From IMG/VR virus record IMGVR_UViG_3300025061_000148, positions 1 through 37,537 of that record: 37,537 nt of DNA. One strand, written 5' to 3'. Shown here one piece after another: positions 1-37,537 of the stretch (positions are counted from its first letter, which is position 1; each line of letters begins with the position of its first letter). This stretch comes from a virus. A program made the position numbers and the translations under genes. Under the pieces are notes generated by a model. The model ran no database searches. It was not told the DNA's origin and saw only the letters and a program-made list of their open reading frames with translations.

Positions 1-1122
1 TCAGCCGCTTTCTTTTATACCCTGTGAGAAATCCGGGCTAGGGCTTGCTTCTACATCAAAGAAAATATTTTCAGACGCTCTGAATATTGACGCCGTTGTT
101 GTTGGTATGTAAGGGCTAAAGCATTCGCCAAACTCTACCTGGCTACCTTCTACGTCTATAACATCACCAACTACTAGGTCTGATATAAATGAAACTGATT
201 GCTGTGAGTTTTTAAAGGAATAAACCGCGCGCTGAGTATCCACGTCATAGCTATCAAAAGATATACCTATCCGCTTACCATTCACACATGGATCAACATA
301 AACGATAGGATTTCCAAAACCATTAACACCCGTAATTTCTTCGCTATCAAAGTTTACTGTAGCACGGCTTGAGCCTCCCGCATTATCTGATAGCGCAAAT
401 AGAATGTTACCAGTGGTTGTTGCATTACCAACGAACACGCTTAATGTAACTCGCCCTAATCCGCCTGGAAAATCCTGTGATATTGCGTTTGACTGACCAG
501 CAACAGTTACGGCCATGCGTTGAAAATTGACTGATTTTATCGGTGAAGGGATACCGCTATCAAACCAAAGGGTTCCTCCGATCCAAATCGATTCATTAAA
601 ATCACCGCTATGAAGCACTTCATTTTTACGCGCCTCTCCTACGCTTGCACCCAGCGGCTGCGAGTCAAGCCACCGGCGCGAAATCTCATCAACACCGAAC
701 TCTTCTAACGCTCCGGACGCGCCTTCTTCAAGCTTTAATGTCTCCCGCGTCACCGTACCAACGGCAGAGAAGTCAGTTGTCTGGGTAAGCGATTTACTAT
801 CAGCGTTATAAATTCCCCTACCAAAATCAAAATCAAGCGTTGCCGAGCGCCGAAACTGTTCAAGAATATTAATCTGGTACTGATCCGCCACCGCTTCTAC
901 ATAGCCTTTGGCATCCTCCGCGCGGTCGGCATTCGCTTTAGCGCCGTCGATTGCCTGAGCATACTGGCTGACATAACCCGCTGCGGCGACCATATCGGCT
1001 TGAATCGGAAAGAAGTTTTTCCGGTGTGCGCCGCCGTACATACCTGTTTCTGGGTTGGCGTCGTTAGTGTAGGTATTGCCTGAGCCACCGATTGACGGCG
1101 GGAAAGTGACTTGATCAACCAT
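1..1122 (-). CDS. Distal tail protein with lectin-like C-terminus
   Basis: The last gene of the visible tail module (373 aa). The N-terminal ~95 residues are Ala-rich and probably helical (phage attachment side). The rest is beta-rich and ends in the pattern SPYIPTTTASIFRASENIFF, close to the 'SYIPT...VTRAAD' signature of LamG/concanavalin-like phage tail proteins that bind surface sugars. An ATG start at 1122 is preferred over the upstream TTG: AGGAG lies 8 nt before it and it overlaps the previous stop as ATGA. A role in host recognition is inferred. The coding DNA is visibly more AT-rich in its distal half than its neighbours, consistent with exchange of a receptor-binding module. Confidence 0.72.
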   Translation of the reverse strand: MVDQVTFPPSIGGSGNTYTNDANPETGMYGGAHRKNFFPIQADMVAAAGYVSQYAQAIDGAKANADRAEDAKGYVEAVADQYQINILEQFRRSATLDFDFGRGIYNADSKSLTQTTDFSAVGTVTRETLKLEEGASGALEEFGVDEISRRWLDSQPLGASVGEARKNEVLHSGDFNESIWIGGTLWFDSGIPSPIKSVNFQRMAVTVAGQSNAISQDFPGGLGRVTLSVFVGNATTTGNILFALSDNAGGSSRATVNFDSEEITGVNGFGNPIVYVDPCVNGKRIGISFDSYDVDTQRAVYSFKNSQQSVSFISDLVVGDVIDVEGSQVEFGECFSPYIPTTTASIFRASENIFFDVEASPSPDFSQGIKESG

Positions 1123-1994
1123 CAAAGTATCTCCTTTAACGCTACCGCCTTTTTATAGTTGCGGGCGTAGGGGTGTGTTAGCGGGTTAAGTGCGGTTTGT
1201 CGGGCGATAAACGTTGTCGCAAAATTCATGGGCGATTGCCCGGCGTCCTGGGCGTAGAGAATTTCGCCGTGCAACCCTAGCTCGCGATCAAGAGCGAGGC
1301 CGCGCCGGAAACCTTCTTCTTGATCCAGGTGGCCAAGCTCAAACGCGACCGTTCGTTTTCCCATTGCCGGGTCGGCGTATTCGGTGCGCTTCGGGTCTTT
1401 TGCGGTTTCGAACTGAGTATCGTCTTCGTGCCCCCACTGGGGGCCAAAATTCATGTTGTAGCGGGGCTGCCACACGCGGGATATAAACACCCGCCCAAGA
1501 CTCACATAGCCCGCCGTGTTGCTGGTGTCGTCTATCTCGATGCGGATCGCTTGCCCGATTTGCGTGCTGGGCAAAAACAGCCAGGCTAACGGGGTAAACG
1601 ACTCGCGGTCAGCATCGTCAAATTCGCCGCCCCAGTAGTTGTCATACTCCCATTCCAATTCACTTGTGGCGTATACCGCTGGCCACACGCGCTCCCAGTC
1701 GCTTTGCCAGAGCTGTTGCGTTGCGGCGGCATCGAAATACACCGTGATACGCCATTTCGCGACCGCTGTTAGATTGTGCGCAGCCATGGCCACGACGCCC
1801 ACCGGGCGAAAGCGGGGCAGCGTAAACAGCATTTGTGTGCTGCTCAGGTTTAGATCCGTGGTGCGCGCCAGCTCTGAAAACGTCGGGTCCAGCAGCTGAG
1901 CGGCGGGCAATTCTGGCTCCCAACTGCCGCCGCTAACCGACGCTTTGTTAACGTGGTTGGGCCAACACAGGATTACTTTTCCCTCTTCAAGCAT
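1122..1994 (-). CDS. Distal tail/baseplate protein, unnamed family
   Basis: A 290-aa protein with no motif I can name. It is rich in Trp, Tyr and beta-prone stretches, begins MLEEGKVILCWPNHVNKA, and has the texture of a jelly-roll-type phage structural protein. It starts 3 nt after the stop of the preceding 490-aa gene and its stop overlaps the next start (ATGA), so the three genes downstream of the tape measure are translated as one block. By position it belongs to the tail tip, where lambda carries M, L, K, I and J. No function beyond 'tail tip component' is supported by the sequence. Confidence 0.68.
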   Translation of the reverse strand: MLEEGKVILCWPNHVNKASVSGGSWEPELPAAQLLDPTFSELARTTDLNLSSTQMLFTLPRFRPVGVVAMAAHNLTAVAKWRITVYFDAAATQQLWQSDWERVWPAVYATSELEWEYDNYWGGEFDDADRESFTPLAWLFLPSTQIGQAIRIEIDDTSNTAGYVSLGRVFISRVWQPRYNMNFGPQWGHEDDTQFETAKDPKRTEYADPAMGKRTVAFELGHLDQEEGFRRGLALDRELGLHGEILYAQDAGQSPMNFATTFIARQTALNPLTHPYARNYKKAVALKEIL

Positions 1995-1997
1995 GCG

Positions 1998-3470
1998 TTA
2001 ACCCCATAGAGTGAGTGATATACGGTTTTTTGAGGCATCCACTAACCGCCATACAATCAGCACGTTACGGCCAGCGCTGTAGCCAAGCCGGGGCGTGACG
2101 ATGCGGATGGTTTGATTAACGTCCAGCGCGCCCGCGTCTTTAACGCGGGCGACGACGGTTAGCCGATCACGCCGGGGCGATAGCAGCGCCAGCACGTCGT
2201 TAGCGGTGGTTTGCGCTTTACTGCGGCTAGCGAGGTCGCTAGCCAGGGTGATAGCGTCCGCTAGGGGATGGCGCGCCAGCGTGGCGTTTGATACCGCGAC
2301 TGCGTCACGGTATTGACTCGCTAGCCGCGCGCGGCGGCTTTCCCCGACGCCGCCCGCAAGGTTTTCTTGCACCGTCTCGATGCGGTCGGCCTGCCACGTC
2401 ACGCGACCAATGGGCAGGCCGTTACTGCCCGCGCCTGCGGAATCGCGGTCAATCGTGATGATTTGATGGTCGTTAAGCGTTAGTACTGGCACGCCGGGCG
2501 GGGCGAGCAAATCGGCGTCTATCGTCTGCGTGCCGGTCAGTCGGTAATAGCCCGCGCATGATGCTACTAGCCGATCAAGCAGCGCGGCGGTGGTGGTTTC
2601 AGACGTGACCCACAACCGCACCCCGCCCCGGTTATTCAGCGCGCCCACGCTAGCAACGCTAACGCCCGCCTCGCCTGCTATCTGCTCGATCACGTCACCG
2701 GCATTAACAAGCGGTGCGTTAGCGTCGCAGGTAAGCTGCCCAGCCGGTGCTTGCCCGATGCGGATATACCCCTGGTAGCGCCGCCATTTGCCGCGCGGCG
2801 GCTCCCACTCGCTCCACTCCCCCGACGTGGGCGGCGTTCCCTCAAGCTCAGCGAGTGACGAATAATCGCCGTCGAATTCCAGCGCTACACCGCTGTCGTA
2901 AACCGCCGTCACGGTGCAATCCAAATCACTGATTTGATAGATCAGCTTTGAGCCGTTGACTAACACCGGCTGTGCGTTGCGCACCTGCCCGTATAGCCGG
3001 GGTTTTACGTTGCCGCCTATATCGTCGTCGGTGCCTTCCAGCCCATCGGGCGCAACGTTGGTGCCTGCAAACCGCGTTAGCGGGTGGGGTTGCTGCAGGA
3101 TCTCCACCGGGTCACGCAATTTGATAGACACAAGGCTGCTACCAAACGACACACGGGCAACGGTGCCTTCCAGCACCGTCGTTAAGACGCCCTCGTTTTC
3201 ATACTCAAGCACCGCGCGGCGGCCGTCCGTGGCGTAATCCACCAGCCAATCAAGCTTTCTATCGTTGTTGATTAGCGTGGTTTCGCCGTAGCCGCTGCGG
3301 TCTACCCGCAATAGCTCCCCCGCAAACAAACCAGCCCGGTATAGACCGGGCTGTTGGATGCGTTGCCACCATCGAATGGGTGCCGGGTCTACATACCCCG
3401 GCATGGCAAAGCGTAACGTTTTGGGGTTGCCTTGCGGGTCAAGGGCATCTATTGCTAATCGCCAGCTCAT
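1998..3470 (-). CDS. Distal tail/baseplate protein, 490 aa
   Basis: The first gene after the tape measure, overlapping its stop by 4 nt (ATGA). The N-terminus (MSWRLAIDALDPQGNPKTLR) and a GLYRAGLFAGELLRV segment are of a kind I associate with siphophage tail-tip proteins that follow the tape measure in Proteobacterial prophages. The C-terminal part (DVNQTIRIVTPRLGYSAGRNVLIVWRLVDASKNRISLTLWG) looks like the beta-rich end of a baseplate hub. A distal-tail or hub role is inferred from position and length. No enzymatic motif is visible, and the downstream tail-tip genes are not recognisable homologues of lambda J. Confidence 0.7.
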   Translation of the reverse strand: MSWRLAIDALDPQGNPKTLRFAMPGYVDPAPIRWWQRIQQPGLYRAGLFAGELLRVDRSGYGETTLINNDRKLDWLVDYATDGRRAVLEYENEGVLTTVLEGTVARVSFGSSLVSIKLRDPVEILQQPHPLTRFAGTNVAPDGLEGTDDDIGGNVKPRLYGQVRNAQPVLVNGSKLIYQISDLDCTVTAVYDSGVALEFDGDYSSLAELEGTPPTSGEWSEWEPPRGKWRRYQGYIRIGQAPAGQLTCDANAPLVNAGDVIEQIAGEAGVSVASVGALNNRGGVRLWVTSETTTAALLDRLVASCAGYYRLTGTQTIDADLLAPPGVPVLTLNDHQIITIDRDSAGAGSNGLPIGRVTWQADRIETVQENLAGGVGESRRARLASQYRDAVAVSNATLARHPLADAITLASDLASRSKAQTTANDVLALLSPRRDRLTVVARVKDAGALDVNQTIRIVTPRLGYSAGRNVLIVWRLVDASKNRISLTLWG

Positions 3471-6400
3471 CGCGCCCCCTGCAATCGTGCCGCCGTACCC
3501 ATTTCATCTAGCGCTGCATTGGCTTTCTGCAGCTCGCTAATTTGCTGTTTCGCGCCTTCTGCCTGCACATCGACGGATGCGCCGGTGTGCTGCTCGATGG
3601 CTTTAAGCAAGCGGGTAATCTCTTTGTTTTGCAGCGCAATTTGCCGCTGCATATCGCGTACAACGTCGTTTTGATCATTGCGATTTAGCAGCGGGAACGC
3701 GGCAATGTCAGGCATGGGGAGGTCGCGCGGGGCGGGCATTGACAGCCTGGGCGCTGACGCACCGCTGGTGGCTAGCGCGCGCAGAGCGTTAGCAGGGCCT
3801 GCAGGCACAACCATCTCGCCCTTGTGCAGCTCAGCCAAATAGCCATCAAAACCGATATTCCACGCGCCGCTTGCATGACTACCGTTAACGCCACCGACGC
3901 CCGCCGCTGCGTAGCGCGCGCCGATGCGCTCAGCCCACTTGTAGTGCTGCTCAGCGTATTTATGGCCGATACCGCTAGCAGACTCTTTGTGCTTGTACGT
4001 GAGCCAATGGCCAATCCCCTTTAATGCCGTGGGTGATTGATGATCAGCAAACGTAACGCGCATACCCTGTGAAGAGTTTTTAGCTGCATCCGTGTTGGCT
4101 TTTGTTCCTGCAGCCCCTGCCTTGATGGCCTCCAAGCGGCTAATCTGCCCATCGCCGTCGGTGTCTAGCTTTTGATAGATTTTGCGCAGCTCGGAATCTG
4201 ACGCCATGCCTCTAAATTGCTTGCCAAATTCGTCGTAATCAATCAGTCCGCTAGCGTCAAAATCAATGCTGTTAAACATCGGTCCTAACGACCCGGCGAT
4301 GCCATCCGCTAGCCCAGCCACGCGGGCGGCGGTGTTTTCCTCAGCGCTGATAACGCCGTCGCCGTTGATGTCTACCCGCTTGATTAGCCTGTCAATTTCG
4401 GAATCTGTCGCGATGGGTGACAGCGCGGCGCGCACTTGCTGGGCGGTTAGCGTCTTGGTGCGCAAATCCTGCATCTGATTACGCAGCACGTTTGTTAGCC
4501 GCGTGTCGCCGGGCATGGATTCGATAACAACGCTTTCGAGCTTATTAATCACGTCGTCGTTGTTTAGATCCATGCTGTTCATCATCGCGCGGATCTGGGC
4601 ATTAGTGGCCATGCCCTTTAGCCCAGACTGCAGCTCGCCAAACGTCAGGTTGTCGTCCAAGTTTTTATCGAGCATCGCGAACGATGATGACAGCGACGCA
4701 GCAACGCCCCCGGCAATGCCAGACACTCGTTTAGCTGTTAGCTCTTCGGCGGTGATAATGCCGTCGCCGTTAGCGTCTACCTCTTTGATTAACCTGTTAA
4801 TTTCGGCATCGGTGGCAATCGGGGAAAGCGCCTGTTTCACCTGAGCGCTTGTCAGCGTCTTGCTACCCAGCGCCTGCATTTGATTGCGCAGCACGTTGGT
4901 TAAGCGGGCATCGTTCGGCATGGATTCGATAACGACGCTTTCTAACTTATTGATAACGCCGTCGTTATTTAAATCCATGCTGTTCATCATGGCACGGATT
5001 TGGGCGTCTGTTGCCAGCCCGCCCAGCCCTTGCTTTAGCTCGCCAAACGTCAACAAGCCATCAACATTGGCATCTAGCGAATCAAACGACCCGGCGAGCG
5101 ACTGAGCCACGCCCGACGCCAGCCCGCCCAGCTTGGCGTTGGCCAACTCCTGTTGACTGATCATCCCGTCGCCGTTGGTATCAACAGCCGCGATCAGCGC
5201 GCTAATCTGCGCATCTGTGGCTTTATCACCCAACGCCCGTTTGATCTCGCTGAACGTCAACAGGCCGTCTAGGTTGCCGTCGATCTGATCAAAATTGCGC
5301 GATAGTGAATCAACCGCATTCCCAAAGCCGGTATCAAACGCGCCCGCCAACGTGACGGTCTGATCGCCAATAATCCCTTTAAATTCATCGGCAAGGAATT
5401 GCTCAGGGCTGAGCATTTCCGGCAGCTTTTCCAGCATGCCAGTTACGCGGTCAATCGTGCCGACGGTTTGCGCACCGCTGGCACTCCACCCTTTTTGAGC
5501 CTCGATAAAGCGGTCAGCGTACTGGGTAATGCTGCTCATTGCCGCGCGGTCGCCACTTGCCGCTTTGGCGTACTGCTCATCAAACGCGGCAGACGCGGCG
5601 GCGAGCTGATCACCCGGCGACGCTAGCCCCTTATCGGTGCTTTGCAGGCCGTCGATGTAGCTAGCAATGCCGGTGCCAAACGATGCGAGCTGTTCGCGCG
5701 CGCGCTGCCATGCGTTCGCCTCTTGCTCAATGGCTCGAATGCGCTCCTGCTGGGCACGCTCTGCCTCCCGTTGAGCCTCTTGCTCATCTTCAAGTGCCCA
5801 AATGCGTTGCTGTAGACCGCGATTGCTTGAGTCGAGCGCATCCAGGTCACGGCGACGTAGCTCGGCAGTATTCCCTTGTAGTGTCAGCAGTTGACGCTCT
5901 AGCTGCTCACGTTCGCGCAATGCGTCGGCTGTGCCACTAGCAGCATCGCCAGCTGCTTCGACAGCAGGCGTTAGCTCAGAGAACGAAGCGCTAAGTTGCA
6001 GTAGTTGAGCGTATGCCTGGCGTCCTGATTCGGTGCTCAGGTCCTGAGCCTCGACAAGAGCGCGGAAGCCTTCGCGAGTTTCGGGCAGTTGCAGCCCCAT
6101 ACCGCTCAGCGCGCCCGTTAGATCTTCCGTGAGATGCGCCGCACGCTCTGCTTCACTAAAGAAGTTTTGATAGTACGACTGCTGCAGTGCCGCCAGATTT
6201 TCAACGCCGCCAGCGAGTTGGGCAACGTCTTGAGCCGCTTCGTAGGCATAGCCGCCCGCGATATTGAACTGCAGCCCCAGCCGCTCCGAAGCACTGGTGA
6301 GAAGCGCATGCGCCTGCTGCGTGGTCTGCGCCTGAGCAATAATCTCCTCTGTGCTGCCGCTCAAGGTGCGAGCGAATGCGCCGAAGTCACCCGACATCGC

Positions 6401-9400
6401 GCCGAATGCGGCTTTTGTGCGATCTCCAAGTTGGTCAGCAATGCCCGCAGCATCCGACGATTTGAGCCGCATCTGCTGAATCGCGTGCGTCATCGCCTCA
6501 ACGTCGCCGGGAGCCAAAGCAGCGATCATGTCATCCGTGGCGGCGATGGTTTCTAAAAACTGGCGGGCGTTGTCGAACGAGCCGAAAGTTTCTTCTAAGC
6601 GGTTGGTGTTGCCACCGTTGAAGCCCACATTTCCAAACGCCCCGGTAGCCGTGACGCCGTGCTGAACGTCTTCAAAAATCGTGCTGGGGTCTTGGTAGGT
6701 CGTCATCAAATCAAACGACGGCCCACGCGATTTGCTGCCAAACAAGCCGCCGATGGCTTTAGTGATGCCGCCGCCCAACAGCGAATCGATAGCGAGGCCG
6801 CCCGCGATCCAGGGCATCGCGGTGCTAATACCGGATGCGATACTGCTAGCGAGGCCAGCAGAATTACCCAGCGCAGCGCCAGACGCCGCACTGCCCGCCC
6901 AGCCGCCGTAAGTAGCGCCACCGGCGACTTGGCCAGCGCTTGCTAATGCGGCAGACGATAGCCCGCCCTGCATCGCTAGCGAGGGGGCGGCGGTAGAGCC
7001 ACCAAAGCCCAACGCGCTACCAATGCCGCTTATGGCATCGCCCACGTAGGGCAGCTTTTTAGCGCCGCTGTATAGCGAGCTAATACCATTAAGATTGTAG
7101 CCTCCACCGCCACCACCAGCACCACCCGCGCCAGGTATTCCCAGCGCACCCCCCATCTGCTGCGTAAATTCCACAACGATAGGTTTCAGTGTGGCTTGAT
7201 ATGCAAGCTCGGCTAGTAAGCGCTTAAAGCCGTCTAGCAGTTGATCAGTAAAATCATCGAAGGAATCAAACGCGCCGGTAAAGGCATCCGCAAACGTTTC
7301 ATCTATGCGGTTGCTAGCCTCCTCCCACGCACGCGCCATTTCCTGGGCGGCGGGATCAGCATCTAGTGCCAGTTGCTGCATTTCATCGCGAATGGCGGCA
7401 ATCATGCGCGCATACTGAGCAGCATTCGCCGGGTCGTTGCGCCAGCGCTGGTTAACCTGCTCTAACGCTTCTTGCAGCTGCTGGGCTTTCTGATAGTGGC
7501 GGTCGTAAGTGCTTACCAGCGACTGCGTTTGCTTTTCGTACTCTTCGGCACCGGTGGCCGCGCGGCGGTACTGCTCAGCGTTCCAGCGCACCGCTTTGCC
7601 GTAGGCTTCTTCGCTGATAGTGCCGTCTGCCAGGGCTTTATCCAGCACGCCCAAACGTTCTATATAGTCGGCGTGGTCTTTCAGCAGCGGGTCCATCTCC
7701 TGCTGAATGCCGACCAGGGCTTTTGCTTGAGCCTCGGCTGACTGCTGGGCGGCTTGGGCTTGGCGTTGCGCGTTGCGCTCGGCTTCCTCGGCAGCGCGGC
7801 GCGCTTCGGCGGCGGCTTCCTGCTGGGCTTTGCGCTGGTCTTTCAGCGCTTCGTCTTGCACCGTCAGGAAAATGCTATAGCCGCGCATGATGTTGGTCAC
7901 ATCATCGCCCATGCCATCTAGGGCACGGTTAGCCGCGCCCATGGCTGAGCCACCGTCTCGGGTGGCGGCGATGCTTTCGCGTAGGCGGTCGTTGTACTTA
8001 GCCCACGCGTCTAGGGTGGTGGCTGAGGGTGCGCCGTTGTTGACGGCTTGGCCGGTGTTTTCGGCAGCGTCTGCCGTGGCGTTCATATCCGCTGTTAGCA
8101 CACGGATTCTGTCGTCCAGCTCGTCCGCGTTCACGGTGCCGTTGGAGAAGTCCCGCGCCAGCAGCTTGAGCTTGTCCAGCATGTCGGGGGGTATGTCCAT
8201 ATACCCTTGGGCCTCTTCCAGCACGTCGGCTAGGCGGCGGCCTCCCTCTTCCACCTTGTTGATTTCGCCCAACAGGCGGCGGTAATTCTCATATTGGGTT
8301 TCATCGCGCCCGCCAAAAATAGACGCCCCGCCCAACTTAGCGATCTCTTGGCGAATATCGCCCAGCGCGGCGCGGGCTTTCTCGGCCTCTTCCTCTTGCT
8401 GCCGCCCCCACTCGACCAACGCGGCCTGCTGCGCTTCCCGCGTCATTTCGCGGAAGCTCTCGATGGTTTGCTCTAACGGCTGGTCAAGATCCATAAGCGA
8501 CGCGCTTACTTCATCGGAGCTGTCGCGGAACAGGAAAAACGCGCTAGCCGCGAGTGTGGCCACGCCCAACGGGCCACCCAACGGGGCCATGGCCGCACGA
8601 CCTATACGCATTGCGCCCGCCAACGCTGTATGCGCGGTGGCGGCGGTATTGGCGGCAGCGGTTGACGCCGCATAAGCGGCGTTCGTGGCGGTAGCCGCAC
8701 GCCCGGCGCGCTCTTGGGCGGTGGCCAGCGCCTGCGCTGAAATAAGTGTTTGCTGTTGGGCAGCGTGCAACGCTTGCTGCTGGGCAGTGGCCTGGGCCAT
8801 TAGCCCCTGTTCGGTGCGGCGGATCTCTGCCAAACGGGTAAGCGACTGCTGCCGACCGGTGGCGGTAATTTGCGCCTGTAGGCGTTGGACTTCTAACGCC
8901 CGCTCAGCGGCCATGAGCTGTTGAGTGGTTTGGATCTCCCGCAACTTGCTAGCGGCTTCCACCTCGGCAGCCTGGGCGCGCTGGGCAGCAACGCGGGCGC
9001 TGTTCTGCGCGGCCACCTGCTCAGCTTCTGCCCGGCGGGCAGTCTCTAACGCTACCTGCCGCTCACGCTGAGCCACTACCGCCGCTTGGGCAGCGGCGGC
9101 GCGGTCGGCGCTGATCTTTTTCACCGCGGCGGCACCGCTGGCCGCCAGCGCGCCCACCAACCGGCCCGCCAGTACGCCGCTTAACAGCCCGGCCCCATCG
9201 GTGACTAACTCAACCACCTCGCCCATACCGCCCAGCCACTGGATCAGCTCTTGCGCGCCGTCAGATACAGCGATGAAGCTAGGTGCCCACTCAGCCGCTA
9301 CCGAGTTTGCAAAGGCGGTGCCGAGCGCGGTTAGCTCGTTGAGCTTTTGCGCCGCCTGCTCGATGCTGTCGATGTCGCTTTGAGGCAGGGCCACGCCGAG

Positions 9401-10036
9401 CTGATCGGCTAGGGAAATTTGATCCCGTAGCGCGGCGGCGTTGTTTTCCAGCAGCGGCAGCAGGCGGCTAGCGTCGTTAGCCAACGACTCCATGAAAAAG
9501 ATTTTTTCGCCCTGGGTGGCCACCCCATCGAGCGCTTCGCCAATAGCCAAGAGCTGCTGATCGGGCCGCATGCCCATGAGCGTATCGATATCGAGGTTCA
9601 GGCGCTCGAACAGGTCGGCAGCTTCGCCGCCGCCGGTAGCCACAAAATCACCAATCTTCTCGCTGGTGTCTTTGAAAATATCGCCCATCTTGCCCGCGCC
9701 AAGGTTGACGCTTTGGGCGGCAAACTCCCATTGCTGCAGGGTTTGCACAGTCACACCCACGGAACGGGCCAACGCGGCCTGCTCGGCCACGTTATGGGTT
9801 TGGGTCACGGCCATGGCCCCCATGGCGGCGGTGGTAGCGGCGCTTACCGTGGCCAGCCGCTGCGCGTGCGCGCTCACGCTCTCAAAGCTGGCCTTCATTT
9901 CTTCGCTTTGCCGCTGGGCGCGCTGCATTTCGCGGGTCATATCCGCGTTGGCTTGCTGCAGCTCACGGGTGGCTTTTACGCCGCTGGTACTGTCGCCTTT
10001 AATGACAAACTCAGTGGTGTATTGCTTTGACGACAT
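3467..10036 (-). CDS. Tail tape measure protein with EF-hand repeats
   Basis: At 2,189 aa this is by far the largest gene and sits just after the G/GT chaperones, the tape-measure position. It sets tail length and may enter the envelope during DNA ejection. Visible order: N-terminal helical region; Ala/Gln-rich coiled coil at about 310-460; hydrophobic Gly/Ala segment near 480-500; second coiled coil around 740-930; Gly-rich stretch near 970 (GAGGAGGGGGG); heptad-rich coils around 1400; then ten EF-hand-type calcium loops between about 1586 and 1969. Next comes the tape-measure C-terminal motif GFDGYLAELHKGEMVVPA near 2080. The EF-hand block is unusual for this family. ATG start on the minus strand; a hairpin terminator precedes the gene. 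Confidence 0.93.
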   Translation of the reverse strand: MSSKQYTTEFVIKGDSTSGVKATRELQQANADMTREMQRAQRQSEEMKASFESVSAHAQRLATVSAATTAAMGAMAVTQTHNVAEQAALARSVGVTVQTLQQWEFAAQSVNLGAGKMGDIFKDTSEKIGDFVATGGGEAADLFERLNLDIDTLMGMRPDQQLLAIGEALDGVATQGEKIFFMESLANDASRLLPLLENNAAALRDQISLADQLGVALPQSDIDSIEQAAQKLNELTALGTAFANSVAAEWAPSFIAVSDGAQELIQWLGGMGEVVELVTDGAGLLSGVLAGRLVGALAASGAAAVKKISADRAAAAQAAVVAQRERQVALETARRAEAEQVAAQNSARVAAQRAQAAEVEAASKLREIQTTQQLMAAERALEVQRLQAQITATGRQQSLTRLAEIRRTEQGLMAQATAQQQALHAAQQQTLISAQALATAQERAGRAATATNAAYAASTAAANTAATAHTALAGAMRIGRAAMAPLGGPLGVATLAASAFFLFRDSSDEVSASLMDLDQPLEQTIESFREMTREAQQAALVEWGRQQEEEAEKARAALGDIRQEIAKLGGASIFGGRDETQYENYRRLLGEINKVEEGGRRLADVLEEAQGYMDIPPDMLDKLKLLARDFSNGTVNADELDDRIRVLTADMNATADAAENTGQAVNNGAPSATTLDAWAKYNDRLRESIAATRDGGSAMGAANRALDGMGDDVTNIMRGYSIFLTVQDEALKDQRKAQQEAAAEARRAAEEAERNAQRQAQAAQQSAEAQAKALVGIQQEMDPLLKDHADYIERLGVLDKALADGTISEEAYGKAVRWNAEQYRRAATGAEEYEKQTQSLVSTYDRHYQKAQQLQEALEQVNQRWRNDPANAAQYARMIAAIRDEMQQLALDADPAAQEMARAWEEASNRIDETFADAFTGAFDSFDDFTDQLLDGFKRLLAELAYQATLKPIVVEFTQQMGGALGIPGAGGAGGGGGGYNLNGISSLYSGAKKLPYVGDAISGIGSALGFGGSTAAPSLAMQGGLSSAALASAGQVAGGATYGGWAGSAASGAALGNSAGLASSIASGISTAMPWIAGGLAIDSLLGGGITKAIGGLFGSKSRGPSFDLMTTYQDPSTIFEDVQHGVTATGAFGNVGFNGGNTNRLEETFGSFDNARQFLETIAATDDMIAALAPGDVEAMTHAIQQMRLKSSDAAGIADQLGDRTKAAFGAMSGDFGAFARTLSGSTEEIIAQAQTTQQAHALLTSASERLGLQFNIAGGYAYEAAQDVAQLAGGVENLAALQQSYYQNFFSEAERAAHLTEDLTGALSGMGLQLPETREGFRALVEAQDLSTESGRQAYAQLLQLSASFSELTPAVEAAGDAASGTADALREREQLERQLLTLQGNTAELRRRDLDALDSSNRGLQQRIWALEDEQEAQREAERAQQERIRAIEQEANAWQRAREQLASFGTGIASYIDGLQSTDKGLASPGDQLAAASAAFDEQYAKAASGDRAAMSSITQYADRFIEAQKGWSASGAQTVGTIDRVTGMLEKLPEMLSPEQFLADEFKGIIGDQTVTLAGAFDTGFGNAVDSLSRNFDQIDGNLDGLLTFSEIKRALGDKATDAQISALIAAVDTNGDGMISQQELANAKLGGLASGVAQSLAGSFDSLDANVDGLLTFGELKQGLGGLATDAQIRAMMNSMDLNNDGVINKLESVVIESMPNDARLTNVLRNQMQALGSKTLTSAQVKQALSPIATDAEINRLIKEVDANGDGIITAEELTAKRVSGIAGGVAASLSSSFAMLDKNLDDNLTFGELQSGLKGMATNAQIRAMMNSMDLNNDDVINKLESVVIESMPGDTRLTNVLRNQMQDLRTKTLTAQQVRAALSPIATDSEIDRLIKRVDINGDGVISAEENTAARVAGLADGIAGSLGPMFNSIDFDASGLIDYDEFGKQFRGMASDSELRKIYQKLDTDGDGQISRLEAIKAGAAGTKANTDAAKNSSQGMRVTFADHQSPTALKGIGHWLTYKHKESASGIGHKYAEQHYKWAERIGARYAAAGVGGVNGSHASGAWNIGFDGYLAELHKGEMVVPAGPANALRALATSGASAPRLSMPAPRDLPMPDIAAFPLLNRNDQNDVVRDMQRQIALQNKEITRLLKAIEQHTGASVDVQAEGAKQQISELQKANAALDEMGTAARLQGAR

Positions 10037-10062
10037 GGGGGCTTACCTCAAATTTCAGGCAT

Positions 10063-10090
10063 AAAAAACCCGCCAAGTGGCGGGCTTTTA
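10063..10090 (-). terminator. Intrinsic terminator after the secreted-protein gene
   Basis: A perfect CCCGCC/GGCGGG stem (10069-10074 with 10079-10084) closes a 4-nt loop. On the minus strand it is followed by a run of six U, the form of a Rho-independent terminator. It lies between the 116-aa secreted protein and the tape measure gene, so late transcripts must read through it (antitermination) to reach the tail genes. The plus-strand side also has a short T-run, so it could be bidirectional. Confidence 0.7.
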
Positions 10091-10105
10091 TGCGTCTCTA
10101 TTGGG

Positions 10106-10456
10106 TTACATCTGCTCTATCTGACGCTTAATGTCATCGATACACGCATCATAAAAAGCGTTCTCCTGCTCGCGGGCGGGACGGTCACTTTCATAAGCGT
10201 TTTGCACTAAGCGATGCAGCGTTCGATCATCACCGGCCACCGCTAGCAAGCGGTCAAGCGGCACGCCGCTTTCTCTAGCCGTCACCACTTCTGTAATGAG
10301 CTGGCTACGGGTGCGGCAGTTGTCCACGCCCGAGAAAATCGCCTCCGCCACAACGGCGACGCTCTCGTTAGCGACCGCCTGCGTTATCGAAAAGCCTAAA
10401 AACGGAGCTGCCAGCAGCGCCAGCAACCGCTTATTTGCGTTAATTCTCACCATCAT
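10106..10456 (-). CDS. Small secreted protein (moron candidate)
   Basis: 116 aa with a clear Sec signal peptide: basic MMVRINANKR, hydrophobic LLALLAAPFLGFSI, and a probable cleavage site near TQAVA-NES. The mature part (~88 aa) is helical and acidic with two cysteines (SGVDNCRT and FYDACIDD) that could form a disulfide in the periplasm. It is not a recognised tail gene. It sits alone between the G/GT chaperones and the tape measure, with about 75 bp upstream and its own terminator downstream, the layout of a moron expressed from a prophage. Superinfection exclusion or host envelope modification is possible but unproven. Two consecutive ATG codons make the exact start uncertain by one residue. 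Confidence 0.7.
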   Translation of the reverse strand: MMVRINANKRLLALLAAPFLGFSITQAVANESVAVVAEAIFSGVDNCRTRSQLITEVVTARESGVPLDRLLAVAGDDRTLHRLVQNAYESDRPAREQENAFYDACIDDIKRQIEQM

Positions 10457-10532
10457 TTAGCCCGCCGTTCGTTAGCGTATTCATTAAAAACCGCCCACGA
10501 ACTTATAACACTCATTATTCATTGGCTAGGCG

Positions 10533-10871
10533 CTACCGCCGCATCACCTCCAACGCCCCCGCCTCAATATGCTGGATTTTGCGCAGCGTGCCGCGCATAT
10601 CGTCTACCTCTAGCATACGCATCGTGCTTTCTAGCTGGGTGCGCTCGATGCCCATGGGCATGGGGTTGCCCATGGGCGGGGTCAGGTAGCGCCACTGGCT
10701 GGCACAATCACGGAACACGTCAAACGCGGTGGCGTTCTCTGGCCATATCACGATGCGTTCAGGCGTTTTATAACGCTCGGGGATGGTGATTCCCCAAGCG
10801 TCTAGGTCGCTTTTCAACTCATTTCTCGTACCACCTTGAGCGCCCGCCCAAGCGCGCCCAAGGTCGTTTAG
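10533..10871 (-). CDS. Tail assembly chaperone GT extension (-1 frame)
   Basis: This frame has no convincing independent start: the open frame could begin only at a TTG (10916) inside the upstream gene. It is best read as the T part of a lambda-style G-GT fusion. Ribosomes shifting -1 at the A AAA AAC heptamer (10877-10871, minus strand) continue as LNDLGRAWAG... for 112 residues to the stop at 10533, giving a 226-aa fusion. The sequence (WGITIPERYKTPERIVIWPENATAFDVF) resembles the DUF1799 family found after tail chaperones. The fusion should load tail tube subunits onto the tape measure. Confidence 0.82.
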   Translation of the reverse strand, partial: LNDLGRAWAGAQGGTRNELKSDLDAWGITIPERYKTPERIVIWPENATAFDVFRDCASQWRYLTPPMGNPMPMGIERTQLESTMRMLEVDDMRGTLRKIQHIEAGALEVMRR

Positions 10872-10877
10872 TTTTTT
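10868..10877 (-). other. Programmed -1 ribosomal frameshift site
   Basis: On the minus strand the end of the first chaperone frame reads GCA AAA AAC TAA. The heptamer A AAA AAC is a canonical -1 slippery sequence, in the correct phase and touching the stop codon. Slipping back one base makes the next codon CTA, which enters the overlapping downstream frame exactly. Such a shift is known for lambda G-GT and many tailed phages. I did not identify a stimulatory pseudoknot. Confidence 0.85.
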
Positions 10878-11212
10878 GCGGTCAGCTCCGGCATGCCCTG
10901 CTGAACTTGGTTCCAAGCGCGTACGCAGCCCATCAACACGTAGGGGTCTTTCAGCAACTTATCTTTCATCTCGTCGGTGACTTCCATCGGGTTGCCGTTT
11001 TTATCGGCAAAGCCGTCAAGGCTGACTACATCCTCTTTCACGTGGTCGAAGCCTTTAGCCTCGCCGCTCTGCTGTTTTTGGTGCAGGGCGTCTTGCTCGT
11101 CCAGATCCCGCACGCGGATCTCGGCGGTAAACTCTTCTTCTTCGCGACCTGGGCGCTTAATGGAAACGGTTTTGAATACGGTGGCAAGGCCAATCACAAA
11201 TGCTGCAGCCAT
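10868..11212 (-). CDS. Tail assembly chaperone, G-like
   Basis: A 114-aa protein (MAAAFVIGLATVFKTVSIKRPGREEEEF...) between the tail tube and tape measure genes, the position of lambda G. It is charged and soluble, with IRVRDLDEQDALHQKQQ followed by DKLLKDPYVLMGCVRAWNQV. The start at 11212 has AGGAG 8 nt upstream. Its reading frame ends at TAA right after a slippery heptamer, so a minority of ribosomes should make the longer GT form. It acts in the cytoplasm during tail assembly and is not expected in the virion. Confidence 0.83.
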   Translation of the reverse strand: MAAAFVIGLATVFKTVSIKRPGREEEEFTAEIRVRDLDEQDALHQKQQSGEAKGFDHVKEDVVSLDGFADKNGNPMEVTDEMKDKLLKDPYVLMGCVRAWNQVQQGMPELTAKN

Positions 11213-11251
11213 GGGTAATACTCCTGAGTTTCATTTTTGGGGAACGCTAGA

Positions 11252-11296
11252 AACGACGACGCCCGCTTATGCGGGCGTGGCGTCGTTATTTTTTAA
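11252..11296. terminator. Long stem-loop between tail tube and G genes
   Basis: AACGACG-ACGCCCGC pairs with GCGGGCGT-(GG)-CGTCGTT around a TTAT loop: 15 base pairs with a 2-nt bulge. The strong T-run (11289-11294) lies on the plus-strand side, whereas the genes run on the minus strand, where only a weak U-rich stretch follows. It may attenuate transcription between abundant tail tube and scarce chaperone, protect mRNA ends, or terminate antisense transcription. Confidence 0.5.
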
Positions 11297-11320
11297 CGTG
11301 AACTTGTCACGGTTTAACTA

Positions 11321-12280
11321 TTACGCGGCGAACAGCACCAACTCGTCGTCACCCTCTACAGGCAGCCAACGCAGGTCGCTTTGCACATGGGTAATGCCGT
11401 CGCTGTCCTGCGTGGTCATGCTGGCCATCTGCACTTTTGGCCCGCGCGCGCCGACGATGTTGCCGGGCACGGTGCCATGGGAAAACGCCACCGCGCCGGT
11501 GGTAACCACTTGGTGTGATTCGATCTTTTGAAACACATCAAAATCAGCGATGCGCGGCGCTTGGAATGCCGCTTGCCCGGTGGGCGCGCTGTCGGTGATA
11601 TGCACACCTTCGTAGTTAACCAAGTTTCGGTAGGTCACTGTGTTAGCCAGGTCAAAGCTAAAGCTCTGGCCAATGGCCTCATGTCCCAGCAGCGTGAACT
11701 CGGTGGTGTTCTGGAAATTCACCGGGATCTCATCCGCTTGGTTTTCGACGCTCAGCGTAATTTCCGCAACTGTCGTGGGTCGCTGATACAAGCCGGTGAA
11801 CGTAAACGCTAGCGTTGGCAACGCACCGGTGGCAGCACTGCCGGTAATCGTGCCGCGCACACCAGTAACACACTGCTGCTGGCCGTCATGCAGGTAGTAG
11901 ATCGTGAGCGAATCGCCCTCGTTGCTAGTGCGGGCATAGGTCACTTCGCCCGCATCAAGGTCTTCCACTTCTTGCATCTGACACGCGCGCGCTAACAGCC
12001 CCCACGCAGGCGGCACAACCGACGTACCAATGACCGGGGCTGTGCCGCTACCGCTCCACGGCACGGTAACTTGTACTTGTGTATTGGGGCCGGTATTGAT
12101 TTGCGCATAACCGCCAAATTCTGGGCGAATGCGCGCTCGCTCAACGGTATTGCCTTGATAGGGCGTAATGCTTAGCTCGGTGGCAAGCATCAACGTGCCA
12201 GTTTCAATCGCCGGGGCTACGCCGTATTCCGTTTCCAGGCATACCACAATGGCTTTTTTTCGCTCAAGTAGCGGCGTCAT
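11321..12280 (-). CDS. Major tail tube protein
   Basis: 319 aa, beginning MTPLLERKKAIVVCLETEYG, with the typical 'ETEYGVAP...' opening of siphophage tail tube proteins, then repeated beta-strand patterns (TEFTLLGHEAIGQSFSFDLANTV, VQMASMTTQDSDGITHVQSDLRWLP). It stacks as rings around the tape measure to form the DNA channel. It lies just upstream of the G/GT chaperones, as V does in lambda. The start at 12280 overlaps the preceding small gene by 17 nt. The long hairpin after it would allow it to be made at higher level than the chaperones. Confidence 0.87.
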   Translation of the reverse strand: MTPLLERKKAIVVCLETEYGVAPAIETGTLMLATELSITPYQGNTVERARIRPEFGGYAQINTGPNTQVQVTVPWSGSGTAPVIGTSVVPPAWGLLARACQMQEVEDLDAGEVTYARTSNEGDSLTIYYLHDGQQQCVTGVRGTITGSAATGALPTLAFTFTGLYQRPTTVAEITLSVENQADEIPVNFQNTTEFTLLGHEAIGQSFSFDLANTVTYRNLVNYEGVHITDSAPTGQAAFQAPRIADFDVFQKIESHQVVTTGAVAFSHGTVPGNIVGARGPKVQMASMTTQDSDGITHVQSDLRWLPVEGDDELVLFAA

Positions 12281-12494
12281 CGTCTTTACCTTTTACTTTG
12301 GTGACTGTTTTCGCGCTGCTGGGGGCTGCGGCAGGCGCGGCGGCGGGGGCGGTGGCGATGGCTTTTTCTTTTCCGCTTTCCACCTTGCTTGGGTGTTCTG
12401 CGTGCGCGCCGTAGCGTTGCTGTTTTGCCGGTTTGCTGATTTGCGTCAGCTCACCGTTTTGGCGGCGAAATGAGCCGCCTTGCTTGGTGGGCAT
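12264..12494 (-). CDS. Small basic, Ala/Pro-rich tail-region protein
   Basis: 76 aa from the ATG at 12494, chosen because GGAGG lies just upstream; an earlier in-frame start at 12524 has no such site and lies inside the terminator hairpin. The sequence starts MPTKQGGSFRRQNGELTQIS and continues into a low-complexity Ala/Pro/Lys tail (ATAPAAAPAAAPSS), so it is largely disordered. The pattern is common for short proteins encoded before tail tube genes. The function is unknown. Its last 17 nt overlap the tail tube start, so the two are probably translationally coupled. Confidence 0.6.
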   Translation of the reverse strand: MPTKQGGSFRRQNGELTQISKPAKQQRYGAHAEHPSKVESGKEKAIATAPAAAPAAAPSSAKTVTKVKGKDDDAAT

Positions 12495-12510
12495 GGTTTC
12501 CTCCGGGCAT

Positions 12511-12534
12511 AAAAAAACCCGCACACGGCGGGGG
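12511..12534 (-). terminator. Intrinsic terminator upstream of the tail tube block
   Basis: CCCGC (12518-12522) pairs with GCGGG (12528-12532) around a 5-nt loop, followed on the minus strand by seven U (12517-12511). It lies between the tail terminator gene and the small Ala/Pro-rich gene. Like the one at 10063-10090 it divides the late operon, so full expression needs Q-type antitermination or partial read-through. Confidence 0.72.
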
Positions 12535-12554
12535 CTTTGGGTTAAGGGGGCGGG

Positions 12555-12971
12555 CTAGATGGTGATGGTGCGGGGCCCGCGGAGGTGGGTGTCCACCGTC
12601 CAAAACTCACACCACCAGATAAGGTCACCGCGAATGTCAGTAGTCTTCCCACCCCGGTAAGCCATTGCATTGTGGTATTGGCTAAATACATGGCCCATCA
12701 ATGCACTACGCAGGGCTTGTCGCTGGGCCTTAAAATCAGATCGCTTGCACACCAGCCAGACCCCATAAGTCAAAGTAACGAGCTGGACAGATCGAAGCGT
12801 TTCGGGCGGGCCGTCTACTGCATCCTCTGCTAAGTACGCCAAAGCTGCTGGCGTCTGGGTATCGAAGCTGTCGATCGGCTCTGCAAACCATGCTTCATCC
12901 ACGTTCACCAAGCCGGGGCATTGGTCACGCACTCTCTCCAGCAGCTGGTCGATAATGTCAGGATCGTTCAT
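12555..12971 (-). CDS. Tail terminator/completion protein
   Basis: 138 aa. It begins MNDPDIIDQLLERVRDQCPGL and contains VQLVTLTYGVWLVCKR, a combination typical of phage Gp37/U-type tail terminator proteins, which cap the finished tail and join it to the head. The position matches lambda U, just before the tail tube gene. Its start overlaps the stop of the Z-like gene by 4 nt (ATGA). The C-terminus (WWCEFWTVDTHLRGPRTITI) is beta-rich. An intrinsic terminator follows after about 20 bp. Confidence 0.72.
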   Translation of the reverse strand: MNDPDIIDQLLERVRDQCPGLVNVDEAWFAEPIDSFDTQTPAALAYLAEDAVDGPPETLRSVQLVTLTYGVWLVCKRSDFKAQRQALRSALMGHVFSQYHNAMAYRGGKTTDIRGDLIWWCEFWTVDTHLRGPRTITI

Positions 12972-13570
12972 AAGCGCCCCGCTTTGCGGTTAAGAATATA
13001 TTCAAGCCGGTTGCTAAACTGCTCTGGAAGGTCTCGCCTTACTAAGTCTTGAGCCGCTTCAATGACGGATGGGTTTGCGACCATCTCAGGTATCGAAGGC
13101 CCAAAGCGCATAATCGGCTGGCTAGCGTTATCGCCGCGATCCTTCCGGCGTAAGATATGCCCCTTGGCATGCCAGCCACCCTGTACCAGTTGCCGGGGCT
13201 TATCCTTTCTCACACGAACCGTCACGCCACGGCGGCGCATCTTGGAGCCTTTGCGGGGCCCCGATCGAACGGTTCGGTTTGGGTTAACTGGCACCCACCG
13301 CTGGCGTGGACTGAATTGCACCAGTGGCAGACGCCGACCTGTGTACAGCAGCGCCCGTTGGGGGTCGCGGCGGTGCCGATGAATCTTTAAGCGCTTTTTG
13401 ATATCCGCCGCTTTAACCGTGTAATGGCTACGGGTATTACGGCTGATCAAAGTGGCGGCTTTGCCGGTGCTACCATCAAGTGCCCAGGCTAAGGCCTGCT
13501 CTACATCGGCATCTTCATACTGTTTTTTCAGCTGCTGCAGGTCGCGCAGGTCGAATTTGTAATTCGGCAT
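12968..13570 (-). CDS. Minor tail protein, Z-like
   Basis: 200 aa and strongly basic, beginning MPNYKFDLRDLQQLKKQYEDADVEQALAWALDGSTGKAATLISR. The segment HYTVKAADIKKRLKIHR matches the pattern of prophage minor tail protein Z (GPZ) families, where a 'VKAADI+K' helix is conserved. Z is needed to connect the tail to the head in lambda. It is followed directly (4-nt overlap) by the tail terminator gene, again the lambda order Z-U-V. Arg/Lys-rich patches in the middle (RSGPRKGSKMRRRG) could contact nucleic acid or capsid. Confidence 0.77.
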   Translation of the reverse strand: MPNYKFDLRDLQQLKKQYEDADVEQALAWALDGSTGKAATLISRNTRSHYTVKAADIKKRLKIHRHRRDPQRALLYTGRRLPLVQFSPRQRWVPVNPNRTVRSGPRKGSKMRRRGVTVRVRKDKPRQLVQGGWHAKGHILRRKDRGDNASQPIMRFGPSIPEMVANPSVIEAAQDLVRRDLPEQFSNRLEYILNRKAGRL

Positions 13571-13591
13571 GCCACCTCCTTTGCAGTAGCG

Positions 13592-13891
13592 CTACGACAC
13601 CCACAACCGCCGTTCAAACCCGTCATCCTCCAGGATCTGCTGAACGGTCCAGGTTCGCCCCGGCACGGCAATCGTATCGCCCTGCCTCGACGTGGCCACG
13701 TCCGCGACTAGCACTGAAATGGTGGTAACGTGCATCGCGACTTGATCCTGGTCGTAGACCTCATAACCACGATCTAGTACCACGTAGAGCTCAGGGGATG
13801 AAGATTCGCTGCCTTGGTAGGCAGCGAGCTTTCCCGCGTCGCGGTACATTTCGATAAGGCCCGCTAGGATCTCATCATCAAAGGCGCTCAT
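13592..13891 (-). CDS. Head-tail joining protein, FII-like
   Basis: 99 aa. The position (after the FI-type gene, before Z), small size and C-terminal pattern (GDTIAVPGRTWTVQQILEDDGFERRLWVS) fit the FII family of head-tail connectors, which attach at the portal exit after packaging. The start ATG overlaps the previous stop by 1 nt (TAATG), so it is coupled to the repeat-containing gene upstream. No strong independent ribosome site is visible. A related 'ATP-binding sugar transporter-like' Pfam label is often used for this fold. Confidence 0.73.
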   Translation of the reverse strand: MSAFDDEILAGLIEMYRDAGKLAAYQGSESSSPELYVVLDRGYEVYDQDQVAMHVTTISVLVADVATSRQGDTIAVPGRTWTVQQILEDDGFERRLWVS

Positions 13892-14307
13892 TACTCGCCA
13901 CCTGAACCGCCACCAGAGTCGCCTCCGGTACCGGTGCTCTGTCCGTCACCTCTATTGCCACCTGAACCGCCACCAGAGTCGCCTCCGGTACCGGTGCTCT
14001 GTCCGTCACCTCTATTGCCACCTGAACCGCCACCAGAGTCGCCTCCGGTACCGGTGCTCTGTCCGTCACCTCTATTGCCATCGCCACCGGCACCACCTGG
14101 TGGTGTTTCAGGCGGGGGCGGTGACCGCTTGGCTTTACTGGTGCCCTTGCCCTTTGCCGGGGCACCCAGCTCAGCAATCACGCCCGCATCCACTAGGCGT
14201 TGCTCTTCGGCGGCATCCTTGGGCTTGTAGGGCTGACCAAGCTTGGCGAGAACTTCTTTACCCTTTTCGATCTGCCCACGCACCACCACATATTGTTTAG
14301 CTGCCAT
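13891..14307 (-). CDS. FI-position head protein with Gly/Asp tandem repeats
   Basis: 138 aa. Residues 1-60 form a compact basic domain (MAAKQYVVVRGQIEKGKEVL ... RLVDAGVIAEL) of the sort seen in phage proteins between the capsid and connector genes. It is followed by a Lys/Pro linker and then three identical copies of GNRGDGQSTGTGGDSGGGSG, ending GGE. The repeat tail is probably unstructured and acidic. Position matches lambda FI, a packaging accessory factor with a disordered acidic region, though no residue-level homology is claimed. The repeat is encoded by three perfect 60-bp units, which suggests recent expansion. Confidence 0.65.
   Translation of the reverse strand: MAAKQYVVVRGQIEKGKEVLAKLGQPYKPKDAAEEQRLVDAGVIAELGAPAKGKGTSKAKRSPPPPETPPGGAGGDGNRGDGQSTGTGGDSGGGSGGNRGDGQSTGTGGDSGGGSGGNRGDGQSTGTGGDSGGGSGGE
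13901..14080 (-). repeat. Three perfect 60-bp tandem repeats
   Basis: The units 13901-13960, 13961-14020 and 14021-14080 are identical at every base, including silent third positions. The period is 60 bp, so frame is kept and each unit adds 20 residues. Perfect identity implies recent duplication or ongoing slippage/recombination, and copy number may vary between lysates or strains. There are no spacers, so this is not a CRISPR array. Confidence 0.97.
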
Positions 14308-14351
14308 GATAACCTCCGCTGCTTATTTAAAAACGAATGTCTAGAAACCAA

Positions 14352-14375
14352 TCACCCCGCCATTTGGCGGGGTGA
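14352..14375 (-). terminator. Stem-loop after the major capsid gene
   Basis: A perfect 10-bp stem (TCACCCCGCC with GGCGGGGTGA) closes a 4-nt loop 2 bp after the capsid stop codon. On the minus strand it is followed by a short, weakly U-rich stretch, so it could be a leaky terminator or an mRNA 3' stabiliser. Either would help keep capsid protein in excess over the genes that follow. Confidence 0.6.
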
Positions 14376-14376
14376 G

Positions 14377-15417
14377 TTAGACGACCTTGGCGAAGACGAA
14401 GGCGTCAGGTTCATGGAATCCGGGGATCGGTGCGGACTGCATTGATAGCCAGCGCACACCCGCATCCTCATCGGGCCAGCTTTTGGGGTAGCGATCGACA
14501 TCGAACAGACCACCTTCAATCGCTTTTACATCCTTGATCGCGCCATACAGCATGGAGTTACGACTGGTGGTTGGGCCCACAATCAAGCCGCCGGCAGGAA
14601 TCATCGGCTCATCTTCTAAGCCGCTGTCATCCTCTTCACCGTCCGGGGTGAACCACTCTTCATACTGGTAAAGATCTAAACCAGGATCATTGAGATAACC
14701 CAAGTAAGTGACGCCGTCCGGCAACTGTTCAGGCTTGATCATTCCCATATCAACGCGGCGAGTATTGAGCTTTTTCAACACTTCTTCGCTGTCCATGAAG
14801 GCATCCGCCGCTTCTGCGCTCATCACACACGCATTGGCGGTACGGCCACTCTTCTTCGAGACTCGGCGCTTGTATTTACGTAAATCAGCAATGGGATCGG
14901 CACCGGCGGCAGTCCAAAGCGTGGCTTCAGTCACCATGTTGTCAGCGTCCATTTGGTAATCAATGAGGTCATTAACCCCTTCACCAATGATGGGTACCTG
15001 GCCAGTCGTTAGCGCTCGCGCAATCATCCACTCTTCGCGGCGGCTGATACGGTCATCCAGATCCTGCATATCACGGCCAAGCTGATCACCTGCACGATCC
15101 AGCGGGGTACGTGCAGAGTAGATATGCTCACCTGCCTGACGAACTAGTAACTCACCTGCAGTGGTCTCTAGCTTGGGCTTTACGTAAGCAGGTTTGTAGC
15201 TGCGCATTACAAAGCCTTGGCGATCGACCACGGTACCGGGGCGGTTGGGGCGAACGAACGGCGCCATACGGCGGTTGCCTTTCATGATATCGATGTCGAT
15301 ATGCTCGGTGGTCGCCATGATGGGCGCAGCACCAAAGAAAGTCGTTGTCAGGAAACGACGCGGACGCGGCATACGCTCCACAGCCGCAAGCATGGTGCGT
15401 AGGTCAAATAGGTCCAT
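14377..15417 (-). CDS. Major capsid protein, lambda gpE family
   Basis: 346 aa, the shell subunit with the HK97 fold. Family hallmarks of gpE are present: MDLFDLRTMLAAVERMPRPRRFL at the start, TTFFGAAPIMATTEHIDIDI, a Pro-rich FVRPNRPGTVVDRQGF, then RARTP-like SARTPLDRAGDQLGRD and DRISRREEWMIARALTTG. The ATG at 15417 was chosen over an upstream TTG because GGAG stands 7 nt before it. It follows the decoration gene, as D-E in lambda. An acidic loop (WFTPDGEEDDSGLEDE) around residue 260 may be surface-exposed. Confidence 0.95.
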   Translation of the reverse strand: MDLFDLRTMLAAVERMPRPRRFLTTTFFGAAPIMATTEHIDIDIMKGNRRMAPFVRPNRPGTVVDRQGFVMRSYKPAYVKPKLETTAGELLVRQAGEHIYSARTPLDRAGDQLGRDMQDLDDRISRREEWMIARALTTGQVPIIGEGVNDLIDYQMDADNMVTEATLWTAAGADPIADLRKYKRRVSKKSGRTANACVMSAEAADAFMDSEEVLKKLNTRRVDMGMIKPEQLPDGVTYLGYLNDPGLDLYQYEEWFTPDGEEDDSGLEDEPMIPAGGLIVGPTTSRNSMLYGAIKDVKAIEGGLFDVDRYPKSWPDEDAGVRWLSMQSAPIPGFHEPDAFVFAKVV

Positions 15418-15471
15418 GGGGTTCTCCAAAAGGAAAGGAAAGGGTTCGCTAAGCGCTCGCTATCAGCCTGC

Positions 15472-15822
15472 TTAGTGGACGAACAGCGACCAGGGGCGCA
15501 GCGCTTTACGCACTGACGCGATGGTGTGACCTTCGCCAAGTGTTAGTGCGGCTGAGCGTAGGTCGCCGGTTAGCATCACTTCCGCTTCAACAGGGCCATC
15601 AGTGGCGTCAACGTCTTCCCAAAGCACCACGCTTGGGGACTCGCTGCCATCCGTCGCAGCGGATGCACTTAGTTTGTACTCTTCTGCAGCGGTAACTTCG
15701 CCAAGCACGCTGCCTTCTGCGAGCACTTCACCGGCGGCAATCATCACCATGGCAAAGCGAACCGGGAAATCACCACCGCGCAACTGGCTTTGACGGTGGG
15801 ATGTTTGAGTCATGCCGGGCAT
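15472..15822 (-). CDS. Head decoration protein, gpD-like
   Basis: 116 aa, the size of lambda D (110 aa). It starts MPGMTQTSHRQSQLRGGDFP and ends EGHTIASVRKALRPWSLFVH; both the 'GD.P' opening and the C-terminal ALR...LFV pattern are typical of HDPD decoration proteins. Trimers bind the outside of the expanded capsid and stabilise it against packed DNA. AGGAG lies 6 nt before the ATG at 15822. It sits between the protease/scaffold gene and the capsid gene, in lambda order. Confidence 0.92.
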   Translation of the reverse strand: MPGMTQTSHRQSQLRGGDFPVRFAMVMIAAGEVLAEGSVLGEVTAAEEYKLSASAATDGSESPSVVLWEDVDATDGPVEAEVMLTGDLRSAALTLGEGHTIASVRKALRPWSLFVH

Positions 15823-15858
15823 GGGCTTGCTCCTATCAGTAACTGGTTATGCGCGGGC

Positions 15859-16251
15859 TTACTTAGCCCAGCGCTTGGAAATGGCGTCCACCGCCTGGGC
15901 GCGCTCAGTTTCGGCAGCATCGCCATCCTTAGGCGGCGTGGTGGTACCGGCTTCAGTGCTGTCGCCCTTAATGCTTTGCAGGCTAATGCCGCGATCCGCA
16001 GCCGCTTTGAATAGCGCCAGGCCGGTGGCTTCTACGCTGTCGCCATTGGCCAGGGCCGCCGCGACTTCTTTTTCAAAGCCAGGCATTGCCAAGGCCTGAA
16101 TGCCGATGCAACGCTGGCGTTCAGCCTCAGCCGCTTCAGTACGCAGCTTGTCGGTATCGACGGTTTCAGCAGCGGCGATTTGAATTGTCTTCGGATCGGT
16201 ACCGGCCTCGATCGCTGCCTGCAGCTCTGCCGTGGTTTTCACGGTGGTCAT
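15859..16251 (-). CDS. Nested in-frame scaffolding protein, Nu3-like
   Basis: The last 130 codons of the protease gene have their own start: ATG at 16251 (MTTVKTTAELQAAIEAGTD) with AGGAG 7 nt upstream, the best ribosome site inside this gene. The resulting protein is Ala/Glu-rich and helical, as expected for a scaffold that fills the prohead and is then degraded. It is directly comparable to lambda Nu3 within gene C. That the internal start is used is inferred from the site's strength and the family precedent. Confidence 0.78.
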   Translation of the reverse strand: MTTVKTTAELQAAIEAGTDPKTIQIAAAETVDTDKLRTEAAEAERQRCIGIQALAMPGFEKEVAAALANGDSVEATGLALFKAAADRGISLQSIKGDSTEAGTTTPPKDGDAAETERAQAVDAISKRWAK

Positions 16252-17082
16252 AGTGATGCTCCTGGGTTGGTTACTGGCAGATGAACCGGCCAGTTCGGCA
16301 ATTAGGGATTCAAGCGAACCAAGGCGATCCGCCATACCCGCTTCGATCGCCAGCGCGCCAGTAGCTATACCGCCCTGACGGAAACGGTCGTTGACCTCTT
16401 CACGCGGGATATCGCGGTTGCGGGCCACTTTGTCGAGAAACACGTTGGCCAGCTCATCTGTGCGCGTTTGCAGCTGCGCCCGGCCCGCTTCTGTTTCCAG
16501 GTCAGGTCGCTTGTTGGGCGCATTGCTGGAAACGATTTCGTAGCTCTTCTCACCGGGCTTGTCTTCGCGCTTACGCAGGCTCAGCACCACGCCCACGCTG
16601 CCCAGCTGTGCGGTGTCGTCCACCACCACTTCTTCAGCAGCGCTGGCAATCCAGTACCCGGCACTAGCCGCCATACCGCTGACATAAGCAACCACACGCT
16701 TGCGGCCGCGCATGTTGTAGATCAGATCGCCCAGTTCATTGATACCGGTAGCTTCACCACCTGGTGTATCAAACACCGGAATGATCGCTTTAATAGCCGG
16801 GTCGTCGAACGCGGTCTGAAAGTCAGTCGCCAACACTTGGGTACTGGTGGCTCCGCTGATCTCAGTGAACAAATTGGCGTAGCGGAAGATGGGACCAGTT
16901 ACCGGAATAACGGCCACGCCGTCGCGCACGGTAACGTTACGCGTGTTATCAAGTGAACGGCCCAAGCGTGCTTCCAGGGCTTCCACATCACCCTGCCGAT
17001 CCGCCACGGACATGACAGTATCAAGCGCTTCGCTGGTGATCAGCCACGGGCGACCCGCCGCTAGTTCCAGTGCGGTTCTCAT
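15859..17082 (-). CDS. Prohead protease, S49 (SppA/ClpP-fold), gpC-like
   Basis: 407 aa. Residues ~45-265 form an S49 peptidase: VAVIPVTGPIFRYANLF, then DTPGGEATGINELGDLIYNM, then the nucleophile segment VSGMAASAGYWIASAAEE (serine in AASAGYW), then QLGSVGVVLSLRKRED. The C-terminal ~130 residues are a scaffold domain made also from an internal start. The protease matures the prohead by removing scaffold and trimming capsid components. The start at 17082 is preferred to the ATG two codons earlier because GGAG lies 7 nt from it but only 1 nt from the other. Confidence 0.92.
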   Translation of the reverse strand: MRTALELAAGRPWLITSEALDTVMSVADRQGDVEALEARLGRSLDNTRNVTVRDGVAVIPVTGPIFRYANLFTEISGATSTQVLATDFQTAFDDPAIKAIIPVFDTPGGEATGINELGDLIYNMRGRKRVVAYVSGMAASAGYWIASAAEEVVVDDTAQLGSVGVVLSLRKREDKPGEKSYEIVSSNAPNKRPDLETEAGRAQLQTRTDELANVFLDKVARNRDIPREEVNDRFRQGGIATGALAIEAGMADRLGSLESLIAELAGSSASNQPRSITMTTVKTTAELQAAIEAGTDPKTIQIAAAETVDTDKLRTEAAEAERQRCIGIQALAMPGFEKEVAAALANGDSVEATGLALFKAAADRGISLQSIKGDSTEAGTTTPPKDGDAAETERAQAVDAISKRWAK

Positions 17083-17122
17083 AGTCATACTCCAAAAGGA
17101 AAGCCCTGCTCAGTGGCAGGGC

Positions 17123-18790
17123 TTAGGCGGTGTGCTGGTTCGGTTGTGAGTCTGTTTTGGCGTCGTCATCGTGAATCTTGCCGCCAATATAGAGCGGCAC
17201 GCCATCTTCATTTTTACGCTTGATCTCGCGGGCGCGGTCATTGTGAACGTCTTCCCAATCCTCACCGTGCAGCGCCATGGTTTCCAGATGTTCGTTACTG
17301 GTGCCGTTGGCGATGCGCTCGGTCGCGGCGCGGGCGTCAATCAGTTCGTTGAGTGACCCTAACGGCTCACCAATCCAAAGCGAGCGAACATAGGCACGGC
17401 GCTTTGCCGGGTCTCGGTACCCTTGCAGAGTGATCATGCCGTTGGCGACCATCTCATCAATGACCAGCTCATAAATCGGCTGGCACCATTGCACAGTCAA
17501 GTGGTGGCGGCGCTGTTTTACGAATTTAAATAGCTGGTTGAATGCAGCCCGGGCAGCGGTGTAACTGGTCGAGAAGTGCATCAATAGCACTTCTGCGGGC
17601 TGATCCAGCGCGGCGCCGATCTCTTTGACGATCGCCATAAAAAATGGATCGAATTCTGGATTAGGCCGGTTGGAACTAATCGGTACCGGTTTGGCGCCTT
17701 CTTCTAAATCCCAGACTGCGCCCTCGCCTAACGTCAGGCTGTCGCCTTCCGGTTCGTGGTCCCGGTTGCTTTGCACCACTGGCCGCGCTGGCTTATTGGG
17801 ATCGTTGCTCTGCGCATCCCACATTGTGGCTCCGCCACCAATGCCTTGCTCCTCATCAGTATCACCATGCGTAATGGCCACCGTGAACATCGCGCTGATT
17901 ACGGCGGCGGTTAGCTCCGCTTGGCTGAACCGCTCCAGCTTCTGCAGCGCTTCCAGAATGGGTGCCAGATAAGGAACGCCGCGAACCTGGCTTGGCCTGT
18001 CTTTTTCGTTCATCAACTGCATGATCCGCCGGCGGCCTGTTTCGGCGCCGAATACCGGTACCCAATCCCAGGTGTGCCGAGTCAGATGATCGCTTGGGTA
18101 GCCGCTGCATAACCTTACGTGAGTTGGCCTACCAAGCCGATCCAGGCGAATACCATCCTGTTCACGTTCGGTGTTCAGAGTATTTAGGGGGTTACCGATA
18201 CGTTCGGCTTCCACAAGCTGCAGCTTTAGGCCAAACAGGCCACCTACCCGCTTATCAAACGGTGTGAAGCCAAACACATCGCCGCTGGCAAGCGCACTGA
18301 CGAAAGCCAGCCGTTGCTGCATGTAGAAGTCCATCGTGGCTTCCGCATCGCATTCATTTGGATCCTGCGCCCAAAGGGCGAAGCCGCGTGCCAGTTGATC
18401 ATTGAGGGCATCGGTGGCATCGTCATCCAGTCCCAGCACCTTGCCGTCTACATTCGGGCGAACGGTTAACCCCATTCCCACCACGTTGGTAGCGGCGCGG
18501 CTGATCGCAGCACGGCCAATCATATGGTTGCGGTAGGCATCTCGTGACCGGGCAATCAGCGTTTCCCGCTCGCTGGTCGGTGTATCCTGCCGGGGGCTGC
18601 CCAAGCCGGGAATCCAGCTCAACATGCTACGGATCATGCGGCTTGCACCACGGTGGCGGGTCTCGCTGCCAACGTTGGCGCGGCTGCTGGGCTGGGTGGC
18701 CTTGAGGCGTTTAATCTCTTCCATCGCCTGTTGGGCTTGGGTCTCTGCCAGCTTCGCCCGGGCACCGCCTAAATTCCTCAAAATGCCCAT
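17123..18790 (-). CDS. Portal protein, lambda family
   Basis: 555 aa. The dodecameric channel at one capsid vertex through which DNA enters and leaves. Characteristic lambda-portal segments are present: AISRAATNVVGMGLTVRPNVDG near 110, VSALASGDVFGFTPF near 165, HFSTSYTAARAAFNQLFKFVKQRRHHL near 410, and QPIYELVIDEMVANG. It lies between the gpW-like joiner and the S49 protease, as lambda B. Four bases separate it from the preceding gene and no strong Shine-Dalgarno site is seen, so translation is probably coupled. Confidence 0.95.
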   Translation of the reverse strand: MGILRNLGGARAKLAETQAQQAMEEIKRLKATQPSSRANVGSETRHRGASRMIRSMLSWIPGLGSPRQDTPTSERETLIARSRDAYRNHMIGRAAISRAATNVVGMGLTVRPNVDGKVLGLDDDATDALNDQLARGFALWAQDPNECDAEATMDFYMQQRLAFVSALASGDVFGFTPFDKRVGGLFGLKLQLVEAERIGNPLNTLNTEREQDGIRLDRLGRPTHVRLCSGYPSDHLTRHTWDWVPVFGAETGRRRIMQLMNEKDRPSQVRGVPYLAPILEALQKLERFSQAELTAAVISAMFTVAITHGDTDEEQGIGGGATMWDAQSNDPNKPARPVVQSNRDHEPEGDSLTLGEGAVWDLEEGAKPVPISSNRPNPEFDPFFMAIVKEIGAALDQPAEVLLMHFSTSYTAARAAFNQLFKFVKQRRHHLTVQWCQPIYELVIDEMVANGMITLQGYRDPAKRRAYVRSLWIGEPLGSLNELIDARAATERIANGTSNEHLETMALHGEDWEDVHNDRAREIKRKNEDGVPLYIGGKIHDDDAKTDSQPNQHTA

Positions 18791-18793
18791 GGC

Positions 18794-19015
18794 TTAAAAC
18801 CCCACATAGCGAATGCGGTTTCGCCCACGGCCACGTGTGGCGGCTTGTTCTTTCGCTGCCAGCTTTGCGTAGTGAACTTCCATGCGCTGCAGGGTGCCCA
18901 GATCAGCGCGGGTATATTGCCGCTCTCCAAAGCGCCATGACTGCGAACCCGACAAAATCTTATCGATCGCTTCACGCACCAGGGCCAGGCGGTCGGTGTA
19001 GGTTTGTTGGGTCAT
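18794..19015 (-). CDS. gpW-like head-tail joining protein
   Basis: 73 aa, close to the 68 aa of lambda gpW. The sequence (YTDRLALVREAIDKILSGSQSWRFGERQYTRADLGTLQRMEVHYAKLAAKE) is two helices joined by a short beta hairpin, with 'YTRADLGTLQRM' the family's conserved core. It plugs the portal after packaging so that FII and the tail can attach. Its start overlaps the large terminase stop by 4 nt (ATGA). The C-terminus (RGRGRNRIRYVGF) is basic. Confidence 0.85.
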   Translation of the reverse strand: MTQQTYTDRLALVREAIDKILSGSQSWRFGERQYTRADLGTLQRMEVHYAKLAAKEQAATRGRGRNRIRYVGF

Positions 19016-21009
19016 ACGCTTCGGTTCCTCATACGGCGTCCACGACGGCGGCCAGCGGTTGGCTGAGCCGGTATTTCTGCCGGTGATTCAAACAGGGTGG
19101 TTTGGGTTAGCGTCGCTTCGAGTCGATCCCAGTCGCTTGCCCTCAGCACGTGGGTTCGGCAGCTGCGCGCCGCGTGCAATGCGTACACTTCGCAATCCAG
19201 CGCTTCGTTTGGCTTGCCGGCCTTCTTCTGCCATACGCGTTTACGTGGGTTTCTCGGATGCGGCGCTTTTACTTCCGCTGTCAGCTGTTCCCAGTAGTCG
19301 GGGCGAACATCTTGGTACCAGTGCATACGACCGGGGCCAGTGCCCTTAAGCCGTATGCGGGCGTCAATCAGATCCTTAGCTTTATGGGTACCGACGATGA
19401 ACGGGCGCAGGCCGTACTTATCGGCCTTGGTGTTTTTGCTGTTCGTGTCATCCGATATCTTGGGCCGGCTGAAGATCTCTTTATTCTCGCTATTCAGCGA
19501 GGCACCTTTAACGGCCATGACGCCGTGCCGCTGACGTGCTCGCACGTAGTGATAAATAGCATCACTGGTGTGGCCGTCTGAGCTATCGATACCCACTGCA
19601 GAAACCCGAAGCGATGCACCACTCTCATGTTCAAAGCCGGTGGTCATGAGCTTGTCTAGCTCTTCATATACCGGATCGGCTTTATCCATCGTGTTGCCGT
19701 AGAGCTCGCCCCAGTAGATCAGCCAGCTTTCTTCGCCACGGCCCCAGGCGCGTATTACCACCGCTAGGCGGTCGTGTTGCACATCGATACCAGCCGTGAG
19801 CAGCAAGCCACCACGAGGGATGGTTTTCTCTGCATACTCTTCGGCGCGATCCTTCAGCTCATCAACTTCCGGCGCATCACCTTTGAACTGATACGCCAGG
19901 CCCATTGAACTGTTGGTGAATACGATCAGATCGCTAAAATCGCCCTGCTCAGCGTTGTGCTGTGCTGAAAGCCACTTCTCCATCAGCTTCGCGAAGCGTG
20001 AATCGGGGAATGTGCTTAGCAACTCATTCATGTAGTAACCGGCCACACCGCGAAACTCAGCGGTGGCTACCCATTTCCCTTTACGCAGGTTTGCGTTCTT
20101 ATCCCGATCGTTCCACTCGCTACCGCAATGCGGGCAGGCGTAAACGGTTTGCTCTGGCCGGAATGCGCCATAAATGGGATGCGGCTGTTCAGCCGTCGTC
20201 GGGCATACCAAGTTATCGAAACTCAGCTCGTGCGATTCACCACAGTGATGGCACGGCACCAGGCAGCGGCGCTTGTCGCTCAGTTGCATTTCCGCTTCGA
20301 TAGAAGAGATACCCGCGATGGTGGGCGTTCCACCGATGATGTACTTCTTACGACCCCGGCCGTAGGTTTTGCCACGCTCTTTGAGCAGCAGGATCGAATC
20401 ACCCTGCCCCTTTAGATTTAGGTTGCAGTCGTCAGGCTCTTCGACAAAGCCGCGGGGGCTGGGAGTCGACTTCACCGACGATGGTGAATTGGAACCCACC
20501 AACTTCAGGAAGCCGCCCGGGAAGCGCTTGAACTGCTGGCGTTGCTGCAGCTTTCGCGAGCGTAGGTCTATTTTGTTGCGCAGCCGTGGTGTTGCTTCCA
20601 CCATCGGCTCAAATTTTTCCGCCACATACTCTTTAGCGGCACCGTCTTTCGGAAATAGGCCGATGATCGGCGAGGGGTCAATGTCGATCCAGCGGCCTAG
20701 CGCATTACCCAGCACACCGGATGTCCACGCGACCTGCGCTGATTTCTGACAGCACACTTCTTCAACGTTGGGATCGTCGATGGCTTCCAGTGGTCCACCT
20801 GGAAGTGCAAGCGCGGGCGTTACGTGGATGCTGTATTTACCAGGTCTGGCTGTTTCTACCTCACTCATCCAGCGGTGTTTGTTTGCCCAATCCATAGTGC
20901 CAATACGTTCTGGCGGGGCCCACTTTTTTGCCAACTTGCTTGCCCATCGCGCAGCGTTACGCTTCAGCGCTCTCCGCATCTTCCGGTTCAAGTTGGCTGC
21001 TGGATTCAT
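19012..21009 (-). CDS. Terminase large subunit, GpA family
   Basis: 665 aa, the packaging motor and cos-cutting nuclease. The ATPase P-loop variant is CCQKSAQVAWTSG (residues 86-98); Walker B is around RGFVEEPDD (186-194). A zinc-finger-like region follows (CHHCGESHE ... CPHCGSEW). The nuclease half shows GIDVQHDR and GIDSSDGHTSD acidic motifs. It resembles lambda A rather than the headful type, so cohesive ends are expected. It starts inside the small terminase gene (53-nt overlap), an arrangement that ties the two subunits together. Confidence 0.95.
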   Translation of the reverse strand: MNPAANLNRKMRRALKRNAARWASKLAKKWAPPERIGTMDWANKHRWMSEVETARPGKYSIHVTPALALPGGPLEAIDDPNVEEVCCQKSAQVAWTSGVLGNALGRWIDIDPSPIIGLFPKDGAAKEYVAEKFEPMVEATPRLRNKIDLRSRKLQQRQQFKRFPGGFLKLVGSNSPSSVKSTPSPRGFVEEPDDCNLNLKGQGDSILLLKERGKTYGRGRKKYIIGGTPTIAGISSIEAEMQLSDKRRCLVPCHHCGESHELSFDNLVCPTTAEQPHPIYGAFRPEQTVYACPHCGSEWNDRDKNANLRKGKWVATAEFRGVAGYYMNELLSTFPDSRFAKLMEKWLSAQHNAEQGDFSDLIVFTNSSMGLAYQFKGDAPEVDELKDRAEEYAEKTIPRGGLLLTAGIDVQHDRLAVVIRAWGRGEESWLIYWGELYGNTMDKADPVYEELDKLMTTGFEHESGASLRVSAVGIDSSDGHTSDAIYHYVRARQRHGVMAVKGASLNSENKEIFSRPKISDDTNSKNTKADKYGLRPFIVGTHKAKDLIDARIRLKGTGPGRMHWYQDVRPDYWEQLTAEVKAPHPRNPRKRVWQKKAGKPNEALDCEVYALHAARSCRTHVLRASDWDRLEATLTQTTLFESPAEIPAQPTAGRRRGRRMRNRSV

Positions 21010-21511
21010 AGTTACTCAGTGTGCTTAACGCATCCTCGATATGACGGCGGATCACAGACACATCCACCTCTTCGCCCAAAATTGCTGTTAGCTCAGCAGC
21101 CAACGCATCGGGCATGTTAAACAACAGCTCAGCGCGTGCGGCTTCCACCAGGGCGTCATACTCAACGTCTAAATCATCGGGCATGACTAGAACGTCATCT
21201 TCTTTCAGCATCTCGCGTTCGAGCTGATCACCGCGCAAACGGTCAAGGCGATCTTTGGCAGACTCGCGGGTAGTGTCATTTGCACGAACCATTAGCCAGG
21301 CCAAAACCTCAGCCGGTGAATACTCGTTGCTGGCACCACGGCCAGCGGACACCGCCACCGGTAAGCCCTTTTGCTGCCAGTCAGTCAGCGTCCTTTCGGA
21401 GACTTCAAGCAGCTCAGATAACGCCCGCTTGTTTAACGATGCGGGCAAGCCAGCAGCGTGCCAGTTAAGCAACGCCAGCTGACAAACGTTGATCAACTCA
21501 ACTGACGTCAT
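20957..21511 (-). CDS. Terminase small subunit, Nu1-like
   Basis: 184 aa, matching lambda Nu1 (181 aa). A winged-helix DNA-binding region is visible at about 24-65 (LNKRALSELLEVSERTLTDWQQKGLPV...EYSPAEVLAWL), typical of Nu1 and excisionase-like folds. It is followed by a helical, acidic C-terminus for contact with the large subunit. It recognises the cos region and recruits the motor. It is the first head gene after the lysis block and a 116-bp non-coding segment that probably holds cos. Confidence 0.88.
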   Translation of the reverse strand: MTSVELINVCQLALLNWHAAGLPASLNKRALSELLEVSERTLTDWQQKGLPVAVSAGRGASNEYSPAEVLAWLMVRANDTTRESAKDRLDRLRGDQLEREMLKEDDVLVMPDDLDVEYDALVEAARAELLFNMPDALAAELTAILGEEVDVSVIRRHIEDALSTLSNYESSSQLEPEDAESAEA

Positions 21512-21627
21512 GCTGCTAACCTATTGATGAGATTAAAAGTAAGGAAGCCATGCACACTTTTTAGCTGCACGAATTCCGCGGCTATGTTCCCCCGTATACC
21601 GCGCTGCCTAGCCAGAAGGACCCACGG
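21512..21627. other. Probable cos region
   Basis: A 116-bp gene-free segment lies between Rz1 and the Nu1-like gene, exactly where cos lies in lambda. It holds an imperfect GC-rich dyad, CGCGG (21577-21581) and CCGCG (21599-21603), 17 bp apart, which is the sort of symmetry seen at cos nicking sites. An A/T-rich stretch (21530-21562) on the terminase side could take IHF and Nu1. The exact cut site cannot be read from sequence alone. Confidence 0.42.
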
Positions 21628-21906
21628 TTATTGCTCACCCGCCGACCCAGGCTTTAGCAACAGCTGATACACCGACTCACGGTCAGCATTGGCACGGCGC
21701 CGCAGTGATTCATAGTCTGCAAGCAACTGGAGCAGATCGCGGTTATGCGACACACGACGCCTGGGCTCACTCAGTGGCGTCACTAGATGTGGCGGCACTT
21801 CCGGCATCACCAGCACCGGCACTGTCACCGGCTTCGGGGAGCTCGCGCACCCAGTCGCCAACAACAGCAGGCAGAGGCTGCCCAGCCCAATCACTAGTCG
21901 TTGCAT
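21628..21906 (-). CDS. Outer-membrane spanin lipoprotein, Rz1-like
   Basis: 92 aa with a lipoprotein signal (MQRLVIGLGSLCLLLLATGC) and lipidation expected at Cys20. The mature protein is Pro-rich (KPVTVPVLVMPEVPPHL) then helical. It starts inside the i-spanin gene in another frame and extends beyond it, the partially overlapping Rz/Rz1 layout. Paired with the inner-membrane subunit it fuses the two membranes at the end of lysis. It marks the host as Gram-negative. Confidence 0.87.
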   Translation of the reverse strand: MQRLVIGLGSLCLLLLATGCASSPKPVTVPVLVMPEVPPHLVTPLSEPRRRVSHNRDLLQLLADYESLRRRANADRESVYQLLLKPGSAGEQ

Positions 21907-22207
21907 CGTCTCTCTCCAGTTGCTGGGCCGTCTTGCGCATCATGTCTACTAGCTCAGTGTCACGCTGCAGTTGCTCATCACGTGCTGATAGCACCGCACT
22001 CAGTGTGTTGATCTGCTCACGCTGCCAGCGCTGGTGTTCCTGCAGGATCTCCACCTGATCGTTTGCCCGAGCTAATCGCGTTTCGGTTGCCGATAGTTGC
22101 AACGCATACTGCCGCGCCTGCATGCCAGCAAAGATCGTGATGCCCAACAGTCCAGCGACCATCCAGCCAGACAAGTTGCCTAAGATGCGCTTAATCATTT
22201 CAGCCAC
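21767..22207 (-). CDS. Inner-membrane spanin, Rz-like
   Basis: 146 aa. One N-terminal signal anchor (residues ~13-30, SGWMVAGLLGITIFAGMQA) is followed by a long periplasmic coiled coil (LSATETRLARANDQVEILQEHQRWQREQINTLSAVLSARDEQLQRD), the standard i-spanin plan. The C-terminus is low-complexity Gly/Ala/Ser where the frame overlaps Rz1. It overlaps the holin gene by 13 nt at its start. It connects with the Rz1-like lipoprotein across the periplasm. Confidence 0.87.
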   Translation of the reverse strand: MAEMIKRILGNLSGWMVAGLLGITIFAGMQARQYALQLSATETRLARANDQVEILQEHQRWQREQINTLSAVLSARDEQLQRDTELVDMMRKTAQQLERDDATTSDWAGQPLPAVVGDWVRELPEAGDSAGAGDAGSAATSSDATE

Positions 22208-22518
22208 CGCCCGATGATCTTCTCGTAGAGCTCATCCGCTCGATTGCCAAACCACTCCGTTCCCTTGAACGCCACTACCGCGCCAAGGGCAGCTGCTAAA
22301 TCAACCGGAAGGCCGAAGTAATGAAGCACTGGGAAAGCCGCCAGGGTTAAGCAGCCACAAAGCATGGCCTCTAGCCAGCTCTTGCTGACTCTGTTGCCCG
22401 CGTGCAGGCTGCGCAACATGCCCACTAAGAACGCCAGACCCGCCGCGTAAAGCTGAGGCCAAGCGGTGGCGACATACGCAAGCAACGCCTGCCATAAGTT
22501 AGGGTCGCGTCCCGGCAT
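22195..22518 (-). CDS. Holin, lambda-type class
   Basis: 107 aa with three likely membrane segments (about 18-36, 50-66 and 71-87) and a charged C-terminus (NRADELYEKIIGRWLK). This resembles the Phage_holin_3/lambda-S superfamily of class I holins. It makes the timed membrane lesion that releases the amidase. It lies between endolysin and spanins. I see no classic dual-start motif: only one Met starts the frame, and its ribosome site is weak. Confidence 0.83.
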   Translation of the reverse strand: MPGRDPNLWQALLAYVATAWPQLYAAGLAFLVGMLRSLHAGNRVSKSWLEAMLCGCLTLAAFPVLHYFGLPVDLAAALGAVVAFKGTEWFGNRADELYEKIIGRWLK

Positions 22519-22543
22519 GAGAAGACTCTTTATTGAATGAATG

Positions 22544-23122
22544 TCACGCCGCCCGCGCCGCGTCCGCGATCACGCCTGCTACTGCCTCAACCAGCGCGTC
22601 GTAATACTGTTTGAACTGATACAGGTCGTTAGCGTTGGAAAGGAAAAACAACTCAAAGATGATGCCGCCACCGCCAGACACGAAGGCCAAGCGCTCGTGA
22701 TACCCAGCGTTCTCAGGCTTAGCCCCACGGTTGGGAATGCCTAACAAACCAGCAGTTACACGGCAGAGCTCAGCGCCCAGGGGCTTGTTATGAGCGCGGG
22801 ATAACGTCTCAACACCCGTTGCACCAGGGCCACCGCCATTTGTATGAAACTCAATGGCAATATCACAGCCTTGAGCAATTCGAACAGCCTGGCGCAACGG
22901 CAGGTTTTCGCCGGGTTCACCGTCTAACACATGGCGTATACCCAGGCTGGCTAACCGCACGCTAACGTCATCACGGAACAGCTGAACGATATCGGCCTCT
23001 TTATAGCCATTAGCCACGATCCCCGGCACCGTATCGCTATGCCCTGCTGAGAGCATCACCGTGTTGCGCTGGGGTGGCCGCTGGGGCACTGCTTTGACGT
23101 GATCAATCCACCGCATGCCCAT
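22544..23122 (-). CDS. Endolysin, N-acetylmuramoyl-L-alanine amidase (Amidase_3)
   Basis: 192 aa, a single catalytic domain without a cell-wall-binding module. Zinc ligands and catalytic residues of Amidase_3 are visible: His28 (VMLSAGHSD), Glu42 (GYKEAD), His93 (IEFHTNGG) and Glu157 (IIFELFFLSNANDL). It cleaves the bond between MurNAc and L-Ala. There is no signal peptide, so it needs the holin that follows. AGGAGG lies 6 nt before the ATG at 23122. It is the first gene of the late operon, downstream of the Q-like gene and a terminator. Confidence 0.9.
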   Translation of the reverse strand: MGMRWIDHVKAVPQRPPQRNTVMLSAGHSDTVPGIVANGYKEADIVQLFRDDVSVRLASLGIRHVLDGEPGENLPLRQAVRIAQGCDIAIEFHTNGGGPGATGVETLSRAHNKPLGAELCRVTAGLLGIPNRGAKPENAGYHERLAFVSGGGGIIFELFFLSNANDLYQFKQYYDALVEAVAGVIADAARAA

Positions 23123-23213
23123 GGCCTACCTCCTAAAATTAAAATGCCCCGCATAACCGAAGCTATGCGAGGCACCGCCCACCACGGACGGGAGCTCATT
23201 GGTCTAGCGCCCA

Positions 23214-23246
23214 ACAAAAAGCCCCAGCACGGTGGCTGGGGCTTCT
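23214..23246 (-). terminator. Late-leader terminator, tR'-like
   Basis: GCCCCAGC (23221-23228) pairs with GCTGGGGC (23235-23242) around a 6-nt loop, extended by two A-U pairs and followed on the minus strand by a U-run. It sits between the Q-like gene and the endolysin. This matches the lambda design in which a short leader transcript stops at tR' until Q lets polymerase read through the late genes. Confidence 0.8.
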
Positions 23247-23382
23247 AGGTGGAGGCGCATCTATCAGACGATAGCTGAATCTTGAACCTGGACTGCAATG
23301 GCATCAAGCGCTTTGTAATGCCAAACAAAAAAACTCTTTTTTACATTGGGCATAGTTGGGCAAGCATCGAAATGAACAACGC
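23247..23382 (-). promoter_or_regulatory. Probable late promoter and Q-action segment
   Basis: About 136 bp of non-coding DNA between the Q-like gene and the terminator, where a pR'-type promoter and Q-binding site are expected on the minus strand. I see TTG-containing -35-like hexamers (for example TTGTTC and TTGCAG) but no confident -10 partner. An A/T-tract inverted repeat (AAAAAA-ACTC-TTTTTT, near 23328-23342) is the most distinctive sequence. The function is placed by context only. Confidence 0.4.
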
Positions 23383-23760
23383 TTAAGCTCTTTTAATCTT
23401 CCTGCTACGGCTCCTCAACACCTCTCTAAGCTCAATATGCAGCTTGTTGAGGCGATGATAGTAGGTACGCTCAGTAAGCCCCAGGCGCTGCGCTTTATGT
23501 TCGTTATAGCCTTCCCAGTGGTAATGCTCCCAAGCCAGAACCTGCAGCTCATTACTCAGGCAGCCAATGCCCTCATACACTTCCCAGGCCAGATCATCGA
23601 TCACACCATGACCCAACGGGTCGCGGCTTCCCTTAGGGCCGCCGTCAGGCATCACACCCTTGAACTCGATCAGCTTGCCCAACGGGCTGCACTGACGCAG
23701 GGCACAGCATTTCCATTGATCGGCCCAATGCTTCAGTAGTTCGTCCATTGCTTTAATCAT
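23383..23760 (-). CDS. Antitermination protein, Q-like
   Basis: 125 aa and basic, with a helix-turn-helix near the C-terminus (YNEHKAQRLGLTERTYYHRLNKLHIELREVLRS) like the small Q-type/ArpU-like antiterminators (phage antitermination Q family). Two close cysteines (WKCCALRQC) may bind metal. Its position, last early gene before a terminator and the lysis genes, is the position of lambda Q. AGGAG lies 7 nt before the ATG. Expected role: bind near the late promoter and make polymerase ignore the late terminators seen at 23.2, 14.4, 12.5 and 10.1 kb. Confidence 0.82.
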   Translation of the reverse strand: MIKAMDELLKHWADQWKCCALRQCSPLGKLIEFKGVMPDGGPKGSRDPLGHGVIDDLAWEVYEGIGCLSNELQVLAWEHYHWEGYNEHKAQRLGLTERTYYHRLNKLHIELREVLRSRSRKIKRA

Positions 23761-23804
23761 TGGTTTGCTCCTGCTTTCGGCCTGGTGGGTAGCCTTAGTT
23801 CTAA

Positions 23805-24188
23805 TTAGCGGGCTTGGCGCTCTTCTCGCTCACGCTGACCATAATGATAGGCCTCTTGCTCCTGGAGCATTGCCTTGGTGAAAAGCGGCTGCATCAATCG
23901 CATTGCTTCCAAGTAATCCCCTAAATCGTCTTTAACCAACAACACCCAAGGGAAATCGCCGTTAGCACTTTCGATTTGGAAAAAATAAGCATAGCTACGA
24001 AGGCCAGTATTCAAGCGAGAAGGCTTGCAGGGAGCATACAAGGCATAAGCCCCTTCAACCTGTTCAATCTCCTCCCAGCCAGCTTGCTCCAGCAGATCAC
24101 CCCGTTCCAAGGGCTCGCTGTCAAAAAGCTCAATCACTTCCTCGCACAACTTCACTAACTTTCCGTCTTGTAGGTGATAAACGCTCAT
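23805..24188 (-). CDS. Hypothetical early protein
   Basis: A 127-aa acidic protein that I do not recognise. It starts MSVYHLQDGKLVKLCEEVIELFDSEPL, has a central mixed alpha/beta part (AYALYAPCKPSRLNTGLRSYAYFFQIESANGDFPWVLLVKDDLGDYL) and ends in a charged helix (EQEAYHYGQREREERQAR). AGGAGA lies 6 nt before the ATG. It is the first gene after the repeat-rich non-coding segment and the last before the Q-like gene, so it is probably expressed with the replication genes. Confidence 0.72.
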   Translation of the reverse strand: MSVYHLQDGKLVKLCEEVIELFDSEPLERGDLLEQAGWEEIEQVEGAYALYAPCKPSRLNTGLRSYAYFFQIESANGDFPWVLLVKDDLGDYLEAMRLMQPLFTKAMLQEQEAYHYGQREREERQAR

Positions 24189-24208
24189 TAACGATCTCCT
24201 ATTGGGTT

Positions 24209-24452
24209 GTCACATATGTCACCTGATCAAAAATCAATCATGTGACAAAAAAAGTCTTTTAAATCAACCGTGTCACATTAGTCACATATGTCACATATAA
24301 ATATTAATAAAAACATGCGCGCGCACGCGCGCGTGCGCATACATGTAGATATCATATGTGACACTGGTGACACTGGTGACACGATTGATTAATAAGTAGT
24401 TTTTCTAACTGGAACATGTGACAGCACTGGTGACACAGCAACATCTTGTGAC
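24209..24452. repeat. Inverted iteron array, candidate replication origin
   Basis: Twelve copies of GTCAC or GTGAC lie in a 273-bp gap. GTCAC starts at 24209, 24218, 24272, 24281 and 24290. GTGAC starts at 24242, 24358, 24367, 24376, 24418, 24430 and 24448. Several are exactly 9 bp apart, including one triplet per arm (24272-24294 and 24358-24380), and the two triplets point in opposite directions around 24326. Between them are an AT-rich stretch (24295-24313) and an alternating purine-pyrimidine tract. It directly follows the helicase gene. Iterons plus an unwinding element suggest an origin; a multi-site operator is the alternative. Confidence 0.68.
24313..24347. repeat. 35-bp alternating purine-pyrimidine tract (Z-DNA-prone)
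   Basis: Every base alternates purine/pyrimidine for 35 bp, mostly GC steps. It includes an 18-bp perfect palindrome at 24321-24338 (GCGCACGCGCGCGTGCGC). Such tracts flip to Z-DNA or extrude cruciforms under negative supercoiling. It sits at the dyad centre of the repeat array, beside an AT-rich segment. Confidence 0.85.
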
Positions 24453-24461
24453 AAAGCATAG

Positions 24462-25913
24462 TTAAATCTCCACGCTAGGATCCACACCAGGCCGCAAATA
24501 AGGACGAATCCTTTTATTGGTACCCGGTATACGCTGCTGAGGCTGCTTTAGCCAGCCAAGGTGTCGCATAACATCACCCACCCGCCGCTGTTCCTGCTTA
24601 CCCTGCCTCGACACATCCAGCCGCAGCGCATGCGCCATAAGCTCACTCGTCGTGATCTTGTTAATGTACGCTGCACGCGCCTGGCCCGTTCGCCAATCAG
24701 GATAAGCATTGGCAGCCGCTCGCCCATCCAAGTAGTCCGTGATCCGTTCTTCCCAAGGGTCTTCAAGGTAGCGCTGATCCTGTTCAATAGCAGCCTGGCT
24801 TTCTGGAACCTTCCACCAAGCAAACCCCTGATCGTAGCGATGCACAGCCTCGGCCCATAGCTGCTCACGCCATCGCCGGATATACCCCACATCTGCCTTA
24901 CGGCAGGCCACAGGTAAGAAGCGTCTCGCGCCTGTAGAGTCGATCAAGTACTCAGTAGCGTTTGTGGTACCGATGAAGATGCACTGCCGGGGGTGACTCA
25001 CAGCCCTTTGCGCATAGGGTGGTCGAAATTTATCATCGCGCCGCGTAATCGCCATCTTTACCATGGTGATGTTGGCTTTAGAAAACGACTGTAGCTCCCC
25101 GATCTCGACCGCCCAAGCCCCTTGGATGGTCAAGAAGAAATCCTTGTTGTCAGGTGCCTCAGAAAGCTCCACGTACCACTGCGCACCAAACAGCTCACGA
25201 ATGCAGGTCGACTTCCCCAGACCTTGCCCACCCTCCAAAATGATCATCTCATCGACCTTACAGCCGGGGTCACGAATACGAGCCACCGCAGATACCAGCA
25301 TGGAAATACCTAGGTGCTGGCTATAGTCGTTATCGTCAGCCCCAAATGCATCGGGTATCAGCCTAGCCAATCGAGAACAGCCATCCCACGACGGTAGTTG
25401 ATCCAAGAAGTTCTGCACCGGGTGATAGCGGTTTTCGTCCGCCACCGTCATCGCCGCCTTATCGGCGATGTTCACTTGGCCAATCGGAATCGACATTTTC
25501 TGCTGAAGCCAGACCAGCGCATGGCCTGCATCCGCATCACGCCATTTACCCTTTTCCCCACATGGGAAAGGCGGCGCCCGCAGCTTATCAACGTCCTGGG
25601 TGAACTGATTGAACGCCAACATCCCTTTCCATTCAGGGTGATGTTTGAACACAAGGTAAGCATTAGACAGCTCGCCTTTAATCGCCCCTGTCTCGCTACG
25701 CCGTAACAAATGCAGCCACTCATCATCTGGAAGGTCTTCCCCCCCAACATCCGGCTTGCGCGAAGTGGGTGCTTCTCGCTCACCTGCCGTAAGGCTAGCG
25801 TTGGGGGGTAATGCATTTTCTTGGCTATCGTTTGCAGCTTCCAAGGCAGCAAATAACTGCTGCCTAACAGCATCCAGGCCATGGGCAACATGCAGATCAT
25901 TCCAGTCAGCCAT
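24462..25913 (-). CDS. VapE/P4-alpha-type replicative helicase
   Basis: 483 aa, virulence-associated-E family ATPase. The P-loop EGGQGLGKST is at 227-236 and Walker B-like WAVEIGELQSF at about 267-277, followed by a sensor-like FIGTTNATEYL and an arginine-containing TGARRFLPV. This is the superfamily-3-like core of phage primase-helicases. The first residues, ADWNDLHVAHGLDAVRQQL, look like the C-terminal end of a Toprim primase rather than of a helicase. The start ATG overlaps the primase stop by 1 nt (TAATG), with GAGGAGG 7 nt upstream. Together the two genes should start phage DNA replication. Confidence 0.9.
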   Translation of the reverse strand: MADWNDLHVAHGLDAVRQQLFAALEAANDSQENALPPNASLTAGEREAPTSRKPDVGGEDLPDDEWLHLLRRSETGAIKGELSNAYLVFKHHPEWKGMLAFNQFTQDVDKLRAPPFPCGEKGKWRDADAGHALVWLQQKMSIPIGQVNIADKAAMTVADENRYHPVQNFLDQLPSWDGCSRLARLIPDAFGADDNDYSQHLGISMLVSAVARIRDPGCKVDEMIILEGGQGLGKSTCIRELFGAQWYVELSEAPDNKDFFLTIQGAWAVEIGELQSFSKANITMVKMAITRRDDKFRPPYAQRAVSHPRQCIFIGTTNATEYLIDSTGARRFLPVACRKADVGYIRRWREQLWAEAVHRYDQGFAWWKVPESQAAIEQDQRYLEDPWEERITDYLDGRAAANAYPDWRTGQARAAYINKITTSELMAHALRLDVSRQGKQEQRRVGDVMRHLGWLKQPQQRIPGTNKRIRPYLRPGVDPSVEI

Positions 25914-26947
25914 TACGCAGCCTCCTCATTCAGCTGCGGGAACACCGCCACCGCATGCATGGCTTGCGCGATCTCCTCGGCTTTCTTGCGACCTGGGTTG
26001 TCCTTCACTTGCGGGTCATCATCACCGCATATCACCAAGCGCGCCTGTTGATATAGCTGCCCAAGCAGTGGCACAACGCGCTGCAGGTTACCCGCATCAA
26101 GAGCAACAGCCACCGGCCACCCCGTCGCCATATGAATACTTGCAGCAGTGGCATAACCCTCAGCCACCGCCACAACGTCAGCTTCACTCGCATCGCCAAT
26201 CCGGTGCCATGTGCCCGCCTTGCGGCCATACTTCGGAAACAACTTCGTGCCATTAGGCTTGATCAACTGAATGGACACCACTTTGCCGTTCGCATCTCGC
26301 AGCGGCACCACCACATCGCCCTGCTGAATGCGCATAAATGAGATATGGTCGGGGCGCGGCTGGGGCAGCTCCTCGAAGAACCGCTTCACCTCCATACCCG
26401 GCCATACGTCTGCCCGTTGCGCCTGGTCGTCAATGCTGATCACCACCGAGCAACGCGGAAACCACACGCCAAACGCCCCCACCTGCTTGGCATCCAGGTA
26501 ATCGGATTGCCCTTCCCGCACACAGTGCTTTTTGATGAAGTGGCGGCACGCCATGGCCACTGCGTCACGCATCGCCTCACGGCGCTTTTCATCGGCCTCA
26601 ATCTCAGCTTGGCGCGCTTTACGTCGTTCTTCCTGCTCTGCCTTCATCCGCTTGCGATCGGCGGCAGTCATCTCTTGGCGTTCCCGCTTCCAGCCGTGCT
26701 GCTGTGCATAGTGAATGATGGTGCCCATGCGGTTGTTGCCCACCTGCAAGCTACGCCAAACGCTTTGTGCATCTTTGGCGTTGTAGCTCTCCCCGCCTTG
26801 GCTCCACTCATCCCATGCAAAAAAGCCGTCATCACCGTATTCGGTTTTGACGGCATTGCCGATGTTCACCCAGGTATCACGGTCATCAGCGGGGATGTGT
26901 GTCAGCGCCAAGCGCAGCTCATCAACAGTTAGAAGATCACGCTGCAT
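25913..26947 (-). CDS. Primase, PriCT-2 plus Toprim domain
   Basis: 344 aa from the ATG at 26947, chosen for GGGGAGG upstream; an in-frame start nine codons earlier lacks a site. Residues ~6-75 are a PriCT-2-like domain (LRLALTHIPADDRDTWVNIGNAVKTE...WSQGGESYNAKDAQSVWRSL). A Lys/Glu-rich helix follows at ~93-131. The Toprim core has Glu263 (VVAVAEGYATA) and the acidic CGDDD at about 307-311. The protein ends shortly after the Toprim acidic motif; the usual following 'DWND' element opens the next gene. It makes RNA primers with the adjacent helicase. Confidence 0.88.
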   Translation of the reverse strand: MQRDLLTVDELRLALTHIPADDRDTWVNIGNAVKTEYGDDGFFAWDEWSQGGESYNAKDAQSVWRSLQVGNNRMGTIIHYAQQHGWKRERQEMTAADRKRMKAEQEERRKARQAEIEADEKRREAMRDAVAMACRHFIKKHCVREGQSDYLDAKQVGAFGVWFPRCSVVISIDDQAQRADVWPGMEVKRFFEELPQPRPDHISFMRIQQGDVVVPLRDANGKVVSIQLIKPNGTKLFPKYGRKAGTWHRIGDASEADVVAVAEGYATAASIHMATGWPVAVALDAGNLQRVVPLLGQLYQQARLVICGDDDPQVKDNPGRKKAEEIAQAMHAVAVFPQLNEEAA

Positions 26948-26982
26948 GGAACACCTCCCCAGCAACGCAACCATTTAAGGGT

Positions 26983-27056
26983 GGGCACTCATAATGGTCA
27001 TGAAGTAAGCTTTGAGTTGCGAACACCAAGCCCACTACACAAACCAAGGAGTGCCC
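26983..27056 (+). promoter_or_regulatory. Inverted repeat spanning the cassette leader and ribosome site
   Basis: GGGCACTC (26983-26990) is the reverse complement of GAGTGCCC (27049-27056). The right arm contains most of the AAGGAG ribosome site of the first small gene and ends directly before its ATG. If transcription starts upstream of 26983, the leader could fold and hide the site. The arms could also mark the edge of an inserted module. No clear promoter hexamers were found. Confidence 0.45.
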
Positions 27057-27173
27057 ATGACAACTGATCGTCGTGATCAACCAAAAGTACCGGATTATCG
27101 ACCGCCCGCTGATGAAGGCCGTGGTAAAGCGCAAGTGCCTACTTCCCGGCGACCGAAACCCAAAGGCCAGTAA
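27057..27173 (+). CDS. 38-aa basic Pro-rich peptide, cassette gene 1
   Basis: A short gene too small for usual calling: ATG at 27057 with AAGGAG 5 nt upstream, 38 codons, TAA. The product is charged and Pro-rich (MTTDRRDQPKVPDYRPPADE...RRPKPKGQ), probably disordered, with no family I know. It begins a three-gene plus-strand cassette placed against the minus-strand right operon, and the next gene starts 21 bp after it. The strong ribosome site and spacing are the evidence that it is real. Confidence 0.62.
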   Translation: MTTDRRDQPKVPDYRPPADEGRGKAQVPTSRRPKPKGQ

Positions 27174-27194
27174 CGTTAATACTGAGGAGACATA

Positions 27195-27683
27195 ATGGAA
27201 GAAGCAGAAGACGTTCCACGTGACCGGAGTGACATGGAATGGGAAATGAGATTTGCCATTTGTCTCCTCAGCCGATACCGAAATTTGGCACGCAATGCTG
27301 ATTTGGCATTGACTCTGATTACTCTGGTTGGGCTTAGCAGCGCCGCCGGTGCCATCTTCAAGAGCAGCCCACCACTGGCAAGCCTGGCGGGCGTACTGCT
27401 GACATTTACTAGCATCCTGCAAATCGTTTACAAGCCCGCAGAAGCTAAGGTGCACGCTGCCGTCAGCCGAAAAATGTACACCGACCTCTGGAGCGAGACT
27501 TATAAGCTCTCTGATGAGGCCTTTGATAGCCGCCTGATCAAGCTGCATGGCGAGGATATTGGTGTTGTTGAAGGGCTTCGCCTTGTCGCTGAGATTGACA
27601 CGGCCCGGCAACTGAACCTGAAAGATAAAAAACTCATAAAGCAGCTCACGCGCTGGAACAAATTCCTGCGGTTGTGTAGCTAA
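27195..27683 (+). CDS. Two-TM membrane protein, SLATT-like
   Basis: 162 aa with GGAG 5 nt before the ATG. Two hydrophobic helices, about 36-56 (DLALTLITLVGLSSAAGAIF) and 60-79 (PPLASLAGVLLTFTSILQIVY), are separated by only a few residues. They are preceded by a basic amphipathic helix (RFAICLLSRYRNLARNA) and followed by a long cytoplasmic helix with YTDLWSETYKL. That plan matches SLATT-type 2TM effectors found with nucleotide-sensing defence systems and in prophage morons. I infer the family from architecture, not from a database match. A role in superinfection exclusion or abortive defence is plausible. Confidence 0.68.
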   Translation: MEEAEDVPRDRSDMEWEMRFAICLLSRYRNLARNADLALTLITLVGLSSAAGAIFKSSPPLASLAGVLLTFTSILQIVYKPAEAKVHAAVSRKMYTDLWSETYKLSDEAFDSRLIKLHGEDIGVVEGLRLVAEIDTARQLNLKDKKLIKQLTRWNKFLRLCS

Positions 27684-27704
27684 CCAATCACCACTGGAGC
27701 GTTC

Positions 27705-27836
27705 GTGAAGAAAAATAACACAAAGGCTAGACGTTACATTATCCAAGCCAAACTGATTAAGAAGAAGGCCGCAGCGCGGCGGGGGGCTGTTAAGAGGCAG
27801 ATTCCAGGCAACAAAAGGCCTGGCCCAAAGAAATAG
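27705..27836 (+). CDS. 43-aa highly basic peptide, cassette gene 3
   Basis: A GTG start at 27705 with GGAG 5 nt upstream, 43 codons, TAG. About 40% of residues are Lys or Arg (MKKNNTKARRYIIQAKLIKK...RPGPKK), suggesting nucleic acid or membrane binding. It follows the two-TM gene by 21 bp and stops 14 bp before the converging zinc-finger gene. The regular spacing and ribosome sites of the three small genes argue that they form one transcription unit. The family is unknown. Confidence 0.6.
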   Translation: MKKNNTKARRYIIQAKLIKKKAAARRGAVKRQIPGNKRPGPKK

Positions 27837-27850
27837 CGTTGGTAACATCA

Positions 27851-28057
27851 TCACCGCTTCTCCCTTCTGGTCTGGCACGGCACACACGTAGCAACCCCTG
27901 GCAAGCGCTCACGCCGAGCAGCGGGGATCTCCTCGCCGCAGTCCTCACACTCAGTTACCTCAGTACCGCCTAACGGCTGGACTGCTTGTTGGCGAGCCTT
28001 CAGCACCTGCTCTAACCGCCATTCCATATAGTCGTTAGCAATATCGGCCTTATCCAT
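27851..28057 (-). CDS. TraR/DksA-type zinc finger protein
   Basis: 68 aa. An N-terminal helix (DKADIANDYMEWRLEQVLKARQQ) leads to a C4 zinc finger, CEDCGEEIPAARRERLPGVATCVPC, the diagnostic pattern of the TraR/DksA family. Phage members bind in the secondary channel of RNA polymerase and mimic ppGpp/DksA effects on promoters. The start ATG follows GGGAGGTGA and overlaps the CII-like stop. It is expressed early with the right operon, so it may shift host transcription towards phage needs. Confidence 0.88.
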   Translation of the reverse strand: MDKADIANDYMEWRLEQVLKARQQAVQPLGGTEVTECEDCGEEIPAARRERLPGVATCVPCQTRREKR

Positions 28058-28559
28058 GGCTCACCTCCCCATCAAACCGTTGAGCGCTCACTAGCAGCGC
28101 CTGCACCGCGCCAAACAACTGCCCTTTCAGCTTTTCCAGCTCAGCGCGCTCATGATCGCGATAAACACCATCGCGGCGGTGCTCACTGATACGCGTCAGC
28201 AGCTCAGACACTTGGCTAGATAGGTTCGCCACCGAGTTAAGCAACTGCTGCTCGCTGCAGTCGGTCGTTGCCTCCTGATATTCAAACCAGTGAGCACCCG
28301 GCACTAGCGACAATAACGAATCCAGAATGCGCGGGTCGCGTGTGGCTTCCAGTACGTGCTCAAGATCGTCGATCGACAGTTTATGGTTGTCGGCGTTGGG
28401 GTTAAGGCGATGTTGCAGGGTGGTGGCAGGCAAGCCGTACACGGCCGCAATGGCCTTACCACCGCCTGGGTAATCACGCGCCGCGTGATACATCGCTAAA
28501 TTGAGGGGCAGGATTTCGCGCTCAGCGCGCTCCCGTGAGGTGGGCCAGATCTTAGACAT
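28050..28559 (-). CDS. Phage regulatory protein CII (CP76-like)
   Basis: 169 aa. The N-terminal ~85 residues (ILPLNLAMYHAARDYPGGGKAIAAVYGLPATTLQHRLNPNADNHKLSIDDLEHVLEAT) have the signature of the 'phage regulatory CII' family (PF06892-like), with a helix-turn-helix. The C-terminal half is a coiled coil for oligomerisation. It is the second gene of the right operon after cro and should activate lysogeny promoters. GGGAG lies about 7 nt before the ATG. It overlaps the zinc-finger gene at its stop. Confidence 0.82.
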   Translation of the reverse strand: MSKIWPTSRERAEREILPLNLAMYHAARDYPGGGKAIAAVYGLPATTLQHRLNPNADNHKLSIDDLEHVLEATRDPRILDSLLSLVPGAHWFEYQEATTDCSEQQLLNSVANLSSQVSELLTRISEHRRDGVYRDHERAELEKLKGQLFGAVQALLVSAQRFDGEVSHG

Positions 28560-28629
28560 GGCATTACTCCCGAAACGTTGCCATGCAACCCACCCGCCAA
28601 TCGGTTATATTGGGGATGTGTCGCATTTC

Positions 28630-28645
28630 ATTGCATTGGTTTGCG
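28630..28645 (-). repeat. Leader repeat CGCAAACCAATGCAAT, copy 1
   Basis: Minus-strand copy in the right operon, 4 nt after the second leader hairpin. The same 16-mer occurs at 32335-32350 on the plus strand, and a 14-nt core (GCAAACCAATGCAA) at 33232-33245, all in gene gaps or at gene starts of the early operons. Confidence 0.75.
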
Positions 28646-28649
28646 CACA

Positions 28650-28687
28650 GCAGAGCGGGCCTGTGGTGGGCATCTAAACCGCTCTGC
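28650..28687 (-). other. Early-operon RNA hairpin B (9-bp stem, 20-nt loop)
   Basis: GCAGAGCGG (28650-28658) pairs perfectly with CCGCTCTGC (28679-28687). The 20-nt loop on the minus-strand transcript contains CCCACCACAGG. It lies between cro and the CII-like gene, 6 bp from hairpin C, which has the same stem length, loop length and loop core but an unrelated stem sequence. Neither has a U-run, so they are not simple terminators. Confidence 0.8.
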
Positions 28688-28693
28688 ACCTTC

Positions 28694-28731
28694 GCCGGGG
28701 AGTAAACCTGTGGTGGGAAGATCTCCCCGGC
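28694..28731 (-). other. Early-operon RNA hairpin C (9-bp stem, 20-nt loop)
   Basis: GCCGGGGAG (28694-28702) pairs perfectly with CTCCCCGGC (28723-28731) around a 20-nt loop containing CCCACCACAGG on the minus strand. It begins 17 bp after the cro stop. With hairpin B it makes a two-hairpin element in the right operon leader, broadly like the paired stem-loops of HK022 put sites, although the sequences differ from those I know. Confidence 0.8.
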
Positions 28732-28748
28732 ACCTCTAAAGCTGCTGG

Positions 28749-28982
28749 TTAGGCGGCTTTTTTGTTTAATTCTTCTTCAGTAACACCGTAATGCATTAGC
28801 ACCTCAGATAAAGAAACCTGACCGGCACTCTCACGTGCTAACGCCCTCATAAATTTGAGGCTTGCACCCCGAGTAGGACCAATAACATGCGTCTTGAGGT
28901 ACTTAGAAGATGTACCCAACGCGATTGCATACTTTTCTAGCCCCGCCTCATCAAGCGATTTTAAGTAGTCAGTTAACATCAT
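28749..28982 (-). CDS. Cro-like repressor
   Basis: 77 aa, transcribed away from cI and the first gene of the right operon. A helix-turn-helix is visible in the first 50 residues (YLKSLDEAGLEKYAIALGTSSKYLKTHVIGPTRGASLKFMRALARES), similar to short YdaS/Cro-type proteins. It should bind the same operators as cI to favour lytic growth. Two adjacent ATG codons leave the start uncertain by one residue and the ribosome site is poor. The two leader hairpins follow its stop. Confidence 0.78.
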   Translation of the reverse strand: MMLTDYLKSLDEAGLEKYAIALGTSSKYLKTHVIGPTRGASLKFMRALARESAGQVSLSEVLMHYGVTEEELNKKAA

Positions 28983-29022
28983 CTCACTTAGCCCGTGGCT
29001 ATGGGTTACCCCTTAAGAATTA

Positions 29023-29073
29023 CACCTATAGATGAATATTGCAACACCTTCTAGGTGCTTCACCTGTGAGGTG
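29023..29073. promoter_or_regulatory. OR-type operator cluster between cro and cI
   Basis: Three related sites: CACCT-ATA-GATGA (29023-29035, weak right half), CACCT-TCT-AGGTG (29045-29057, perfect) and CACCT-GTG-AGGTG (29061-29073, perfect). They are 22 and 16 bp apart. The same half-sites recur at pL. Their position between divergent repressor genes is that of OR in lambdoid phages. The cro promoter on the minus strand probably uses TTGCAA (29039-29044) as -35, with an unclear -10. Confidence 0.85.
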
Positions 29074-29087
29074 TATCAGCAGATAAT
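29059..29087 (+). promoter_or_regulatory. Probable cI promoter (PRM-like), leaderless
   Basis: TTCACC (29059-29064) and GATAAT (29082-29087) are 17 bp apart. Transcription would then begin about 7 nt after the -10, at or next to the cI ATG (29094), giving a leaderless mRNA as for lambda cI from PRM. There is no Shine-Dalgarno sequence before this ATG, in agreement. The -35 overlaps an operator, allowing autoregulation. Confidence 0.62.
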
Positions 29088-29093
29088 CCAACA

Positions 29094-29771
29094 ATGGACA
29101 TATTCACAAAGCGATACCAAAACCTGCGCGCCGTCATGGACGCAAGGAAAATGAAACTAAAAGACTTGGCCAGTGCGATTGATCGTAGTGAAAGCCAGTC
29201 CAGCAGCTTTGCGGGTGCAAATCCTCAAAAAAATATCGGCGAGAGAATGGCCCGCCGCATTGAAGAAAGCTTATCACTAGCCCCCTACTCGCTTGACCAA
29301 GACGACTTCCAAGTATCAGAACAATCAAACGTATACACCATCACTCGCCATACCGATGCGGCAGTTATAGCCGACATAACGCACATGCTGCCGGTCGTGG
29401 GCATGGCCAGCGCTGGGAGACTTATGGAGAGTGTTGAAGACGCAGAAATTGAGGAGTACGTACCAGCACCAGGTCCATGTGGTAAAAACTCATTTGTGCT
29501 GCGCCTAGATGGCGTCAGCATGCTGCCCGACTTCAAACCAGGCGACAGGATTGTCATTGATCCCGACGCAGAATGGGTAAGCGGCGACTTCGTTTACGCC
29601 TGCAGAACCGATGCTGGCTGCTCTGATGTGGGCACCTTTAAAAAGATCATCTTCGAAGAAGGCGAATATTATTTATGCGCTGCCAACGAAGACTGGCATC
29701 CGCGATACACCAAGCTGGAGAAAGGGTGGAAGGTAGTCGGCAAAGCCCGATATCAAGTTAAGCTCCTATAA
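29094..29771 (+). CDS. CI-like repressor with S24/LexA autocleavage domain
   Basis: 225 aa. The N-terminal helix-turn-helix (~residues 10-60, LRAVMDARKMKLKDLASAIDRSESQSSSF) binds the CACCT/AGGTG operators. The C-terminal peptidase domain has the cleavage site Ala107-Gly108 (GMASAGRL), nucleophile Ser142 (LDGVSMLPDFKPGD) and probable general base Lys183 (GTFKKII). It maintains lysogeny and should self-cleave with RecA during SOS, so this prophage is expected to be DNA-damage inducible. It is divergent from cro and probably leaderless. Confidence 0.93.
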   Translation: MDIFTKRYQNLRAVMDARKMKLKDLASAIDRSESQSSSFAGANPQKNIGERMARRIEESLSLAPYSLDQDDFQVSEQSNVYTITRHTDAAVIADITHMLPVVGMASAGRLMESVEDAEIEEYVPAPGPCGKNSFVLRLDGVSMLPDFKPGDRIVIDPDAEWVSGDFVYACRTDAGCSDVGTFKKIIFEEGEYYLCAANEDWHPRYTKLEKGWKVVGKARYQVKLL

Positions 29772-29786
29772 AACAAGGGGAACACC

Positions 29787-30404
29787 ATGGGAGAGTTTGA
29801 TTACTTAAAGCGCTTCAACAGTGCGCGAGTTCAAAGCAGAAACATGGATGAACTCATTGGCTTATCAAGAGGCATGCTAGCGGACGGTAAAATCGTTCAA
29901 GAAGAAGCTGAGTTTTTACAACGTTGGCTGCATCAAGCACAAGATATGGGTGACGATCCTATCTACCGCATTCTCACATCGCGACTTGAAATGATGTTAG
30001 CCGATGACGTACTCGATGCTGATGAATCGCAAGAGCTACTTGAAATGCTTCAAGCTCTTACAGGTGATAATGGCAAACCCACCAACTATCGCCGACCTTC
30101 TCATCTTCCCCTGAATGATCCACTTCCTGATATCGACTTCCAAGATCGCGGTTTCACCTTCACAGGCGTCATGGCCTTTGGTCCCAGAAAAGAATGCCAA
30201 GCATTGGTAACTGAACGGGGAGGCAAAGCTCTACCTGGTCCATCCAAAAAAGTGCACTACTTAGTTATTGGCACTATTGCGAATGAGCATTGGGCACATA
30301 GCAGTTATGGCCGAAAAATAGAGCGCGCTTTAGAAATTCGTGAGTCAGGGCACCCACTTGCCATCATTAATGAAGATCATTTCATTAGTTTTGCGATGAA
30401 ATAA
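29787..30404 (+). CDS. BRCT-domain protein co-expressed with cI
   Basis: 205 aa. The N-terminal half is helical and acidic, with two similar 'ADGKIVQEEAEFL' / 'ADDVLDADESQELL' segments that recall TerB-like or paired-helix folds. Residues ~122-203 form a BRCT domain of the bacterial DNA-ligase type (FTFTGVMAFGPRKECQALVTERGGKALPGPSKKVHYLVIG ... ALEIRESGHPLAIINEDHF). It starts 15 bp after cI, so it is probably made in the lysogen, the position of lambda rexAB. No nuclease or ligase domain is present. It may bind DNA ends or a replication protein. Confidence 0.82.
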   Translation: MGEFDYLKRFNSARVQSRNMDELIGLSRGMLADGKIVQEEAEFLQRWLHQAQDMGDDPIYRILTSRLEMMLADDVLDADESQELLEMLQALTGDNGKPTNYRRPSHLPLNDPLPDIDFQDRGFTFTGVMAFGPRKECQALVTERGGKALPGPSKKVHYLVIGTIANEHWAHSSYGRKIERALEIRESGHPLAIINEDHFISFAMK

Positions 30405-30416
30405 CCAAAGGTGTTA

Positions 30417-30456
30417 CACCTGGCAGGTTGACAAACACCTAAAGGTGTACAAAACT
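30417..30456 (+). promoter_or_regulatory. pL promoter with OL-type operators
   Basis: A consensus -35 TTGACA (30428-30433) is followed after 17 bp by a weak -10 (AAAACT, 30451-30456). It is flanked by two repressor-type sites: CACCT-GGC-AGGTT (30417-30429) and CACCT-AA-AGGTG (30436-30447, one base shorter in the centre). A further half-site AGGTG lies at 30409-30413. CI binding here would block the left operon, which runs to the integrase. Confidence 0.78.
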
Positions 30457-30494
30457 CATTGTCGTAATCCGCCCACCACGGAGCCACGACAATG
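30457..30494 (+). other. Early-operon RNA hairpin A (9-bp stem, 20-nt loop)
   Basis: CATTGTCGT (30457-30465) pairs perfectly with ACGACAATG (30486-30494). The loop is 20 nt and contains CCCACCACGG. It begins directly after pL, so it lies at the extreme 5' end of the left operon mRNA. The 3' arm includes the ATG of the first gene and the loop holds its GGAG ribosome site, so the hairpin could also gate translation. Stem and loop lengths match hairpins B and C in the right operon. Confidence 0.8.
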
Positions 30495-30683
30495 CCAACC
30501 AATGCCCAACCATGCCGGGTGTACATGCACCCGGCCGCAGGTAACAGCCACATCGCCATTCAGGCCATGCAACACGTCACAGGACGCGTTGCTGCCCGCC
30601 TGACTGGCACCAAATCCCGCACCATCTATTTGCTCACCCCTGAAGAAGCGGCGCGCTATCGCCGCGCAGGCGGTGCTGCATGA
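30492..30683 (+). CDS. Small hypothetical protein, first left-operon gene
   Basis: 63 aa, unknown family. The sequence (MPTNAQPCRVYMHPAAGNSHIAIQAMQHVTGRVAARLTGTKSRTIYLLTPEEAARYRRAG) has a basic, mixed alpha/beta look. GGAG lies 8 nt before the ATG, within the loop of the leader hairpin. It overlaps the next gene by 4 nt. As the first gene after pL it is made immediately on induction, the time when lambda makes N. It is too short and dissimilar to call an antiterminator from sequence, but the position makes that worth testing. Confidence 0.65.
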   Translation: MPTNAQPCRVYMHPAAGNSHIAIQAMQHVTGRVAARLTGTKSRTIYLLTPEEAARYRRAGGAA

Positions 30684-30931
30684 TGACTACCAGCCAAGAA
30701 CGCCTCGTTCGTCGCCTTATCAAAATTGGCGGCAAGCTAACACTCCAGGGCGGCATTCAGATTGAATGCACCCGCGCACCCACAGAAGCGCTCTGGTGCG
30801 TTGACCAGCTGAGCATTCGCAAAAGCGACAAAGTCATCACTCAGTATCGCCGCTGGCAGGGTCGCGACCTTTACCCAGCAGTTGCGTCACGCCTTGATTC
30901 ATTGCTAGCTGATCAAGAGGTGGCCGCATGA
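30680..30931 (+). CDS. Small hypothetical early protein
   Basis: 83 aa, basic. It begins MMTTSQERLVRRLIKIGGKLTLQGGIQIECTRAP and ends in an acidic helix (ASRLDSLLADQEVAA). No family is recognised. The start overlaps the previous stop (ATGA) and its own stop overlaps the next start, so it is part of a tightly coupled set of three small genes after pL. The distribution of hydrophobic residues suggests a small globular alpha/beta fold. Confidence 0.65.
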   Translation: MMTTSQERLVRRLIKIGGKLTLQGGIQIECTRAPTEALWCVDQLSIRKSDKVITQYRRWQGRDLYPAVASRLDSLLADQEVAA

Positions 30932-31257
30932 ACACCGTCACCCAACTCCCCACCCCAGTGCTAACGCAAGCGCACCGCGATGCGATGGCGTACATCCAAA
31001 ATCTAGCCATCACAATCAGCCAGCAAGGGATCTATGCCGTATTTATCGATTACGACGGCAATGTCCAATGGCTGGATATCAGTTGGATACACCACGCGAA
31101 AATAAACAACAGCAATTATCAATCAGATGGCAGCCACCGCATCAAGCTACCGGGAAGAATGCCCGATCAGGGCCACCGCGCTTTAGCGGAACTACAAACG
31201 CTCGCCCGCGAGCTAGAAGCGCTCCTCATCCCACCCACTGGAGGAACCGCCGCATGA
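30928..31257 (+). CDS. Hypothetical early protein
   Basis: 109 aa, unknown family. A beta-rich centre (GIYAVFIDYDGNVQWLDISWI) lies between a helical N-terminus and a C-terminal amphipathic helix (GHRALAELQTLARELEALLIPP). Starts and stops overlap both neighbours by 4 nt. It precedes the antirepressor-domain gene and is presumably expressed with it from pL. Confidence 0.66.
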   Translation: MNTVTQLPTPVLTQAHRDAMAYIQNLAITISQQGIYAVFIDYDGNVQWLDISWIHHAKINNSNYQSDGSHRIKLPGRMPDQGHRALAELQTLARELEALLIPPTGGTAA

Positions 31258-31574
31258 ACGCCCCCCAACACCCACAGCACGCGCGCGTGCTTGGTAAGCG
31301 CTACACGCTGCAAGAAGCCGCTGCGCTGCTAGGCACTGGCCGCAACACGTTGTGCAAGCAGATGAGAGAGATCGGCATGCTGGATGCTTCCAACGTGGCC
31401 ACCCGCCCGCACACATCAACAGGCCGCTTGGTGGTTGAGCTAAAAGCCTATGAAAACCCAGGGCTAGGCACCGAACGGATCTACGGTAAAACACTGGTCA
31501 CAGAACGCGGCCTGCTCTACATCGCAAATCGCTTGAACATCCGCATCCAGCGTGAAGCCGCCAACGACAGCTGA
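31254..31574 (+). CDS. Antirepressor KilAC-domain protein
   Basis: 106 aa from the ATG at 31254, chosen for GGAGG upstream and ATGA overlap with the previous stop; an earlier in-frame start lies deep in the upstream gene. The sequence (YTLQEAAALLGTGRNTLCKQMREIGMLD...GRLVVELKAYENPGLGTERIYGKTLVTERGLLYIANRL) is the KilAC/ANT domain found at the C-terminus of phage antirepressors. The usual N-terminal KilA-N, Bro or pRha domain is absent, so this is a stand-alone DNA-binding version. It could modulate cI or another regulator. Confidence 0.85.
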   Translation: MNAPQHPQHARVLGKRYTLQEAAALLGTGRNTLCKQMREIGMLDASNVATRPHTSTGRLVVELKAYENPGLGTERIYGKTLVTERGLLYIANRLNIRIQREAANDS

Positions 31575-31594
31575 CCTATAACCCCTTTTCGCGA

Positions 31595-31632
31595 CGTTGC
31601 CGAAGCAACGCCGAAAACCAGGCCAAACGGCC
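31595..31632 (+). other. Two small hairpins in a gene gap
   Basis: CGTTGC-CGAA-GCAACG (31595-31610) and GGCC-AAAC-GGCC (31621-31632) sit between the KilAC gene and the next gene. They have no U-run. The downstream ACCACCACGAAAGAGGAAACCAATC before the ATG is similar to the leader segments before other left-operon genes. Confidence 0.5.
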
Positions 31633-31659
31633 ACACCACCACGAAAGAGGAAACCAATC

Positions 31660-32019
31660 ATGGCTAACGAACCTACCTCAACCGATATTAACGCCCTGCT
31701 AGACGACCTAGACGCCGGCATCTTCCGCGAAAAGCTGGCCCGCGCCCTCAGCGATGCCGCCGCAGGCTGCGTTCAACACGGCAAAGCTGCCGATGTCACT
31801 ATCAAGTTCAGCTTGAAACAGATCGCGGACAGCTCACAGGTCGATTGCGCCCACAAGCTCAGCTACGTGGTGCCCACCGCCAAGGGCAAGCGCTCTGAAG
31901 AGAACACCACCAAAACGCCGCTATACGTAGGCCGTGGCGGCAAGCTCACGTTATTCCCTGAGAACCAGGGCAAGTTCGACTTCCAGCCGGACGCCCAAAG
32001 TAATACTCAGCGCGCCTAA
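31660..32019 (+). CDS. Conserved-looking hypothetical phage protein
   Basis: 119 aa from the ATG at 31660, preceded by AGAGG; the open frame extends further upstream without a better start. The N-terminus is acidic and helical (TSTDINALLDDLDAGIFREKLARALSDAAAG). The middle is beta-rich and basic (VTIKFSLKQIADSSQVDCAHKLSYVVPTAKGKRSEENTTKTPLYVG). The end is LTLFPENQGKFDF. The texture suggests a nucleic-acid-related small phage protein, but I cannot name a family. It is part of the left operon, upstream of the DUF2303-like gene. Confidence 0.72.
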   Translation: MANEPTSTDINALLDDLDAGIFREKLARALSDAAAGCVQHGKAADVTIKFSLKQIADSSQVDCAHKLSYVVPTAKGKRSEENTTKTPLYVGRGGKLTLFPENQGKFDFQPDAQSNTQRA

Positions 32020-32027
32020 TCAGCGCT
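32009..32027 (+). repeat. Gap hairpin repeat, copy 1
   Basis: AGCGC...GCGCT surrounds the stop codon of the upstream gene. The 16 bases 32012-32027 (GCGCCTAATCAGCGCT) recur with one mismatch at 32307-32322 after the next gene. Confidence 0.7.
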
Positions 32028-32058
32028 CTGGCACCAACCATCAACAGGTAAAAAAACC

Positions 32059-32301
32059 ATGGATAACCAACACCGCAAGATCAAAGGCTATCGCGAACTG
32101 AGCCAGGAAGAGATAGACCTCATGAACGAAGTTAAAACCAAGGCTGAAGAAGTCGGGCAGCTTATTGGCAAGCTTGAAAGCTTGAACGCTGATACTGGAG
32201 GCCATGCAATTGACATGCGCTGGGTAAACATCGCCCGCACCAACCTGCAGCAAGGCTTTATGGCATTAACGCGCTCAGTCGCTAAGCCAGACTTTTTTTA
32301 G
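32059..32301 (+). CDS. Small helical hypothetical protein
   Basis: 80 aa with an acidic/basic helical pattern (ELSQEEIDLMNEVKTKAEEVGQLIGKLESLNADTGGHAIDMRWVNIARTNLQQGFMALTRSVAKPDFF). It resembles the small Acb2/Thoeris-anti-defence-type phage proteins in general plan ('YRELSQEEIDLMNEVKxxxEE...' and 'R.L..A.T.LQ.G.M.L.RAVA.P'). That similarity is from memory and would need a profile search. The segment 'RWVNIARTNLQQGFMALTRSVAKPD' is the most distinctive. A weak ribosome site (AGG) lies before the ATG. Confidence 0.75.
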   Translation: MDNQHRKIKGYRELSQEEIDLMNEVKTKAEEVGQLIGKLESLNADTGGHAIDMRWVNIARTNLQQGFMALTRSVAKPDFF

Positions 32302-32305
32302 TAAC

Positions 32306-32322
32306 AGCGCCTAACCAGCGCT
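32306..32322 (+). repeat. Gap hairpin repeat, copy 2
   Basis: AGCGC-CTAACCA-GCGCT, 5 bp after the upstream stop. It differs from the copy at 32009-32027 by one loop base and a 2-bp shorter left side. Confidence 0.7.
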
Positions 32323-32334
32323 AACACCCACCAA

Positions 32335-32350
32335 CGCAAACCAATGCAAT
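32335..32350 (+). repeat. Leader repeat CGCAAACCAATGCAAT, copy 2
   Basis: Identical over 16 nt to the minus-strand copy at 28630-28645. It lies just upstream of the AAGGA ribosome site of the DUF2303-like gene. Confidence 0.75.
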
Positions 32351-32361
32351 AAGGAATGACT

Positions 32362-33162
32362 ATGGACCACCAAGCTATCGAAAAGATTGAAGCCCTTGTT
32401 CACGCGGCCACCATCGGCAACCCGGGCACGTTTGAGCCCACCATGCTGGTACCGGAAGGCTACAAGCTGCAGTCGCTCGAAGCGTATATGGATAACCCCA
32501 CACGCTTCCGTGGCAGCTTTACCACCAGCTCCATTGAAGACTATGGCAACTACGTCAATGCAGAAGATGAAGCCCGCGTATTCGTTGACATCGACGCCAT
32601 GCGCGCCAAGGCCTTTTTTGATCTAGGCAACCCAGCAACACCAGGCCACGGCGACCACACCGCCAGCCTACGTTTAGAGAAAACCGGCGCATATGAAGCC
32701 TGCCTGCAAGCAAACGGCTCAAGCTTCGCTCAAAAAGAGCTAGCCCACTGGATCGAAGACTGGCACCACTGCATCACCGGGATCGACAGCAACGGTGAAG
32801 ATCTCAGCGCTAAGCAGCTCGCCAACGCCGTGCGCAAAATCGAGATCAAAGCCACGCAAGAACGCAGCCATGAAGAAGGCGACTGGAACACCAAGCGCTC
32901 AGGCATGGACGCACTAGACGCCACCGCTGGAACCGCCACGCCGGACATCATCCGCTTCCACTGCCTGCCTTATGAAGGGTTGACCTACCGCACGTTTGAG
33001 ATGCGCGTTTCTATCCTGACCGACGACATCAAGCCCAAGCTGAAGCTGCGAATAATCGGGCTGGAAACCGCGCAAGAGGAAATGGCGAAAGAGTTCAAGG
33101 AAGTGCTGCAGAACGAACTGGAAGAAAGCACCACCTTATTACTGGGCTCATTCAGCAAGTAA
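32362..33162 (+). CDS. DUF2303/YfdQ-like protein
   Basis: 266 aa from the ATG at 32362, because AAGGA lies 6 nt before it and abuts the alternative ATG at 32356. The pattern (FEPTMLVPEGYKLQSLEAYMDNPTRFRGSFTTSSIEDYGNYVNAED...FVDIDAMRAKAFFDLGNPATPGHGDHTASLRLEKTGAYEA) is that of the DUF2303 (YfdQ) family, widespread in early regions of lambdoid prophages, usually beside small helper genes and recombination or exonuclease genes. Its biochemical function is not known to me. It is the largest gene of the left operon apart from the integrase. Confidence 0.87.
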   Translation: MDHQAIEKIEALVHAATIGNPGTFEPTMLVPEGYKLQSLEAYMDNPTRFRGSFTTSSIEDYGNYVNAEDEARVFVDIDAMRAKAFFDLGNPATPGHGDHTASLRLEKTGAYEACLQANGSSFAQKELAHWIEDWHHCITGIDSNGEDLSAKQLANAVRKIEIKATQERSHEEGDWNTKRSGMDALDATAGTATPDIIRFHCLPYEGLTYRTFEMRVSILTDDIKPKLKLRIIGLETAQEEMAKEFKEVLQNELEESTTLLLGSFSK

Positions 33163-33185
33163 GGCGACTCACCAACCGCACGACC

Positions 33186-33217
33186 ACCCCGCCGCCACCC
33201 ACCACGGGCGGCGGGGT
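33186..33217 (+). other. GC-rich hairpin D with CCCACCAC loop
   Basis: ACCCCGCCGC (33186-33195) pairs perfectly with GCGGCGGGGT (33208-33217) around a 12-nt loop, CACCCACCACGG. The loop core is the one seen in hairpins A, B and C, but the loop is shorter. It lies in the gap after the DUF2303-like gene. There is no U-run. Confidence 0.7.
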
Positions 33218-33231
33218 CCCACCAACGGAGA

Positions 33232-33245
33232 GCAAACCAATGCAA
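33232..33245 (+). repeat. Leader repeat GCAAACCAATGCAA, copy 3
   Basis: The 14-nt core shared with copies 1 and 2. Here it overlaps the start codon of the next gene (ATG at 33240) and follows hairpin D by 14 nt. Confidence 0.72.
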
Positions 33246-33485
33246 ACTGCACAGCCCACAAACCAGACGTACCTTCAGTATCCACAATTCCGCTTCATCG
33301 AGTTCAACAAGCGCCGTCAAATGCGCGGCGCCGAGTGCGCCCGTATCGAGATCATCTACGCAGAGGGCGATATGGATTGCATCTGGATGAGCGCGGGTGA
33401 CCTGCAAAACAACATTCGCACGTGGGGCCCACACGCAGCACTGACCGAAGCCCTCAAGGCCTACGGGCAAGGGGGCCGGGGATGA
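33240..33485 (+). CDS. Small hypothetical protein ending ALKAYGQGGRG
   Basis: 81 aa, unknown family. It has a mixed alpha/beta pattern (YPQFRFIEFNKRRQMRGAECARIEIIYAEGDMDCIWMSAGDLQNNIRTWGPHAALTEALKAYGQGGRG), with GGAGAG upstream of the ATG. The last 10 codons plus stop/start junction are nearly identical to those of a 23-codon gene at 34233-34304. The stop overlaps the next start (ATGA), and the G-rich tail provides the ribosome site for that gene. Confidence 0.7.
   Translation: MQTAQPTNQTYLQYPQFRFIEFNKRRQMRGAECARIEIIYAEGDMDCIWMSAGDLQNNIRTWGPHAALTEALKAYGQGGRG
33459..33485 (+). repeat. 27-bp stop/start junction repeat, copy 1
   Basis: Identical over 27 bp to 34278-34304. It encodes AYGQGGRG-stop and includes a G-rich ribosome-site-like run (AAGGGGG) before the ATGA junction. 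Confidence 0.95.
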
Positions 33486-33703
33486 AAGCCCTTATCAAAG
33501 CGGCCCGCATCCAGCAGCTCAAGAAGCGCGCCCGCCGCCTGTACATCGCCTATGTAGAAGCCCACGACCACCTTGGTTGCGGCCACCACCTGGCGGACCA
33601 TCTCACCGGCGGCCGCCGCAAGCGGCTCGCCAAAGCATTCAACGCCACCGTGGACCGGCTAGAAGCCCTTGGCGCTAACCCACCTAAGGAGCGTCTGCTA
33701 TGA
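33482..33703 (+). CDS. Small basic hypothetical protein
   Basis: 73 aa from the ATG at 33482, coupled to the previous stop by ATGA. Very basic and helical (MKALIKAARIQQLKKRARRLYIAYVEAHDHLGCGHHLADHLTGGRRKRLAKAFNATVDRLEAL). The GCGHH segment with flanking histidines could bind metal, but this is only suggestive. It overlaps the following exonuclease gene by 4 nt and may be a helper protein or nucleic-acid binder. Confidence 0.7.
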   Translation: MKALIKAARIQQLKKRARRLYIAYVEAHDHLGCGHHLADHLTGGRRKRLAKAFNATVDRLEALGANPPKERLL

Positions 33704-34236
33704 CTCAAATTATCGATATCAGCATCGACTTAGAAACGCTTGGCAAATCCACGAGTGCCATCATTTTGGCGATTGGCATCGCTGACAGTAACGGCATTGG
33801 TTTTACTGTGATGCCAAGCGTCGCTGAGCAGCTCCAGGAAGGCCGAACTTTAGATGACGATACGCTCCTGTGGTGGCTAGTCCAGAGCGACGCAGCACGC
33901 AACGCTTTGAAAGGGCCTCGCGTAAGTCTTAAATCAGCTCGCATGACTATCACTGATTTCTTTAGCGAAGCCATAGAGCACTACGATGAATATAGAGTTT
34001 GGGGCAATTCTCCCAGCTTCGATTGTGAGATTCTAGGCAGCTTTCTTGGCTGCAAGCCATGGCCTTTTTACCTTGAGCGGGATGTACGTACTGCCCGTGA
34101 AATACTGGAAAGTCGCACCAAGCCGACTACACCGCATTCTGCGCTTAGCGACGCCCAAGCGCAGCTTGAAGATGTGTTGCGTTATCGCCAAAAAAGGAAG
34201 GCGCCCTGGGCAATAGAGCCAGAGGTGGGCAAATGA
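33700..34236 (+). CDS. DEDD-type 3'-5' exonuclease
   Basis: 178 aa, the length of phage Rv2179c-like/DUF5051 exoribonuclease-type proteins. The DEDD residues are visible: DLE in ISIDLETLGK (residues ~8-12), the central Asp in WGNSPSFDCEILGSFL (~109), and HSALSDAQAQLEDV (HxAxxD, ~146-151). It should remove nucleotides from 3' ends of RNA or DNA. WW in 'DDDTLLWWLVQS' is characteristic of the family. Coupled by 4-nt overlaps on both sides; a role in DNA recombination or nucleotide supply is inferred from its left-operon place. Confidence 0.87.
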   Translation: MTQIIDISIDLETLGKSTSAIILAIGIADSNGIGFTVMPSVAEQLQEGRTLDDDTLLWWLVQSDAARNALKGPRVSLKSARMTITDFFSEAIEHYDEYRVWGNSPSFDCEILGSFLGCKPWPFYLERDVRTAREILESRTKPTTPHSALSDAQAQLEDVLRYRQKRKAPWAIEPEVGK

Positions 34237-34304
34237 ATCAACAGCATTCACATTGGCGCGCTCAATATGCTCTAAAAGCCTACGGGCAAGGGGGCCGGGG
34301 ATGA
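34233..34304 (+). CDS. 23-aa coupling peptide
   Basis: ATG at 34233 overlaps the exonuclease stop (ATGA) and the TGA at 34302 overlaps the next start (ATGA). The product is MNQQHSHWRAQYALKAYGQG plus GRG. Its last 11 residues (ALKAYGQGGRG) equal the C-terminus of the 81-aa protein at 33240-33485. It is probably a translated linker that carries ribosomes, and a G-rich ribosome site, from one gene to the next, created by duplication of a gene junction. Whether the peptide has a function is unknown. Confidence 0.6.
   Translation: MNQQHSHWRAQYALKAYGQGGRG
34278..34304 (+). repeat. 27-bp stop/start junction repeat, copy 2
   Basis: Identical over 27 bp to 33459-33485, about 820 bp away in the same orientation and the same reading frame relative to the junction. 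Confidence 0.95.
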
Positions 34305-34882
34305 GCTACGAAGCATGGCGTATTTCATTTCAAAACTCTGAGCAAGCCGCGAAAGCGGCCTTTGAAGATGCGCAACGGTACGAACGGCTGTTCGTCATGG
34401 CGATCGGCAGCGTCGTCGAGCTTGCCGAAGCGGCTGGCGTTCGCAAGGAAGACCAACTGATGGGCGGTACCGCCCAGGCACTGGACGCGATCGAGAAGCT
34501 TAAAGCGCGGCGGGACAAGTGGAAAGCTCGAGCGCTAGAGGCTGAACAGTGGAACCGGGAGATGGTCGCAAAGGCTGCCAGTAACCACCTGGAAGGCTAT
34601 CGAGAACTTGGCCGTAGAGCCGCCACCGCTGAAGCGGCCCGCGATGAATTAGCCAACCACGTAACCAGCTTGCGGGAAGACGTTGCCAATCTGCTCAGGC
34701 TCGTCGCAAAGATCCGCGCTGCCGCAGGCGACCCCCACGGCAAGCTGATGCAGCCAGAACTGATTAAACACATTGCCACGCTCAACGCCCACCATATTGC
34801 TGCCCCCAGCAATATGGTCAGCGGCCCCAGCTCCACCGCCTGTGATGATCAATACCAGGCGCAACCGGAGGCAGACCAATGA
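34301..34882 (+). CDS. Coiled-coil hypothetical protein
   Basis: 193 aa from the ATG at 34301 (ATGA junction, AAGGGGG upstream); a longer in-frame start would begin inside the repeat and is not supported. Most of the protein is alpha-helical, with a long Ala/Glu/Arg-rich coiled coil at about 55-145 (IEKLKARRDKWKARALEAEQWNREMV...LGRRAATAEAARDELANHVTSLREDVANLL). The end is polar and disordered. This looks like the Ead/Ea22-like class of phage helper proteins. The function is unknown. Confidence 0.72.
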   Translation: MSYEAWRISFQNSEQAAKAAFEDAQRYERLFVMAIGSVVELAEAAGVRKEDQLMGGTAQALDAIEKLKARRDKWKARALEAEQWNREMVAKAASNHLEGYRELGRRAATAEAARDELANHVTSLREDVANLLRLVAKIRAAAGDPHGKLMQPELIKHIATLNAHHIAAPSNMVSGPSSTACDDQYQAQPEADQ

Positions 34883-35085
34883 ATGCCGTGCTTATAGCTG
34901 CGATCGGCATCATCGGCGGTGCCTATCTTACGTCACTGATTGTAGATGAGCGCAGCCCGATACTACCCGACCGACTTGTCACTGCAGGCATTGGGGCTTT
35001 TATAGGCCTGATCAGCGTTGCCGTCATTGCTGGCGGCTGGCACCTTGCGGCCCTGGTGTTCGCCATGATGGAGGGCGCCCAATGA
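34879..35085 (+). CDS. Small two-TM membrane protein
   Basis: 68 aa with two predicted membrane helices (about residues 3-21, AVLIAAIGIIGGAYLTSLI, and 34-62, LVTAGIGAFIGLISVAVIAGGWHLAALVF) joined by a short charged loop. ATGA overlaps join it to both neighbours. Small membrane proteins of this kind occur in early regions of many temperate phages, sometimes as superinfection-exclusion factors; here the function is not determined. Confidence 0.72.
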   Translation: MNAVLIAAIGIIGGAYLTSLIVDERSPILPDRLVTAGIGAFIGLISVAVIAGGWHLAALVFAMMEGAQ

Positions 35086-35486
35086 AATTCTCAATGAACG
35101 GCTTCCGCCGCCAACTTAGCGGCGATATTCAAGAGCTTCGCTTCCAGGTCAACAACGTCATTAACGATGAGTGGTATAGCAAAGAAGAGCTAGCCGAAGC
35201 TTTGAACGCTGTTATCCAGCATAGCAATGTATTGAACTGCATATATTCATCCACTGATCCCGACTTCACAGACATGAGCGATCTGGAAGTTGAGCACCTT
35301 GAGCGGGATGAAGAGCACCAGGAGGAAGAAGCGACCCGAGAATCAGCACTCTGCTCAGAATGCGATGGAGATGGTGCTGTTTTTGGTGTTGAGTGCTGTA
35401 TCTGCGATGGCAAAGGAAGATTAACTGCTGAAGAAGCAACACAGTTCTACAACGAGCGTAGCCAAGTCGAAGGGGATGCCCTATGA
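35082..35486 (+). CDS. Protein with DnaJ-like zinc motif
   Basis: 134 aa. The N-terminal half is helical and acidic (RQLSGDIQELRFQVNNVINDEWYSKEELAEALNAVIQHSNVLNCI). A Glu-rich linker (HLERDEEHQEEEAT) precedes CSECDGDGAVFGVECCICDGKG, i.e. two CxxCxGxG-type knuckles as in the zinc centre of DnaJ. It has no J domain, so it is not a chaperone homologue. Zinc-dependent protein or RNA binding is possible. Coupled to both neighbours by 4-nt overlaps. Confidence 0.72.
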   Translation: MKFSMNGFRRQLSGDIQELRFQVNNVINDEWYSKEELAEALNAVIQHSNVLNCIYSSTDPDFTDMSDLEVEHLERDEEHQEEEATRESALCSECDGDGAVFGVECCICDGKGRLTAEEATQFYNERSQVEGDAL

Positions 35487-36229
35487 AAGAACACGGCCTA
35501 CTATTTAACACCGCGATGGTGCAAGCCTTCCTCGAAGACCGCAAAAATCAAACTCGCCGCGTGGTCGATGCTCATAACTCCCTAGTAGATGGCAACGGCA
35601 TCAGCAAAAAGCGCTGGAATGAATCTGGCTTCGACCTCGCCAACGCGATGATCGACAACGGCCCATCGCCAGCAGGCAACCCAGGCCCTTACCTCAAAGC
35701 CACTTGCGCGGAAGGCACTACCCACCGGATTTATTCACGCGTGCAACCAGGTGATCGAATTTGGGTGAAGGAAACCACCATCAACGTTGAAGATCATGGT
35801 TATATTGGCCCGGTATACGTCGCCTCAGAAAACGGGCAAGCCATATTAGATAGTGGCTTACGCCCCGCCCCTGACGATTTTGCCGATGTAGATCCGCACG
35901 ATATTAAGCTGCGTTCCAGCATGTTCATGCCTAAAGCCATGGCACGACTGGTGTTTGATGTGGTGAGCATTCGTCTTGAGCGGTTGCAGGATATTAGCAA
36001 CGAGGATGCTGTAGCAGAGGGAATCGGCACCCCATTAGATATGCGGTATGCGTCCTTAGATGCGTTCAAGTCACTTTGGGAATCCATTAACGGCTCCAAT
36101 TCATGGGAAGCAAACCCACCGGTGTGGATTTACGATCTACAGCCCGTTGGCATTAACCCCGCAACGATGCCAAGCCAAAGCATACTCGCTGAATGCACAC
36201 TATCAGGAGGCAGCCATGCTACCGATTGA
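35483..36229 (+). CDS. ASCH-like phage protein
   Basis: 248 aa. Typical segments are 'F(L)EDRKNQTRRVV', 'GDRIWVKETT', 'LRSSMFMPKAMARLVFDVVSIRLERLQDISNEDAVAEGI' and 'FKSLWESINGSNSWEANPPVWIYDLQPV', the signature of a large family of phage proteins related to the ASCH/PUA fold, which is expected to bind RNA. In some genomes it is called a morphogenetic protein without proof. The stop falls inside the excisionase start region (14-nt overlap). Role in the phage unknown. Confidence 0.82.
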   Translation: MKEHGLLFNTAMVQAFLEDRKNQTRRVVDAHNSLVDGNGISKKRWNESGFDLANAMIDNGPSPAGNPGPYLKATCAEGTTHRIYSRVQPGDRIWVKETTINVEDHGYIGPVYVASENGQAILDSGLRPAPDDFADVDPHDIKLRSSMFMPKAMARLVFDVVSIRLERLQDISNEDAVAEGIGTPLDMRYASLDAFKSLWESINGSNSWEANPPVWIYDLQPVGINPATMPSQSILAECTLSGGSHATD

Positions 36230-36509
36230 TCACGTCACGATAGAGCGCTTTGCCGAGCTCACCGGCTACAGCGAGTTTGCCATTAGATCAAAGATCAAGC
36301 GTGGTGATTGGCGACTAGGTGATCAGTTCTTTAAAGCGCCGGACGGTCGGATATTAATGTCATTAGAAGGGTATGCACGATGGGTAACAAAGGGAGCAGT
36401 TACGAAGGGGTCCGGATCGCTTCGACCAGCAGTATCGAAATCGACTTCTACTACCAGGGCACCCGCTGCCGCGAACGGCTCAAGCTCCAGCCCAGCCCCG
36501 CTAACCTGA
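36216..36509 (+). CDS. Excisionase (Xis-like)
   Basis: 97 aa from the ATG at 36216, preceded by a full AGGAGG 5 nt upstream. The N-terminal ~60 residues (VTIERFAELTGYSEFAIRSKIKRGDWRLGDQFFKAPDGRILMSLEGYARWV) are a winged-helix excisionase of the type paired with DUF3596-containing integrases. It directs the integrase toward excision. The C-terminus is a Ser/Thr/Ala-rich tail, encoded where the gene overlaps the integrase by 130 nt. Such overlap fixes the ratio of the two proteins. Confidence 0.85.
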   Translation: MLPIDHVTIERFAELTGYSEFAIRSKIKRGDWRLGDQFFKAPDGRILMSLEGYARWVTKGAVTKGSGSLRPAVSKSTSTTRAPAAANGSSSSPAPLT

Positions 36510-37537
36510 AAAAAGCGGCGCAACATCGCGCCGCTGTAATTTCATCGATCGACACCGGCACGTTTGATTACCAAATCACTTTCCCCCGCAGTAAGAACGC
36601 CCGCAAGTTCATGCGCCAAGATCGGCTAGACAATTACCTGCGGCAGTGGCTAAACGCTAAGCGCCCTAGCTTGAAAGCGTCCACGATCAAAACCTATGAC
36701 ACCATCATCGAGCGGCTACTGATACCTGAGATGGGGCATTTGCTGCTGGCAGAGGTTACGCGGCCGCTGGTACGTAACTGGCTAGCGTCACTCTCCTGCG
36801 GCAACAAACGCCTCAGCAACATTCTTATGGTACTGCGTTCGGCACTCAGTGATGCCATGCATGATGAGCTGCTCGATACCAACCCTTTGCAGGGCTGGCA
36901 CTACCGGTTAAAAGAAGCACCAGGCCCCAAGAAAGGGCCAGACCCATTCACGCGTGAAGAACAGGAGGCGATCCTCTCGGCCACACGCCCCGAGGTGCGA
37001 CCGCTGTTTCAGTTTGCGTTCTGGACTGGCTTGCGCCCTAGCGAATATATCGCCCTGGAGTGGGGTGACATCGATTGGCACCGCATGGAAATCATCGTAA
37101 ACAAATCCATCACCACCGCTGCCAAGGGAGAGGCAGAAGATACGAAGACCTCAGCAGGCAGGCGAACGGTCGCGCTGTTACCGCCTGCGGCCGAGGCGTT
37201 AAAGCAGCAAAAGAAATACACGATGCTCCACCCCAGCGGACGCATCTTCCTGTGGCCACGTAGCCAGAAGGTGTTTAGCGGTGATAGCGACATACGCGAA
37301 AAGCTCTGGCGCCCCGCCGTGATACGTTCCGGCGTTCGGTACCGTACGCTCTATCAAACGCGGCACACTTTCGGCTCAATGATGCTGTCAGCAGGAGAAC
37401 CCTTAGCATGGGTTAGCAAACAAATGGGGCACCGTGATGTAGTATTCACCGCCAGGACATACGCGCAGTGGATACCGAACACGTCACCAGAGCTGGGATT
37501 GAGAGCAGTCGAGATGTTTGGGGGTAGTCAGCTTTAA
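36380..37537 (+). CDS. int: Tyrosine integrase
   Basis: 385 aa, complete; its TAA is the last codon of the window. Residues ~1-65 are the arm-binding domain (DUF3596 type, EGVRIASTSSIEIDFYYQGTRCRERLKL), ~80-170 the SAM-like core-binding domain, ~185-365 the catalytic domain. Catalytic residues: Arg219 (TGLRPSE), Lys256 (DTKTSAGRR), Arg328 (YQTRHTF, with Tyr325 at the usual His position, common in this branch), His351 (GHRD) and nucleophile Tyr361 (TARTYAQW). It inserts and, with Xis, excises the prophage. The attachment site should lie just beyond the window. Confidence 0.95.
   Translation: MGNKGSSYEGVRIASTSSIEIDFYYQGTRCRERLKLQPSPANLKKAAQHRAAVISSIDTGTFDYQITFPRSKNARKFMRQDRLDNYLRQWLNAKRPSLKASTIKTYDTIIERLLIPEMGHLLLAEVTRPLVRNWLASLSCGNKRLSNILMVLRSALSDAMHDELLDTNPLQGWHYRLKEAPGPKKGPDPFTREEQEAILSATRPEVRPLFQFAFWTGLRPSEYIALEWGDIDWHRMEIIVNKSITTAAKGEAEDTKTSAGRRTVALLPPAAEALKQQKKYTMLHPSGRIFLWPRSQKVFSGDSDIREKLWRPAVIRSGVRYRTLYQTRHTFGSMMLSAGEPLAWVSKQMGHRDVVFTARTYAQWIPNTSPELGLRAVEMFGGSQL

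Follow-up and report, generated by a model that had tools for sequence, protein, structure and literature searches.

A temperate relative of Halomonas prophages has an exchangeable EF-hand cassette in its tape measure protein

In phages JBD30 and T5 the C-terminus of the tape measure protein (TMP) is located at the tail tip. In JBD30 the tail tube is filled by a rod ~20 Å across, believed to be a trimer of the TMP, and of that TMP no more than the final 33 residues, in the baseplate, are resolved. For T5 it has been proposed that a C-terminal TMP piece with a muralytic domain ends up in the periplasm on expulsion and may have to refold there; HK97 injection is reported to require FkpA, a chaperone of the periplasm, together with a protein of the inner membrane. 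Within TMPs, 11-residue repeats vary in number by duplication and loss (Belcaid et al. 2011). RTX proteins undergo calcium-driven folding upon exit, i.e., on secretion. When the virion proteins of TP-84 were checked for EF hands none was found; the open-access literature yielded no account of a tape measure protein with EF hands, and among the phage papers examined that name both an EF hand and a tape measure, none describes an EF-hand TMP.

The DNA considered here, the window, is the whole 37,537-nucleotide stretch of IMG/VR record IMGVR_UViG_3300025061_000148. It is from a temperate phage, with an integrase (36380-37537) and an S24-type repressor (29094-29771), and that phage is related to prophages of salt-loving Halomonas. 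Its protein of 2189 aa encoded at 3467-10036 on the minus strand is, as a first-pass annotation made from the letters had it, a TMP: 12 PHROGs tape measure families match (best 1.6e-47), and its nearest PDB relative, at 2e-12 over residues 402-802, is the tape measure protein 8rk3, presumably that of phage JBD30. Its position agrees, this being a very long gene of the tail operon upstream of the tip genes; tail genes (phrog_680, phrog_290) precede it and tail-region genes come after, the next encoding 490 aa (phrog_8917; 1998..3470, minus strand). The record starts within the tail tip region (1-1994), with the frame 1-1125 open at the window start and further tip genes missing. At 22544-23122, on the minus strand and upstream of the terminase, is an N-acetylmuramoyl-L-alanine amidase (Amidase_3) that probably serves in lysis.

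The ten canonical EF-hand loops claimed for this protein in the first-pass annotation are there, each exactly where it had been placed, and together they cover 4130-5281 of the minus strand. Numbered by hand, and found by loop pattern, they are loop 1 at residue 1586 (DGNLDGLLTFSE; 5246..5281), loop 2 at 1619 (DTNGDGMISQQE; 5147..5182), loop 3 at 1655 (DANVDGLLTFGE; 5039..5074), loop 4 at 1688 (DLNNDGVINKLE; 4940..4975), loop 6 at 1754 (DANGDGIITAEE; 4742..4777), loop 7 at 1790 (DKNLDDNLTFGE; 4634..4669), loop 8 at 1823 (DLNNDDVINKLE; 4535..4570), loop 10 at 1889 (DINGDGVISAEE; 4337..4372), loop 11 at 1925 (DFDASGLIDYDE; 4229..4264) and loop 12 at 1958 (DTDGDGQISRLE; 4130..4165), all on the minus strand. 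The spacing is 33, 36 or 66 residues, and loops 7 and 8 do have Asp in place of Gly at position 6, as claimed; all ten have the 12 residues of an EF-hand loop, with D1, D/N/S3, D/N/S5, usually G6, a hydrophobic residue at 8 and E12. The Pfam search that had been proposed as a check gives EF-hand_7 at 2.1e-41, EF-hand_1 at 7e-30 and EF-hand_5 at 2.3e-24, all exceeding the curated cut-offs. Could such loops have arisen by chance? The protein has 8 instances of the strict pattern D.[DNS].[DNS]G.[ILV]...E, versus 0.005 expected from whole-protein shuffles and 0.0005 from block shuffles, which rules that out. A Dockerin_1 match (1.8e-7) reflects shared EF-type loops, and a dockerin is ruled out as the EF-hand pair models score far higher. 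The Pfam scan matched no enzyme family in the TMP, no peptidoglycan hydrolase motif in the cassette, which does not class with the T5-type enzyme domain, and no RTX family (glycine-aspartate nonapeptide repeats) in the TMP, which does not class with RTX proteins.

Two extra hands, near residues 1721 and 1856, remain in register and have the predicted fold, but their ligands are gone. Degenerate hand 5 (residue 1721, QALGSKTLTSAQ; 4841..4876, minus strand), without the calcium ligand set, is in 33-residue register with its neighbours and is helix-loop-strand-helix in the model; degenerate hand 9 (residue 1856; 4436..4471, minus strand) is its 135-aa repeat. The total is 12 hands, 10 canonical and 2 degenerate, in six pairs at residues ~1575 to 1978, and the cassette that holds them spans residues 1548-1978 (4103..5395, minus strand). 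Before it, by alignment, is a conserved segment, residues 1426-1547 (5396..5761, minus strand), common to TMPs with either of two cassette types, and beyond it is the C-terminal part of the TMP, residues 1979-2189 (3470..4102, minus strand). From an input of nine sequences, window and relatives, AlphaFold2 gives a model (438 aa; mean pLDDT 78.5, pTM 0.68, both ends weakest) of twelve paired hands, with 27-residue helices joining some pairs (model residues 81-107, 216-242, 351-377). Foldseek with this model returns multi-EF-hand proteins and many calmodulins, and the helix-loop-helix pairing of the EF-hand superfamily is thus present in prediction. Comparison of the repeats reveals that part of the six-pair block arose by tandem duplication of 405 nt encoding four hands (135 aa): unit A (residues 1640-1774; 4715..5119, minus strand) and unit B (residues 1775-1909; 4310..4714, minus strand) are only 71-73% identical in DNA, which is why TRF finds no short-period tandem repeats in the block. 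Between the two, pS is 0.62 and pN 0.19, and after correction dS is ~1.30 and dN ~0.22; as dN/dS is then ~0.17, both units have been kept under purifying selection.

Across the relatives surveyed the full ligand set (Asp1, Asp/Asn/Ser3, Asp/Asn/Ser5, Glu12) is present in 166 of 171 loops. Among distinct hands (n=163) Asp1 is in all and Glu12 in 159, while non-ligand positions vary, and loop entropy is 0.0 bits at position 1, 0.17 at position 12 and ~3 bits at positions 2, 10 and 11, though such ligand conservation is somewhat inflated, the loops having been collected by means of an EF profile plus a permissive pattern. Ligand conservation across relatives is indirect evidence, and by it the cassette hands very likely bind calcium. 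That the repeats are decaying is ruled out for the canonical hands by this conservation and the dN/dS of 0.17; some relatives (L014, L031) did lose hands. In the TMPs of these two, single EF hands are swapped for unrelated residues (DVNGRRIWSRQGATNSR in L031; NMSSRVGETQISWLKWQDGKLRAINSESRYTNYRLKG in L014), perhaps through local frameshifts or insertions.

What the slot contains is not fixed. The TMPs of the window and of L033 (IMGVR_UViG_2841687456_000004) share 83% DNA identity across the 404 nt that run up to residue 1547, and 81% across 443 nt from residue 1968, and between these matching flanks the window has its EF array and L033 has 27-residue helical repeats; as the cassettes differ between flanks so alike, the slot has been exchanged by recombination. 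On the tree built from the upstream segment, the type of cassette switches ~5 times, and well supported branches force at least 3 of these switches. EF copy number also varies among close relatives, with 3 loops in L014 versus 11 in L091. The 27-residue array (DRRLALxSxNRYxxxxDYxxx type) fills the slot in L033, L021, L017, L027, L040, L047, L052, L054, L055 and L102. It is modelled as stacked helices (pLDDT 79.8, pTM 0.77), has no match in Pfam, PHROGs or deposited phages and, compared with solved folds, none below E 0.001, the best matches being designed helical repeats. Net charge per 100 residues is -7.9 in EF cassettes, -4.9 in N-terminal parts and -3.3 in helical cassettes. In L104 (Halomonadaceae genome G258), with a TMP of the same family, the slot is reduced to a ~40-residue stub that has neither EF hands nor helical repeats.

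How widely is the EF cassette distributed? The survey markers lay outside the EF block, and were the next tail gene and a 120-aa segment just upstream of the block. With duplicates removed, 48 distinct TMPs share the 120-aa segment, 37 with EF hands, 10 with the helical array and 1 with the stub, and in 0 of 48 do both types occur together; the EF cassette is a family trait of these TMPs. Among deposited phages, EF hands of this kind are in just 1 of 50,697 records, that of EBPR siphovirus 2, which has one pair in the same slot. The remark in the first-pass annotation that a calcium-binding module is unusual in a tape measure thus holds for deposited phages and fails within this prophage family. 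Most TMPs of this kind sit in Halomonadaceae prophages, the named hosts being Halomonas, Vreelandella and Cobetia. Of 275 genomes in the family sample (Halomonadaceae) 28 have the 120-aa segment (22 strong, 6 weak), as does 1 of 369 in an even class sample, the sole match being the query genome, and 3 of 398 in a phylum sample, only one of them new and that one weak. The EF-bearing TMPs (n=37) have 2-13 canonical loops each, and in the surveyed TMPs the cassettes end 200 to 416 residues short of the C-terminus. The largest, of 712 residues and 13 canonical loops, are in L092 and L093 (Halomonadaceae genomes G052, G056) and include a second repeat unit built on IKWTRNSQLT; the TMPs of L028 and L128 have, further upstream and by eye only, extra DUF4214-like repeats (LGRxxxxEGLxYWxxxI..G). 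A single EF block used as query against viral contigs gave no match; an alignment of EF blocks gave 34 loci, overlapping partly with the contigs already found, and all of these EF matches are inside long open frames. The four that were checked (L120, L133, L137, L138) are TMPs by PHROGs, and their bodies match different TMP families. One of them, L120 (IMGVR_UViG_3300037524_000354), belongs to another TMP family, is without the 120-aa segment and has at least 6 EF hands near its C-terminus. As it does not have the shared segment, EF arrays exist in more than one kind of TMP, and L120 is a second, perhaps independent, occurrence.

What might calcium-binding hands do in a protein that travels in a phage tail? 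From what we observe, namely real hands, kept ligands, variable copy number and exchange with another helical repeat, we infer the steps that follow, and we hold tentatively, as the likeliest mechanism though short of thinking it probable, that the hands would be calcium-free and unfolded in the calcium-poor cytoplasm and tail tube and would fold on periplasmic calcium at ejection, ratcheting or anchoring the TMP. In the producing cell, with its sub-micromolar free calcium, the hands would be calcium-free and poorly folded, and in that state would allow the TMP to pack as an extended helical rod inside the tail tube. On infection the TMP would exit the opened tip C-terminus first, and the hands, on reaching millimolar periplasmic calcium, would fold into a string of calmodulin-like lobes that, unable to slip back into the tube, could pull out or hold the remaining TMP during formation of the DNA conduit. 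The arrays of 27-residue helices would serve the same mechanical purpose, folding independently of calcium. A wider proposal, that halophile phages use an exchangeable calcium-folding module of the TMP as a mechanical ratchet, with the calcium-independent helical array as an alternative part, is possible and somewhat more doubtful.

The bore of a tail tube is roughly 4 nm, and three folded EF lobes (each 2.2-2.5 nm wide) side by side would by estimate need ~4.7 nm, so that folded hands in register inside the tube are unlikely; it is for this reason that the hands are taken to be unfolded or extended in the tail and to fold with periplasmic calcium. The ~20 Å rod of JBD30, too narrow for three EF lobes abreast, argues the same way. 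Folding after ejection also fits the C-termini of the T5 and JBD30 proteins. The initial suggestion had been that the ejected protein could fold or lock on meeting calcium, which would then act as a trigger; the EF hands in the TMP are genuine and the folding part of it fits, and the trigger part is unsupported. Weighing against folding at ejection, ten relatives have no calcium ligands in the slot, so that calcium is not generally required; the hands might sit folded in the tip; and calcium in the external medium might already occupy them ahead of infection, should the tube let it through.

Might the cassette be no more than a tandem run of helices that makes the TMP longer, and the tail with it, calcium binding being incidental? 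Tandem duplication and loss are known to change TMP length (Belcaid et al.), and the EF and 27-residue cassettes are both helical repeats of variable number, but few positions are as conserved as the calcium ligands, for which a mere spacer would have no need, and we consider this quite unlikely. Compensation in length between the cassette and the remainder of the TMP is absent (r = -0.05, n = 37), and the TMP minus its cassette has a CV of 6.2% versus 9.8% for the total. These data fit a cassette that is outside the length rule, without proving that it is. Lack of a trade-off is what a cassette with more to it than a share in a ruler of fixed length should give, and on that account favours folding at ejection, though it is also compatible with tail lengths that vary freely. 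Calcium often stabilises phage virions, and a cassette of EF lobes prefolded at or near the tip of the mature tail, where calcium merely stabilises the virion, would suit both the modelling of the EF pairs as compact lobes and the location of the TMP C-terminus at the tip. Such an arrangement is unlikely, as the tip would have to enclose a large cavity to take up to 712 cassette residues from each of three chains, as the JBD30 tip resolves the last 33 residues only, and as ten relatives manage without calcium sites.

Repeated swapping of the EF and 27-residue arrays among close relatives would also suit a cassette that binds some host protein of the periplasm or inner membrane, or that defences read, and whose exchange brings a change of partner. 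Both host-factor use and SNIPE sensitivity are known to be determined by TMPs, host factors being PtsG and FkpA for HK97 and ManYZ for lambda; however, copy number differs between near-identical phages, which is odd for a specific interface, and the lambda and Bas14 determinants are nearer the N-terminus, so that this explanation, too, is improbable. The one offered in the first-pass annotation, that binding of external or periplasmic calcium starts DNA ejection or channel formation, has in its favour that there are genuine calcium sites in an ejected protein. Calcium is, though, always present in the medium of halophilic hosts. A cassette without calcium ligands can replace the EF cassette, as it does in ten near relatives with intact TMP genes, L104 has neither cassette, and in T5 it is receptor binding that sets off opening of the tip; a trigger role is thus unsupported, and we give it hardly any credence.

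The C-terminal part of the TMP is, then, a socket for exchangeable modules. The EF cassette offers a chemical handle, by way of calcium, EGTA and ligand mutants, on one part of a TMP, for study of TMP exit and of the DNA path across the periplasm, and near relatives whose slot holds the other cassette provide ready-made controls. If folding on periplasmic calcium does ratchet the TMP outwards, the module does mechanical work in genome delivery.

How does this protein stand beside those already described? It is like the siphophage TMPs (lambda H, HK97, JBD30 gp46, T5 pb2) in its PHROGs families, in gene order before the tip genes and in its relation to 8rk3, and differs in that no EF hands are described for them in the papers compared, the JBD30 text making no mention of calcium. 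The metallopeptidase domain of T5 pb2 is, as is the cassette, a separate C-terminal TMP domain, near the coil held in the tip, and is thought to act in the periplasm, but pb2 carries an enzyme where the window TMP carries a predicted calcium-binding array without an enzymatic family match. Closest is gp77 of EBPR siphovirus 2 (JF412297), a TMP with the same pre-cassette segment and an EF pair in the slot, though one pair versus six in the window, and annotated only as "similar to tail protein". Calmodulin-type proteins share the paired hands, some joined by long helices, and many calmodulins are among the sequence and fold matches; the window differs in having twelve hands within a virion protein, two of them without ligands. 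With the RTX repeats of type I secretion the proposed likeness is in working, calcium repeats being unfolded inside and folded outside, whereas those are beta-roll nonapeptides that leave via a secretion system and these are EF hands that would leave via a phage tail. The repeats of Belcaid et al. (2011) likewise vary by duplication and loss, but there the unit is of 11 residues and serves as a ruler, versus 33/36-residue hands and 135-residue units here. What is new is a tape measure protein of a known kind with an exchangeable cassette that very likely binds calcium.
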